NCBI RefSeq assembly: GCF_000702445.1
Contig: NZ_JNIF01000003.1
Span: 248,001 to 312,000 of the forward strand
Length of the DNA stretch: 64,000 bases
Reading direction: 5' to 3'
Origin: Bryobacter aggregatus MPL3
Lineage (GTDB): Bacteria; Acidobacteriota; Terriglobia; Bryobacterales; Bryobacteraceae
Below the pieces are notes generated by a model. That model was not told the origin of the DNA and made no database searches. It was given only the letters and a program-made list of their open reading frames with translations. This document shows, one piece after another, positions 1-64,000 of the stretch. The stretch's first letter is position 1, and every line of letters begins with the position of its first letter. The translations under genes were made by a program, and so were the position numbers.

Positions 1-93
1 GAAGCAAACAACTACCGGTTCTCGAGCCTGGTGCTCGAAGTCATCCGCAGTCTTCCGTTCCAGATGACACGTAAGGAAAAGAGCAAATCATGA
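1..93 (+). CDS. DUF1592/DUF1585-type protein, C-terminal end only
   Basis: The first 30 codons of the window are open and end at TGA 91-93. The peptide contains YRFSSLVLEVIRSLPFQ, which resembles the C-terminal DUF1585 motif of the large DUF1592/DUF1588/DUF1585 proteins common in Planctomycetes and Acidobacteria. Those proteins are exported and often carry a cytochrome c-like domain. The stop overlaps the next start in an ATGA arrangement, and the next gene is DUF1552, the usual partner of this family. The two were therefore probably co-transcribed. The rest of the gene lies upstream of the window. Confidence 0.75.
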   Translation, partial: EANNYRFSSLVLEVIRSLPFQMTRKEKSKS

Positions 94-1433
94 TCATCAC
101 CAAGAAGCATCTTGCCCGTAGAACTTTTCTGCAAGGGATGGGCGCAGCAATCGGCCTACCGATGCTGGACGCCATGACGCCTGCGCTCAGCGCGACGCAC
201 AAGTCCCCGGTGCGCATGGCATTTACTTATATTCCGAATGGCGTCACCTACCGGGATTGGAAGCCAAAGACCGTTGGCTCGAATTTTGAGTTCTCGCCGA
301 TTCTGAAGCCGTTGGAGAAGTATCGCGAGGACCTGCTGGTGCTCTCCGGCCTCGATCACCACAATGCCGAGGCATTGGGTGACGGTGGCGGCGACCATGC
401 CCGCGCAGGCGCCTGCTTCCTCACCGGCGTCCATCCGCGCAAGACGGCCGGCGCCGACATCCAGTCCGGGATTTCCGTGGACCAGATTGCGGCCAAGAGC
501 CTCGCATCCATGACACGCATCAGTTCGCTCGAACTGGGCTGTGAGGATTCGCGCACCGTCGGCGGTTGCGATTCCGGCTACAGTTGCGCCTATACGAACA
601 GCATCTCGTGGCGGGGGCCGCAGACGCCGATGGCGCCTGAGACAAACCCGCGCGTTGTCTTTGAACGCCTCTTTGGCGACGAAGACTTCTCTGCTTCGCC
701 AGAACAGCGCGCGCAGAAAGCGCAGCAGCGCAAGAGCATTCTCGACCTGGTGCGGCAACGCACGCAAAGTTTGGTGGGCGATCTGGGAGCTGCCGACAAG
801 CGCAAGATCGATGAGTATCTGACCGGCATTCGTGAGTTGGAACAGCGCATCCAGATGGCCGAGAAGGACCAGCGCCGCTTTGTGCCCGAGATGGAGAAAC
901 CGACTGGGGTCCCGGTCGCCTTTGCCGACTACATCAAGATGATGTTCGACCTGCAGGTGCTCGCCTTCCAGGCCGACGTGACCCGTGTTTCCACCTTGCT
1001 GTTTGGGCGCGAGGCGAGTGTCCGCACCTACAACGAGATCGGTGTTTCCGATCCGCATCATCCGCTATCGCATCATCGGAACATTCCCGAGAATCACGAC
1101 AAGCTGACGAAGATCAATACCTTCCACACCACCCTTTACTCGTACTTCCTCGATAAGATGAAGGCCACAAAAGATGGTGATGGAACGCTACTCGATCACT
1201 CGATGCTCGTCTATGGCGGCGCAATCTGTGACGGCAACAGCCATTCGCATTCGAATCTGCCGATCCTGCTGGCAGGACGTGGTGATGGCCGTCTCAAGCC
1301 CGGCCGCCACATCGAGTACCCGAAGGGCACTCCGACAACGAACCTCTACCTTTCGATGCTCGAACGGATGAACGTTCCGACGGAGAAGCTCGGCGATTCC
1401 ACCGGACAACTGGAACATTTGACGGAACTCTAA
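90..1433 (+). CDS. DUF1552 domain-containing exported protein
   Basis: A 447-residue protein with a twin-arginine signal (RRTFLQG at about residues 10-16, then a hydrophobic stretch ending LSA), so it is probably exported folded by Tat. The body matches the DUF1552 family in length and character (for example the SGLDHHNAEALGDGGGDHAR region and the late VYGGAICDGNSHSHSNLPI region). This family is almost always encoded next to DUF1592 proteins, as here. The molecular function is unknown. The start is fixed by the 4-bp overlap with the upstream stop. The next gene begins 2 bp after its stop, so it belongs to the same operon. Confidence 0.85.
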   Translation: MIITKKHLARRTFLQGMGAAIGLPMLDAMTPALSATHKSPVRMAFTYIPNGVTYRDWKPKTVGSNFEFSPILKPLEKYREDLLVLSGLDHHNAEALGDGGGDHARAGACFLTGVHPRKTAGADIQSGISVDQIAAKSLASMTRISSLELGCEDSRTVGGCDSGYSCAYTNSISWRGPQTPMAPETNPRVVFERLFGDEDFSASPEQRAQKAQQRKSILDLVRQRTQSLVGDLGAADKRKIDEYLTGIRELEQRIQMAEKDQRRFVPEMEKPTGVPVAFADYIKMMFDLQVLAFQADVTRVSTLLFGREASVRTYNEIGVSDPHHPLSHHRNIPENHDKLTKINTFHTTLYSYFLDKMKATKDGDGTLLDHSMLVYGGAICDGNSHSHSNLPILLAGRGDGRLKPGRHIEYPKGTPTTNLYLSMLERMNVPTEKLGDSTGQLEHLTEL

Positions 1434-1435
1434 AC

Positions 1436-2218
1436 ATGAAATCTCTTTGGCTGCTTCCACTGGCCGCTTGTCTTGCACAAGCGGCCCATTACAACATCCC
1501 GCTCTGGGATCAAGGCAAGGTCCCACTCTCGGTGGGCGACGGCCCACTCGATCAGCCGTTTCTGACGGTCTTTTCTCCGCCCGCAGGGAAGGCAAACGGC
1601 TCTTCGGTCGTGATCGCTCCCGGTGGCTCGAACATCATGCTGATGTATGGCGCGGAAGGTATGGAGATCGCCGAACGCTATAACGAATGGGGCGTCACTG
1701 CCTTTGTTCTGACCTATCGGCTCTCGCCTCGCTATGACGCGAAGGCCCGTACGCTCGATGGCAAACGTGCGATGCAGATTGTGCGCTCGAAGGCTGCCGA
1801 GATGAAGCTGGACCCGAAGCGCGTTGGCTTCATCGGATTTTCCGCTGGCTCTGAGACCGCCCGCTATACGGTGGCAACTGCAACCGCAGGCGACCCGAAC
1901 AGCCCCGACCCAGTCGAGCGCTTTGGCTCAAAGCCCGATTATGTCGGCTTGATCTATAGCACCGGGCGTCCAACGCCTGGCGAAGAGTTGAAGAACTTCC
2001 CGCCGGTGTTTCTTTGCGCAGCGCAGTTTGATCGTGGTCCGGCACTGGGATCGGCTCAGTTCTTCACCGACTTGACCAAGGCTGGAGCGATTGCGGAACT
2101 GCACTTGTATCAGAAGGGGCGTCATGGCTTTGGCGCGGCGTTTGGCTCGAGCGAATTCGGGCAGTGGATGGATGTGCTGCAGCACTTCCTGTCAGAAGGC
2201 GGGTTTCTCGGCAAATGA
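1436..2218 (+). CDS. secreted alpha/beta hydrolase (esterase-like)
   Basis: A 260-residue protein with a short signal peptide (about residues 1-17). The fold elements of a BD-FAE or acetyl-xylan-esterase-like alpha/beta hydrolase are visible: an oxyanion region APGGS, the nucleophile elbow GFSAGS with Ser about 136, an acid in AQFDRG (Asp about 199) and His about 230 in GRHGFG. It probably cleaves ester groups of carbohydrates in the periplasm; the substrate is inferred only from family resemblance. It sits 2 bp after the DUF1552 gene, and its stop overlaps the start of the FGE-like gene, giving a four-gene secreted-protein operon. Confidence 0.8.
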   Translation: MKSLWLLPLAACLAQAAHYNIPLWDQGKVPLSVGDGPLDQPFLTVFSPPAGKANGSSVVIAPGGSNIMLMYGAEGMEIAERYNEWGVTAFVLTYRLSPRYDAKARTLDGKRAMQIVRSKAAEMKLDPKRVGFIGFSAGSETARYTVATATAGDPNSPDPVERFGSKPDYVGLIYSTGRPTPGEELKNFPPVFLCAAQFDRGPALGSAQFFTDLTKAGAIAELHLYQKGRHGFGAAFGSSEFGQWMDVLQHFLSEGGFLGK

Positions 2219-3051
2219 AGATTCTAGTTTCGGCTCTATTGGTAGCGTCTGCCTTTGCGGCGACCAAACCCGGTGCAGTAGTCAATGACGGCTATGGCGA
2301 TTTTGTCTATGTGCCTGCCGGAGCCTTCAAGATGGGCGATAACTTTGGAGAGGGCCATGAGCGGGAGCGGCCTGTTCATAACGTCACGCTCGATGCCTAT
2401 TACATTGGCAAGTTCGAGGTGACCAATGGGGAATGGCGCAAGTTCCGCGATGATCCGGGCTATGACGATCCGAAGTATTGGCCCAACAAACGGCCGGTGC
2501 CGAAGGACCAGGTGCCCTATTGGACGAGCGCTCCGAATCACGGTGGAGGCACGCCTGATAGCGACAATTACCCGGTGATGGGGATCAACTGGGATTCGGC
2601 TGTGGCCTATTGCAATTGGCTCAGCGCGAAGACGGGCAAGAAGTATCGGCTGCCCACCGAAGCGGAATGGGAGAAGGCGGCACGGGGTACCGACCAGCGG
2701 AAGTACCCGTGGGGGAACAACATCGACCACAGCTATGCGACTTATGTGAGTGGTCCGCAGTTTGTAACCGCAACGGCAACCGGTGTGAATCAGAAGGGCG
2801 CGTCGCCCTATGGAGCGCAGGACATGGCAGGCAATGTCATGGAGTGGTGCTCCGATTGGTATAGCAAGGATTACTATGCGAAGTCACCGGTCAAGAACCC
2901 GAAAGGGCCAGATACCGGGGCGTATCGTGTAGTTCGTGGTGGCACCTTCTTTGAAGAGGCTTTCGATTTGCGTAGTTCGCGCCGGACTGCGGCGTGGCCG
3001 AGCTTTCAGGCCCATCGCATGACGGGCTTCCGCGCCGTTCGCGAGCCATAG
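2215..3051 (+). CDS. formylglycine-generating-enzyme-like (SUMF1) protein, secreted
   Basis: The start at 2215 gives a 278-residue protein with a signal peptide (MKILVSALLVASAFA) and an ATGA overlap with the upstream hydrolase. An upstream in-frame ATG at 2164 would lie inside that gene. The SUMF1/FGE fold is clear: VYVPAGAFKMGD, VTNGEWRKF, RLPTEAEWEKAARG, DMAGNVMEWCSDWY and the terminal VRGGTFF...GFRAVRE. The C-terminal cysteine pair that true formylglycine-generating enzymes use near RGG is absent (the stretch reads RGGTFFEEAFDLRSSRR). It is therefore probably not a sulfatase activator but a related binding or iron-enzyme fold. Its role beside the DUF1552 and DUF1592 genes is unknown. Confidence 0.85.
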   Translation: MKILVSALLVASAFAATKPGAVVNDGYGDFVYVPAGAFKMGDNFGEGHERERPVHNVTLDAYYIGKFEVTNGEWRKFRDDPGYDDPKYWPNKRPVPKDQVPYWTSAPNHGGGTPDSDNYPVMGINWDSAVAYCNWLSAKTGKKYRLPTEAEWEKAARGTDQRKYPWGNNIDHSYATYVSGPQFVTATATGVNQKGASPYGAQDMAGNVMEWCSDWYSKDYYAKSPVKNPKGPDTGAYRVVRGGTFFEEAFDLRSSRRTAAWPSFQAHRMTGFRAVREP

Positions 3052-3071
3052 AGCGATAGAATCAGAGCACG

Positions 3072-3497
3072 ATGAAGACTCTGATTCTGCTGTTGATTGC
3101 AAGCTTCGGCTTGTTCGCCGACGATGTCATGCCGAAGGACGGCAAGAAGTATCACGTGATCTTCGAGATGTCGAACGGCGAGCAAGCCCGGCTGGAAGGC
3201 GTCATCCGGAATATCAATAATCTTAAAATTGCCCTGGGTGCAGAGAACGTGGTTGTCGACATCGTTCTGCACGGCGGGGCAATTGATTCTTATACCAAGG
3301 AAAAATCGACGCTCGCCGAGAAGTGGGATCAGCTCGCCAAGAGTGGGGTGGAACTGCTGGCCTGCAGCAATTCGATGAAGATGCGGAAGATCTCGAAGGA
3401 ATCGTTGCTGCCTGGGGTGAGGATGGTGGATTCAGCGGTGGCCGAACTCGTGAGGAAGCAACAGGCGGGCTGGCAGTATTTGCGGAATGCGGACTAG
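3072..3497 (+). CDS. DsrE-family protein with signal peptide
   Basis: A 141-residue protein. The N-terminus is hydrophobic (MKTLILLLIASFGLFADD), which suggests export. The remainder resembles periplasmic DsrE/DsrF-like proteins: a beta-strand YHVIFEMSN, NNLKIALG, VDIVLHGGAID, and a late conserved ELLACSNSMK with a cysteine. DsrE proteins relay sulfur or act as small-ligand proteins; no specific function can be read here. It begins 20 bp after the FGE-like gene and probably ends this operon, since the next features lie on the other strand. Confidence 0.75.
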   Translation: MKTLILLLIASFGLFADDVMPKDGKKYHVIFEMSNGEQARLEGVIRNINNLKIALGAENVVVDIVLHGGAIDSYTKEKSTLAEKWDQLAKSGVELLACSNSMKMRKISKESLLPGVRMVDSAVAELVRKQQAGWQYLRNAD

Positions 3498-3507
3498 GAA
3501 GCCAGGC

Positions 3508-4261
3508 TCACTTTTTTACAGGCGCCTTTTGAAACCACCCACTGTCTGAGTTGTCTGTTTTCTTTTCGACTGGGGGAGCGAGAGTTGTAGTGAAACTGAA
3601 ACTCGCGACGGAACTAGGACTTGGCGCAGGAATCACCGAATTCATCCGCCCGCCCACACCCTGGAAATTGATCATGTAGTAGCGCACGACCGGATCGTAA
3701 AGCAAACGATAGGACATAGTCCGGCCGGTGCCGAGTTCGCTGAGGGCTCGGAGCAGAACGGTTCTGGCAGGCTCTCCAGTCGAATGGAGCGTCATTCGTT
3801 GCGTCGGCATAAAGGGAGATTCGCCGAATGCGATCTTGCAGCCGGCGAACTTGGATACGGCTTCGAGGATCAGGCGAAGCGCTTCCTGTGCGGGTTGCGA
3901 GTCGATCTCGATGGAGATGGGAGTGGATAGGACGGAAGAGACGCTGCCTGCAAGACTCCCCTTTCATCCGCGACGCTTTGGGGAGTCACGAAGAAACGAT
4001 TGCCTTCCCGATCCAGACGAAACTCGTGGTGCAGGCCGGTGGAGGGGAAGGCCTCCACTGCCACTTGGATTGCAGATTCGGCTGGCGCGTTCAGGCGCTC
4101 AACACGGAAGACGGCTCGACGCTGCACCAGCAGTTTGAAGTTGTTTTTTTGATTCCATCCGTAGCCACATCCTCGAGATCTCCTCGAAATGCGTAACGAG
4201 GATCTTCATAGTGGATCGGCAGCCCAAACTGCGCTTCCAATCTGTCGAGAAGGGCCGCCAT
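3508..4261 (-). pseudogene. frameshifted hypothetical gene (secretin/STN-like character)
   Basis: The minus strand encodes one protein in three successive frames. It starts at ATG 4261 (MAALLDRLEAQFGLPIHYED). At a run of seven T (4144-4150 on the plus strand) the frame must change, after which NNFKLLVQRRAVFRVERLN continues. Around 3940-3955 it must change again, giving STPISIEIDSQPAQEALRLI and finally the tail ending KAPVKK at 3508. One extra base at the T7 run restores the first junction. No signal peptide is present, and an in-frame stop lies just upstream, so the N-terminus may also be lost. The repeated short alpha/beta units recall STN-type domains, but I do not recognise the family. Confidence 0.6.
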
Positions 4262-4321
4262 CGGCCGGTGATCTTCTACGGAAATACGCTGCCCTCCTGC
4301 CGCAGTCTATCGAACTTCGAG

Positions 4322-5071
4322 TTACGGCTTACACTTGTCTCTGGTGAAGGTCCAACCCTCTTCATTGCAGTGGAGGATCACGGAATCCCAGCAGACCTTC
4401 GCGCCGACCTCGATGCTCTTTGCTTCCCAGAGGCAGCCGGTGGGCTTGGGCATTGGCTTCTCTGCCGCGAGGCGAACTAGGCGCTCCTCCAAGCCTTTTG
4501 CGCTCCAATCGGGCTTCGCCCAGACGTCTTCGTAACGCAACACTCGCAGCTCCGGGAAGAGCTTCGGGAGTTCATTGTCGGCGAAGGCGCCGGCTGGCCA
4601 AACCCGGCGCGTGTCGAGATGCCGGTCTTCAATCAGGACCAAGCCGCCGGGCTTGAGTGCGCGGGTCACTCTTGGAGCAATTGATTTGGTTGGCTCATAC
4701 AGGAGCACGATCAGGTCCCACTTCGCTTCACCAAAATCAAATTGCTCAAAGCTCGTGACCTGTGTGTGCAGCCGCAGGCCGAGTCGAGCGGCTTCTCGAT
4801 TGGCGTGTTTGACGCCCTCGTCCGCACTATCGATGCCCGTCACCTCCCAACCTTGCTGCGCCAGATAGATGGCGTTGCGGCCCTGTCCCATGCCGACATC
4901 CAGCGCCGCACCCGGCTTTCGATTTCGCAGTATTTCCACCAGAAACGCGTTGGGCTGCTTCGAGAAGATTTCGCCCACTTCGCCGCGATAGATGGGGTTG
5001 TATTCGTTTGCCTGCGCCGAGACCAAGCTACAAAGCACTACCAGGAAGACGACCAGCCGCAAGCAAGACAT
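4322..5071 (-). CDS. exported class I SAM-dependent methyltransferase
   Basis: A 249-residue protein. It begins with a convincing signal peptide (about residues 1-21, ending VSAQA). A class I methyltransferase core follows: motif I as ALDVGMGQGRNAIYLAQQG, then EVTGIDSAD as the acidic ribose-binding strand, and WDLIVLLYEPT as the motif IV strand. Methyltransferases are normally cytoplasmic because SAM is, so the signal peptide is odd. The gene is intact but lies between two frameshifted genes on the same strand. The substrate is unknown. Confidence 0.75.
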   Translation of the reverse strand: MSCLRLVVFLVVLCSLVSAQANEYNPIYRGEVGEIFSKQPNAFLVEILRNRKPGAALDVGMGQGRNAIYLAQQGWEVTGIDSADEGVKHANREAARLGLRLHTQVTSFEQFDFGEAKWDLIVLLYEPTKSIAPRVTRALKPGGLVLIEDRHLDTRRVWPAGAFADNELPKLFPELRVLRYEDVWAKPDWSAKGLEERLVRLAAEKPMPKPTGCLWEAKSIEVGAKVCWDSVILHCNEEGWTFTRDKCKP

Positions 5072-5104
5072 GGAAGAAACTCTAACGCGCGCGGCCCGAG
5101 AAGG

Positions 5105-5747
5105 CTAGCGATTGAACTCGATCGTCAGGTTGACGACGTTCTTTTGATTGGGGTCGATCGAGCTCCGCACTCAAGCCCTTCAGACGATAGCTACCCATCA
5201 GGAATTGCGGACCACGCTCGACGTTGAGCCGCAGGTTCACGATGTCGCCGGGCTGAAAATTCATTTGATTGTCGATCTTCGAAGCCAGATAGCCAGCGGA
5301 TCTGAGCGTCTGCCACATCTCGCCAATCGACTTCTCGATCAGCCGCAAGTCAGCTGGCCTTCCGATCGGAAAGACCACCGCAGTGGCGAAGTCGCCTTCG
5401 GCGGATCGATTGCGGGCAGCTTCGTCCAGAGAGCCTCTTCCTCAACTCCAGGAATCTCAATCTCCGCCCTCTGCAATTCCGTGGGGTTCCTCAACTCTGA
5501 GCCTAAGGTCGTAGCCAGCCTTTCCATCTTGTGTCATCGCTTGATACTCGAAGCGGCAGTTGGTGAAAAACCAGAGCGCGCAATCTGCGTGCAGGCATCC
5601 TCAAAGGTAGCCGTGTCCGCCATCTGACCGAGTTGCAACTTCGAGAGCTGGAGACTGCCGCAAGCTGCAATCGCTGTTGCCGGAGGCGCTGCGCTTGAGG
5701 AGTGGGAACTGCTGTTGCCCCGTCGCCACTGAGGCGGTGGCGCTCAT
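5105..5747 (-). pseudogene. frameshifted POTRA/BamA-like outer-membrane protein gene
   Basis: Pieces of one protein appear in different minus-strand frames. They run in order: LQLGQMADTATFEDACTQIA, then TNCRFEYQAMTQDGKAGYDL, then a middle part ending near 5380, then SIGEMWQTLRSAGYLASKID with INLR/NVERGPQFLMGSYRLKG, and a terminal NQKNVVNLTIEFNR that reaches TAG at 5105-5107. This is the pattern of POTRA repeats in Omp85/BamA-like proteins. At least three frame changes are needed; one falls at a run of five A (5566-5570, plus strand), where one more base restores the frame. It starts just after the TetR gene and was probably the last member of that operon. Confidence 0.6.
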
Positions 5748-5765
5748 GAGACAGACGAGACGGCG

Positions 5766-6338
5766 CTACGCAGTCACTTTGGCGTTGGCGCGCCAGAAGA
5801 AGTCGACAATCTTCTCTGGCATCTCGGGGATGTTCTTTCGGAAGATGTGGTTGTACATCATCGAGCCGAGGAGAATGGCTACGGAACTTTCAAGGTCGAG
5901 ATCGCGCAGTTCCCCTCGTGCCACACCGTCCAGGAGAATGCGTTTCAACTGTTGCCGCGAGGGCTCCATCACCAGTTCGCGCCAAGCCAACCCGAAACTC
6001 TCATTGCGCGCGCTGTAGGCGATGAGATGAGGCATGATCCGCGAGCGGGCTTCGGCAAACTCCGGACGCGGCCTTCGGCTGAGCTGCCCCACCAGATCGG
6101 CACGCGTGTTGCCGGAGTTGAAGATCACCGGCTCCTGATCAAGCCCGTGGAGATGCCGCAAGACCTCGAGGCAGAGCGCCTCCTTATCGCGCCAATACTT
6201 ATAGATCGTGGCCTTGCTCACGCCGGAGGCTTCAGCGATGGCATCCATACTCGTCGCGTCGATCCCGCGCTCGCCGAAGAGCGCGATCGCAGCGTTAAGA
6301 ACCTGGCTGTGCGCCTGCTGACTCCGCGGTCTGGCCAT
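5766..6338 (-). CDS. TetR/AcrR-family transcriptional regulator
   Basis: A 190-residue regulator with the N-terminal helix-turn-helix of the TetR family (about residues 10-55: ALFGERGIDATSMDAIAEAS, GVSKATIYKYWRDKEAL). The C-terminal ligand-binding domain is less conserved and contains a TetR_C-like segment around MYNHIFRK. The start ATG at 6338 is 3 bp after the permease stop, so it is the third gene of an ATPase-permease-regulator operon. It probably represses that operon through the palindrome at 7882-7905 and responds to a compound exported by the transporter; both are inferences from arrangement. Confidence 0.88.
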   Translation of the reverse strand: MARPRSQQAHSQVLNAAIALFGERGIDATSMDAIAEASGVSKATIYKYWRDKEALCLEVLRHLHGLDQEPVIFNSGNTRADLVGQLSRRPRPEFAEARSRIMPHLIAYSARNESFGLAWRELVMEPSRQQLKRILLDGVARGELRDLDLESSVAILLGSMMYNHIFRKNIPEMPEKIVDFFWRANAKVTA

Positions 6339-6341
6339 CGC

Positions 6342-7085
6342 TTAGATCTGAATCCTCGAAAAGCAACGAGCGCCGAGGACGAGGAAGAAGGCCGCAGCGA
6401 GCGCGAGAACGCCGAAGTCCGTCAGCATGCCGAACTGGGTTGAAGCAATGAGGGCGCCGCGCAGACCATCGACTCCGTAGGTGAGTGGGTCCAGCTTGGT
6501 GACGATGGACAAGGCCAGCGGCAGATTGGTCAGGGGATAGAGCGCGCCCGAGAGGAAGAAGATCGGCATCACCAGGAAGTTCATCACCAACTGAAAGCCC
6601 TGCATGTCGACCAGCACGGAGCCAATCGCGGTGCCCATTGCAGCAAAGACAATCGCGATCATCGCCATGAACAGAATCCCGAGCGGGAGTTGCGTCCAGT
6701 CGGGCCGGAAGCCGGCGATCAGACAGACGATCAAAATGAGGGTACCTTGCAGCAGCGCGACCGTCGCGCCGCCGAGCGTCTTGCCGATCATGATGTGCAG
6801 GCGCGGGACGGGGGCGACGAGTGTCTCCTTGAGGAAACCGAATTGGCGGTCCCAGAGCAGGCCGACTCCCGAGAATACCGAGGAGAAGAGCACCGTCATT
6901 CCGATGACGCCCGGGGCGACGAACTGTAGATAGCTGCCGTTGCCCGCTTTGGCAAAGACGGGCCCGAGGCCGAAGCCGAGCACCAACAGATAGAGCAGAG
7001 GTTGGCCTAAAGAGGCGATGACCTGAGCCCTGGAGCGGCTGTACTTTTTCAGCTCGCGGAGCCAGAGGATGTAGATGGCAGTCAC
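6342..7085 (-). CDS. ABC-2 type transporter permease
   Basis: A 247-residue membrane protein starting at GTG 7085, eight bases after an AGGAG ribosome-binding site that lies in the end of the ATPase gene. The longer upstream reading frame overlaps the ATPase and is low-complexity, so I reject it. About six transmembrane segments are visible, with the ABC-2 family pattern (LWLRELKKYSRSRAQVIAS, FLKETLVAPVPR, FFLSGALYPLTNLP). Permeases of this DrrB/NodJ-like group pair with a DrrA-type ATPase to export drugs or lipophilic molecules, and the partner is immediately upstream. The substrate is unknown. Confidence 0.85.
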   Translation of the reverse strand: MTAIYILWLRELKKYSRSRAQVIASLGQPLLYLLVLGFGLGPVFAKAGNGSYLQFVAPGVIGMTVLFSSVFSGVGLLWDRQFGFLKETLVAPVPRLHIMIGKTLGGATVALLQGTLILIVCLIAGFRPDWTQLPLGILFMAMIAIVFAAMGTAIGSVLVDMQGFQLVMNFLVMPIFFLSGALYPLTNLPLALSIVTKLDPLTYGVDGLRGALIASTQFGMLTDFGVLALAAAFFLVLGARCFSRIQI

Positions 7086-7089
7086 GTGG

Positions 7090-7875
7090 TTATCTCCTGA
7101 ACATCTTTGCCATGTCGCGGAGCTGGGCGTTGGAATCGGCCTTCTCGTCGCGAATGGTGTTGCCGGTGAGGGCGAGGAAGGCGGCTTCGAGCGAGTCGGT
7201 CGCCGTCCGGGTTTTGATTTCTTGTGAGGTGCCCTCGGCAACAATGCGGCCGTGGTCAATGATCGCGATGCGATGGGCGACTCGATCTGCCTCGTCCATG
7301 TAGTGCGTGGTGAGAAAGACGGTGATCTTTTCGGTTTCGTTCAGCTTCTGGATGTGGCTCCAGAGCTGGTTGCGGGATTGCGGGTCGAGGCCGAGGGTGG
7401 GTTCGTCGAGGAAGAGAATCTTGGGGGTGTGGAGGAGGCCACGGGCGATTTCGAGACGACGCTTCATGCCGCCCGAGAAGGTCTTGACCTGCGAATCGCG
7501 GCGATCCCAGAGCTCGAAGGTTTTCATGAGCATCTCTGTACGCGAGATTCGCAGCTCGCGGGGCATGTGATAGAGCATGCCGTGGAGTTCCATGTTCTCG
7601 ATCGCGGTGAGGTCGGCGTCGAGGCTGGGGTCCTGAAAGACAATGCCAAAGCGCTTGCGGGCATCGTTCGGGTGCTGGGCGGGATCGAGACCGTCTAGCT
7701 CCACCGTGCCGGAAGTGGGCTGCAGCAGGGTGGTGAGCATCTTGATAGTGGTGGTCTTCCCTGCTCCGTTCGGGCCGAGGAAGGCGAAGATCTCGCCCTG
7801 ATGGACATCGAAGGAAAGGTTGTCGACCGCCGTCGAATCGCCGAACTTCTTCACGAGGTTGGTGGCGCGAATCAT
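7090..7875 (-). CDS. ABC transporter ATP-binding protein (DrrA-like)
   Basis: A 261-residue ATPase. Walker A is GPNGAGKTT (about residues 35-43), the Q-loop is FGIVFQDPSLD, the signature is FSGGMKRRLEIARGL, Walker B is ILFLDEPTLGLD, and the switch His is in VFLTTHYMDEAD. The sequence is typical of the daunorubicin-resistance/ABC-2 exporter group. It is the first gene of the operon ATPase-permease-TetR(-POTRA remnant). Its start codon lies six bases downstream of a palindrome that probably is the TetR operator, so expression is likely ligand-induced. Confidence 0.92.
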   Translation of the reverse strand: MIRATNLVKKFGDSTAVDNLSFDVHQGEIFAFLGPNGAGKTTTIKMLTTLLQPTSGTVELDGLDPAQHPNDARKRFGIVFQDPSLDADLTAIENMELHGMLYHMPRELRISRTEMLMKTFELWDRRDSQVKTFSGGMKRRLEIARGLLHTPKILFLDEPTLGLDPQSRNQLWSHIQKLNETEKITVFLTTHYMDEADRVAHRIAIIDHGRIVAEGTSQEIKTRTATDSLEAAFLALTGNTIRDEKADSNAQLRDMAKMFRR

Positions 7876-7881
7876 GGAACG

Positions 7882-7905
7882 ATACTAAACGATACCGTTC
7901 AGTAT
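7882..7905 (-). promoter_or_regulatory. palindromic operator, probably for the operon's TetR regulator
   Basis: The arms ATACTAAACG and CGTTCAGTAT are separated by the four bases ATAC. They match as an inverted repeat at 9 of 10 positions. The site sits directly upstream of the ATPase start at 7875, where it would cover a promoter. The length and the AACG-GTAT-CGTT core fit TetR-family operators. Binding by the regulator at 5766-6338 is inferred from proximity. Confidence 0.6.
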
Positions 7906-7912
7906 TGCAATA

Positions 7913-7948
7913 GGAAAAAGAAACGCTCCAGGCGAACCTGGAGCGTTT
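7913..7948 (-). terminator. intrinsic terminator after the molybdenum hydroxylase operon
   Basis: The arms AAACGCTCCAGG (7921-7932) and CCTGGAGCGTTT (7937-7948) form a perfect 12-bp stem with a CGAA loop. Read on the minus strand, the stem is followed by TTTCTTTTTCC. It lies 6 bp after the stop of the large-subunit gene, so it ends that minus-strand transcript before the ABC operon promoter. Confidence 0.85.
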
Positions 7949-7953
7949 GGGGA

Positions 7954-10281
7954 TTAAACGAGTTTGGTCTTGCGGACCGGCAACTCGCGGATGCGCTTGC
8001 CTGTCGCCGCAAAGATCGCGTTGGTGATGGCCGGAACAATCACCGGAACACCGGGTTCGCCGACGCCCGCCGCCAGTTCGTTGCTGGGCACGATGTGGAC
8101 ATGGATGTTCCGTGGCGACTCGCTAATGCGAGCAACCGGGTAATCGTGGAAGTTGGACTGTGTGATGTGCCCATCGGCAGCTGAGATCTCGCCGAGCATG
8201 GCGATCGAGGTGCCGAAGATTGCCGCGCCTTCAAACTGCGAACGCACGCGGTCGGGATTGACGATCTTGCCGCAATCAGCGACGGTCCAGACATTCGGGA
8301 TGGTGAGCTTGCCGTTGTCGTCGATTTCGACTTCGACAACGCTTGCGATGTAGCTGAGGAAGCTGCGATGGGCGGCAATGCCGAGCGCGCGATTCTTAGT
8401 CGCCTTCTTCTTGCCGTAGCCGCTTTGCTCGGCAACCATCTCGAGAACACGGCGCAGACGGCCGGTGCTGATCGGGAACTTTTCGAGCGATTGCCCGTTG
8501 TTCCAGGGCTTGACGCCGTCCTTGCTGAGGTCGACATTGCGATCGGGGCCGAGCGTCTTGAGGACGTAGCTGAGGTAATCGCTGTTGTTGGCGACAGCTA
8601 ACTCATCGAGAAAGCTGTGGATGCCGAAGGCGTGGTAGACATGCGCGACCGAACGCAGCCAGCCGAGACGCAGATGGTTCGGCGCGGGGCAGTTTTCGGC
8701 ACGGATGTTCGGCACATCGTAGGGCAACTCGTTGAGGCCCATGCCGATTTCAAATTCGGCTCCGTATTGCTGGCCGGGCCCGAAAGTAGATGCGATTGGC
8801 GGGAAGGCTGAGCGGAAGAGCCAGGAATTCAGGCGTCCGTCGGCGTCCATGCCAGCTTTCATGTGCATGCCAGCTACGGTGTGATAGTAGTCGAACTTGA
8901 TGTCGTCTTCGCGGGTCCAGATCACCTTCACCGGCTTGCCGCTGGCCTTTGAAAGCAACGCAGCTTCGACGACATAGTCGGGCTTGGACTTGCGGCCAAA
9001 GCCACCGCCGAGCAGCGTGACGTGGCAGATGACCTTCGTCTTGTCGATGCCCATTGCCGCGCCAACCGCTTCCTGCACGGCCTGCGGATTCTGCGTCGGG
9101 CACCAGGTTTCGACTGTGCCATTCTTCCATTCAGCAACCGCGACAGGCGGTTCCATCGGAGCGTGGGACAGCATCGGCGTGTAGTAGTCCGCCTCAAGCG
9201 TCTTGGCCGACTTGGCAAAGGCCGCCTCGACGTCACCGCGATTGCGAACCACCTTGCCGGGCTTGCGCGCCGTATCGAGCAGATACTGCCGCTCGTCCTT
9301 CGAGTTGAAGGTCTTGTGCTCGCTCAGGTCCCAGTCGATCTTCAGCTTCTTGCGGCCTTGCAGGACGGCCCAGGTGCTATCGCCCAGAACCGCGACGCCG
9401 CCCAGTTGCTGGAAGAGGTGGGGTTGTTTGAAGAGTGGCAACTCGACAGTTTTGGTGACGCCTTTCACAGCCAGCGCCGCCTTGTCGTCGTAGCTTTTCA
9501 CCTTGCTGCCGTAGACCGGAGGACGCTCGACCATCGCGTAGAGCATGCCCGGAATCTTGGCATCGATGCCAAAGACAGCCTTGCCGGTGACGATGTCGTG
9601 CGAATCGATAATCGGCACATCTTTGCCGATCAGCTTGTACTGGTCGGGAGTCTTGTAGCGGAGTTCGTGCTCTTTGGGGACTTCGAGAGTGGCAGCGACG
9701 GCGAGCAGTTCGCCGTAGGCGAGAGACTGCTTGGTCTTGCCGTTGATGACTTTGCCTTGCGAGGCGGCGACATCGCCGGGCTGGCAATTCCACTTCTGCG
9801 CGGCGGCCCGTTCGAACATCGTGCGCGCCGTAGCGCCGGCCTTGAGCATCGCAGCGCCGAAGTCGCGGACAGAACAAGAGCCGTCGGTATTTTGCGAACC
9901 GTACTTTTCATCACCAAGCGCCTGCTCGACGCGAACTTTTTTCCAGTCAGCTTCGAGTTCGTCAGCCAGCATCATCGGCAACGTGGAACGGCTGCTGGTG
10001 CCCATTTCGGAGCGATGCGCCATGATAACAACGGTTCCGTTGGGCTCGAAACCAAGATAAACGCTCGGCTGCCAGGAGGTGGGGGCGGCATTCGCTGATT
10101 TTGTTCCCGCGCTCACGCCAAAGACGAGTGCGCTGGCGGAAAGGACGGTGCCGACAAAGCCGCGGCGGTCCAGCATTTGAACGCTCTGGTCGTAGTTGGC
10201 ATAGGCCTCTTGGGCCAGGCGAGTGGTCTCGGAGATGCGCTCGGGCGCCGGGCGGCTTTCGCCGTAAGCTGGGTGGATCAT
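7954..10281 (-). CDS. molybdopterin-binding oxidoreductase large subunit (IorB-like, xanthine dehydrogenase family)
   Basis: A 775-residue protein starting at ATG 10281, overlapping the small-subunit stop as TAATG. The upstream extension of the same frame lies inside the small-subunit gene and is not used. A Tat-type signal (RRGFVGTVLSASALVFG) lies at about residues 38-55, so the complex is probably periplasmic. Family motifs include the N-terminal EMGTSSRSTLPMMLADEL, GVAVLGDSTWAVLQGRKKL, and the molybdenum-cofactor motif LLGGGFGRKSKPD. The architecture fits isoquinoline 1-oxidoreductase beta subunits, which hydroxylate N-heterocycles or oxidise aldehydes without a FAD subunit. The substrate cannot be told from sequence. 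Confidence 0.88.
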   Translation of the reverse strand: MIHPAYGESRPAPERISETTRLAQEAYANYDQSVQMLDRRGFVGTVLSASALVFGVSAGTKSANAAPTSWQPSVYLGFEPNGTVVIMAHRSEMGTSSRSTLPMMLADELEADWKKVRVEQALGDEKYGSQNTDGSCSVRDFGAAMLKAGATARTMFERAAAQKWNCQPGDVAASQGKVINGKTKQSLAYGELLAVAATLEVPKEHELRYKTPDQYKLIGKDVPIIDSHDIVTGKAVFGIDAKIPGMLYAMVERPPVYGSKVKSYDDKAALAVKGVTKTVELPLFKQPHLFQQLGGVAVLGDSTWAVLQGRKKLKIDWDLSEHKTFNSKDERQYLLDTARKPGKVVRNRGDVEAAFAKSAKTLEADYYTPMLSHAPMEPPVAVAEWKNGTVETWCPTQNPQAVQEAVGAAMGIDKTKVICHVTLLGGGFGRKSKPDYVVEAALLSKASGKPVKVIWTREDDIKFDYYHTVAGMHMKAGMDADGRLNSWLFRSAFPPIASTFGPGQQYGAEFEIGMGLNELPYDVPNIRAENCPAPNHLRLGWLRSVAHVYHAFGIHSFLDELAVANNSDYLSYVLKTLGPDRNVDLSKDGVKPWNNGQSLEKFPISTGRLRRVLEMVAEQSGYGKKKATKNRALGIAAHRSFLSYIASVVEVEIDDNGKLTIPNVWTVADCGKIVNPDRVRSQFEGAAIFGTSIAMLGEISAADGHITQSNFHDYPVARISESPRNIHVHIVPSNELAAGVGEPGVPVIVPAITNAIFAATGKRIRELPVRKTKLV

Positions 10282-10736
10282 TAGGCCTTCACCCCCGCTG
10301 CCGACTTCACGGCGGCTCGAATTCTGGTGTAGGTGCCGCAACGGCAGATGTTGCCGTTCATGGCGGTATCGATTTGTGCGTCGGTGGGCTTCGGCGTCTT
10401 CTTCAGCAATGCCGCGGCCTGCATGATCTGCCCGGCCTGGCAATAGCCGCACTGGGCGACTCCGTGTTTTTCCCACGCCACCTGACAGGGATGCGTTCCT
10501 GAAGGGCTCAGGCCTTCGATGGTGGTGACTTCTTTCCCAGCCAGAGACTTGACCGGGGTGACGCAACTGCGGATCGCTTCGCCGTTCTGATGAACGGTGC
10601 AGGCACCGCAAAGGCCCATGCCACATCCGAATTTGGATCCAGTAAGAGAGAGCTCATCACGGAGGTACCAGAGCAACGGCATATCACCGTCGCCGTCAAA
10701 CTTCCGGGTTTGCCCGTTGACTTTGAGTTCGATCAT
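10281..10736 (-). CDS. (2Fe-2S)-binding small subunit of molybdenum hydroxylase (IorA-like)
   Basis: A 151-residue iron-sulfur subunit. The plant-type [2Fe-2S] cluster motif is [21 protein letters not shown]-like in pattern (cysteines at about residues 38, 43, 46 and 58). The second cluster uses CGYCQAGQI and CRCGTYTRI. The order and length match IorA and aldehyde oxidase small subunits. It passes electrons from the molybdenum subunit encoded by the overlapping gene downstream. No FAD subunit is encoded nearby, so a cytochrome may be the acceptor. Its start is only about 30 bp from the divergent hslV start. Confidence 0.92.
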
Positions 10737-10768
10737 AGCGGTGCATTGATCTTACACTGGTGTTTGGT

Positions 10769-11308
10769 ATGAAACAACGCATTCGGTCCACGACAATCCT
10801 GAGCGTCCGGCGCAATGGCAAGGTCGTGATTGCCGGTGACGGACAGGTCACGCAAGGCTCAGAAGTATTGAAGAGTGGAGCAAAGAAGCTGAGGCGGCTC
10901 TACAACGGTAAGATCCTGGCGGGATTTGCCGGGTCAACGGCAGACGCCTTCAGCCTTTTTGCCCGCTTTGAAGCGAAGCTGGAGCAGCATAACGGGCAAT
11001 TGCCACGCTCGGCCGTAGAATTGGCGAAAGACTGGCGCACCGACAAGATGCTGCGCCATTTGGAGGCGATGCTGATTGTCGCCGACACCGAAAACACCTT
11101 TTTGCTCTCCGGCAACGGCGACGTCATTGAGCCGGACGATTCGATTGCCGCCATCGGCTCGGGAGGCCCCTTTGCGCTTTCCGCCGCGCGCGCCCTGTTT
11201 GAAAACACCGAGTTGAGCGCTCGTGAAATTGTCGAACGATCCATGAAGATCGCAGGCGACATCTGCATCTTCACCAACCACAACATCGCAATCGAGGAAT
11301 TGAACTAA
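10769..11308 (+). CDS. hslV: ATP-dependent protease peptidase subunit HslV
   Basis: HslV (ClpQ) is the N-terminal-threonine peptidase that forms a double hexamer capped by HslU. From ATG 10769 the product is 179 residues: a short propeptide MKQRIRS and then [19 protein letters not shown], with the first Thr as the expected nucleophile after processing. The later [10 protein letters not shown] and the C-terminal [12 protein letters not shown] match the family. A GTG at 10760 in the same frame would add three residues and cannot be excluded. hslU follows 6 bp downstream. Confidence 0.95.
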
Positions 11309-11314
11309 CGCACC

Positions 11315-12679
11315 ATGGTGATCTATTTGCCGAACCACGGGAACGACAACGCCCCGCTGCTGGACGAATTGACTCCGCGCGAAATCGTAGCCGAACTCGA
11401 TAAATACGTCGTCGGCCAGAATGACGCAAAGAAGGCGGTGGCGATCGCACTGCGCAATCGGATTCGCCGCCAGCGTCTCGAGCCAGAGATGGCCGAGGAG
11501 GTGATGCCGAAGAATATTTTGATGATCGGCTCCACCGGCGTCGGCAAAACGGAGATTGCCCGCCGTCTGGCGAAGCTGGCGAATTCGCCGTTTCTCAAGG
11601 TGGAAGCAAGCAAGTTCACCGAGGTCGGCTATGTGGGCCGCGATGTCGAGAGCATGATCCGCGATCTGGTGGAGATCTCGATCGATCTGATTCGCGAGGA
11701 GCGGCTTGATGAAGTGGCCGAGCGTGCCGAACAGAATGCGGAAGACCGGCTACTCGATCTGCTGATGCCTGCACCCGAGGAAGGCGAGACCAAGGAAGCA
11801 ACCGAGAAGATCCGCGAAAAATTGCGCGAGAAGCTGCGCGCCGGCAAGCTGGACGAGAAGAGCGTCGAGCTCGATGTCAAAGAGAAAACACCGCAGGTGC
11901 ATGTCGCGGCCGGCCCCGGCATGGAAGAGATGGGAGCCAACATCCAGGAGATGTTGCCTGGCCTCTTCGGCCCCCGGATGAAGAAGCGCAAGATGCGCGT
12001 GCCCGAGGCGCTCGACTATCTGACCGAAGAAGAAGAAGAGCGGCTGATCGATATGGATCAGATCACCAAAGAGGCGCTCGAACGAGTGGAGCGCAACGGC
12101 ATTATCTTCCTCGATGAGATCGATAAGATTGCGGGCCGCGAAGGCGGCGGTGGTCCGGATGTCTCGCGAGAAGGCGTCCAGCGCGACATTCTCCCGATTG
12201 TCGAAGGAACCACGGTCAATACCCGCTACGGCTTTGTCCGCACCGACCATATTCTCTTTGTCGCCGCCGGCGCCTTCCACGTCTCGAAGCCTTCGGACCT
12301 GATTCCGGAATTGCAGGGCCGCTTCCCGATTCGCGTCGAGTTGCAGGCGCTGACCCATGCGGATTTTGTCCGCATTCTGAAAGAGCCGAAGAACGCGCTG
12401 ACCAAGCAATACATCGCCCTGCTCGAGACCGAAGGCATCAAGCTGAAGTTTGATGAGAGCGCGATCGAAGAGATGGCCAAGCTGGCCGTTGAAGTGAATC
12501 TGTCGACCGAGAACATCGGCGCGCGACGCCTGCACACGATCATCGAGAAGGTGCTGGAAGAGATTTCCTTCGAAGGGCCGGACTTGAAGAAGAAGAAAGT
12601 GACGATCGATGCGGCCTATGTGCGCAAGCAACTGGCTTCCATTGTGAAAGACCAAGACCTCAGCCGGTACATTCTATGA
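11315..12679 (+). CDS. hslU: ATP-dependent protease ATPase subunit HslU
   Basis: A 454-residue AAA+ unfoldase that feeds substrates into HslV. The N-terminus reads [21 protein letters not shown], Walker A is GSTGVGKTE, the pore loop is GYVGRD, Walker B is [10 protein letters not shown], and the C-terminus ends DLSRYIL, the tail that docks into HslV. The intermediate domain (about residues 130-230) is charged and helical, as usual. Length is normal. It is translationally coupled to the next gene by a 4-bp overlap. Confidence 0.97.
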
Positions 12680-13656
12680 GGCATTGCGGCGTCCTGATCC
12701 TGGCGGCGCTCAGCTTGGGATCCTGCGGCTATGTGGGAGACCCGATGCCTCCTGCGTTGAAAATTCCCATGGCGGTGACTGATCTTTCTATCGCCCAGGT
12801 GGGACCAAATTTGCTGGTCCACTTCACCATTCCGCCCAAGACGATGGAAGGCCTGCCATTGGAGCGTCTGGGCGCGATCGAGTTGAAAATCGGCGCGAGT
12901 CCAGCTCCTCCCTTTCAGGTGGAGGCTTGGAGCAATCAGGCGCGTGTGGTCGATGTATCGGCAACCGCGCCGGGTATTGTCCACGCAAAGATTCCAGTGA
13001 AGGATTGGGCGAATCAGGAAGTGGTGGTGGGCGTGCGGGTGGCCAATCAGAAGATGCGCGTCTCGCCTTGGTCCAACTTCGCGACCCTCCAGGTGCTGCC
13101 TGCGTTGGAGATTCCGGCAGACTTCCGTGCGGCAGCCTCCGCGACCGGGGTCGAACTCGATTGGAGCGAGGGCAGCCCCCGACCGGGCTTAGAGTGGCGC
13201 ATCTTCCGTCAAGGTCCCGACGAGAAGGAAGCAACCGAGATCGCCAATGTCAGCACCCCAAAGTTTAGCGACAGCGGCGCACAGCACGGCCAGACCTACA
13301 GGTACTCCATCCTCAGCGTGCTGGGCAAGGCAACGAGTGAACGGAGTGAGGCGATCACGATCACCCCGGTGGACACCTTTGCTCCCGCGACGCCTTCGGG
13401 ATTGTCCGCGCTGGCAGCTCCTGCGGCGGTGCAGCTCAGTTGGGAGCGGAATCGCGAAACCGACCTGGCCTTCTACCGGGTGTATCGATCTGTCGACGGC
13501 GGCCCCTTGGTCAAAATTGCAGAGTTGCCGAGTGCGGCGAATTTCCGCGACACCGATGTCAAGCCTGGCTTCCTCTATCGCTACTCCGTTTCGGCCAGCG
13601 ATCAGAAGGGCAATGAGAGTCCGAAATCAGAACCAGTGGAGATTCGAATTCCGTGA
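12676..13656 (+). CDS. lipoprotein with fibronectin type III repeats
   Basis: A 326-residue protein with a lipoprotein signal ending in LGSC (Cys about 17), so it is probably membrane-anchored. Two FN3-like domains are visible at about residues 145-230 and 235-326 (for example LEWRIFRQ...YRYSIL and [20 protein letters not shown]...[10 protein letters not shown]...[13 protein letters not shown]). FN3 lipoproteins bind proteins or carbohydrates; the partner is unknown. The start overlaps the hslU stop by 4 bp and its stop overlaps the next GTG start, so it sits inside the hslVU operon. Confidence 0.8.
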
Positions 13657-14432
13657 AGAAATTTATACGCTTCGCCTTGAGCCAGGATGCGGAACCGACA
13701 ACCGTTCATGGCCTCTATGGCTTGTTAGAAGGCGATCAGGTAATCGAGACCGGCCAGCTCTTCGGAACCCAGTGCGCCGAAGAGCACAGGCGTAGCGCCG
13801 TACGGCTGCTGCCGCCGGTGCTGCCGTCGAAGATCATCTGCGTGGGACGCAACTATGTCGACCACGCAAAGGAACTCGGCAACGACGTACCCACCGAACC
13901 GCTGATCTTCCTGAAGCCCCAGTCGTCTCTCATCACCAACGGCGACTCCATCGTTTACCCGCCCCAGTCGAGCCGTGTCGATTTCGAGGGCGAGATCGGC
14001 CTGGTGATCTCCAAGCGCGGCCGCAACATCAAGCCCGAGGATGCTTGGGAGCATGTCTTCGGATATACCTGCGTCAACGACATTACGGCCCGCGATCTCC
14101 AGAAAAAAGATGGTCAATGGACTCGCGGCAAAGGTTTTGACACCTTTTGCTCGGTGGGGCCGTGGATGGTATCGAAGGAAGACTTCGACCTGACGAAAAC
14201 GACGCTACGTACAAAACTGAACGGAGAGTTGAAGCAGGAGGGGACGGCATCACAGATGATTTTTGACGTGGGTGCTATACTCGCCTTCGTAAGCTCATTC
14301 CTCACGCTCGAGCCCGGCGACCTGATCGCCACTGGGACACCAGCCGGGGTGGGGCCCATGCAACCCGGTGACCAAGTCACTGTTGAAGTTGAAGGCCTGG
14401 GTTCGCTCACCAACACAGTCATCAAGGGTTAA
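13653..14432 (+). CDS. fumarylacetoacetate hydrolase family protein
   Basis: A 259-residue protein starting at GTG 13653, overlapping the upstream stop. The FAH C-terminal domain is clear: IICVGRNYVDHAKELG, FLKPQSSLI, the metal ligands in DFEGEIGLVI, and FGYTCVNDITARDLQ, GKGFDTFCSVGPW and the terminal ATGTPAGVGPM. The family includes hydrolases and decarboxylases of 2-oxo acids in aromatic degradation, and acylpyruvases. The exact substrate is not evident. A transaldolase-like gene follows 6 bp later. Confidence 0.9.
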   Translation: MKKFIRFALSQDAEPTTVHGLYGLLEGDQVIETGQLFGTQCAEEHRRSAVRLLPPVLPSKIICVGRNYVDHAKELGNDVPTEPLIFLKPQSSLITNGDSIVYPPQSSRVDFEGEIGLVISKRGRNIKPEDAWEHVFGYTCVNDITARDLQKKDGQWTRGKGFDTFCSVGPWMVSKEDFDLTKTTLRTKLNGELKQEGTASQMIFDVGAILAFVSSFLTLEPGDLIATGTPAGVGPMQPGDQVTVEVEGLGSLTNTVIKG

Positions 14433-14438
14433 ATTCAC

Positions 14439-15092
14439 ATGAAAATCTTTCTCGATACCGCAAATCTGGACGAACTGAAGAAAGCCGCCGCTTGGGGCGT
14501 CGTCGACGGCGTCACCACCAACCCGTCGCTGATCGCCAAGGAAGGCATCAAGATTGAAGAGCAGATCGCACGCATCTGCGACATCATCGACGGCGACATC
14601 TCGGCCGAAGTGATTTCGACCACCGCCAAGGAAATGGTGGAAGAGGGCCGCAAGCTCGCCAAGATCCACAAGAACGTCGTCGTCAAGGTGCCGCTCATCC
14701 GTGACGGCATCCAGGCCTGCTCTGAGCTGTCGAAGGAAGGCATCCGTCTGAACGTGACGCTTTGCTTCTCGCCCGCCCAGGCCCTGCTCGCCGCCAAAGC
14801 TGGCGCCTACATCGTCAGCCCCTTCGTCGGTCGTCTGGACGACATCGCCCAGCTCGGCATGGAACTGATCGAATCGATCACCACCATCTACGGCAACTAC
14901 GGCTACACCACGCAGGTTCTGGCCGCCAGCCTCCGCAGCCCGCTGCACGTCGCACAGGCCGCTGAAGTGGGCGCCGACATCGGCACCCTGCCCTTCAAGG
15001 TTCTCGACCAGATGTTCAACCACCCGCTCACCGATAAGGGCCTTGAGATCTTCTTGAAGGATTACGCGAAAGCGTTCGAAACCTCCAAGTAG
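14439..15092 (+). CDS. fsa: fructose-6-phosphate aldolase / transaldolase-like enzyme
   Basis: A 217-residue single-domain TIM barrel of the small transaldolase group ([29 protein letters not shown]). The Schiff-base lysine is Lys83 in VVVKVPLI, and [19 protein letters not shown] and [12 protein letters not shown] follow. Members act either as transaldolase in the pentose phosphate pathway or as fructose-6-phosphate aldolase, and sequence alone does not separate them confidently. It is an ordinary length for the group. The next gene starts 10 bp after its stop. Confidence 0.92.
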
Positions 15093-15102
15093 ACCACGAA
15101 TC

Positions 15103-15474
15103 ATGAAGAAAACCCTCTTAACCCTCGCACTGCTTGCCACGATGATGGGCGGCCAGGCCTTTGCGGCCAAGAAACCGACCACGGTGATTCACGTCATCAA
15201 CGTTCGTTTCAAGCCGGAAGCTTCGAAGGAAGACGTCACGAAGGCCATCGCGGCCATCGGGACCGTGGCTGGCAAGTACAAGGGCATCAAAAATGTCTGG
15301 TTGAACCCGATCAAGGTACAAGGCGGTGACTCGAAGTTCACCCACGTTCTCGTGATGGAATTCGCCAGCCAGGCGGCCTTGAAGAAGTACACGGATTCGC
15401 CCGAGCAATTGGAGTGGTACAAACTCTGGTTGCCGGTACGTGAGCTGTCGAATACACACGACGTCACGAACTAA
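15103..15474 (+). CDS. exported stress-responsive alpha/beta barrel (Dabb-like) protein
   Basis: A 123-residue protein with a clear signal peptide (MKKTLLTLALLATMMGGQAFA). The mature part resembles the Dabb ferredoxin-like fold: TVIHVINVRFKPEASKED, then a glycine-containing loop, FTHVLVMEFASQAALKKY and the terminal HDVTN. Dabb proteins form dimeric barrels, and most lack a known activity. A strong terminator follows at 15499-15530, so this ends the transcript that begins at hslV. Confidence 0.7.
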   Translation: MKKTLLTLALLATMMGGQAFAAKKPTTVIHVINVRFKPEASKEDVTKAIAAIGTVAGKYKGIKNVWLNPIKVQGGDSKFTHVLVMEFASQAALKKYTDSPEQLEWYKLWLPVRELSNTHDVTN

Positions 15475-15498
15475 GCAGTTCTGCAATCGTTGCTTGAA

Positions 15499-15530
15499 GG
15501 AGCGTGCCACTAGCGTGGTGCGCTCCTTTT
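15499..15530 (+). terminator. intrinsic terminator
   Basis: The arms GGAGCGTGCCAC and GTGGTGCGCTCC pair over 12 positions (two G-T pairs) around the loop TAGC. TTTT follows. It lies 24 bp after the Dabb-like gene and 23 bp before the RidA-family gene. Confidence 0.85.
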
Positions 15531-15552
15531 GCATTTGGGCTAGGCTATTTTC

Positions 15553-16002
15553 ATGATTTCCTGGCTGCTGGCAACTGCGCTGCTCGCGCAACACCAATAC
15601 CCCAAGTCCGCGGCGCTGCCGCCGGCCAATGGCTACAGTCATGTCGTGGTGGCGGCACCCGGCAAGATGGTCTTTCTCGCCGGTCAGGTAGCGCTCGACC
15701 GTGAGGGAAAGTTAGTGGGCAAAGACGACCTCAAAGCGCAGACCGAGAAGGTGTTCGAGAATCTGAAAACGGCGCTGGCCAGCGCAGGAGCCGACTTCTC
15801 GCATGTGGTGAAGGTCAACTGGTATGTCAAGAACTTCCAGCCCAGCCAAGTTCCGGTGATTCGAGAGGTGCGCAATCGCTATTTCGATCTGAAGAATCCA
15901 CCGGCCAGCACGCTCGTTGGGGTATCGGAGCTATTTATGGCCGATGTGCTGATTGAGGTGGAGGTGACGGCCGTGATTCCAGAGAAGGCAGGCAAGTCAT
16001 GA
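15553..16002 (+). CDS. RidA/YjgF-family protein with N-terminal extension
   Basis: A 149-residue protein. Residues about 20-149 form a RidA domain (GYSHVVVAAPGKMVFLAGQV, NLKTALASAGADFSHVVKV, NRYFDLKNPPASTLVGVSEL, VLIEVEVTAVIP). RidA proteins hydrolyse reactive enamine/imine intermediates. The arginine usually needed for this activity should lie in the NPPAS-T segment, but here the segment reads PPASTLVGV with no Arg, so the deaminase activity is doubtful. The first 12 residues are hydrophobic and may be a weak signal peptide. It overlaps the next gene by 4 bp. Confidence 0.82.
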   Translation: MISWLLATALLAQHQYPKSAALPPANGYSHVVVAAPGKMVFLAGQVALDREGKLVGKDDLKAQTEKVFENLKTALASAGADFSHVVKVNWYVKNFQPSQVPVIREVRNRYFDLKNPPASTLVGVSELFMADVLIEVEVTAVIPEKAGKS

Positions 16003-16466
16003 GGTGGCTGCGTCCGATTCTGTTGGGCGGCTTGGTGGCCGGGGCGATCGACCTCGCCGATGCGATGCTGGTCTTCGGCCTCCGGGGCATCGCCCCCTTC
16101 CGCATCCTGCAGGCCATTGCCAGTGGCTGGTTGGGAATGGCCGCCTTCCAGGGCGGCAACCAAACGGCGCTATTGGGTTTGTTTTTCCATTTTCTGATCG
16201 CGACAGGAGCCGCCGCCACCTATGTGCTGGCCAGCAGGCGGTTTGCAGTTCTGCGCACACGCCCCATTGCCGCAGGACTCCTGTTTGGGCTGCTGGTTTA
16301 CGGCTTCATGAATTTGGTGGTGCTACCACTGTCGGCCGCTCGTTCTGGCGGCGATTCCCTGCTCCTGCAGCTCAATGGAATCGCGGTGCATATGGTGGGA
16401 GTGGGGCTGCCAATTGCTTGGATTACCTCGAAGTATAGACCGCAAAGCGACCCCATGCTACGCTAG
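15999..16466 (+). CDS. small four-helix membrane protein, unknown
   Basis: A 155-residue protein with about four hydrophobic segments (near residues 5-27, 50-75, 87-110 and 125-145). It has a weak resemblance to YagU/DUF1440-like inner-membrane proteins. There are no catalytic motifs. The start is fixed by the ATGA overlap with the RidA-like gene, so the two are probably translated together. kdsB follows after 3 bp on the same strand. Confidence 0.6.
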   Translation: MRWLRPILLGGLVAGAIDLADAMLVFGLRGIAPFRILQAIASGWLGMAAFQGGNQTALLGLFFHFLIATGAAATYVLASRRFAVLRTRPIAAGLLFGLLVYGFMNLVVLPLSAARSGGDSLLLQLNGIAVHMVGVGLPIAWITSKYRPQSDPMLR

Positions 16467-16469
16467 TAT

Positions 16470-19673
<3,204 letters not shown>

Positions 19674-19689
19674 TAGGAACAGAGTGTCT

Positions 19690-20193
19690 ATGCGTAACCG
19701 TATTCTTCGTCAATCCCGTCGCGGCTTTTCTTTGACGGAACTGCTGATCGTCATTGCGATCATCCTGATCATTGTCGCCGCCGCGCTTCCCCGATTGACC
19801 AAAGCGCGTATGTTCGCCGAAGAGACCGCAGCCATCCGCGCCGTCTCGGTGATTCACACCGCGCAGACGCAGTACTACTCGCAGTTTGGACGCTATGCCA
19901 CGACACTGACCGAACTGGGACCGCCCGTGAGCGGCGCCGCTGGCCCTTCGGGCGCAGATCTGGTGGATCGTGAATTAGGGGAAGGCCATAAAGGCGGCTA
20001 TCTCTTCGCCATCCAGGGCAACCCCCAGGGTTATGTGGTCAGCGCCCAACCCAAGCAGTTTGGCACCAACGGCAGCCGCACTTTCTATAGTGACCAGACC
20101 CAGATCATTCGCAACCGCTTTACGAACGAGCCCGCCACGGTCCAGGATGCGGAAATCGGCAGTTCCGACAAGGGCGACGCGAACAAGAAGTAG
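19690..20193 (+). CDS. type IV pilin-like / pseudopilin protein
   Basis: A 167-residue protein starting at ATG 19690. A type III prepilin signal is visible, RRGFSLTELL, with cleavage expected between G and F and the conserved Glu at position +5. The hydrophobic helix IVIAIILIIVAAALPRL follows. The globular part includes IRAVSVIHTAQTQYYSQFGR, the pattern seen in GspG-like and small major-pilin-like proteins. No pilus assembly gene is nearby, so it is an orphan here. It may be co-transcribed with kdsA. Confidence 0.85.
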   Translation: MRNRILRQSRRGFSLTELLIVIAIILIIVAAALPRLTKARMFAEETAAIRAVSVIHTAQTQYYSQFGRYATTLTELGPPVSGAAGPSGADLVDRELGEGHKGGYLFAIQGNPQGYVVSAQPKQFGTNGSRTFYSDQTQIIRNRFTNEPATVQDAEIGSSDKGDANKK

Positions 20194-20202
20194 CGCCGCC
20201 GT

Positions 20203-20868
20203 TTACATCCAGAACTGCCACTTGCCAGACCAGATCACGTAGAGGCTCAACACCAGATTCGTCACTCCGTGTACGAAGATGATGTCCCCTAAGCTCTTGG
20301 TGCGAGTGAACCACCAGTTGTAAATGATGCCCGTGAGCAGACCGACTTCCCAGTAGGGGCCGTGCTCCAAGGCAAACAAAGCAGCGACAATCCAGAACGA
20401 CTGCGAATCATAGCTCCCCATCGGCAGCGTTTCAAAATCGCGCTTGATCAACCAGCGCAGCATCCAGGCCCGCCAGAACAATTCCTCCAGAACCGGCACC
20501 AGCAGTGCCGCGCTGAGCGTGCGGAACACCAATAGAAACGGACTCGCCAGTTGCTCTGCCCCCAGCGACACCCGGACCTCTCCGGTGATCGAATTGGTGA
20601 ACAGCCAGTGCTGCCGCCAACCGGGGAATAGCGTGTCTGGCGCGATCCAGAACAAGAAAACTCCGATGCCGATTGCCAGGCTGACGCCAAAGTGCCGGAC
20701 CCGAAGGTCCAGCACTTTGCGGGAAAAGATCCAAATGACGGCGGCGACAATGGCAACACGCACTGCGTATTCCCACTCACCGAGAAAAGCCAACTGCTTC
20801 TGAATCGCCAGGAGGGCGAGAAAAATCAGGAACGGCGCCACATAGGGCACGCTCGGGTTGTTTTTCAT
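20203..20868 (-). CDS. CPBP-family intramembrane protease, PEP-CTERM-associated type
   Basis: A 221-residue membrane protein starting at ATG 20868. Six to eight transmembrane segments are present. The CPBP (CAAX protease and bacteriocin-processing) motifs are visible: PVLEELFWRAWMLRWL with the paired glutamates and Arg, FALEHGPYWEVGLLTG with the first His, and DIIFVHGVTNLVL with the second. The DUF-like pattern fits the CAAX-protease-related family linked to exosortase/PEP-CTERM systems. It lies 17 bp downstream of the TPR lipoprotein, also a PEP-CTERM-linked type. No exosortase gene is in the window. Confidence 0.75.
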   Translation of the reverse strand: MKNNPSVPYVAPFLIFLALLAIQKQLAFLGEWEYAVRVAIVAAVIWIFSRKVLDLRVRHFGVSLAIGIGVFLFWIAPDTLFPGWRQHWLFTNSITGEVRVSLGAEQLASPFLLVFRTLSAALLVPVLEELFWRAWMLRWLIKRDFETLPMGSYDSQSFWIVAALFALEHGPYWEVGLLTGIIYNWWFTRTKSLGDIIFVHGVTNLVLSLYVIWSGKWQFWM

Positions 20869-20885
20869 GAAAGGCTCAGATCCGC

Positions 20886-23204
20886 TCAGCCGCACTTGGC
20901 GAGGAGTTCGCGAATCTTCACCTCTTCACCCTTCGGAGGAAGCTTCGACAGCGCAGTCTGCGCAGCCTTCTTCGCATTCGGCTTGTCACCCTTCTGGTAA
21001 TAAGCCATGGCGAGATGATAATGGAACACCGCGCGATTCGGATCCTTCTTCACGATGTCCGTGAAGACGCTGATGGCCTGGTCAGAAAGATTCTTCTTGA
21101 TATAGATGAGACCAAGCGTATCGGCAACATCGATATTGGAAGGCAGCTTCTGCTTGGCCCGCTCTGCGTAGGTCAAGGCCATGTCGAGTTCCGTGCCCTG
21201 CTCGGCAAGAATCATTGCCAGGTTGTTGAGCGCCAGAACGTTGCCCGGATCGAGCTTGACGATCTGTTCGTAAATCGGCTTCGAGTCCACCGGCTTGCCC
21301 TGGCGATCGTAGATCATGGCCAGCTGGAGCGGCGCAATCGGATCGTTGGGAAGCAGGGTGCCCGCTTGCTTGAAGTACTTCACCGCGTTGGCATCGTCGC
21401 CCATACGCTTATAGACCTCGGCAAGGCGAAGAACGACGGAAGCATCCTTCGGATTGGCGGCCAGAAGTTTTTGGAATTCTGGCAGCGCACGCTCATAGTT
21501 GCCGACACGGACGGCAGTGTTTGCCAGCGCGTTGCGAATGTCGTTGCGCTCCGGAGCTTTGACCAGTTCGGCCTCAATGGTCTTCACCGCGAGATCGCCT
21601 TTGCCCAACTGCAGATAGGTTTCAACGACACCGAGCAACCCGCGCGGATCACTCGGGTTCACCTTCATCATTTTCTCGAAGGTGGTCTGGGCCTGAGCCT
21701 TTTCACCGAGATCGAGTTGCAGGCGCGCCTGCATGTACAGGGCGTCGTTCAGATTCGGGTAGCGGGCAAGGATGACATCAAGATCCTTCTTGGCGCCGGC
21801 CAAATCTTTGCTGCCGTATAGAGCTGTGGCGCGCAAAAGACGGCCGCGGACATCGTTCGGATCATAGGACAGCACCTGGTTGGCAAATTCAATGGCCTTC
21901 CCGAATTCCTGCTTTTGCAGGAAGATCTGCGATAGTGCGATCTTGGCGATCTGGAAGTCAGGACGAATTTTGAGAGCTTCGGTGAGTTGGACCTTTGCCT
22001 GATCCGCGTCGCCCCGGGCCAGAAACGCCTTCGCCAGATTCAAGCGCATCACGTGGTTCTGCGGCGTGCGGGAAACGGCAGACTGCAGATCGGAGACGGC
22101 CGTGTCCACCTGCTCCTTCGAACCGCTCTGGAGCAAGAGGCTGGCGCGCATCGCAGTGGCATCGTTGTCCTTGGGGTCTTCCTTCAGAATCTGTTCGACA
22201 AGACGAACCGCATCGGTCTTCTTGTTCATGAAGACGTAGGTTTCGACAATGCGCTTCTGGTAGTCGTGCTTCTTGGCGGCCTGCTCGGTTGCGCCTTGTT
22301 CAAACTGCTGGAGCGCATGTTCAAAATCACGAATCTTGAAGTAGAAGTCGCCCACCTGCATGCGGGGCTGTTCCAGCAGCTTGTTGGTCTTGCCTTCAGC
22401 GATCACCTGATCGAGAATCTGCTGCATTTTGTCGAACTGCTTGGCAGCATAATAGTGCGCAGCCAATTGCATCCGAACCGCGGGCTGCTTGGGCGACAGG
22501 GCCGCCACTTTCCGCTGCAGTACGGCTTCCGCCTGCGGAATCATGTCCTTCTTGGCGTACTCGGAATAGAGAATGTCGTAGTTGGGGCCGTTTTCCTTGT
22601 CGGCGTCAATTGCCTTGTTGATATAGGTATAGGCCTCGTCCGTACGGCCGTCCTGCAGCAGCACCTGAAACAGGACTGTGGACAATTCCTTCTGATAAGG
22701 CTTGATCTTTTCGGCAGCGAGCATGCTCTCAATGGAGCCCTTTGTGTCGCCATTTGCCAGGCGCAAGAAGCCCTGCAGCCGCAGACCGTCGTAATTCTTA
22801 GGATCGCGATCGAGGAGGCGCTTCGAGATGTCCTCAATTTCCTTGAGAAGATTCTTGGGCTTGGTTTCGCTGCGGGCATACGCGGCGAGATAGATTTCGG
22901 CAAGCTTGGAGGCGGCCTCTGTATTGTTCTTGTCGAGTTCCACGCAGCGCTGTAAGGCACGCATGGCTTCAATCGGCTTACCAGATTTGAGCTCCGCATT
23001 CCCTAAAGCACAATACGCGTCAGCAAAGCGGGCGTCTTTCTGGAGCGCGCGACGATAGAAAATGACGGCCTCACGGTACTTGGCATTCTTGAAATACCGG
23101 TTTCCCGTCTCGAGATATTTTTGGCGCGCAGCTTTAGGATCGTTGTCGCACCCGACAAACGCGAGAGCGATCAGTAGAATCGCTGCAATCTTGGTAGTAT
23201 TCAT
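20886..23204 (-). CDS. TPR-repeat lipoprotein, PEP-CTERM system type (PrsT-like)
   Basis: A 772-residue protein starting at ATG 23204. A lipoprotein signal ends LAFVGC with Cys19. The remainder is a long tetratricopeptide array (for example YLETGNRYFKNAKYREAVIF, ADAYCALGNAELKSGKPIEA, ALNNLAMILAEQGTELDMAL, FHYHLAMAYYQKGDKPNAKK). Length and architecture match the large TPR lipoproteins described with exosortase/PEP-CTERM protein sorting. The upstream extension in the same frame is not protein-like, so I use the lipoprotein start. It is probably co-transcribed with the CPBP protease gene that follows. Confidence 0.82.
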   Translation of the reverse strand: MNTTKIAAILLIALAFVGCDNDPKAARQKYLETGNRYFKNAKYREAVIFYRRALQKDARFADAYCALGNAELKSGKPIEAMRALQRCVELDKNNTEAASKLAEIYLAAYARSETKPKNLLKEIEDISKRLLDRDPKNYDGLRLQGFLRLANGDTKGSIESMLAAEKIKPYQKELSTVLFQVLLQDGRTDEAYTYINKAIDADKENGPNYDILYSEYAKKDMIPQAEAVLQRKVAALSPKQPAVRMQLAAHYYAAKQFDKMQQILDQVIAEGKTNKLLEQPRMQVGDFYFKIRDFEHALQQFEQGATEQAAKKHDYQKRIVETYVFMNKKTDAVRLVEQILKEDPKDNDATAMRASLLLQSGSKEQVDTAVSDLQSAVSRTPQNHVMRLNLAKAFLARGDADQAKVQLTEALKIRPDFQIAKIALSQIFLQKQEFGKAIEFANQVLSYDPNDVRGRLLRATALYGSKDLAGAKKDLDVILARYPNLNDALYMQARLQLDLGEKAQAQTTFEKMMKVNPSDPRGLLGVVETYLQLGKGDLAVKTIEAELVKAPERNDIRNALANTAVRVGNYERALPEFQKLLAANPKDASVVLRLAEVYKRMGDDANAVKYFKQAGTLLPNDPIAPLQLAMIYDRQGKPVDSKPIYEQIVKLDPGNVLALNNLAMILAEQGTELDMALTYAERAKQKLPSNIDVADTLGLIYIKKNLSDQAISVFTDIVKKDPNRAVFHYHLAMAYYQKGDKPNAKKAAQTALSKLPPKGEEVKIRELLAKCG

Positions 23205-23351
23205 CACGGTCTGGACCTGTTTGGGCTCCATAACATCATAGCGTGCCCTACAAGCACCTTCATCCTCTGAATTCGCTCGTCCGGCCCCAGGAGTTTGTAA
23301 GAATTGCCCGCTTCCCATCGTCCAGCAGATGGAAGGATTGAAACTCCCCAA
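23205..23351. other. divergent intergenic region between the TPR lipoprotein and the sigma-factor gene
   Basis: This is 147 bp separating genes that read outward in both directions, so it must carry two promoters. I see no convincing -35/-10 pair or dyad. Confidence 0.4.
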
Positions 23352-23888
23352 ATGATAGATCTGGCGCTTCTCGAAAATCGGATGGATGATACCCCTATGG
23401 TCCATCCTGAGTTTGAACGTGTGTATCGCGAATCAAGCGAAGCCGTCTATCGGTCGGCTTTTCGCATCTTAGGCAACGCTCAGGATTCCGAAGACGTGCT
23501 TCAAACTGTATTTCTGCGTTTCTTACGACGAGACAGCACACTCGGATCTGTCGACAAACCGGAGCCTTATCTGAAGCGGGCAGCGGTCAATGCGGCCCTC
23601 GATCTGATTCGGGCCCGGCGCGAGAAGCTCACCCCGATTGCCGACTTGAGCCAGGAACCGTCCATACGGGCCCAGCAGGAGCTGCACCAGCGCCTCCGGG
23701 ATGCACTGGCCCGGCTTGACCCGAAGTGGGCCGAGATTTTCGTCCTTCGCCACATTGAGGGATATGGAAATAAGGAAATCGCCAGCCTCCTCCATATGTC
23801 GCAAACACTCGTTGCCGTGACCCTCTTTCGCGCACGGCAAAAATTGCAAACCGAAATCAGGCTCGAATCCGGCTCTCTCGCACTGTAG
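23352..23888 (+). CDS. RNA polymerase sigma factor, ECF type
   Basis: A sigma-70-family protein of 178 residues from ATG 23352. Region 2 is VYRESSEAVYRSAFRILGN with QDSEDVLQTVFLRFLRR (the core-binding and -10 recognition helices). Region 4 is EIFVLRHIEGYGNKEIASLL with MSQTLVAVTLFRARQKLQ. There is no region 3, as expected for ECF factors. An internal ATG at 23382 is also a possible start. The adjacent FecR protein, 26 bp downstream, probably is its membrane-bound partner. Confidence 0.85.
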   Translation: MIDLALLENRMDDTPMVHPEFERVYRESSEAVYRSAFRILGNAQDSEDVLQTVFLRFLRRDSTLGSVDKPEPYLKRAAVNAALDLIRARREKLTPIADLSQEPSIRAQQELHQRLRDALARLDPKWAEIFVLRHIEGYGNKEIASLLHMSQTLVAVTLFRARQKLQTEIRLESGSLAL

Positions 23889-23914
23889 TCACCCCATCAG
23901 AACAGGAAATCGCA

Positions 23915-26503
23915 ATGGACCCCAAAAACAATAACAGGAAGCTCGAAGACGCGATTCACGCGATGAAGAATACGGCGCCTACCCCAGAGGAGCTGAACCA
24001 GGCGAAAAACCGGGTCTTCTCGGCACTCCGGGAGGAGACACCCGTGCCCATCCCGGACCGGCTGCGCTCGGGAGACGACTTCAGCGCGTTGCTCGCACCT
24101 TATCTCCGCAATGAACTCAGTGAGGCACAGCGGATGCTAGTGGAGGATCGGCTCAATTCCGATGCCGCCTATCGCCGCCAGCTCGATCGGATGCGGGGCA
24201 ATGTACGCGAGATGATTCCGGCGCACCGCCAGCCTTCCACGGCACGATCGTTCCTGCCTTGGGCAGTGGCGGCGGGAGTGTTGTTCGCTGTTGGCTATCT
24301 GGCGATCGATTCCGTCGACCGGCTGCTCGCCCCGAGCGGTGCACGCGCGGAGATCGCCAGTGTGAGCGGCGAGATCTTCCGGGTTTCGGCCGCTGGCCTC
24401 GAACCAGTGAAAGCTGGTACGCCGATGGCAGAGAATGAGCCCATCCGGACAGCAAAGGGATCTTCTGCCGTGGTTCGCCTTCCCGACGGCTCGCTGATTG
24501 AAATGAACGAGCGCTCGGAACTCAGCATCTCTGCAGCATACAGCGGCTCCACGATTCGTCTCGATCGCGGCAATATTGTGGTCCAGGCCGCCAAACAGAA
24601 GCGTGGCGCCCTGAAGGTGGCGACGCGGGAAAGCACGGTTTCGGTCAAAGGCACCATCTTCTCGGTGGCTGCAGGTTTACGTGGCACCCAGGTAGCGGTG
24701 GTGGAAGGCCGTGTCATTGTCGAACAGGCCGGTACAACGGAGAGCCTCCTTCCCGGTCAGTCCACGGGTTCAGAAGCGGCTCTCAAGCGCACCACGGTAC
24801 CGGAACAAATTGCCTGGTCCAAGGATGCAACTCGTTATCTGACCATGCTGAATGAGGTCGCAAAGATCACGAAACAAATCAAAGCGCTTCCCCTCCCTGC
24901 CCTGCGCATGAACTCGAAGCTGCTTCCGCTGCTTCCGGCGGATACGGTTGTCTATGTGGCCATCCCGAATCTCACCGGCACGGTTGCCGATGCCACCAAG
25001 ATCTTCGAAGATCGCCTCAACCAGAGCCCGGTGCTCAAGGAATGGTGGGACACCAAGCAAGTAAGTGACATACGGGAACTTGCCGAGAAACTACGCAGTG
25101 CCGGGGCCCAGATCGGGGATGAGATCGTCGTTGCTGCCACCATGGACGGAAAACACGGCCCAGGCCATCCCGTATTGATCGCCGAAGTCAAAGGAGCCGG
25201 TGGGCGCACCGCGCTCGAAACGCAGATCAAGGAATTCACCAAATCGGAAAAAGCACTCGAAGGAGTTTATCTCTCGGATCGCTATCTGATCGCCGGTTCG
25301 CCAGAGCTCCTGCCGCGCATCCGCCAGTCGGCAGAAGCAGCAACAGCCACAAGCTTTGCCGCAACACCACTCGCCGCCACGATCCAGAAGTCTTATGACA
25401 AGGGTGCAGGCTGGATTCTTGCGGTTGATATGGAACAAATTTTTGCGCAATCCGTTTCGAAGAATGACGTGCAGAATCGCGACGCAACCTTAATCACCGG
25501 AATCAATGGAATCCGTCATCTGCTCGTTGAACACCGCGACAACATTGGCCGCGGAGGACAGAGCGATACGCGTGCTTCGCTCAACTTCTCTGCCCCGAGA
25601 ACGGGTGTCATGAGCTGGCTGGCAGCCCCTGCCCCCATGCCATCGCTCGATTACATCTCACCCGACGCTACATTTGCGATCAGCATCGTGACCAAGAATG
25701 CGCGCCAGATGGCTGAAGAGTTTTTCAGCAGCACCTCCCAAACAGGAGCCAAGATCAGTGAAGTGGAGAAACAGATCGGGATCAATGTGATCGAAGACCT
25801 GGCCGGGCCTCTGGGCGGTGAAATCACGATGGCGCTCGATGGCCCGCTCCTCCCTGTTCCGACTTATGTGTTTGCCGTGGAGGTTTATGATCCCTCCAGG
25901 CTCAGCGCAACCCTGGCCAAGCTCGCCAAAGCAGCCACAGAAAAGAGCAACGGAAGCTACACCATCAGTCTCATTGAGGAAACAGTAGAGGGCCGCAACT
26001 GGTATCGACTCAAGGTATCTGGGGTTCCCGCAGAACTGCACTTCAGCTATGCCAATGGCTATCTGATTGGAGCGCCGAATCGTGAAGCAATTACGAAGGC
26101 GTTGCAGAACCGGCAGACCTTACTGAGCCTGCCGCGCAGCCAGCGCTTCCGGGAATTGCTGCCTGTGGATTCCCAGGTGAATGCGTCCGGCATCTTCTAC
26201 TTCGACCTCGGCTCCAAGCTCCAGGGACTGGGCGATACGTTGAAGAACACCGTAGACTTGACCGACAGCCAGAAGCAGGCAGTGGGTCAATTGACGGGAA
26301 ACCAGGCCCCCGTGCTAATCTGCGCCTACGCTGGAACAGAGAACATCACAGTGGCGTCTTCGAGTGGCTTCTTCGGGTTTGGTCTCGATACGTTGCTTTC
26401 TGCGGGCCGTGGCGCCCCTATCTTGCCGCAATTGCTGTCAAGTGCAATGGGCCGCACCGCGCCGGTGATGAAACTCCAGGAGAGAAAAACAAAGACTCAA
26501 TGA
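23915..26503 (+). CDS. FecR-domain membrane protein with C-terminal DUF3352-like region
   Basis: An 862-residue protein. Residues about 1-105 are soluble, with an anti-sigma-like helical segment ([20 protein letters not shown]) but no zinc motif. A transmembrane helix lies at about 112-135 ([19 protein letters not shown]). A FecR domain follows (about 150-275: [52 protein letters not shown]). The C-terminal 550 residues resemble DUF3352 proteins ([32 protein letters not shown]). Such an arrangement suggests a surface sensor controlling the upstream sigma factor. The stop overlaps the next ATPase gene by 4 bp. Confidence 0.78.
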
Positions 26504-27426
26504 GCACTTCTCCGAGTACAGTCATACAACTGGACAATCTATCTGTAAATCTCGGCGGCCGATTGATTCTCAATCAATTGACCGTCGAGCTCAAAGGCAG
26601 AACCATTGGATTGCTGGGGCCGAATGGCGCCGGCAAATCGACACTCATCAATACTTTGCTCGGCTTCTACGCGCCGTCCTCCGGGACGGCGCGTATCTTT
26701 GGGCATGAAGTCCGCGCGGAGACTCGCCTGGTGCGCTCTCTGATCGGGTACATGCCGGAGAACGATTCCTTCATTGCCGATATGAACGCGGTCACCTTCA
26801 TTCGCATGATGGCCGAGCTGTCCGGATTGCCCTCGGAAGCCGCGCTTGAGCGGGCACATGAATGTCTGTTCTATGTCGGCCTGGGGGAAGCGCGCTACCG
26901 CAAGCTGGGCACTTACTCGCTGGGTATGAAGCAGTTGGCAAAGCTGGCGCAGGCCATTGTGCACGGGCCGAAACTCGTGATTCTCGATGAGCCCACCAAT
27001 GGCCTCGATCCGCCCGCCCGGCGGCGGATGCTGAAGATGATTCGCGAGATGCGCGACAACGCCGGCATGCGCATTGTCCTGTGTTCGCATCTGCTGCGAG
27101 ACGTGGAGGACACCTGCGAAGAAGTCATCATTCTCAAAGGCGGCTCGATCGTTCATTATGCGGACCTCGAAGAGGAACGCCGGGCGAACAAGCGCTTTGT
27201 CGAATTGGAAACCGTGGGCGATGACGAAGGATTTGCCACCGCGATGGAACAACTGGGAGCCACCTGCGCCATGGCGGGCAAGGGCCGCTGGAAGATGGTG
27301 CTGCCGCCGGAGTTCAACTTTCGCGAGTTGTATCAAGTTGCGGCCGACAAAGATCTCGAACTCCGCCGCCTCAACTATCGTAAAGACACTTTGGAAGACA
27401 TCTTCTTGAAGGCTATGGCCCAATAA
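26500..27426 (+). CDS. ABC transporter ATP-binding protein
   Basis: A 308-residue ATPase of the ABC-2 exporter group. Walker A is GPNGAGKST, the signature is [19 protein letters not shown], Walker B is [12 protein letters not shown] and the switch His is in [12 protein letters not shown]. The signature reads SLGMKQ rather than the consensus SGGQ. The last 100 residues are a variable accessory domain. The start overlaps the FecR gene and its stop overlaps the permease start, so the five genes from sigma to the second permease form one tightly packed operon. Confidence 0.88.
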
Positions 27427-28286
27427 TGGCGGTCTACAAACGAAGTTACAACACTTACGAAGGAAGCTTGACCCCAGCGAGAACCCGCTTTCTCGTGTTG
27501 CCGCGCTTCTCTTATGAGCGCATCTTCAAGGGGCGATTTCTCACCGGATTCCTGGTGGCCTGCCTCTTCTTCCCACTCGGCTGCATTGCGTACATCTACC
27601 TGATCAACAACCTCACGGTCTTCCAGAGTATGGGGCTGCCCACACCGAGTTTCTTGCAGATCGACAGCAAATTCTTTCTGGTTTTTATGAACTTCCAGGG
27701 CGCGCTTGCTTATATTCTCACCGCGCTCATCGGGCCGAATCTGATCGCGCCGGACTTGGCGAACAACGCCTTGCCCACTTACTTCTCACGGCCCTTCTCG
27801 CGAACCGAATATGTTGTGGGCAAGGTCTCCGTGCTCTTCATCCTGCTGTCCATCATCACCTGGATCCCTGGAGTCCTCCTCTTTGGATTGCAAGTGTCAC
27901 AGGCCGGCATGGACTGGGGCTCCCACAACTGGTTCATTCTTCGCGCCATCCTGCTCGGCCATATCACCTGGATCCTACTGCTTTCATTCCTGTCCGTCGC
28001 GATGTCGGCCTGGGTGAAGTGGAAGGTGGTGGCTGGCGCGCTGATCCTGGGAATCTTCGGCATCGGCGCAGGGCTCGCCCAGATCATCAATGTGATCCTG
28101 AGAACCGACTATGGATCGATGATCGATATCTCTCGCATCATGTACACGATCTGGTCCAGCCAGCTCGGCGTAGAAGCGAACACCGGCCTCGAACCGTTTG
28201 AAGCTTGGGTGGGTTACATCGCAGTCTGCATCATTTGCTTATTGATGGTCGAGCGTAAAATCCGGCCCAAGGAGATCGTGCGTTAA
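27426..28286 (+). CDS. ABC-2-type permease
   Basis: A 286-residue membrane protein with about six transmembrane segments and cytoplasmic N-terminus ([20 protein letters not shown]). The sequence pattern [20 protein letters not shown] with [14 protein letters not shown] is typical of ABC-2 permeases. It overlaps the upstream ATPase gene by one base and the next ATPase by one base. The substrate is not identifiable. Confidence 0.82.
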
Positions 28287-29227
28287 TGGCCGATACTCAA
28301 ACAATTGTTTTTGAGGATGTCTCCCGCTTCTATGGAGAAGTGCTGGGCGTCAATCGAGTGAATCTGACAATTCCGCCCGGCATTACCAGTCTGGTGGGCC
28401 CGAACGGCAGCGGGAAGACAACGCTCATGAATATGATGACCGGCCTGGTCCGTCCCTCGAAAGGCCGCATCACCGTATGCGGGCTTGCGCCGGACCAACC
28501 GGAAAAGCTGTTTCGCATCCTGGGCTATTGCACGCAGTTCGATTCTTTTCCGCGAGGCTATACAGGCTTTCAATTTGTCAACGCTTCCCTGCTCCTGCAA
28601 GGGATGCCGGCCGCCGAAGCGGAAGCGAAAGCCTGGAAGGCCATCGAGAAGGTGAATCTGGTGGATGCCGCGCCGCGTAAGGTTGCTGCTTATTCAAAGG
28701 GCATGCGGCAGCGCATCCGGCTGGCACAATCGATCGCTCACGATCCCCAAGTGCTCATTCTCGATGAGCCGCTCAATGGGCTCGACCCGCTGGTGCGTTC
28801 AGAGACGATCGCGCTATTCCGTGAGCAGGCAGAACGCGGGGCGCATGTCATCGTCTCCAGCCACGTCCTGCACGAAGTGGATATGATCTCCGATCAGGTC
28901 ATCCTGCTCGCCAATGGCTATGTCGTCGCCGAAGGTGCCATCCGCGGCGTTCGGGAAGAAATTAGCGACCGCCCCCACCAGATCATCATTCGCTGCGACA
29001 AGCCCTCGTTCCTGGCGAGCAAGCTCTTTGAGCAGGATTATATTGTCGAAGTGCGCATCCATCAGGATCGCCAGGGGCTCCTCGTCAAGACCACCGATGC
29101 CGCACGCTTTCATAAGCTGCTCAACCATCTGGTGCTGGGTGGGATCCACGTTGAAACCATCGCGCCCGCTGACGATGACGTGAACTCACTGTATGAGTAT
29201 CTGATCGGCGATGAAGGAGGCCACTAA
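28286..29227 (+). CDS. ABC transporter ATP-binding protein
   Basis: A 313-residue ATPase, the second in the operon. Walker A is GPNGSGKTT, the signature region is [20 protein letters not shown], Walker B is [14 protein letters not shown] and the switch His is in [12 protein letters not shown]. The signature Ser-Lys-Gly-Met replaces the usual SGGQ, a change seen in many ABC-2 exporters. The C-terminal part (about 220-313) is an accessory domain with similarity to the first ATPase's tail. It pairs with the permease that overlaps it by one base. Confidence 0.88.
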
Positions 29228-30294
29228 TGGATTACGCACTCTGGCGCCGCCAGATCTTCGCCATCGTGCAACTGGAGTGGAAGAAGACCCTCTTCTCCCG
29301 CCGTGGCATTTGGGTCTATGCGCTTGCTTTCTTGCCCGCTCTGTTGTTCGGCATCAATGCATATCGCGTGAAGTTGGTCCGGGCCGAACAGGAGCGGGTG
29401 CAAATTGCAGTCCCCAATGCCGGCGCGGCCAGTGCACGGATCGCAATGGGAATGAAAACGCAAGCGGTGGCCGATCTCTTGAGAGATGCGGAGGTAACGT
29501 ATAGCCGATTCAGCAGAGGCCGCCGCCTCGAAATCATCCGCTACAGCGATGGCGCCAACTCCTACGACCTCATCTTCCGCGAAGGGGAACTCAGCAATAA
29601 ACGGCGCCGCAATCAGGGGCTACTGAGTGATGACATTCTCGCCTTTGCCGGGGTCTATCAATACTTCTTTCTGCGCCTGGCCATCTTCTTCGGCTGCGTT
29701 GGTATCTTCATGAATCTCTTTCGCGGTGAGATGCTGGACCAGAGCCTCCACTACTATCTGCTCGCTCCGGTGCGCCGCGAAGTGCTGATGGTGGGGAAGT
29801 ATCTGGCAGGCCTTCTGGCCACCGCGCTGATCTTCGTCAGTAGTACAGCCTTGCAGCTCTATCTGATGCTGAGCGCGCATTCCTCAAAGGAGATGAGCGA
29901 CTATCTGGCGAACGGCGGCTCGGCACACATCCTGCAATACATGGGCGTCACCGCCTTAGGTTGTGTCGGCTATGGCAGCATCTTCCTTGCCGCCGGACTC
30001 GTGATGAAGAACCCGATGATCGCCGCTGCCACGATTCTATTCTGGGAGAGCATCAACTGGTTTCTTCCAGCGATGCTCAAGAAGTTCAGCGTCATCTTTT
30101 ATCTGCAGTCACTGTGTCCCATTGTTGCGCCGTTGAACAGCGACATCCCCGATGCCTTAAAGATCCTGGTGTCGACGGCAGCGCCCACCCCGGGCCCACT
30201 TGCGGTGGCAGGACTCTTTGCTGTCTCCATCGCCGTACTTGGCATTGCGTCGATCTACGCCCGGAAAATCGAGATCAACTACGGCGCAGACTAG
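29227..30294 (+). CDS. ABC-2-type permease
   Basis: A 355-residue membrane protein. One transmembrane helix lies near the N-terminus (WVYALAFLPALLFGINAY), followed by an extracytoplasmic stretch of about 100 residues, then five or six helices (FFLRLAIFFGCVGIFMNLF, LAGLLATALIFVSSTALQL). The pattern FRGEMLDQSLHYYLLAPVRR is a typical ABC-2 permease coupling segment. It ends the sigma-FecR-ABC operon. The next gene on the other strand ends within a shared hairpin at 30332-30370. Confidence 0.82.
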   Translation: MDYALWRRQIFAIVQLEWKKTLFSRRGIWVYALAFLPALLFGINAYRVKLVRAEQERVQIAVPNAGAASARIAMGMKTQAVADLLRDAEVTYSRFSRGRRLEIIRYSDGANSYDLIFREGELSNKRRRNQGLLSDDILAFAGVYQYFFLRLAIFFGCVGIFMNLFRGEMLDQSLHYYLLAPVRREVLMVGKYLAGLLATALIFVSSTALQLYLMLSAHSSKEMSDYLANGGSAHILQYMGVTALGCVGYGSIFLAAGLVMKNPMIAAATILFWESINWFLPAMLKKFSVIFYLQSLCPIVAPLNSDIPDALKILVSTAAPTPGPLAVAGLFAVSIAVLGIASIYARKIEINYGAD

Positions 30295-30331
30295 AACACA
30301 AGAACCCAGCTTGCCATCGACGATTCCAGCC

Positions 30332-30370
30332 AGGAACACGCCGAACTCTACTTGAGTTCGGCGTGTTCCT
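30332..30370. terminator. 17-bp perfect hairpin between convergent genes
   Basis: The arms AGGAACACGCCGAACTC (30332-30348) and GAGTTCGGCGTGTTCCT (30354-30370) are a perfect 17-bp inverted repeat around TACTT. It lies between the ABC permease (plus) and the LysR gene (minus), and the LysR stop codon falls in its loop. No T-run follows on either side, so it is a bidirectional hairpin of uncertain terminator strength; it may instead stabilise both 3' ends. Confidence 0.6.
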
Positions 30371-31247
30371 GCAACAGGTCCAGAAACGCCTTCACGGCGC
30401 GGCTCATCTTGGAGTTGCGCCGGTGGATGATGCCTAAAGGCCGAATGAGGCTGGGACTCAGCTCCGCCGCCTTCACGCGGCCTTCATCGAGTTCTTTCTC
30501 AATCATTGCGCGCGGCACAATGCTCACCCCGCTTCCGAGTTCCACCGCTTCCTTCACCATCTGCATGTTGTCGAAATTCATCACGACATCGACTTCTGCA
30601 CCATTCTCTTTGAGATAAGTATCGATGTCCTTGCGAATGGGAAGGTCCCGGTCAAAGGCAACGAAGGCCATGGCATCGAGCCGGGCAGGAGTGACACGTT
30701 TCATGTTCGCCAGGACATGACCGTTCGACATGGCCAGGACCATTTGCTCGTTGCGCCAGGGCAGCGCTTTCACTTCCCGATTGGACAGAGGATAACTCAC
30801 CAGTCCGATGTCGGCACGCTCCTCGCGCACCGCCTCATAAACTTTTTCCGGACGCAGGTACTCCACCCGCAATTGGGAGTCCTTGTAGCGCTCGCGGAAT
30901 TCCTGTTCCAGGCGATTCATCTTCGACAGGCCAACCGAGTAGATCGAAGCCACCCGCACTTCCCCGCTCGTCGATCGCTTCAACTCGTCAATCTCGGCCT
31001 CAAACTCCACCTTGCGCCGTAGCACTTCGCGGCAGAATTCCAGGTACGCCTGCCCGGCCGGGGTCACCCGGATGGGACGGGTGCTTCGATCGAGCAAGAC
31101 GATGCCAAAAACCCGTTCCAGCTCCTGCAGGTGTTGGCTGGCCGCACTTTGGCTGACCTTATTCAGTTGCGCTCCGCGACTCACGCTCCGACTGTGAGCG
31201 ATATCACGGAACAGCCGCATATGTTCCAATTGCACGACAGGAAGCAT
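30348..31247 (-). CDS. LysR-family transcriptional regulator
   Basis: A 299-residue LysR regulator. The N-terminal helix-turn-helix is visible (LFRDIAHSRSVSRGAQLNKV, QSAASQHLQELERVFGI), then the effector-binding domain (about residues 95-295: RVASIYSVGLSKMNRLEQEF, DIGLVSYPLSNREVKALPWR, SGVSIVPRAMIEKEL). It is divergent from gltB with 93 bp between the starts. The intergenic dyad suggests it regulates glutamate synthase, as GltC does in Bacillus, although sequence alone does not show it is a GltC orthologue. It may equally control only its own gene. Confidence 0.88.
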   Translation of the reverse strand: MLPVVQLEHMRLFRDIAHSRSVSRGAQLNKVSQSAASQHLQELERVFGIVLLDRSTRPIRVTPAGQAYLEFCREVLRRKVEFEAEIDELKRSTSGEVRVASIYSVGLSKMNRLEQEFRERYKDSQLRVEYLRPEKVYEAVREERADIGLVSYPLSNREVKALPWRNEQMVLAMSNGHVLANMKRVTPARLDAMAFVAFDRDLPIRKDIDTYLKENGAEVDVVMNFDNMQMVKEAVELGSGVSIVPRAMIEKELDEGRVKAAELSPSLIRPLGIIHRRNSKMSRAVKAFLDLLQEHAELK

Positions 31248-31255
31248 ATCATAAC

Positions 31256-31305
31256 CTGGCCTAATAACACAACAATCAAAATTTCACATTGCCTTATGAG
31301 GCCAG
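31256..31305. promoter_or_regulatory. interrupted 12-bp dyad upstream of gltB, candidate LysR site
   Basis: CTGGCCTAATAA at 31256-31267 and TTATGAGGCCAG at 31294-31305 are inverted copies that match at 11 of 12 positions, separated by 26 bp. The right arm overlaps the last base of the gltB -35 element and extends into the spacer. The position between the divergent LysR and gltB genes fits a regulator-binding region. Confidence 0.6.
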
Positions 31306-31318
31306 ATCTCGCTATACT
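31289..31318 (+). promoter_or_regulatory. sigma-70-like promoter of gltBD
   Basis: TTGCCT (31289-31294) and TATACT (31313-31318) are spaced by 18 bp. The -10 element lies 22 bp upstream of the gltB start codon, and GGAGAG just before the ATG is the likely ribosome-binding site. Confidence 0.65.
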
Positions 31319-31340
31319 CTAAAAATTCCGGAGAGTATCT

Positions 31341-35907
<4,567 letters not shown>

Positions 35908-35915
<8 letters not shown>

Positions 35916-37326
35916 GCATACTGGCTTCCTCGAAATCCAACGGGAGATCGCCCAGCGGCGCCCGGTCCCCGATCGCGTCAAGGATTGGCGCGAAGTCTAT
36001 GAGAAGTTCCCGCTCGCCAAAGTGCGCGAGCAAGGCGCCCGTTGCATGGATTGCGGAGTGCCCTTCTGCCACACCGGGTGTCCGCTCAACAACCTGATCC
36101 CCGACTGGAACGACCTCGTCTATCGGGATCGCTGGCAAGATGCCATCCGGCAGCTCCATGCGACCAACAACTTCCCGGAGTTCACCGGCCGCCTCTGCCC
36201 GGCTCCGTGCGAATCGGCTTGTGTCCTGGGCATCAATGAAGCCCCCGTATCGATCAAGCAAGTGGAAAAATCGATCATCGACCATGCGTTTGAATCCGGC
36301 TGGATTGTCCCGGAACTGCCCACCACCCGCACCGGTAAGAAAGTCGCGATCATCGGGTCCGGTCCTGCCGGTCTCGCGGCCGCACAACAGTTGAATCGCG
36401 CGGGCCACACCGTCACCGTCATCGAACGCGACCCCGGCCTCGGCGGTCTGCTGCGATTTGGGATCCCCGACTTCAAGATGGAGAAGCACCACATCGATCG
36501 CCGTATCGAACAGCTTCAGGCCGAGGGCATCAAGTTCCTGATTGGCGTCAACGTTGGCGTCGATATGGACTTCGCCGAAATCCGCAAGGAATACGATGCG
36601 ACATTGCTCGCCATTGGCGCAGAACAGCATCGCGATGTCAAAGTGCCTGGCCGCCATCTCAAGGGCATTTACTATGCGATGGACTACCTGCCACAAGCCA
36701 ATAAAGTAGTTGGCGGACTCCCGGTTGAAAATCAGATTCTCGCCACCGGCAAGAATGTTATTATCATCGGCGGCGGCGACACCGGTGCAGACTGCCTCGG
36801 AACGGCAACCCGTCAAGGCGCCAAGTCCATCCGCCAGTTCATGATCCACCAGCGTCCGCCCGACGAGCGCGCGGAATCCACACCCTGGCCTCTCTGGCCG
36901 GTCATGTATCGCGAAGAACCAGCGCATGAGGAAAACGGGCTCCGGGAGTTTGCGGTGGCCACCACCAGTTTCACAGGCGATGACGAAGGCAACGTCAAGC
37001 ATCTCCATGGTGTCCGTGTCGGGAGTGCTCCTGGCTTTGAACCCGTCAAGAATAGCGAGTTCACACTGGATGCGGAGTTGGTTCTGATCGCCATTGGCTT
37101 CGCGGGAGTGCGCCGGCCTGGGTTGATCGAGAAGACCGGAGCGCGTCTCGATGCGCGCGGCAACATTGTGACGAAGGACAACTATGAGACGAGTCTCGAT
37201 GGGGTCTTCGCCGCAGGCGATGCCCGTCGCGGCGCCTCGCTCATTGTTTGGGCCATCGCGGAAGGCCGCCGGGCCGCCCGCGCGATCGACGAACGGCTGG
37301 TGGGAAGCAGCCAGCTTCCCAATTAA
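35908..37326 (+). CDS. gltD: glutamate synthase small subunit
   Basis: GltD oxidises NADPH and passes electrons through FAD and iron-sulfur clusters to GltB. The 472-residue protein has the N-terminal cysteines for [4Fe-4S] clusters ([18 protein letters not shown] and [14 protein letters not shown]). The FAD-binding motif is [18 protein letters not shown], and the NAD(P)-binding region is [19 protein letters not shown]. The terminal [20 protein letters not shown] matches the family. It is translationally coupled to gltB. The mobile-element island begins about 70 bp after its stop. Confidence 0.97.
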
Positions 37327-37395
37327 CCTATGCCGTTTAACGTTATCTGAGCAGTTGTTCATCTGAAATACTTCGGAGTTGAGGGGAAAGGAGGA

Positions 37396-37706
37396 CGTCG
37401 CCCAACGACTTCAGTGAGCGCTACCATCGGACGATCCAAGAAGCGCTCTACAGCATCAAGTTCCACCAGAAGCTATTTCAGTCTGTGGCAGAGCTCCAGC
37501 ATGAACTGGAGACTTCTGTTAGCTCTACAATCGCCAGCATGCCCCACCATGGATACCGGACTCAGGCCGAACGCTCAACCAGGCCTTCCTCAATGGAAAA
37601 CTCGCTCAGGCACAACCAATGGCAGCATGAATATGAATCAGCTAGATCTCAACCCATGCCCCCAACTATTCGTGTCCGCAGATCTTTGGTGAAATACATA
37701 TCAGCC
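37396..37706 (+). pseudogene. relic of an IS481-family element (transposase 3' part and right end)
   Basis: This segment aligns in order with the last third of the intact transposase at 38828-39862: FSERYHRTIQEALYSIKF, LFQSVAELQHELE, PHHGYRTQA and the final AQPMAA-like end. Several indels break the frame. The similarity continues past the stop into the right terminal repeat (compare GTGTCCGCAGATCTTTGG with GTGTCCGGAGATCTTCAG). The 5' two-thirds is missing. It is a diverged relative, not a copy of the intact element. IS5 copy A lies about 55 bp further on. Confidence 0.8.
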
Positions 37707-37760
37707 GCAGTATCGGATCTTTCTGCAGTTGTTGCTAGTCGTTCATATCATAATCGTCTA

Positions 37761-38598
37761 GAGCGTGTAGTTCACTTTTGAGAGGCAGAAGGGATGGCCT
37801 CCCCAGGCACGAGAAAAGGATATCCGGCCGATGTCAGCGATGAAAAATGGGCATTTGCAGCACCGTAGCTGACATTGATGGAAGAAGAGGCACCACAGTG
37901 TCGCTATCCGTTGCGAGAGGTGTTCAACGGATGTGTTGCCTGGTGAGGTGTGGGACGCCATGGCGATTGATTCCGCAGGATCTGCCACCTTGGGTGGTGG
38001 TGTACCAACAGACACAGCGGTGGATTCGGTCTTCGAGGCGATGGTGCATGATTTCCGGGAAGTATTACGGCGGCGAGAAGGACGAAAAGCCCAAGCCACT
38101 GCTGCGATCATGGAGAGCCGCACCTGAGAAGCAACGCCGGAGAGCGGAGCCCGCAGCGGCTATGACGGCGCGACGCGTCGAAAAGGCAGCAAGGTGGGCA
38201 TCGCGTCGATACGTTGGAGCATTTACTAGCGCTTCACGTCACCTCCGCCGAGGGACAAGACCGTGCTCAGGTCGGCATCCTTGCCAAACAGGTGCAGCAG
38301 GTGACCGGCGACAACGTCGAGTTGGCTTCGGTGGATCCAGGCTACACCGTGCTAAACGCCGCGGAAGCAGCCAACCAGCAAGGCATTCCATTAGAAGCCG
38401 TAAAACTATCGACGGCTAAAAAATGCTGCTGCCCAGGAGCTGGGTGGTCGAACGAACAGTTGGCTGGGCAACTCGCTACCGCCGACTCGTCCGAGGCTTC
38501 GAACGTCTGCTGGACAACGTCGCAGGCAGGCATGTATTTCCTTGCCTTGGCCTGCCTCCTCCTGAAACGCGCCTTCCTATCAAGTTCATTACAGGCTC
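37761..38598 (+). mobile_element. IS5-family (IS427-like) insertion sequence, copy A, inactivated
   Basis: The element is about 838 bp. Its ends are GAGCGTGTAGTTCACTT on the left and, reading inward, GAGCCTGTAATGAACTT on the right: imperfect terminal repeats. It lies in CTAG on both sides. This fits either a 2-bp TA duplication with the ends as given (IS427-group habit) or CTAG with ends one base further in. The encoded DDE transposase (DUF4096-type) is broken; see the pseudogene entry. It appears identical, base for base as far as I compared, to copy B at 40413-41250. Confidence 0.85.
37794..38580 (+). pseudogene. IS5-family transposase remnant in copy A
   Basis: The transposase reads in pieces: GYPADVSDEKWAFAAP and a stop TAG (37866), LTLMEEEAPQCRYPLREVFN and a TGA (37944) where the frame must change, then CGTPWRLIPQDLPPWVVVYQ, then FEAMVHDFREVLRRREGRKA and TGA (38125), GARSGYDGATRRKGSKV, then DTLEHLLALHVTSAEG through AEAANQQGIPLEAVK, and finally LLPRSWVVERTVGWATRYRR. 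IS427-type elements normally use one frameshift between two frames, but here about five frame changes and at least two nonsense codons are needed. The gene cannot make an active enzyme. Confidence 0.85.
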
Positions 38599-38693
38599 TA
38601 GAGCCAGCAAAGAAAATATCTTAATAGTATCATCGCCCCGACGCCATATTACATGAAATTAGCGGAAGATCAGCGGACACAATGATGGGAAAC

Positions 38694-38756
38694 GGCGCTT
38701 AGGGGAAGAGGCGAAGGGAGGGCGTAGCCCGACTGGAGCCGAAGCCCCTAAGCGCC
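38694..38756 (+). repeat. hairpin in the leader of the IS481-family element
   Basis: GGCGCTTAGGGG (38694-38705) and CCCCTAAGCGCC (38745-38756) are a perfect 12-bp inverted repeat. A smaller GGGC-GTA-GCCC hairpin lies between them. It precedes the transposase start by about 70 bases. Comparable leader hairpins in insertion sequences reduce transposase expression from readthrough transcripts; that role here is inference. Confidence 0.65.
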
Positions 38757-38827
38757 CCGAGCGGGTCCTTACGGTGATAGATTTGGAATCTTCCAAAACA
38801 CCAAAATCACCCCGAAAGGACACACTC

Positions 38828-39862
38828 ATGAGCGACAACCAGAAGCTTATCAAAGCGCGCATTGGACTGCTCCAACTCGCCCAGGAATTGGGCAACATCA
38901 AGGCCGCCTGCCAACGAGCCGGCATCAGCCGCAGCCACTTCTACGAGATCAAGGAAGCCTACGAGAAGCACGGAGCCGACGGGCTTGAGCCGAGGCAGCG
39001 CCGAACGCCTCGAATGCCGAATCAAACTGCGCCTGAGCTCGAAAAACAGATCCTTGAGATGACGGCACAGTATCCGACCTACAGTTACATCCGCATTGCC
39101 GACCAGCTTCGTTTGGTCGGCATCGGTGTCTCTGCCCCCGCCGTCCGAGGGGTCTGGGTACGGCACGGCATCACTCTCCGGCTCCAGCGCCTGCTCTGGC
39201 TGGACAAGAAGACCGCCACCGAAGGCGGCGTGCTGACGGAGCAAGCCAAGCGGCTCCTGCAGAAGCATCAGGGCCGAAACGTTGACCCGGAACAACATAT
39301 CGCTGCACCGCATTCTGGCTATCTGCTTTGCCAGGACACTTACTTTGTAGGCACGATCAAAGGCGTCGGCAAGGTCTACATGCAGACGGTCATTGACGCA
39401 CACTGCTCGCAAGCCTTCGCCAAGGTCTATCTCAGCAAGATGCCGATCACTGCGGCAGACACACTGAATGATCGAGTCATCCCCTTCTATGACGATGAGA
39501 AGGTGGGGATCGAGCGGTTGCTCACCGACAATGGCCGCGAGTACTGTGGACTCGAAGCTCGTCATCCCTTCGAGATCTATCTGGCGATTAACCAGATCCG
39601 CCACAAGAGAACGCAGATCGCTTCCCCTCAATCCAACGGCTTCTGTGAGCGCTTCCATCGCACGATCAAGGAGGAGTTTTACAGCATCAAGTTCCGGCAA
39701 AAGATCTATCAGTCTGTGGCTGAATTACAAGATGATCTGGACGCCTATCTGAGCTTCTACAATCGCCAGCGACCCCATCATGGATATCGGACTCAAGGCC
39801 GAACGCCATACCAGGCTTTCCTCGATGGGAAAATCGCCCAGGCGCAACCTATGGCAGCATGA
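38828..39862 (+). CDS. IS481-family transposase
   Basis: A 344-residue DDE transposase. ATG 38828 is preferred over the GTG at 38774 because AAAGGA precedes it and the family starts near here. An N-terminal helix-turn-helix region is visible (LGNIKAACQRAGISRSHFYE). The integrase core carries the likely catalytic triad Asp170 (LLCQDTYFVG), Asp234 (LLTDNGREY) and Glu274 (GFCERFHRT). The C-terminal PHHGYRTQGRTPYQAFLDGK is typical of the family. The gene is intact and long enough to be active. The relic at 37396-37706 is a diverged relative. Confidence 0.92.
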   Translation: MSDNQKLIKARIGLLQLAQELGNIKAACQRAGISRSHFYEIKEAYEKHGADGLEPRQRRTPRMPNQTAPELEKQILEMTAQYPTYSYIRIADQLRLVGIGVSAPAVRGVWVRHGITLRLQRLLWLDKKTATEGGVLTEQAKRLLQKHQGRNVDPEQHIAAPHSGYLLCQDTYFVGTIKGVGKVYMQTVIDAHCSQAFAKVYLSKMPITAADTLNDRVIPFYDDEKVGIERLLTDNGREYCGLEARHPFEIYLAINQIRHKRTQIASPQSNGFCERFHRTIKEEFYSIKFRQKIYQSVAELQDDLDAYLSFYNRQRPHHGYRTQGRTPYQAFLDGKIAQAQPMAA

Positions 39863-39927
39863 AGTAACCGAATCTCAACCGAGGCCCGTAAGCCCTCGTG
39901 TCCGGAGATCTTCAGCTAAATACACGT

Positions 39928-40412
39928 GAAATAGCATCAAGTCCTCAAGCCTCAACACGCAGGTTCTTTCAACAACCACCGAAAAGGAGTGATAACTTTC
40001 GAGAAGCGAAGACGATCGGAGTTTGAAAGCGATATCCGGCATATGTGAACCGTGAAGCAAGGCCATTCGTAGCGGGCTGCTGACGCTAATGGGCTACGAT
40101 CGGTAAGAGATTGCAATGGCCGCTGCATCGTCAAGACAGACGTACCCTTGGACTTCCGCATGGCTCACCACCCGTACTCTGCATTGAACCTCACGTGAGC
40201 TTATTGAGAAGCGGCTTCGGGAATACCCAGTTTTCTATTCGGCCGGGCGCTTGCGCTCACGAAGAAAGGTCAATTCAGCTAAGGTTCGCATTGCAGTCAA
40301 CACGTTGGGCATCTGTTGTCTTGGATATGATTCTGGCCGATAAGCAGGAGTAGGAGCAAGTGCCACAGGTCACCGGAGAGTGTGTGAAACTGGCCTGGGG
40401 GGACTGCATCTA
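39928..40412. other. 485 bp without a recognisable gene
   Basis: This lies between the IS481-family element and IS5 copy B. It has only short reading frames without family character. It includes GCTATTTCACGTG-like sequence just beyond the IS481 end, but no terminal repeat, tRNA or dyad that I recognise. It may be leftover host DNA or eroded mobile-element DNA. Confidence 0.5.
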
Positions 40413-41250
40413 GAGCCTGTAATGAACTTGATAGGAAGGCGCGTTTCAGGAGGAGGCAGGCCAAGGCAAGGAAATACATGCCTGCCTGCGACGTTGTCCA
40501 GCAGACGTTCGAAGCCTCGGACGAGTCGGCGGTAGCGAGTTGCCCAGCCAACTGTTCGTTCGACCACCCAGCTCCTGGGCAGCAGCATTTTTTAGCCGTC
40601 GATAGTTTTACGGCTTCTAATGGAATGCCTTGCTGGTTGGCTGCTTCCGCGGCGTTTAGCACGGTGTAGCCTGGATCCACCGAAGCCAACTCGACGTTGT
40701 CGCCGGTCACCTGCTGCACCTGTTTGGCAAGGATGCCGACCTGAGCACGGTCTTGTCCCTCGGCGGAGGTGACGTGAAGCGCTAGTAAATGCTCCAACGT
40801 ATCGACGCGATGCCCACCTTGCTGCCTTTTCGACGCGTCGCGCCGTCATAGCCGCTGCGGGCTCCGCTCTCCGGCGTTGCTTCTCAGGTGCGGCTCTCCA
40901 TGATCGCAGCAGTGGCTTGGGCTTTTCGTCCTTCTCGCCGCCGTAATACTTCCCGGAAATCATGCACCATCGCCTCGAAGACCGAATCCACCGCTGTGTC
41001 TGTTGGTACACCACCACCCAAGGTGGCAGATCCTGCGGAATCAATCGCCATGGCGTCCCACACCTCACCAGGCAACACATCCGTTGAACACCTCTCGCAA
41101 CGGATAGCGACACTGTGGTGCCTCTTCTTCCATCAATGTCAGCTACGGTGCTGCAAATGCCCATTTTTCATCGCTGACATCGGCCGGATATCCTTTTCTC
41201 GTGCCTGGGGAGGCCATCCCTTCTGCCTCTCAAAAGTGAACTACACGCTC
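40413..41250 (-). mobile_element. IS5-family (IS427-like) insertion sequence, copy B, inactivated, inverted
   Basis: This is the reverse complement of copy A over its full length. All frame breaks and stops agree and the same terminal sequences are present. It is also flanked by CTAG on both sides (40410-40413 and 41250-41253, one base shared with each end). With copy A it brackets the IS481-family element and about 0.5 kb of other DNA, giving a composite-like inverted arrangement of 3.5 kb. Confidence 0.85.
40431..41217 (-). pseudogene. IS5-family transposase remnant in copy B
   Basis: The same broken transposase as in copy A, with the same premature stops (the TAG corresponding to 37866 lies near 41145, and the TGA of 38125 near 40886) and the same frame changes. 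Peptides such as LPPWVVVYQQTQRWI and LEHLLALHVTSAEGQDR occur in separate frames. The shared damage means both copies derive from an already defective ancestor. Confidence 0.85.
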
Positions 41251-41367
41251 TAGACGATGTGAGAGATTGAGGACTCAGGAGGCTAGAGCTACAAATCCGA
41301 ACAGACCAGCGAGAACCGCCAGCATCGCTTTCCACTTTGAGTGCACCGCTGACTATTGTATGCACTA

Positions 41368-41416
41368 AGGAGATGAGGAGTGGTTCGCCCCTCCAGCGAA
41401 CCACTCCTCATCTCCT
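41368..41416 (-). terminator. 20-bp perfect hairpin after the PEP-CTERM gene
   Basis: Arm one ends GGAGATGAGGAGTGGTTCG (41369-41387) and arm two is its exact reverse complement (41397-41415), with one more pair at each edge. The loop is nine bases. It lies 7 bp beyond the stop of the minus-strand PEP-CTERM gene. No T-run follows the stem on that strand, so termination strength is uncertain. Confidence 0.6.
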
Positions 41417-41423
41417 CATCGCG

Positions 41424-42182
41424 CTATGCAATCGTCCGGAAGCGGGAACGCAATAGAGACACCAGCAGAACTCCAGAACTCAAAAGCACAGTAGTAGAGG
41501 GTTCAGGAACCGACGGAGTGCCGTAGAAACTTCCTTCGTCCAACGACGTGCCGTACTGGAAACGTATATTCGAGATGGTAGAAGTGGCCAGATCAAAACC
41601 AACCGGAAGAGCAAAGGTCACAAGCAGTGAATTATTGATCAGAGTGGCTCCATTGACCGTCGGATTGGAACCAGCCGCCAGCCCGTTGGCCAGCCCATAG
41701 TTGAACTGCTGCCCTCCTGGCGTGGAAAAGATCCCCAGACCCGCGGTGGACAATCCAAACTGCTGATTCACCTGATTGACACCCGACCCGCCGGGGTTCA
41801 ATCCGGCGGCAGTCGCTTTGAACTGCCATTCCCCATTCGACTTTACATCCACCGGCGGCGGACAGGTGGATCCCGTCAGACAGGAACCAGGCGCGGTCAC
41901 TGCACTCTGATAGATGAATGCTGGATTGAGGGTCGCCCCGCTGAAGAGACTCGGTTGGATATCAAAGAATACAGCGATCAGAATGTCAGAGGGAACTTTC
42001 ACTGGATTGTTATTTGTCAGGGTGACCAGCAGTTGCGAAGCAACTTGCTCAAATGTCAGGGAAGCGGACAATGGCAATCCTGAGGAAGAACCTGTCCCCG
42101 TACCAGTGAATGTAATGGTTGTTGCTTGGGAGAGAGAACTCGCAAGAAGGACGAGGCCGAAATGGGCGAGAAATTTCGACAT
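41424..42182 (-). CDS. PEP-CTERM sorting domain protein
   Basis: A 252-residue protein from ATG 42182. It has a signal peptide (about residues 1-20, ending SLSQA) and a C-terminal PEP-CTERM signal: VPEPST, then a hydrophobic helix (TVLLSSGVLLVSLL) and an arginine-rich end RSRFRTIA. Exosortase recognises this signal and processes the protein for surface display or release. The middle is low-complexity, beta-rich and Gly/Ser/Thr-rich with no enzyme motif. The PEP-CTERM-linked TPR lipoprotein and CPBP protease are at 20-23 kb, but the exosortase must be elsewhere. Confidence 0.85.
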   Translation of the reverse strand: MSKFLAHFGLVLLASSLSQATTITFTGTGTGSSSGLPLSASLTFEQVASQLLVTLTNNNPVKVPSDILIAVFFDIQPSLFSGATLNPAFIYQSAVTAPGSCLTGSTCPPPVDVKSNGEWQFKATAAGLNPGGSGVNQVNQQFGLSTAGLGIFSTPGGQQFNYGLANGLAAGSNPTVNGATLINNSLLVTFALPVGFDLATSTISNIRFQYGTSLDEGSFYGTPSVPEPSTTVLLSSGVLLVSLLRSRFRTIA

Positions 42183-42379
42183 GAATACACCTGCACGCAG
42201 AATTCCGGGAACCATTCCCGTTGAGATCACAGTGCCACGGAAGATGTGCTTTTCAGCAACTAATAGAAAGCCTTTGTACTAGAGCCAATCGGTTAGTACT
42301 TCTCGCCAGCACCGAAAGGGGCAACCTCCTGTCCAGCGGCTCTCTCCGCCACACTCTCGATACGATAAACTCTACGTTT
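42183..42379. promoter_or_regulatory. divergent region between PEP-CTERM and oxidoreductase genes
   Basis: This is 197 bp separating two genes that read outward. A small palindrome CGGGAACCATTCCCG (42206-42220) lies near the PEP-CTERM start and could be an operator. No -35/-10 pair is convincing. Confidence 0.35.
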
Positions 42380-43648
42380 ATGCCGGAAACACCTCGTCGC
42401 GACTTTCTCAAGGCGGCCGTCATCGCGGCCCCCGCCATCATCAGAGCCCAAACAGTAACGAATGCAATCAAGGTCGGTCTTGTCGGAGCCGGCGGTCGCG
42501 GCACCGGTGCCGCCTCCCAGGCGCTTAAGGCGGACGACTACGCCGAATTGGCAGCCGTCGGTGACGTCTCGATCGACCAGATCAACGGGTCGCTCGAACG
42601 CGTCAAGAAGATCAACGGCGAGAAGGTCAAAGTCGTAGACGGGAAAAAGTACATCGGTTTTGATGCCTACCAGCACGTCATCGATTCCGACATCGACGTG
42701 GTGCTTCTGGCAACGCCTCCCGGCTTCCGGCCCGGTCATCTCCGTTACGCCGTCGAGAAGAAAAAGCACATCTTCACCGAGAAGCCGATGGCGGTCGATC
42801 CCACGGGCGTCCGTAGCGTCATCGAAAGCGTCCGCATGGCCAAGGAGAACAACAAGTCGCTCGTCGATGGCTTCATGTGGCGCTATTCGAACTACATCAA
42901 CGCCACCTTCGAGCAACTCCACTCCGGCATCATCGGCGACATCGTGAGTTACTACGCCACCTATTACACAGGCCCCGTCAAACCCATGCCCGCCGCCGCC
43001 ACCCGTCCAGCAGGAATGAGCGACGTCGAGTGGCAGACCAAGAACTGGTACAACTTCGTTTGGACCAGCGGCGACGGCTACGTCGAACAAGCTGTTCACT
43101 CTGTGGACAAGGTCGCCTGGGCCTTCAAGGACCAGCCGCCTGTCTCCTGCGTCGCCCATGGCGGACGCCAGATTCCGCAGGACGGTGGAAACATCTTCGA
43201 TCACATCGAAGTGAACTACCTCTATCCCAACGGCGCCCGCGCCTTTGTCGCCCATCGCCAGATCCCCGGCATCTACAACGAGAACGCCGACTACATCCTC
43301 GGCACCAAGGGCAAGATCACCATCGGCCGCAGCCCCTTCCCGAAGGTGGAAGACCACCAGGGCAATATCCTCTGGAAGTTCGACGGCCAGAAGAACGACG
43401 GTTACCAGTACGAGCATGATCTGCTCTTTGCGTCCATCCGCAAGGGCCAGCCGATCAACAAGGGCGACCGGATGATCTCCTCGACGCTGCTCGCCATCAT
43501 GGGCCGCACCGCTGCCTATACGGGCGCTGAACTCACCTGGGAGCAGATCCAGAATTCCAAGCTCTCCACCTTCCCGGAGCCCTTTGACCCCAAGGGTAGC
43601 TTGCCCGATTCCGCTCCCCCCAAGCCCGGCATTACGAAGTTTGTATGA
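42380..43648 (+). CDS. Gfo/Idh/MocA-family oxidoreductase with Tat-like signal
   Basis: A 422-residue protein starting at ATG 42380. The N-terminus MPETPRRDFLKAAVIAAPAI is a Tat-type signal, so it may act in the periplasm. The NAD(P)-binding motif is VGLVGAGGRGTGAASQAL. The conserved EKP of this family is in HIFTEKPMAVDP, and DGFMWRYSN and the later VEQAVHSVDKVAWAF fit the C-terminal domain. Members oxidise or reduce sugars and related compounds. It overlaps the next gene's start by 4 bp. The substrate is unknown. Confidence 0.87.
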   Translation: MPETPRRDFLKAAVIAAPAIIRAQTVTNAIKVGLVGAGGRGTGAASQALKADDYAELAAVGDVSIDQINGSLERVKKINGEKVKVVDGKKYIGFDAYQHVIDSDIDVVLLATPPGFRPGHLRYAVEKKKHIFTEKPMAVDPTGVRSVIESVRMAKENNKSLVDGFMWRYSNYINATFEQLHSGIIGDIVSYYATYYTGPVKPMPAAATRPAGMSDVEWQTKNWYNFVWTSGDGYVEQAVHSVDKVAWAFKDQPPVSCVAHGGRQIPQDGGNIFDHIEVNYLYPNGARAFVAHRQIPGIYNENADYILGTKGKITIGRSPFPKVEDHQGNILWKFDGQKNDGYQYEHDLLFASIRKGQPINKGDRMISSTLLAIMGRTAAYTGAELTWEQIQNSKLSTFPEPFDPKGSLPDSAPPKPGITKFV

Positions 43649-44847
43649 TCGCTCTGCCCTTACTTGCACTCTTAGCTGTCGACTTCAAAACTGACGTCAA
43701 ACCCATCCTGGATCAGAAATGCGCGGCCTGTCACGACCGCGCATTCTTCCTCCGGCAAAAAGCAAAGATCGTCGAAGTCATCCATCTTCCGCTCACCGAG
43801 AAGCGCGTCATGCCGCCCCCTGACGAGACGCCGTTGAACGCCAAAGAAAAAGCGACCCTCGCCGCCTGGGTGGCCGAAGGTCTCGATTATCCCGATACCG
43901 TCAAGCCGCTGCAGGATGATTTCGCGCTCACCAAAACGCTTCACTCGCAGATCGTCAAGCGCGACACCATCAAGACACAAGCGGCGATGAAGCCGTACAA
44001 GAACATCATCCCCGGCACCGAAGTCCCATACGAGATGCTGCCCATCCCCGGTGGCAAGTTCCTCATGGGCACTCCGGAATCAGAACCCGGCCACAAGCCC
44101 GACGAATCCCCACAACACACCGTCGCCGTCGAACCTTTCTGGATGGCCAGCCACGAAGTCACCTGGAACGAATACCGGCTCTTTATGTTCGCGATGCTCG
44201 CTGGTGAAACCGCTGGCAACAACATCACGATCGACGCCATCAGCCGTCCCACCAAGCCCTACGTCGAGATGAGTTTCGGGATGGGCATCGAAGGCTACCC
44301 GGCCATCTCGATGACCCACCACGCCGCCAACAAATATGCGCAATGGCTGAGCGCCAAGACCGGCCACTTCTATCGTCTGCCGACTGAGGCGGAGTGGGAA
44401 TACGCCTGCCGCGCGAATGCTCCCGCGCCGACGCCGCTAGGCGACTACGCGGTCTACAAGGCAAACTCCGGCGAGAAATACGCTAAGGTCGGCACCAAGA
44501 AGCCGAATGCCTGGGGCCTCTACGACATGCTCGGCAACGTCATGGAATGGACCGTCGATCAGTACGACCCCAAGGCCTACGAACATCCGCAAACCTGGTA
44601 TCCGTCCAAGACTTCCTATCCGCACACCGCACGCGGCGGTGGCTGGGATAGCACTCCCGATGGCGTCCGCTGCGGAGCCCGTGTCCCCTCCAACGAAAGC
44701 TGGAAGATGCAGGATCCCAACCTCCCCAAGTCCATCTGGTATCACACCGATGCCACCTGGCTGGGCTTCCGTCTGGTGCGTCCGCTGAAGATCCCTTCGG
44801 CCGAAGAGATGCACAAGTTCTGGAACAATGGAGTGGCAGAAGATTAG
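43645..44847 (+). CDS. heme-c-binding N-terminus fused to formylglycine-enzyme-like domain
   Basis: A 400-residue protein. A short hydrophobic start precedes a cytochrome c-type site, CAACH, with cysteines 26 and 29 and His30. Then, from about residue 130, a SUMF1/FGE-like domain follows (EMLPIPGGKFLMGTPESEP, HEVTWNEYRLFMF, YRLPTEAEWEYACRAN, GLYDMLGNVMEWTVDQYD, ARGGGWDSTPDGVRCGARV). The paired cysteines of true FGE near RGG are not present (only one Cys). It begins inside the end of the oxidoreductase gene and overlaps apbE by 20 bp. The combination suggests an extracytoplasmic redox or binding protein, function unknown. Confidence 0.82.
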   Translation: MIALPLLALLAVDFKTDVKPILDQKCAACHDRAFFLRQKAKIVEVIHLPLTEKRVMPPPDETPLNAKEKATLAAWVAEGLDYPDTVKPLQDDFALTKTLHSQIVKRDTIKTQAAMKPYKNIIPGTEVPYEMLPIPGGKFLMGTPESEPGHKPDESPQHTVAVEPFWMASHEVTWNEYRLFMFAMLAGETAGNNITIDAISRPTKPYVEMSFGMGIEGYPAISMTHHAANKYAQWLSAKTGHFYRLPTEAEWEYACRANAPAPTPLGDYAVYKANSGEKYAKVGTKKPNAWGLYDMLGNVMEWTVDQYDPKAYEHPQTWYPSKTSYPHTARGGGWDSTPDGVRCGARVPSNESWKMQDPNLPKSIWYHTDATWLGFRLVRPLKIPSAEEMHKFWNNGVAED

Positions 44848-45613
44848 TACGGCGTTCCCTTCGATGGGGACGCTCGTACGAATCACCCTCCACACCCGAA
44901 ACGAAGCCAAAGGAAACGAAGCGTTGTTGGCCGCCCAGCAACGCTTCCAACATCTCGATCAACTCCTCAGCGACTATAAACCCGACAGTGAACTGAACAT
45001 TGTCTGTCGCACTGCCTACCGCAAAGCTATCCCCGTCAGCCACGAACTCTTTACCGTTCTCAGCTTCTCGCAACGCCTCTCGCTGCTTTCAGGAGGGGCT
45101 TTTGACGTCAGCATCGGCGCACGCACGCGAGGCCGCAGCGGGACCGTCGGCTACCAATACATCGCGCTCGGCAATCGTAGCGTCACGCTGTTAAAGCCCG
45201 ATATGCAGCTGGACCTGGGCGCCATCGCCAAAGGCTATGCCGCCGATGAAGTTTCGCAATTGCTGACCAAGGTAGGACAACCCCGGCACCTCATTGCCGC
45301 TTCTGGCGATCTCCGGATGGATCAGCCCCCTCCCGGCACTCCGGGCTGGACCGTCGGCATCGGAAACTCGAATCAGACCCGCATTCTGAAGCAGGCCGCC
45401 GTGTCCACCGCGGGCAACACCTTCCAGCCAGGGCACATCCTCGATCCGCGTACGCTCACCCCAATCACTACACGCGAGACTATCACCGTGATTGCCCGGC
45501 AAGGCATCGTCGCCGACGCGCTCGACACCACCTGTCTCATCCTGCGCCCAGCGGAACGCCAGGCACTGCTCGCACACTTTCCCGGGACAGAGCTTATTGC
45601 GCTTGCGGGCTAG
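44828..45613 (+). CDS. apbE: FAD:protein FMN transferase
   Basis: A 261-residue ApbE-family protein. It links FMN from FAD to Ser/Thr of target proteins. Visible features include AFPSMGTLVRITL, the metal/FAD region LDLGAIAKGYAADEV, AASGDLRMD and the late STAGNTFQPGHILDPRT with DALDTTCLI. No signal peptide is evident, although ApbE often is exported. The start overlaps the heme/FGE-like gene, implying coupling. The 3' end overlaps the convergent carboxypeptidase-regulatory-like gene by 20 bp. No obvious flavinylation target is encoded nearby. Confidence 0.88.
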   Translation: MEWQKISTAFPSMGTLVRITLHTRNEAKGNEALLAAQQRFQHLDQLLSDYKPDSELNIVCRTAYRKAIPVSHELFTVLSFSQRLSLLSGGAFDVSIGARTRGRSGTVGYQYIALGNRSVTLLKPDMQLDLGAIAKGYAADEVSQLLTKVGQPRHLIAASGDLRMDQPPPGTPGWTVGIGNSNQTRILKQAAVSTAGNTFQPGHILDPRTLTPITTRETITVIARQGIVADALDTTCLILRPAERQALLAHFPGTELIALAG

Positions 45614-47384
45614 ATTCGGCATAGCGAATCTGCTTCAGCGTAATTGACTTCGACTCACCTTCACCAATCTTTACACTCACCGAGCGGTCCACGAACTTTT
45701 TCAGGAAATCCGGATCCGAGGCCGTCGTGGTATCCACCTCTTCAAAGGCGAACACCTTGTAGTCGCCCGGAGGCAGGTTTGCGTAAGAAAACTTACCGGA
45801 ACTGTCTGCCTGCGCCATCGAGGTCTGCCCGCCGGTCATGTTCAGGAGCGACAGCTCGCCATCAGCCCCAACCCGGGCCACCAGCGCGCTGCCCGGAGCA
45901 TCGTCCGTCTTTTGTTTCTCCACGATCCCATCGAGTTTGGCAACCTTTGTCGACAGGATGATATCGACGTTCCCACCGCCGCCATTTGAGAGATCCAGTC
46001 CCGTATCCTTCACATCCTCGCCACCGACATTGATCGCCTTGACATAAGCGGCGGTACCGGGCGAAACCACGACGCGATACTTTTCCGGCGACACGTCCGC
46101 CACGCTGAAGGTGCCATCATCACCGACGCTGATCGGCGGAATGAAACCCAGGCCCCCCATATCGGCAGCTTGGATCTGCACCCGAACGCTCTTCAGATTC
46201 ACCGCGCTCTGGTCGCCCTCCACCGTGATCTTGCCCTGCATGGTGATCAACGCCATCGGAGAAATCACAATTCCATCCACATTGTTATTGCCGACGCTGA
46301 TCTTTGCGGAGCCGATCACACGCGGACGGCCCTGTCCAAAGTCGGAAACGACCAATTTGTAAGCCCCCGGAGTGACGCTGGCGAGTTCAAAAGATCCGTC
46401 GTTGCGCACAGAGCCACGCCCCATGCCGGGGCCAAAGCCGGGTCCCATCATGTCGCTGGAACCGCCCTCAGGCCGCAGTTGGATGTTCATACCCGGCCGG
46501 CCACCGCCGCCCCCCGGACCACCGCGCCCTCCACCGCCAGCCTGTTGCGGAGCCGCAGGAGCCTGCACGCCCGCCACCCGGCCCCGTACCCGGTAGACAC
46601 GCACCTTGCGCAGCGTCATCTGGATACCGCTAAATTCCTGGCCTGCCGCGACATCGACTTTCTGCGCCTGATCCATCGATTCGACACCCGGATAGAACAA
46701 CTTCGGATATCCGAATTCCTCGGCCGCCTGTTGCAGCGGAGCCCCACCCATACGCATGTTCTGGATCTGGACGTAGTAGCGGCCTGGGGCGACATTCGTC
46801 ACCCGGAATTCCCCTTTGTCGTTCGTCTGGTTTCCGCCTGTCCCCATCATGCGGCGCTGGTTTGCGAAGTATTGTGGCCGGATCAGTTGGACAGAAACGC
46901 CCTCCATCGGCTCGCCATCTTCGTCGAGAATCCTGCCGCTCACAACGCCCTGCGGCGTGATGCGCACGATCACATCGGGGATTTCGGCGCCGCTGTTTCC
47001 AACCACCAGTTGAGACCCGATGGCCCCACCGCCACGGCCGCCAAAATTTGTCCGGATGAAACCCGTCTTTTCCCCGGAAAGCCGATAGGTGCCCGCATTG
47101 ACGCTCTCAAACACGAACGCGCCTGCATTATCGGTGCTCGCGCTGATCGCGCGCGCCGAAGCGGCACTCGAAAGGGTCTGCGCGCCGCCCTGTGCACCCG
47201 CCGGCTGCAGCGTCACCGTCGCCTTGCGCACCGGTTCCCCGGTGATCGCATTCAACACCTTGCCCGTAATGCGCCCTAACTTCACGTTCGGGTCCGCCTG
47301 CGTTCCTGCTGGGGGGGATGTCGTCTGTGCCTGCTGTTGAGCGAACAACGCAAACCCCAGAGTAAGAATTCCAATCAGGCGCAT
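45594..47384 (-). CDS. exported carboxypeptidase-regulatory-like domain protein
   Basis: A 596-residue protein with a signal peptide (about residues 1-20). Several beta-sandwich carboxypeptidase-regulatory-like repeats are present (GRITGKVLNAITGEPVRKAT, GVVSGRILDEDGEPMEGVSV, YRVRGRVAGVQAPAAP), with repeated YRLSG/YKLVV-type ends. A Gly-rich spacer lies near residues 290-310. Such proteins are abundant in Acidobacteria and probably form surface or periplasmic scaffolds. The function is not specific. It converges on apbE with a 20-bp overlap. Confidence 0.83.
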   Translation of the reverse strand: MRLIGILTLGFALFAQQQAQTTSPPAGTQADPNVKLGRITGKVLNAITGEPVRKATVTLQPAGAQGGAQTLSSAASARAISASTDNAGAFVFESVNAGTYRLSGEKTGFIRTNFGGRGGGAIGSQLVVGNSGAEIPDVIVRITPQGVVSGRILDEDGEPMEGVSVQLIRPQYFANQRRMMGTGGNQTNDKGEFRVTNVAPGRYYVQIQNMRMGGAPLQQAAEEFGYPKLFYPGVESMDQAQKVDVAAGQEFSGIQMTLRKVRVYRVRGRVAGVQAPAAPQQAGGGGRGGPGGGGGRPGMNIQLRPEGGSSDMMGPGFGPGMGRGSVRNDGSFELASVTPGAYKLVVSDFGQGRPRVIGSAKISVGNNNVDGIVISPMALITMQGKITVEGDQSAVNLKSVRVQIQAADMGGLGFIPPISVGDDGTFSVADVSPEKYRVVVSPGTAAYVKAINVGGEDVKDTGLDLSNGGGGNVDIILSTKVAKLDGIVEKQKTDDAPGSALVARVGADGELSLLNMTGGQTSMAQADSSGKFSYANLPPGDYKVFAFEEVDTTTASDPDFLKKFVDRSVSVKIGEGESKSITLKQIRYAESSPQAQ

Positions 47385-47404
47385 TCCAGGCCTCCTTCAA
47401 CTTG

Positions 47405-47623
47405 TTACACTACGCGCAAAACGGGCAGTCCGCTGCGCTTTAAGACGTGATCGACACCGTCTGGGTTTAATCGGGTTGCATCATATTCGACGGTCATCCC
47501 GCTCGCATCCGGACGCAACCTAATCCCCATCACTCCATAGACGCTCTTCAACTCGGAAAGTCTCTCGTAGTCCGCATCGCTCAATGGTTTCGATAGATCG
47601 TACTGCAGTTCCACTCTAGTCAT
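47405..47623 (-). CDS. small conserved hypothetical protein (HMA-like fold)
   Basis: A 72-residue protein. It has a beta-alpha-beta pattern (TRVELQYDLSKPLSDADYER, VYGVMGIRLRPDASGMTVEY, VDHVLKRSGLPVLRVV) that recalls small heavy-metal-associated or ferredoxin-like folds, but no CXXC is present. It is separated by 3 bp from the tRNA/rRNA methyltransferase gene upstream and probably is co-transcribed with it. Confidence 0.6.
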   Translation of the reverse strand: MTRVELQYDLSKPLSDADYERLSELKSVYGVMGIRLRPDASGMTVEYDATRLNPDGVDHVLKRSGLPVLRVV

Positions 47624-47626
47624 TAC

Positions 47627-48328
47627 TTAATTTTCGCTCTTTAATTTCCACAAGATCTGACGAACCATGCCCAGCCACATTACGGCATCCCGCTCGCGCA
47701 ACTGCATCCGGCGGGACAAGCGGCGCAGCTTCTCTTTGATATTTTCGGCGTGAACGTATCCAGAGAGTTGTAAAGCTTCGTAAAGCCGATCTACAAATTC
47801 ATCCAGCATCCCGGCACTCGCCAGTTTTTCGTCGAAAGTCACCGGCTCCACCACCGGAGCTTCCCGAATGATCTCGTACAGGGTCACCGCAACCGCCTGA
47901 CCGAGGTTCATACTCCCGGTATCGGCGAGAGTCGGAATCCGCACCAGCCAGTGGCAATGGCCCATGTCTTCATTGGAGAGGCCGAACTTCTCGCTCCCGA
48001 ACAATACCGCTACTTTCCCCTCGTGTTGCTTCATCGCAGCAACGGCATGTTCCAGACGCTTGATCTCGAGCTTGACGTCACGGCGCAACGCGCTCGTTGT
48101 CCCCACCACCAAGGTGGCATCGGCAACGGCATCGGCAACCGTGGAGAAATCCCGCGAATCGCGCAACACATCTTCGGCATGGGGGCCGCCGCGCGCTTCT
48201 TCTGCGGCCACCCGGTAGGCTTCCACCAACCGCAAATCCCCGAAACCCAGATTCGCCATCGCCCGCCCGGCCGCTCCGATATTCACCGGATTCCGCGGGC
48301 TCACCAATACGACACTTACAGCTTCCAC
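47627..48328 (-). CDS. SpoU/TrmH-family RNA methyltransferase (TrmJ-like)
   Basis: SPOUT methyltransferase of about 233 residues that methylates tRNA ribose, if it is TrmJ. Motifs are VVLVSPRNPVNIGAAGRAM, the knot motifs VAVLFGSEKFGLSNEDMGHC and SMNLGQAVAVTLYEI. The C-terminal region (about 150-233) is a helical extension typical of TrmJ. The start is placed at GTG 48328, which overlaps the upstream gene's stop by 13 bp; an ATG at 48373 in frame would lie inside that gene. Translation coupling is likely. Confidence 0.85.
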   Translation of the reverse strand: MEAVSVVLVSPRNPVNIGAAGRAMANLGFGDLRLVEAYRVAAEEARGGPHAEDVLRDSRDFSTVADAVADATLVVGTTSALRRDVKLEIKRLEHAVAAMKQHEGKVAVLFGSEKFGLSNEDMGHCHWLVRIPTLADTGSMNLGQAVAVTLYEIIREAPVVEPVTFDEKLASAGMLDEFVDRLYEALQLSGYVHAENIKEKLRRLSRRMQLRERDAVMWLGMVRQILWKLKSEN

Positions 48329-48861
48329 AACAGATACCCCATTCCTGCCAGAAATGCAGCGCCCGCCTTCCACTCTTCATTCCGCCAGTAGACGGCACTT
48401 TCAAAGCGCAATGCGCTCCGCTGCGACGGCAGCTTTGGCCACAACAACGGGACACGCTCGGCATAGGCCCGATAGCCCGCAAACAGCTTGATCAGGTGCT
48501 GTTCTTCCTGCTCGATCACCGGCAGATAGACCAACCCGAAGACAGCGACAGTCACGCCGAACACCACCCAGCTTCGCGCCGCAATCGCCAATCCCAGCGC
48601 CGTGAGCAGCGTCCCCAGATAGAGCGGATTGCGCGTCCAGGCATAGGGTCCGCCATCGGCCAGATCCTGATTCTTCTTCAGATGCCCCGCGGCCCAGGCG
48701 CGCAGAGCCAAACCCGACACAGAAACGCCGCCTCCCACCAGTAAGCTCTCGCGCGACGGCGCGGCGAGCAGGCCAAAACAGACTGCGAGCAAAAAGCCGC
48801 TCGGCACCCGCATCCGCATCACGAAGTCCGCGTAAGGCTTCGGGAACCAGTGCTTTCTCAA
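48316..48861 (-). CDS. isoprenylcysteine carboxyl methyltransferase family membrane protein
   Basis: A membrane protein of about 181 residues. A TTG at 48861 is preferred because GGAGG precedes it by seven bases and it overlaps the upstream stop as TTGA; an ATG at 48888 is a longer alternative. Four to five helices are present, and the ICMT-type SAM-binding end is recognisable (GPYAWTRNPLYLGTLLTALG, EQEEQHLIKLFAGYRAYAER). The bacterial substrate is unknown. It is within the LPS-core operon. Confidence 0.78.
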   Translation of the reverse strand: MRKHWFPKPYADFVMRMRVPSGFLLAVCFGLLAAPSRESLLVGGGVSVSGLALRAWAAGHLKKNQDLADGGPYAWTRNPLYLGTLLTALGLAIAARSWVVFGVTVAVFGLVYLPVIEQEEQHLIKLFAGYRAYAERVPLLWPKLPSQRSALRFESAVYWRNEEWKAGAAFLAGMGYLLWKL

Positions 48862-49781
48862 CGCAACACCTCCACCAACGCCTGCCACACGCTGTCTACG
48901 TCCAACTGCTTCATACTCTCCGCAATCTCGCTGCCGCGCCGGTAAGTGGTCTCCGCATCCGCAACTCGCAGCACACGGATCGTGCCGCCGTAAGGTCCAT
49001 TCCGGGCGGGATCCGTCGGGCCAAACAAAGCCACGCCCGGCTTCCGCAAAAGTGCGGCCAGATGCATGGGGCCGCTATCAAGCCCCAGAACGGCGCGAGC
49101 CCGGCGCGTAGCATCCATCAAGCCTTCGATGCCGCTTTCATGCCGCACCAGGAACTCACTGGCAGGTAACACTGTGCCCGGCATCACATTCAGCACCAGT
49201 TTCATGCGGAAGGTCTCGTGCAGCCGTTCCGCAATTTCGGCATAACGCGCCGCTGGCCACTGTTTCGAGTTCCAGCCGGCAAAGGGTGCGGCCAAGAGAA
49301 AATCCCCGTCAGGCAAATTGCCCTCCGCGTGTCCTGGCGGGACGTTGACCTGCGGCGCCTGGAGGCCACCGGCCAGTTCCAGATTCCGTTCCACGATATG
49401 CAGCCGCGTTGCTTCGATGCATTCTGAATAAAATACACCGGCTTCCCGCTCCCGCATTCCGGAAGCAAAGCCAAGACGCCGATCGGCCCCGCTGACCCAG
49501 GCCGTAATCGCGCTCTTCCAAAGCCCCTGGAAATCAATCGCCACATCCGGCTTCCAGCGCCGCAGCCACTTGGTTGCAATCAGAATGCTCGAGCCCTTGC
49601 GGCGGTCCATTGGCAAGATATGGTCCACCATCTCAGACCCGGCAAGCAGCGGAGCCCAGCGCGGTTCGATCACCCAGGTGATTTCGGCGTCTCGATGCGC
49701 TTCCCGCAGATGCTGTACAGCGGGCATAGTGTGCAGCACATCGCCCATCGCACCCAGCCGCACCACCAGAATCTTTGGCAA
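48858..49781 (-). CDS. waaC: glycosyltransferase family 9, heptosyltransferase I-like
   Basis: A 307-residue GT9 protein with the typical start VVRLGAMGDVLHTMPAVQHL, then a C-terminal nucleotide-sugar domain including GLDSGPMHLAALLRKPGVAL and FGPTDPARNGPYG. It probably adds heptose to Kdo in LPS inner-core assembly, in the cytoplasm. The assignment to WaaC rather than another GT9 transferase rests on overall similarity only. It is followed by the ICMT-family gene, and preceded 3 bp upstream by the small nucleotidyltransferase-like gene. Confidence 0.8.
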   Translation of the reverse strand: MPKILVVRLGAMGDVLHTMPAVQHLREAHRDAEITWVIEPRWAPLLAGSEMVDHILPMDRRKGSSILIATKWLRRWKPDVAIDFQGLWKSAITAWVSGADRRLGFASGMREREAGVFYSECIEATRLHIVERNLELAGGLQAPQVNVPPGHAEGNLPDGDFLLAAPFAGWNSKQWPAARYAEIAERLHETFRMKLVLNVMPGTVLPASEFLVRHESGIEGLMDATRRARAVLGLDSGPMHLAALLRKPGVALFGPTDPARNGPYGGTIRVLRVADAETTYRRGSEIAESMKQLDVDSVWQALVEVLR

Positions 49782-49784
49782 GGT

Positions 49785-50120
49785 CTATTGCATCCTGCTC
49801 TTGGCGAGCACCACGGATTCCAGTTCTCCGCGCCAAGTCTCTTCTTCACGGCGCAGATCTTCCGCCACAGCCAGGTCCGCGTCGATCGTGACGTAACGCA
49901 CAACAGCCAGGCTCGCTGCCAATTCCGCCCGGGCTTGTGTGGCCAGATAGCTCTCCTGCTTCTCGCTCAACACAGCGAGCAAGGGGCGGCCATAGGCATT
50001 CAGTTTGCGGGCCAGGCCGGCAGAGAGCGGGTCACAATCGATTCTCACCGCCAACAGATTCTCGTCCTGAAGCCGGAGAATCGCATCTGCCCGCGCAATG
50101 ATCTTTGTTCGGGTATCCAA
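49785..50120 (-). CDS. small protein resembling a degenerate cytidylyltransferase (RfaE domain II-like)
   Basis: A 111-residue protein between two heptosyltransferase genes. Its pattern (VRIDCDPLSAGLARKLNAYG, RPLLAVLSEKQESYLATQAR, AELAASLAVVRYVTIDAD) follows the nucleotidyltransferase fold of the HldE/RfaE second domain, including the equivalent of FDPLHAGHVR and the AALAVVDYV helix. The HxGH nucleotide motif is missing (SAGLA instead). A catalytic role is therefore unlikely unless the motif has moved. This reading is inference; I do not recognise a named family. Confidence 0.45.
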   Translation of the reverse strand: MDTRTKIIARADAILRLQDENLLAVRIDCDPLSAGLARKLNAYGRPLLAVLSEKQESYLATQARAELAASLAVVRYVTIDADLAVAEDLRREEETWRGELESVVLAKSRMQ

Positions 50121-50124
50121 TCTT

Positions 50125-51105
50125 CTATTTCAGCAGCGAAATGGCCGTCAGCGCTACCCTCTCGGCGGAAATCCGCGTCATGCAGCGGTGATCAATCGGA
50201 CATTCCCGTAGCTTGCACGGCGAACAGGACACCGCTTCGCGGACAATCACCGCGCGTTCCCCCACCGGTCCAGTGCCAATCGGATCGGTGCTGCCAAATA
50301 CAGTGACGCTCGGAGTGCCAACCGCATAGGCGACATGCATCGCCCCGCTGTCATTGGTCAACATCAGTTCGCAGCCCGCACACAGTTCGATGAACTCTCG
50401 CAGACCGGTGCGGCCCGCGTAGTTCACAACTGCAATGCCACGAGCCGTCAATTCGCGCTCCACTACTCCGACGATGTCTTGCTCGTTCGCACTCCCAAAG
50501 AGCGCCACACTCGCACCGCGTTCCAACGCCACCAGTGCAGCCGCCTCGGCAAAACGCTCCGGAAACCAGCGTTTGGCGGTGCCGAATGCCGCCCCGGGGC
50601 TCACCCCGATCACCCGCTTTCCAAATTCTTTGGGCTTCACACCCCGCAAGCGAATCGGCGCCTCCGCGTCATAGCCCGGAATCCAGCCGGAGCGCCGTAG
50701 CAACTCCAGATAATAAAAGCGCTCGTGGCCAATCACAGGAAGCTCGATCGCATCCGTCAAGAGCCAACCCCGGCCGTCGCGATCATAACCCACTCGCTGC
50801 GGCACCCCCGCTGCATAGGCAAAGGCCGCCGCTTCAAACGCATTCTGCATCAGAATCGCGACATCAAAGTGTCCGCGTAGCGCCAAAGCCAGACGCCGTT
50901 TCCCCTTGAGATTCTTGAGCCCGCGCTCCGTGGGATAGGCAATTACCTCATCGCAGAAGCTTTCACCGCCGTAAAGATCCCGCAGCCAGGGCAGCCCCAG
51001 AACCGTAATTTTTGCCGATGGGTGCGCCGCCCGCAGCGCTTCCATCGCAGGCAGACACATGATGGCATCCCCCAGCCAATTGGTGGCCCGCACAAGAATC
51101 CGCAT
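50125..51105 (-). CDS. waaF: lipopolysaccharide heptosyltransferase II
   Basis: WaaF transfers the second L,D-heptose to the LPS inner core. From ATG 51105 the protein has 326 residues: MRILVRATNWLGDAIMCLPA, ITVLGLPWLRDLY and the C-terminal domain with GVSPGAAFGTAKRWFPERFA, LTNDSGAMHVAYAVGTPSV and TVFGSTDPIGTGP. The longer frame from 51801 is an artefact of the antisense of the dioxygenase gene. It is the first gene of the minus-strand LPS operon that runs to at least 48858. Its start is 15 bp from the divergent dioxygenase start. Confidence 0.9.
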   Translation of the reverse strand: MRILVRATNWLGDAIMCLPAMEALRAAHPSAKITVLGLPWLRDLYGGESFCDEVIAYPTERGLKNLKGKRRLALALRGHFDVAILMQNAFEAAAFAYAAGVPQRVGYDRDGRGWLLTDAIELPVIGHERFYYLELLRRSGWIPGYDAEAPIRLRGVKPKEFGKRVIGVSPGAAFGTAKRWFPERFAEAAALVALERGASVALFGSANEQDIVGVVERELTARGIAVVNYAGRTGLREFIELCAGCELMLTNDSGAMHVAYAVGTPSVTVFGSTDPIGTGPVGERAVIVREAVSCSPCKLRECPIDHRCMTRISAERVALTAISLLK

Positions 51106-51120
51106 AGAATCTATCTCAGC

Positions 51121-51897
51121 ATGATCACCGGCGAACAGTTGCAGGCTCTCGACCGCGACGGCTTCCTCGTCCTCCCAGAACTCCTCGAAAAGGCCCAACT
51201 GGAGGCGCTTCGTTCTCGCATCGAAGAGCTCTTCCAATTGGAAGGCGAACACGCCGGTTCGGAGTTTAAAAAGGAGGCGGGTGCGCGCCGCCTGGCCAAT
51301 TGTGTCAACAAAGGCAACGTGTTCGAAGAGGCGGTCCAGATTCCAGAGGTGCTCACCGCGAATGCACACATCATGGGCCCCAATTTCAAACTCTCCAGCC
51401 TCAACGTCCGCAGTACAGACCCCAACTCGGCAGCCGACCAGCCCTTGCATGTCGACATGAACGCGATCGCAGACGAGCACGGATATTGGGTCGCCAATAC
51501 GATCTTCATGCTCGACGATTTCACGCCCGACAACGGGGCCACCCGCATCGTCCCGGGTTCCCATCGTTGGAAGCAACGGCCGCAGGAGCAGATGACAGAC
51601 CCCTTTGCCGCCCATCCCGAGCAGATCCTGGTTACGGGCAAAGCCGGCACACTCGTCATCTGCAACGCCCACACCTGGCATGGCGGCACCGCGAATCGCA
51701 CCGCCAAGCCCCGCCGGGCGATGCACTCTTTCTATTGCCGTGCTGACAAGCCACAACAGCAATTTCAGAAACGGCTCATCGATGCGGCGACCCAGGCTCA
51801 TTTCTCACCGGAACTGCGAAAGCTCCTCGCCCTCGACGACCCGGAGAATGATCGTCTTTCAGAAATAGTTGCAGTAACCTCCGGCTTTCTGAAGTAA
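51121..51897 (+). CDS. phytanoyl-CoA dioxygenase family protein
   Basis: A 258-residue Fe(II)/2-oxoglutarate-dependent oxygenase. The N-terminus LQALDRDGFLVLPELLEKAQ is typical. The metal triad is His-Xaa-Asp in QPLHVDMNA and the distal His in NAHTWHGGTANRT; the Arg that binds oxoglutarate is likely in RRAMHSFYCR. Family members hydroxylate lipids, halogenated compounds or natural products, so the substrate is not predicted. Its start lies 15 bp from the divergent waaF start. The next gene begins 27 bp after its stop, so it may be the first gene of the operon with the protease module. Confidence 0.85.
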   Translation: MITGEQLQALDRDGFLVLPELLEKAQLEALRSRIEELFQLEGEHAGSEFKKEAGARRLANCVNKGNVFEEAVQIPEVLTANAHIMGPNFKLSSLNVRSTDPNSAADQPLHVDMNAIADEHGYWVANTIFMLDDFTPDNGATRIVPGSHRWKQRPQEQMTDPFAAHPEQILVTGKAGTLVICNAHTWHGGTANRTAKPRRAMHSFYCRADKPQQQFQKRLIDAATQAHFSPELRKLLALDDPENDRLSEIVAVTSGFLK

Positions 51898-51924
51898 CAT
51901 CATTCCAGCAAAGGTGGAGTCGAG

Positions 51925-52701
51925 ATGAGCTGGAATCTCATTAAATCCATTCAGAAAGATACAGACCTGCGGCTCATCATGCCGTTTGGATTGAATCTGC
52001 GGCTGGGCGACATCATCAGCGTCAATCGAAAGAGCGGGGACTTCACGCTTGAAGGAAGTTCTGCTTCCATCCTCGAGATTCCGGTCGCGGGAGTGCGGCA
52101 GGCACAGACCGCCGGCGTGGACCTGTTCCAGCAATCCGGCAACGACGTCTCGATGAAGTTCCGCGGCAAGGGCGCTGCCTCCTCGTTCTTCCCCGATCTG
52201 GCCCAGGCCAACGCCGGTTTCGACATCTCATTTCAGTCCGCAAACTCCTGGCTGCTCGCGCTGGTCAACCGCAAGATCACCGTCCTTGAAGAGCTAGACC
52301 GCTTCCGGCAGGCGATTCTCACGGCTTATCATTGGGGCGTCTGGAAGCCCGACTGGGTGCTGGTCCATTCGCTGGCCACCGTCGACCGCATGACACTGAT
52401 CGCCTCCAGTTCCGGCGGCACCAACGTTGCGCTTTCCATCAGCGGCAATGTGGATGTGGCCGCCCCGGCCGAACTCAAGCTCACCGCCGGAGTCTCCATC
52501 GCCGCGACCAACAAAGCACTCATCCAATCGATTGTTGCGGACCCATCGAGTGCCTTTTGTTCCGGATTACGGGTACGGGACCATTGGTGGTCTCATCCGG
52601 AGGTGGATGCAACAGGCGCCCTGGGATACAAAGGTCCCATCAAGCCGATCGCGGCTGCTTCGGCAGAAGAGTTCTGGGAAGACGCAGATGCCCTCTCTTA
52701 G
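51925..52701 (+). CDS. unknown beta-rich protein, candidate pore-forming or effector
   Basis: A 258-residue protein without signal peptide. I do not recognise a family. It starts MSWNLIKSIQKDTDLRLIMP, followed by LRLGDIISVNRKSGDFTLEG. In the middle, WLLALVNRKITVLEELDRFR and ILTAYHWGVWKPDWVLVHSL are seen. Residues about 155-195 alternate polar and apolar residues (MTLIASSSGGTNVALSISGN, VDVAAPAELKLTAGVSI), the sort of amphipathic beta-hairpin found in pore-forming proteins. Similar logic occurs in bacterial gasdermins next to caspase-like proteases, but the match is only of arrangement and general character. It is followed 22 bp later by a small helical gene and then a protease-like gene. Confidence 0.55.
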   Translation: MSWNLIKSIQKDTDLRLIMPFGLNLRLGDIISVNRKSGDFTLEGSSASILEIPVAGVRQAQTAGVDLFQQSGNDVSMKFRGKGAASSFFPDLAQANAGFDISFQSANSWLLALVNRKITVLEELDRFRQAILTAYHWGVWKPDWVLVHSLATVDRMTLIASSSGGTNVALSISGNVDVAAPAELKLTAGVSIAATNKALIQSIVADPSSAFCSGLRVRDHWWSHPEVDATGALGYKGPIKPIAAASAEEFWEDADALS

Positions 52702-52723
52702 TATTTTTTGCTAAGTTCAAGTT

Positions 52724-52969
52724 ATGTCACAGGCTGAACGCGCCAAGGTGATCGAAGCGCTCATCATATGGGCAAAATCCGCTCCAGAGGAGCCTGTCAT
52801 CGGCTTCATCGGGGGAGGAGCGATACTCACACCGCGCGAGATTGTCCGGGCCGTCCAGCAGGAAACAGAGGATGGCCAGGCAATTCTAGAGATTCTGGAG
52901 CATGGCATTCGCCGCGAAGGAATCGACATGGTCCTGAATCGTTTCCACGGTCTGCCCGCAGAGGCCTGA
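52724..52969 (+). CDS. small helical protein of the same module
   Basis: An 81-residue, probably all-helical protein with no signal peptide or membrane segment (KVIEALIIWAKSAPEEPVIG, TPREIVRAVQQETEDGQAIL, LEHGIRREGIDMVLNRFHGL). No family is recognised. It lies 22 bp after the beta-rich protein and 1 bp before the protease-like gene. It may be an adaptor, a regulator or an inhibitor that couples the two. This is inferred from position only. Confidence 0.55.
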   Translation: MSQAERAKVIEALIIWAKSAPEEPVIGFIGGGAILTPREIVRAVQQETEDGQAILEILEHGIRREGIDMVLNRFHGLPAEA

Positions 52970-52970
52970 C

Positions 52971-53594
52971 ATGTCCCATTTTTCCTTGATTCGACCGGAG
53001 GATGATGTCGCTGCCCAGCAAGCCTCCAGTTGGGCCGACGCAGTTGCCGCCGACTGGATCGCTGCCGGCCACCAGAAAAGTGCCGATATCAACCAGTTCA
53101 GCCCTCCGAACCACTCCCAAATCGTATCCGCACTGGCAAGTTCCGTCACCTTGCTCTGTTACTTTGGACACGGCGACGAGCGCTCCTGGCGAACCAACGC
53201 AGCCACCACCGTAACAGCACCCGATTTTGTCCCGGCGCAGGCGAAGGCGGTCGTCTCAATTGCCTGTAAAACTGGATGCATTCTCGGCCCAGGGGCGGTG
53301 ACCTTTGGAGTGGCAGCCTGGCTGGGATTCACCATCAGCGTGGCGGTCCTCAGCCCTCATAAAGGGATCGACCCGATTGGCGATGCCATCGTTGCCGGAC
53401 TCTCCGGTCTCCGTTTGGGCCAGACAATGCAACAATGCCGCGACGAGTTGTACGCCCAGCTGGATTCGGTCGTTACCGACTATGACACCGGAAGATACAG
53501 CAGCCACCCGAACGCCGCCCTCAAATACTTTGCCGCGCTCGCCATGCGCGACCACATCGTGCTGCACGGCACCACACACTTCGCCCCGCTTTAG
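52971..53594 (+). CDS. caspase/CHAT-like protease candidate
   Basis: A 207-residue protein without signal peptide. A His-Gly motif, [13 protein letters not shown] (His67), is followed about 32 residues later by [14 protein letters not shown] (Cys99). This is the catalytic His...Cys dyad pattern of the CHAT/caspase clan (compare GHG...SACETG), and [14 protein letters not shown] continues the usual strand after the Cys. It is smaller than most CHAT proteins and has no TPR region. It probably cleaves a partner, most likely the beta-rich protein two genes upstream. The gene overlaps the convergent ynfA by 4 bp. Confidence 0.65.
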
Positions 53595-53914
53595 CTGCGC
53601 GGCCCCAGCAAAATCAGTCCGGCACCCAACAGGCACACCAGTACGCCGCTCAGGTCCCAGCGATCGGGACGAACGCCCTCCACACCCCACATCCACAACA
53701 GCGAGCTCAAAATATAAATCCCGCCATAAGCGGCGAAGGCCCGTCCCGCACTTGCCGCCTCCACGCGCGTCAACGCGAGTGCAAATACGGCCAACGCTGC
53801 CAGGCCAGGCAACACCCACCCGGCGCTCTTCCCTTCCCGCTGCCACACCCAGAACGCAAAACACCCGCCGATCTCGCAAAGTGCCGCTAACAAATACCAA
53901 GCAAAGTTCGCCAA
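53591..53914 (-). CDS. YnfA family inner-membrane protein
   Basis: A 107-residue protein with four transmembrane helices starting at TTG 53914 with GGAAGGA upstream. It matches YnfA/UPF0060: [39 protein letters not shown] and [20 protein letters not shown]. YnfA is reported as a small-multidrug-resistance-like protein. The longer minus-strand frame reaching 54118 overlaps the next gene in antisense and is not used. It converges on the protease-like gene by a 4-bp overlap. Confidence 0.88.
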
Positions 53915-53996
53915 AAGAAATCCTTCCCTGCCTCCAAAGTATGACGCGCGGCTCGCGGTTGAAACGTCCAGCCGCTCCGCACTTTCTCCCATACAA

Positions 53997-54245
53997 ATGG
54001 CAAAACTCACCACAGAACAACGCAAACACATTCCGGAAAAGCAATTCGCATTTCCGGAAGCAGAAAAAGAACCGCTGGAAAACGCAGCGCATGTTCGCAA
54101 CGCAGTGGCCCGTTTCAATCAGGTGAAAGGAGTGAGCGATGCGGAACGTGACGCTGCCTGGCGCCGCATCGAAGCCGCAGCCAAGAAGTTTGGTGTCACC
54201 CTGCAAGAAAAGTCCTGGAAAGATCTGCCAGCGGTCAAAAAGTAA
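53997..54245 (+). CDS. small DUF6582-like protein
   Basis: An 82-residue, highly charged protein ([58 protein letters not shown]). It fits the small family with conserved FA-P and the AHVRNA-AR helix found near phage and stress genes. No enzyme motif is present. It lies between divergent ynfA (82 bp away) and secA (94 bp). I give DUF6582 only as a resemblance. Confidence 0.6.
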
Positions 54246-54339
54246 AAGCGGTCCTAACCATTCGTTCAGCCACCCCCTCCCCGATTCTCCAGTCAAGCAA
54301 TCGGCCCCCACTGCTAAACTGAAATAGAAATAGATACTT

Positions 54340-57168
<2,829 letters not shown>

Positions 57169-57174
57169 ACCGCG

Positions 57175-58083
57175 ATGGTAGTACCCGCCCTGTTCCTGTT
57201 AGCAACGATTCTTCCCCCGTCGATTGACGATTGGAAGCGGACTGCGGCCAGCACGGCGGAAGCGCCCTTACCGGCGGTGGCAAAAGAATTTGGACTCACA
57301 GAATCCGAATCGGCCACCTACCAGTCGGGCGCCAAGAAATTCCATTTGGCGGCGTACCGGTTGAAGGATGTCACGGGCGCTGTCGCGCTCGAGCAAAGCC
57401 TGCAGGACCCCAAGCGCAAGGTATTCCGCCACCAGAACTATGTGTTTCAGACTCTCGAGGGCACCGCGCCCCGGGGAGCTATTGACGCGTATCTCTACCC
57501 GGCTCTCCCCAAGCTCGATCGCTCTGCGGCGCCCAACTTATTGGGCTATCACCCGGCCAAAGGCAGAAAAAGCGGAACAGAACGGCTGATCCTCGGTCCG
57601 GAATCCCTGCGCGCCTTTGAGCCCAGAATTCCTGTCGCCGCCGCGGGCTTCGATTTTGCCGGCGAGCTGCAATTGGCGCAATATATGACGCCAGAAGGCC
57701 TCGCGACCCTGGCGGTTCTCCGCTATCCGAATCACGCGATCGCCAAACAGCAGTTTCAGGCGCTCCGGCAAGTGGAAGGCGCAACGGCACTGCGGCAGGG
57801 GCCTCTGGTCGCCATGGTCCTGCCGAGCGGCAAGCCCCTGAGCGAGAAAACCGCAACGGATCTGGCCAGTACCGTGCAATATAAGGCGGAGGTCATGATG
57901 GACAAGGCTCCGGAGAAACCGCAGCCCAATCCCGGCAAGTTCATGATGGGCATCTTCAAGCTCTGCGGGATTCTGCTCGTCGCCTGCTTTGTCTTTGGGA
58001 TGATCTTCGCGCTGATTCGCGCCTATGGCAGACACTGGTCCGGCCGCGATCACGAGCCGGAAATGACCAGCCTCGGCATCTAA
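57175..58083 (+). CDS. membrane-anchored hypothetical protein (DUF6599-like)
   Basis: A 302-residue protein. A short hydrophobic start (VVPALFLLATILP) suggests a signal peptide, and one transmembrane helix lies near residues 265-288 (FKLCGILLVACFVFGMIFAL). The soluble part (about 20-260) resembles DUF6599-type proteins (for example FHLAAYRLKDVTGAVALEQS and EPRIPVAAAGFDFAGELQLA). Its function is unknown. It lies 6 bp after secA and probably shares its transcript. Its stop overlaps the convergent DUF190 gene by 4 bp. Confidence 0.65.
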   Translation: MVVPALFLLATILPPSIDDWKRTAASTAEAPLPAVAKEFGLTESESATYQSGAKKFHLAAYRLKDVTGAVALEQSLQDPKRKVFRHQNYVFQTLEGTAPRGAIDAYLYPALPKLDRSAAPNLLGYHPAKGRKSGTERLILGPESLRAFEPRIPVAAAGFDFAGELQLAQYMTPEGLATLAVLRYPNHAIAKQQFQALRQVEGATALRQGPLVAMVLPSGKPLSEKTATDLASTVQYKAEVMMDKAPEKPQPNPGKFMMGIFKLCGILLVACFVFGMIFALIRAYGRHWSGRDHEPEMTSLGI

Positions 58084-58415
58084 ACTGCCGGCGGCTCGCT
58101 GCTGATCACTTCTACATCCGCCAGAAAAATCAGCCCTTCTTTGACCAGCTTGCTGATCTCCGGCAGCACCTTGCGAATCTTCTCGTCGGTATCCACGGCG
58201 AAAATCACAATCGGCTTCTCATTGGTCACCCCAAACAGCCCCTTGCGATGGATGCGGCCATGGATGCCATAGCCCATCACGCCCTCGCAAACGGTAGCAC
58301 CGGCTAATCCGCGCTTATGAAGAATCCGGATGATCGCCGCATACAAGGGTTCGCTGTGATGCCAATCCACATCCTCCACCACGATCTGCAGGCACTTCTT
58401 CATCTCGATTTTCAT
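58080..58415 (-). CDS. DUF190 family protein, PII-like
   Basis: A 111-residue protein. It has the DUF190 pattern (EPLYAAIIRILHKRGLAGAT, CEGVMGYGIHGRIHRKGLFG, NEKPIVIFAVDTDEKIRKVL, LVKEGLIFLADVEVI). DUF190 proteins are PII-like and may sense metals or nucleotides. It overlaps the end of the RND transporter gene by 4 bp, so it is the last gene of the czcCBA operon and may regulate it. Confidence 0.87.
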   Translation of the reverse strand: MKIEMKKCLQIVVEDVDWHHSEPLYAAIIRILHKRGLAGATVCEGVMGYGIHGRIHRKGLFGVTNEKPIVIFAVDTDEKIRKVLPEISKLVKEGLIFLADVEVISSEPPAV

Positions 58416-61400
58416 TTCGCTTCCTTTCTTCGCTCCACCAGATAGTAGAGGCTGGGCAGCGCAAGCAAGGTCAAAAATAGAGTGGAAGCAAGACCACCCA
58501 CCACCACCGTCGCCAGTGGCCGCTGCACATCTGAGCCGATCCCCACCGCTCTCGCCGCCGGCACCATCCCCAACAACGCGACCAGAATCAGAATCAAGCG
58601 CGGACGCAACTGATACTTCGCGCCCAGAATCACCGCCTCGAGCAGCGGAACATCATCCTCAGTCCGCCGCCGGGAAATCTCTGAGATGTACAACACACCG
58701 CTCATCACCGCCACACCAAACAAACTGATGAAGCCGACCGCGGCCGACACACTGAGATTGATCCCGCGCAGATAGAGCAGGAGAATGCCGCCCACCATCG
58801 AGAACGGAACATTCAACAGCACCAGAAAAGCACTGGAGGTCGAGTTGAAAGCAAAGAACAAGAGAGCAAAGATGATCGCGATTGTTACCGGGATGATGAA
58901 GTACAAGCGCTGCCGCGCCCGATCGAGATTCTCAAACTGCCCACCCCACACCACTTGATAGCCGGGCGGCAAAGGAACCTCACGCAGAAAGCGCTTCTGG
59001 GCGTCGATCACAAAACCGCCTTGATCCCGGCCCACGATGTTCGTGCGGACCGCGATGGCTCGCTGATTCTCGCGCCGCAGAATGATACTTGGCCCGTCGA
59101 CCACTTCAATATTCGCCAGCTGCGCAAGAGGCACCTGCCCTCCATCTGCAGTGCGAATCAACATTTGCCCCAGGCGCGCAGTATCGCTGCGATACTCCGG
59201 CGCATAGCGAACCGCCAGATCGAACTTGCGATCATTCTCAAACACCGAGCTCACCGCCACCCCACCCAGCGCCGATTCGATCGTTTTCGCCAGGTCATCC
59301 ACGTTCAAGCCATAACGCGCCGTCTTGCTGCGGTCAATCTGGATGCGCAAGCCCGGCTGGTCCGCCTCCTGCTCAATCGAACTGTCCGCCGAGCCTGGCA
59401 CCTTGCGCAACATGTCGAGAGTCTTACCGGCAAGCCCCCGCAACTCTGTGAGGTCACTGCCACGCAGGATCACAGCCAGGTCCGCCGACGAACCCGTCAC
59501 CGATTCCGTCACCGTATCAATGATCGGTTGGGTGAAGTTCAACTGAATCCCCGGAATCTCTCGATTCAGTTCAGCCCGCAGTTCGGCGACAAGATCCGTC
59601 TTTGTCTTTCCCGCGGGCCAGGTATCGTAAGGCTTCAGCGTCAAGAGAAGTTCGTTGCGATTCGGTCCAAATGGATCGGTACCGGAATCATTACGACCCG
59701 TCTGCGAGGCTACCAGCAATACCTCCGGATGCTTCCGGATCAGGGCGCGCATATCATTGGCCACGCGTGCTGATTTTGCGAGCGAGGTCCCTGGTGGGAG
59801 ATTCGCACGCACCCAGATCACACCTTCATCAAGGGTCGGCAGGAACTCGGAACCGAGCCTGGCGCCCATAAAAATCGAGGCGATGATGATCAACACCGAA
59901 GAGGCGGCCACCACAACCGGCTGCTTTAACAGGATCCGGAGCAAACCCTCATAGCGCTCCACCAGCCAGTTCAACAGAGGGTTGTCCCAGCCCTTGAAGT
60001 CCTTCTGGAACAGATAAGTCGCCAGCACGGGAATCAGCGTCAAGGCGAACAATAACGAACCCAATAAGGCTGCGCACACCGTAAAGGCCATGGGGGTAAA
60101 CAAACGGCGCTCGACGCGCTCGAGAGTAAACAGCGGCAGATAAGCGGCAATCAGGATGAACAGTGAGAAGAAAATCGGCCGCTCCACTTCGAGCGCCGCT
60201 TCGCGGATCACATCGAATGGATGTCCGGGCCGCTCCAGCTTGCCGTTCTTCGACAGGTTCCGGACGATATGCTCCACCATGACGAGCGTCCCGTCCACCA
60301 CCACGCCAAAGTCCAAGGCGCCCAGGCTCAACAGATTCGCCGGCACGCCGTAGAGGTACATGCAGATAAAAGCGAACAGCAAGGACAAGGGAATCGTCAG
60401 CGCCGTCAGAATCGCCGCGCGCGGGCTACCCAAGAAAAACACCAGCACCAGCACCACCACCGTGAATCCTTCGAGAAGTGTCCGCGAAACGGTCTTCAAC
60501 GTGCTGCTCACCAGATCGGTGCGATCGTAGAGCGGCACAATCTGCACGCCCTTCGGCAACCGCTCGGTGTTCAGTTCTGCAATCGCGACGGCCAGCGACT
60601 TCAATACCTCCGAAGGATTTTCTCCACGGCGCAGCAGCACGATTCCTTCAACGCCGCCCTGCTTTTCATTCCAGCCAAAGATCCCCGTCGGCAGGGCACT
60701 GCCGATCTTCACCGTGCCAATGTCCTTCACCAGCACCGGCACACCCTTCACTGCCACCAGCACAATGTTTTCAATATCCGGAATTCCCTTAATCCGGCCC
60801 ACCCCACGAATCACCATGCTCTGCTGATCGCTGTCCAGAATCGCGCCGCCCGCATTGCGATTATTCGCTTGGATCGCGGTCACCACCTGACTGATCGTCA
60901 GGCCATACTTCGCCAGCGCCGGAGGCGACACCTCCACCTGAAACTGCTTCACCAATCCACCAAAAGGAGTCACGTCGGCGACGCCAGACACCTGTAGAAT
61001 CCGTGGCCCCACCACCCAATCCTGCAGTTCGCGAATCTCCAGTTCACTGCGTCCGCTCCCCTCGAGCCGGTAGCGATACATCTCGCCAATCGGAGTCGTC
61101 AGGGGTGCGATTTCCGGAGTCACCCCGTCCGGCAGATCCGCGTCCCGTAGCCTTTCGAGCACCACCTGCCGAGCAAAGTAATCATTCGTCTCATAGGTGA
61201 ACGTCAGCTCGACAATCGACAACCCAAAGATGGTGCGCGAGCGCCGCGCAATCAGGTTCGGAACCGAGTTCATGGCGCGCTCGATCGGAATCGTAATCTG
61301 CTGCTCCATCTCCTCGGCAGCCTGGCCCGGATAGGTCGTGATGATCACCACCTGCGTATCGGAGATGTCGGGATACGCCTCCACCTTCAGTTGCCGGAAA

Positions 61401-61489
61401 CAATAGACCCCGAAGGCAATCACGGCAAGCGTCATCACGATCGTGATAAATCGCTGTTGGAGCGCGAATCTGAGAAGTCGACCGATCAT
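58412..61489 (-). CDS. czcA: heavy-metal efflux RND transporter (CzcA-type)
   Basis: A 1025-residue inner-membrane proton/metal antiporter starting at ATG 61489; the ATG at 61537 lies inside the upstream gene. Twelve transmembrane helices, two large periplasmic domains and typical RND motifs are visible (PDISDTQVVIITTYPGQAAE, GALDFGVVVDGTLVMVEH). The DFG...D...E pattern of that helix matches the Zn/Co/Cd/Ni group (HME1/2-like CzcA), not the Cu/Ag CusA group. It is preceded by its adaptor and TolC partner genes. Confidence 0.93.
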   Translation of the reverse strand: MIGRLLRFALQQRFITIVMTLAVIAFGVYCFRQLKVEAYPDISDTQVVIITTYPGQAAEEMEQQITIPIERAMNSVPNLIARRSRTIFGLSIVELTFTYETNDYFARQVVLERLRDADLPDGVTPEIAPLTTPIGEMYRYRLEGSGRSELEIRELQDWVVGPRILQVSGVADVTPFGGLVKQFQVEVSPPALAKYGLTISQVVTAIQANNRNAGGAILDSDQQSMVIRGVGRIKGIPDIENIVLVAVKGVPVLVKDIGTVKIGSALPTGIFGWNEKQGGVEGIVLLRRGENPSEVLKSLAVAIAELNTERLPKGVQIVPLYDRTDLVSSTLKTVSRTLLEGFTVVVLVLVFFLGSPRAAILTALTIPLSLLFAFICMYLYGVPANLLSLGALDFGVVVDGTLVMVEHIVRNLSKNGKLERPGHPFDVIREAALEVERPIFFSLFILIAAYLPLFTLERVERRLFTPMAFTVCAALLGSLLFALTLIPVLATYLFQKDFKGWDNPLLNWLVERYEGLLRILLKQPVVVAASSVLIIIASIFMGARLGSEFLPTLDEGVIWVRANLPPGTSLAKSARVANDMRALIRKHPEVLLVASQTGRNDSGTDPFGPNRNELLLTLKPYDTWPAGKTKTDLVAELRAELNREIPGIQLNFTQPIIDTVTESVTGSSADLAVILRGSDLTELRGLAGKTLDMLRKVPGSADSSIEQEADQPGLRIQIDRSKTARYGLNVDDLAKTIESALGGVAVSSVFENDRKFDLAVRYAPEYRSDTARLGQMLIRTADGGQVPLAQLANIEVVDGPSIILRRENQRAIAVRTNIVGRDQGGFVIDAQKRFLREVPLPPGYQVVWGGQFENLDRARQRLYFIIPVTIAIIFALLFFAFNSTSSAFLVLLNVPFSMVGGILLLYLRGINLSVSAAVGFISLFGVAVMSGVLYISEISRRRTEDDVPLLEAVILGAKYQLRPRLILILVALLGMVPAARAVGIGSDVQRPLATVVVGGLASTLFLTLLALPSLYYLVERRKEAK

Positions 61490-61505
61490 ATTCTTTCTTC
61501 CCGCC

Positions 61506-62660
61506 CTAGTAAGCCCGGAGCTGAGTGACTCCGTCAATCACCACGCGATCCCCCGCGTGCACGTCTCCGGACACCGCCGCGCGCTGCGCATCCTGCCAGG
61601 AAACCACCACCGGCACTTCTTCATACAGGCCCGGACCGCGTTCCAGATACAGCGTCGTCTTGTCCTGTTGCTGATAGAGCGCCGCTTTTGGCACCACAAC
61701 CGACGCCTTGCGCCCATGCGAATGCCGAATGGTGGCGAACATCTCCGGCCGGAGTTGCCCGCCCGCATTCGGCAGTTCCGCCCGTACTTTAATGGTCCGC
61801 GTCTGTGGGTCGACAAGGTCGCCAATCCGCTTCACTTTGCCGGTAAACACCTTGTCCGGAAAAGCATTCAAAGTGATCGCCACATCCTCACCCACCGTGA
61901 TCAGGCGAATGGAATCTTCCGGCACGTCGGCTGAAACCCAGACGCTGCTCAAGTCTGCGATCGTAATGACGGGCGCCGCCGCATCCGCGCGAAACTCTCC
62001 CGCGGCGACAGAAATATCCATCACCTTCCCGGCCATGGGCGCCGGCACCATGATCAATTGCGACATACTTCCTGGCTGCAATCCCAGCAACTGCAAGCGC
62101 CGCGCGGCCTCGTCACGCGTGGCCAGCGCCACTTCCACCCCTGCCTTCGCCTGGGCCACCACCGTCTCTGCTGTCAAAACTTCTTTCTGTGCAATCGCCC
62201 GGTTGGCGAGCAGGTCTTTGGTACGAGCAAGGTCGGCCTCGGCTTTAGCCTGATTGGCTTTGCTCTGCGCAATATTGGCGTCTGCCTGCCGAATCGCCGA
62301 TTGGATGGCCGACACTTCCTGGCTTTCCAAGGTCAAGACCGGCTGCCCCTGCTTCACGCTATCGCCGAGCGTCACTTTCACCTCGCGCACACGCCCCGGA
62401 AACGGAAGAATCACCCGCGCCACCCGCGCCGGATTCAGTTCTACTTTTCCCGGCGCCGTCAGCTCTTCCTGCGGCACCTGCGCATCCTCCGCCGTGCCCA
62501 CTCGGATCTTTGCCAGCAGCGGCGAATCCTTGGGAAACTGAACTGCGTTGCCCTTCCGGATTGGCTCGTCGGTCACGGCCTTCACGGGTGCGGCGGACGG
62601 ATGGCAACCGCACACGCCGAGGAGCGCCACCAACACCGGCGCAGTCAGTCGATTCATCAT
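61506..62660 (-). CDS. czcB: efflux RND periplasmic adaptor (CzcB-type lipoprotein)
   Basis: A 384-residue membrane-fusion protein. The signal ends in VCGC (a cysteine at about 19), so it probably is lipid-anchored. The hairpin/lipoyl/beta-barrel order is recognisable (VELNPARVARVILPFPGRVR, VKVTLGDSVKQGQPVLTLES, helical AIRQADANIAQSKANQAKAE, QTRTIKVRAELPN). It links the RND pump to the outer-membrane channel. Its stop is 16 bp before the RND start and its start overlaps the TolC-family gene by 4 bp. Confidence 0.9.
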   Translation of the reverse strand: MMNRLTAPVLVALLGVCGCHPSAAPVKAVTDEPIRKGNAVQFPKDSPLLAKIRVGTAEDAQVPQEELTAPGKVELNPARVARVILPFPGRVREVKVTLGDSVKQGQPVLTLESQEVSAIQSAIRQADANIAQSKANQAKAEADLARTKDLLANRAIAQKEVLTAETVVAQAKAGVEVALATRDEAARRLQLLGLQPGSMSQLIMVPAPMAGKVMDISVAAGEFRADAAAPVITIADLSSVWVSADVPEDSIRLITVGEDVAITLNAFPDKVFTGKVKRIGDLVDPQTRTIKVRAELPNAGGQLRPEMFATIRHSHGRKASVVVPKAALYQQQDKTTLYLERGPGLYEEVPVVVSWQDAQRAAVSGDVHAGDRVVIDGVTQLRAY

Positions 62661-63931
62661 TTCTTCTCCGGATTCAATTGCGAAGCCACCGACGCTTCCA
62701 CACCATAAAGACTCTCGGCCAGATCGGCCCGCGCCGCGTTGTAAGCCTGCATCGTCTCGCTATAAGCCCGCTGCGTATCAAGCAGCTCAAGGAAACTGGC
62801 TTCACCGCGTTTGTAGGAATACTCGGTGATCTGCCGGACATCCTTCACCTTCCCGATCAAGGTGCTCTCGAAGCGTTCGATCGTCCGCAGCGCACTGGCA
62901 TACTTCAGCAACGCCACCTCCACCTCGTTCTCGATGGTGGCCTGCGTTGCGCGCAGCCGCGCCTCAGTCTGCATCTGTTGTTGCTTGGCCCGCTCGATCT
63001 CGCCCTGGTTCCGGTTGAAGACCGGCAAGCCTGTCGAGACAAAAAATCCGAGCGAGTTCCCACGTCCCGCCAACCCTTGTTGGCGGCGATACTCCGATCC
63101 CAGGGTGTAATCGAGCTTGGCCTGCGCCAGTTGCAGACGGATATCCGCCTGGGTCCGGATCCGGTCCCGCTGCAGCGCAAGCAGATCGGGCCGCTGCGTC
63201 ACGGCTTTCTCCCGCAGCGCGTCGAGGGGCAATGCCACCGTGTCGCGGCGCATCTCCCCAGCCGTTTCGATCTTCGGGTCCATCTTCTGGCGGCCCAGCA
63301 GGATCTGCAACTGCGCCTCTGTCGTCTTCACCTGTAACTCTGCCTGGCGGACGGTGTTCTCAAACTGCAGCATCGCTACCTGGGAGCGGATCACTTCCAC
63401 CTCAGACAGATCTCCCGACTTCAGGCGGCTCTGATTGATCCGGACAATCTCCTCAAAGGCCGAAAAGATCTCCCGGGCCAGCCCAAGATCAGCCTTCGCC
63501 TGAAGCACTTCGACAAAGGCGTTCTGCACGGAAAAGGTCAGTTGCCGTACGGCATCCAGAACGAGAAACTCCGTCACCGACTGCGCGGCAACCGCCACTT
63601 CCACCCGCAATTGCCGTTTGCCCCCACGCTCAAACAGAAAGTCCGTTCGCGCCGCATATTCAGAAGGCCCCGCCTGATTCTCCAAACTGTAACGAGGTGG
63701 AAGCAGATTCAAATGGTCGCCAGATAAACTCAGTACAGGGTTGGGCCGCAAGCCTGCGGTGATCACCTGTGCCCGCGCCACCGGCACATCAAAGCGCGTC
63801 GCGATCAGATCCAGATTCTTGTCCAGAGCCTCACGCAGGGCATCGTTGAGAGTGAACTCCGTCCGTGTTTGCGCCTGCAACACAAAGCTCAGCACCACGG
63901 CCAACAAGAATAGGAAAAGATGGGATCGCAT
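62657..63931 (-). CDS. czcC: TolC-family outer-membrane channel (CzcC-type)
   Basis: A 424-residue outer-membrane factor from ATG 63931, with a signal peptide ending in LQAQT; an upstream ATG at 63967 in frame would add twelve residues. Two outer-membrane efflux repeats are present (FTLNDALREALDKNLDLIAT, RPNPVLSLSGDHLNLLPP; SRLKSGDLSEVEVIRSQVAM, GEASFLELLDTQRAYSETMQ). It is the first gene of the operon czcC-czcB-czcA-DUF190. No metal-regulator gene is visible before the window ends. Confidence 0.9.
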   Translation of the reverse strand: MRSHLFLFLLAVVLSFVLQAQTRTEFTLNDALREALDKNLDLIATRFDVPVARAQVITAGLRPNPVLSLSGDHLNLLPPRYSLENQAGPSEYAARTDFLFERGGKRQLRVEVAVAAQSVTEFLVLDAVRQLTFSVQNAFVEVLQAKADLGLAREIFSAFEEIVRINQSRLKSGDLSEVEVIRSQVAMLQFENTVRQAELQVKTTEAQLQILLGRQKMDPKIETAGEMRRDTVALPLDALREKAVTQRPDLLALQRDRIRTQADIRLQLAQAKLDYTLGSEYRRQQGLAGRGNSLGFFVSTGLPVFNRNQGEIERAKQQQMQTEARLRATQATIENEVEVALLKYASALRTIERFESTLIGKVKDVRQITEYSYKRGEASFLELLDTQRAYSETMQAYNAARADLAESLYGVEASVASQLNPEKK

Positions 63932-64000
63932 GTTACGCATCTCACTAATGAGCATGCTTTGCGCCATTCTTGTTACGAATCAATGCAACGGCACTCCGGG

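Follow-up and report, generated by a model that had tools for sequence, protein, structure and literature searches.

Two identical, inactivated IS5-family copies in inverted orientation around an IS481-family element in Bryobacter aggregatus MPL3, possibly kept alike by gene conversion

The window analyzed here, a 64,000-nucleotide stretch of the Bryobacter aggregatus MPL3 genome, contains at 37327–41360 a cluster of insertion sequences (ISs) and IS remnants, which includes two IS5-family copies in inverted orientation with an IS481-family element between them. The features are listed below, with positions counted from the first base of the window.

37402–37698, plus strand: older IS481-type 3′ remnant to the left of copy 1, 77% identical (repeat and genome match)
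37753–37757: ATCGT, the outer flank of copy 1; found inverted outside copy 2 at 41254–41258 (base-by-base check)
37758–38601, plus strand: dead IS5-family element, copy 1, 836 bp (37762–38597) with CTAG on both sides (repeat search and alignment)
38654–39924, plus strand: IS481-family element of 1271 bp with an intact 344-residue transposase frame from 38828, lacking the 7-bp target duplication
38888–39067, plus strand: tract of mosaic sequence within the IS481 element (columns 235–414 of the element), holding each of its 13 departures from the majority sequence of the nine full copies
40153–40404, plus strand: older, heavily decayed IS5-family remnant to the left of copy 2 (score 80, compared with 25–33 in six shuffles)
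40410–41253, minus strand: dead IS5-family element, copy 2, 836 bp (40414–41249) flanked on each side by CTAG and of the same sequence as copy 1 (repeat search)
41270–41287: possible end of an IS630-type element to the right of copy 2 (weak 18-bp match, E 0.026)
41292–41360, minus strand: stub similar to the start of a gene for a 368-residue product, which in relatives lies ahead of an MBOAT gene (70 columns, 74% identical to L066)

The two IS5-family copies (hereafter, the arms) are 1.8 kb apart. A base-by-base check shows 850 identical bases (37753–38602 compared with 41258–40409), directly followed by two mismatches at bases 851 and 852; the "100%" identity given by the repeat search for arms of 855 nt (37753–38607 and 40404–41258) is a rounded figure. 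The inverted pair is real, an exact inverted match of 850 bp being far beyond chance. CTAG is found at all four arm edges (37758, 38598, 40410, and 41250), and the element between the CTAGs therefore measures 836 bp. An earlier sequence-only reading had described a pair of identical, dead copies in inverted orientation, each with its own CTAG flanks; all of this holds, with the proposed length of 838 bp corrected to 836 bp. Beyond the CTAGs, the arms also have in common five bases on the outside (ATCGT) and one A on the inside. A match of at least five bases on the left side is seen in 83 of 66,874 pairs of CTAG contexts in the genome's sequence, and 0.019% of pairs match in both respects (five outer bases and one inner base); the common ATCGT is thus unusual (about 0.1%), although it was noticed after the fact. 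CTAG itself is rare in the window, with 28 occurrences compared with about 236 expected from base composition, and 9 of the 28 fall inside 37327–41350.

To which family the arms belong is seen best at the protein level. In a Pfam scan, the arm's own open fragment matches a piece of an IS4/5 transposase at 28.4 bits, below the threshold of 34.3. Frame-aware alignments were made with three relatives that have open frames of 281, 284, and 290 amino acids (aa); in the alignment to the closest one, 159 of 252 aligned residues of copy 1 are identical (63%), and a 265-aa piece of this relative scores 207 bits, compared with the 110-bit cutoff of NCBIfam transpos_IS5_3 (NF033580). In transposase homology, and also in their terminal inverted repeats (matching ends) and short target duplication, the arms are IS5-family elements. 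Autonomous they are not: against each of the three relatives, copy 1 has five frame breaks and two in-frame stops (37866 and 38125), and Glu replaces the conserved Asp in the DSRT motif. Conserved residues were defined from 49 distinct relatives, retained from 63 proteins that passed an open-reading-frame filter and that came from 83 loci (80 from the alignment-based scan described below plus L088, L090, and L091). The covered columns in which at least 95% of these relatives agree number 87, and the dead copy departs at 13; tested one by one, the relatives themselves depart at a median of 1 conserved column (mostly 0–4, with outliers at 5, 6, 8, and 15). Identity of the arms means that both copies carry every one of these lesions, and their pairwise alignment reveals no differences of the kind that independent decay would leave. 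We also considered programmed frameshifting or stop read-through in place of inactivation, since read-through of one stop is proposed for an IS5-family element in a passage of PMC3196728; the damage described above, with its five frame breaks, its two in-frame stops, and 13 conserved residues changed, is more than a single event of this kind would account for, and we rejected this possibility.

CTAG is found on both sides of eight distinct relatives with recognizable ends and represents the 4-bp target duplication of the clade. Duplicates were merged by eye for this count (L004, L011, and L098 are one element, and L088 and L107 have the same flanks). In four other relatives (L109, L114, L119, and L169) the flanks are changed or different. 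By eye, the flanks of the relatives show no preference beyond CTAG.

A search of the genome (5.75 Mb in four contigs) returned two close copies of the dead element, namely the arms, and no third one. Ten weaker matches, with 64%–81% identity, lie at seven places by our own count. Four of these places were examined, and all are broken (three frame breaks in L004, seven and one stop in L003, three in L005, and two in L006); the other three places are matches of about 70–120 bases. The least damaged relative in the genome is L004/L098, which has a stop-free stretch of 248 aa, a CTAG duplication, and ends similar to those of the arms. Matches to DUF4096 number 19 in the genome, with the arms included, and other IS5-family elements with open frames are present. 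One DUF4096 match, L084, is the L005 place (i.e., a member of the clade); L084 apart, the open-frame IS5 elements have in common with the arms only blocks of 29%–43% aa identity over 29–40 residues and a 12-residue block at 67%, and the terminal sequences of eleven other IS5 elements differ from the arms' ends. Outside this genome, the dead element has no match in seven other genomes of the genus and weak partial matches in 3 of 236 other genomes of the family, in a scan that scored two candidates per genome and may miss weak matches. At the protein level, there are matches in 8 of 399 genomes drawn from the larger class, its own genome included. An alignment-based scan of the genome_contigs collection found 268 relatives, with best-segment identities of 40%–69% among the 80 kept, and protein scans of genome_contigs and viral_contigs confirmed no closer relatives of the dead element. 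Judging from these comparisons, a present-day helper that would move the dead element in trans is not evident; a lost helper is possible.

The IS481-family element in the middle is intact, as had been proposed: its 344-aa frame scores 255 bits, compared with an NCBIfam IS481 cutoff of 224, in keeping with a full-length transposase. It is one of nine full copies among 21 matches in the genome, and all nine have open frames from stop to stop (399 codons in eight copies and 377 in one). A perfect 7-bp target duplication surrounds six of the nine; in the window copy and in L018 and L020, the flanks match at three of seven positions. A target duplication that has since degenerated is unlikely for the window copy, given that four of its seven flank bases differ while the element itself follows the majority everywhere outside the mosaic tract. 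Because of this same lack of differences, we consider its insertion recent. The window copy departs from the majority of the nine full copies at 13 sites, which are confined to 180 of its 1271 bp; 11 of these sites are third codon positions (counted by hand). Ten of the 13 are private to the window copy; L014 and L017 have one end of the tract in common with it, and L021 has one site in common (the partial copy L022 was left out of this alignment). The tract has the appearance of sequence received by conversion from a working, diverged relative, although no donor was found among the IS481 loci compared. This resemblance makes it probable that exchange between IS copies occurs in this genome.

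The neighborhood of the arms is itself IS debris. In addition to the remnants listed above, 40025–40073 is a 49-nt match to copy 2 at 71% identity. In two relatives of the genus, G004 (L065) and G005 (L066), genes for AhpC/TSA, MBOAT, and a 368-aa product lie between gltD and an oxidoreductase gene; in G001 (L067) and G002 (L069), the MBOAT and 368-aa genes adjoin the oxidoreductase gene as well. None of the three genes is seen in G003 (L068, 11 kb), and the sequence compared for G006 and G007 comprised just short flanks, of which the one from G006 (L041) has a 44-residue match to AhpC at its end. Elsewhere in the B. aggregatus genome, the single MBOAT match is 38% identical. The IS cluster (37327–41360) thus occupies the place of the AhpC/TSA-MBOAT-368-aa operon, which the genome appears to have lost; all that is left of it in the window is the stub at 41292–41360. 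Further to the right, a perfect 21-bp hairpin with a 7-nt loop (41368–41416), probably a terminator, lies downstream of a minus-strand gene (41424–42230); the C terminus of the product of this gene resembles a PEP-CTERM signal (no Pfam hit). At four other places in the genome (L071, L072, L074, and L081), a nearly identical IS630-family element abuts IS5-family copies at the terminal CTAG, as if one IS takes the other's end as its target. IS remnants were also followed across the arms to tell whether the middle segment has been flipped: pieces of the left flank have no convincing second match in eight genus genomes (four other hits, E 0.29 to 0.80), a piece of the right flank is found at its own place only, with up to three mismatches allowed, and the possible IS630-type end amounts to no more than its 18-bp match.

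How old is the identity of the arms? As a rough clock, the change of 13 out of 87 conserved residues since constraint was lost corresponds to about 56–64 expected substitutions per 836 bp. There are zero private changes between the arms, and on this rough clock they last had a common sequence within about 2%–3% of the dead period (upper 95% bound). This figure dates the last copying between the arms, be it duplication or gene conversion, and not the insertions. The sequence-only reading had taken perfect identity to mean that the event was recent; this is right for the last copying between the arms but does not extend to the insertions, because gene conversion resets identity.

The explanation we prefer, to which we would give a probability of roughly one-half and, if anything, slightly less, is that two insertions at CTAG sites have been kept identical by gene conversion. 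On this view, a single IS5-family element inserted as two copies into an older IS cluster, at two CTAG sites and in opposite orientations; once the element was dead, the inverted arms, only 1.8 kb apart, could trade sequence through homologous recombination, by gene conversion in which the middle may or may not be flipped, such that both came to carry the same damage and neither kept private changes. The IS481 element would be a separate, recent arrival. Since the identity ends within five and one bases of the CTAG edges, we infer that both arms began as separate CTAG insertions, and since the element is dead and no helper is evident, recombination between nearby inverted arms is the simplest way for them to stay identical. 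Favorable to conversion are the frame breaks, stops, and conserved-residue changes common to the arms with none private, the lack of a working helper of the clade at the four places examined, and the mosaic look of the IS481 copies. Against it, the arms themselves show no conversion tract and their identity runs to the last base, where gene conversion is considered less efficient. The five extra outer bases in common are likewise left unexplained by conversion, and a single recent copying event of any kind suits the zero differences between the arms equally well.

One such event would be transposition. The sequence-only reading had the broken element moved in trans by an active relative, or else recently duplicated; in an updated form of the first idea, the transposase that recently carried a dead copy to a new CTAG would have come from an active member of the same clade, one now lost or decayed. 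The CTAG on both sides of each copy, which is the duplication characteristic of the clade, and the zero private changes speak for this, and L004/L098 could be a helper that died lately. We nevertheless find the idea doubtful: there are just two close copies in the genome and none in the other genomes of the genus, the examined places are all broken (L004 itself by three frame breaks), and the open-frame IS5 elements have other ends and only short blocks in common with the arms. The assembly searched for helpers may lack plasmids or short contigs. Less probable still, in our estimate, is that the second arm is an inverted segmental duplication and dates from a rearrangement, by template switching or by break repair, that may also be the reason why the IS481 element has no target duplication. 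Such an origin would account for the common bases beyond the CTAGs, rare as such matches are among CTAG contexts, and passages of PMC11708052 tie duplication-free IS5 and IS481 movements to rearrangements. The same passages offer an experimental parallel from Pseudomonas fluorescens SBW25, in which, as here, an IS481-family element with no target duplication lies between two repeat copies. However, the SBW25 duplication is direct, about 60 kb long, and has the IS at its junction, whereas here 850 bp are inverted and spacers of 51 and 484 bp separate the IS481 element from the blocks common to the arms; moreover, random breakpoints would seldom fall within five and one bases of element edges, and the flank match was a post hoc observation. 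That the duplication-free IS481 insertion and the 850-bp inverted duplication arose together in one rearrangement is, in our judgment, very unlikely; if true, it would explain both the flank bases in common and the missing IS481 duplication, and would be a natural, inverted counterpart of the laboratory IS-in-a-break event.

Part of the arm identity might also be a product of assembly or polishing, which can homogenize repeats. We consider this similarly improbable, as the contig that contains the window exceeds 4.1 Mb, the arms have different flanks on both sides, and the open frames in the nine full IS481 copies argue against a general indel error. A composite transposon of 3.5 kb, as initially suggested, that works and was moved here as a unit would have inverted IS arms and CTAG at its outer edges, as observed; but neither arm supplies a working transposase, CTAG is found at the inner edges too (the four edges fit two separate insertions), and the 479 bp that follow the IS481 element on its right are matched nowhere else in the genome. 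Joined together, the outer flanks would form a 14-bp palindrome, which by eye is not seen at the clade's other targets. A composite transposon therefore lacks support, and we would grant it hardly any probability.

Overall, the case is an ordinary kind of bacterial genome wreckage, a dead IS pair of a known kind, in which the arms probably stay alike through copying from one to the other and not through fresh transposition. The wider implication is that transposition is poorly dated by the perfect identity of dead IS copies; if a matching active transposase is not in evidence, such identity is more likely to mark the time of the latest recombination. A further prediction from the arms is that the 1.8-kb segment between them is invertible.

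Compared with IS5-family elements of the NF033580 type, the arms are alike in their CTAG duplication and AG..TGTA ends and differ in having a transposase broken in seven places and Glu for the Asp of the DSRT motif. PMC3004938 describes conversion that accompanies recombination between the ends of ISs. For Wolbachia wBm, a passage of PMC3196728 (citing Cordaux 2009) describes gene conversion as keeping non-functional, highly similar IS copies that carry stops and frame shifts, and Cordaux 2009 is likewise cited on gene conversion of dead IS copies in part of PMC4072520; for its own organism, A. asiaticus, the relevant part of PMC3196728 largely rules out gene conversion, and hence there is no general rule. 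The arms resemble the wBm copies in being highly similar, with stops and frame shifts, and in having inactivating changes in common and none private; they differ in being only two, inverted, close together, and in a 5.75-Mb genome of another lineage, where conversion is the favored rather than the demonstrated agent of their likeness.
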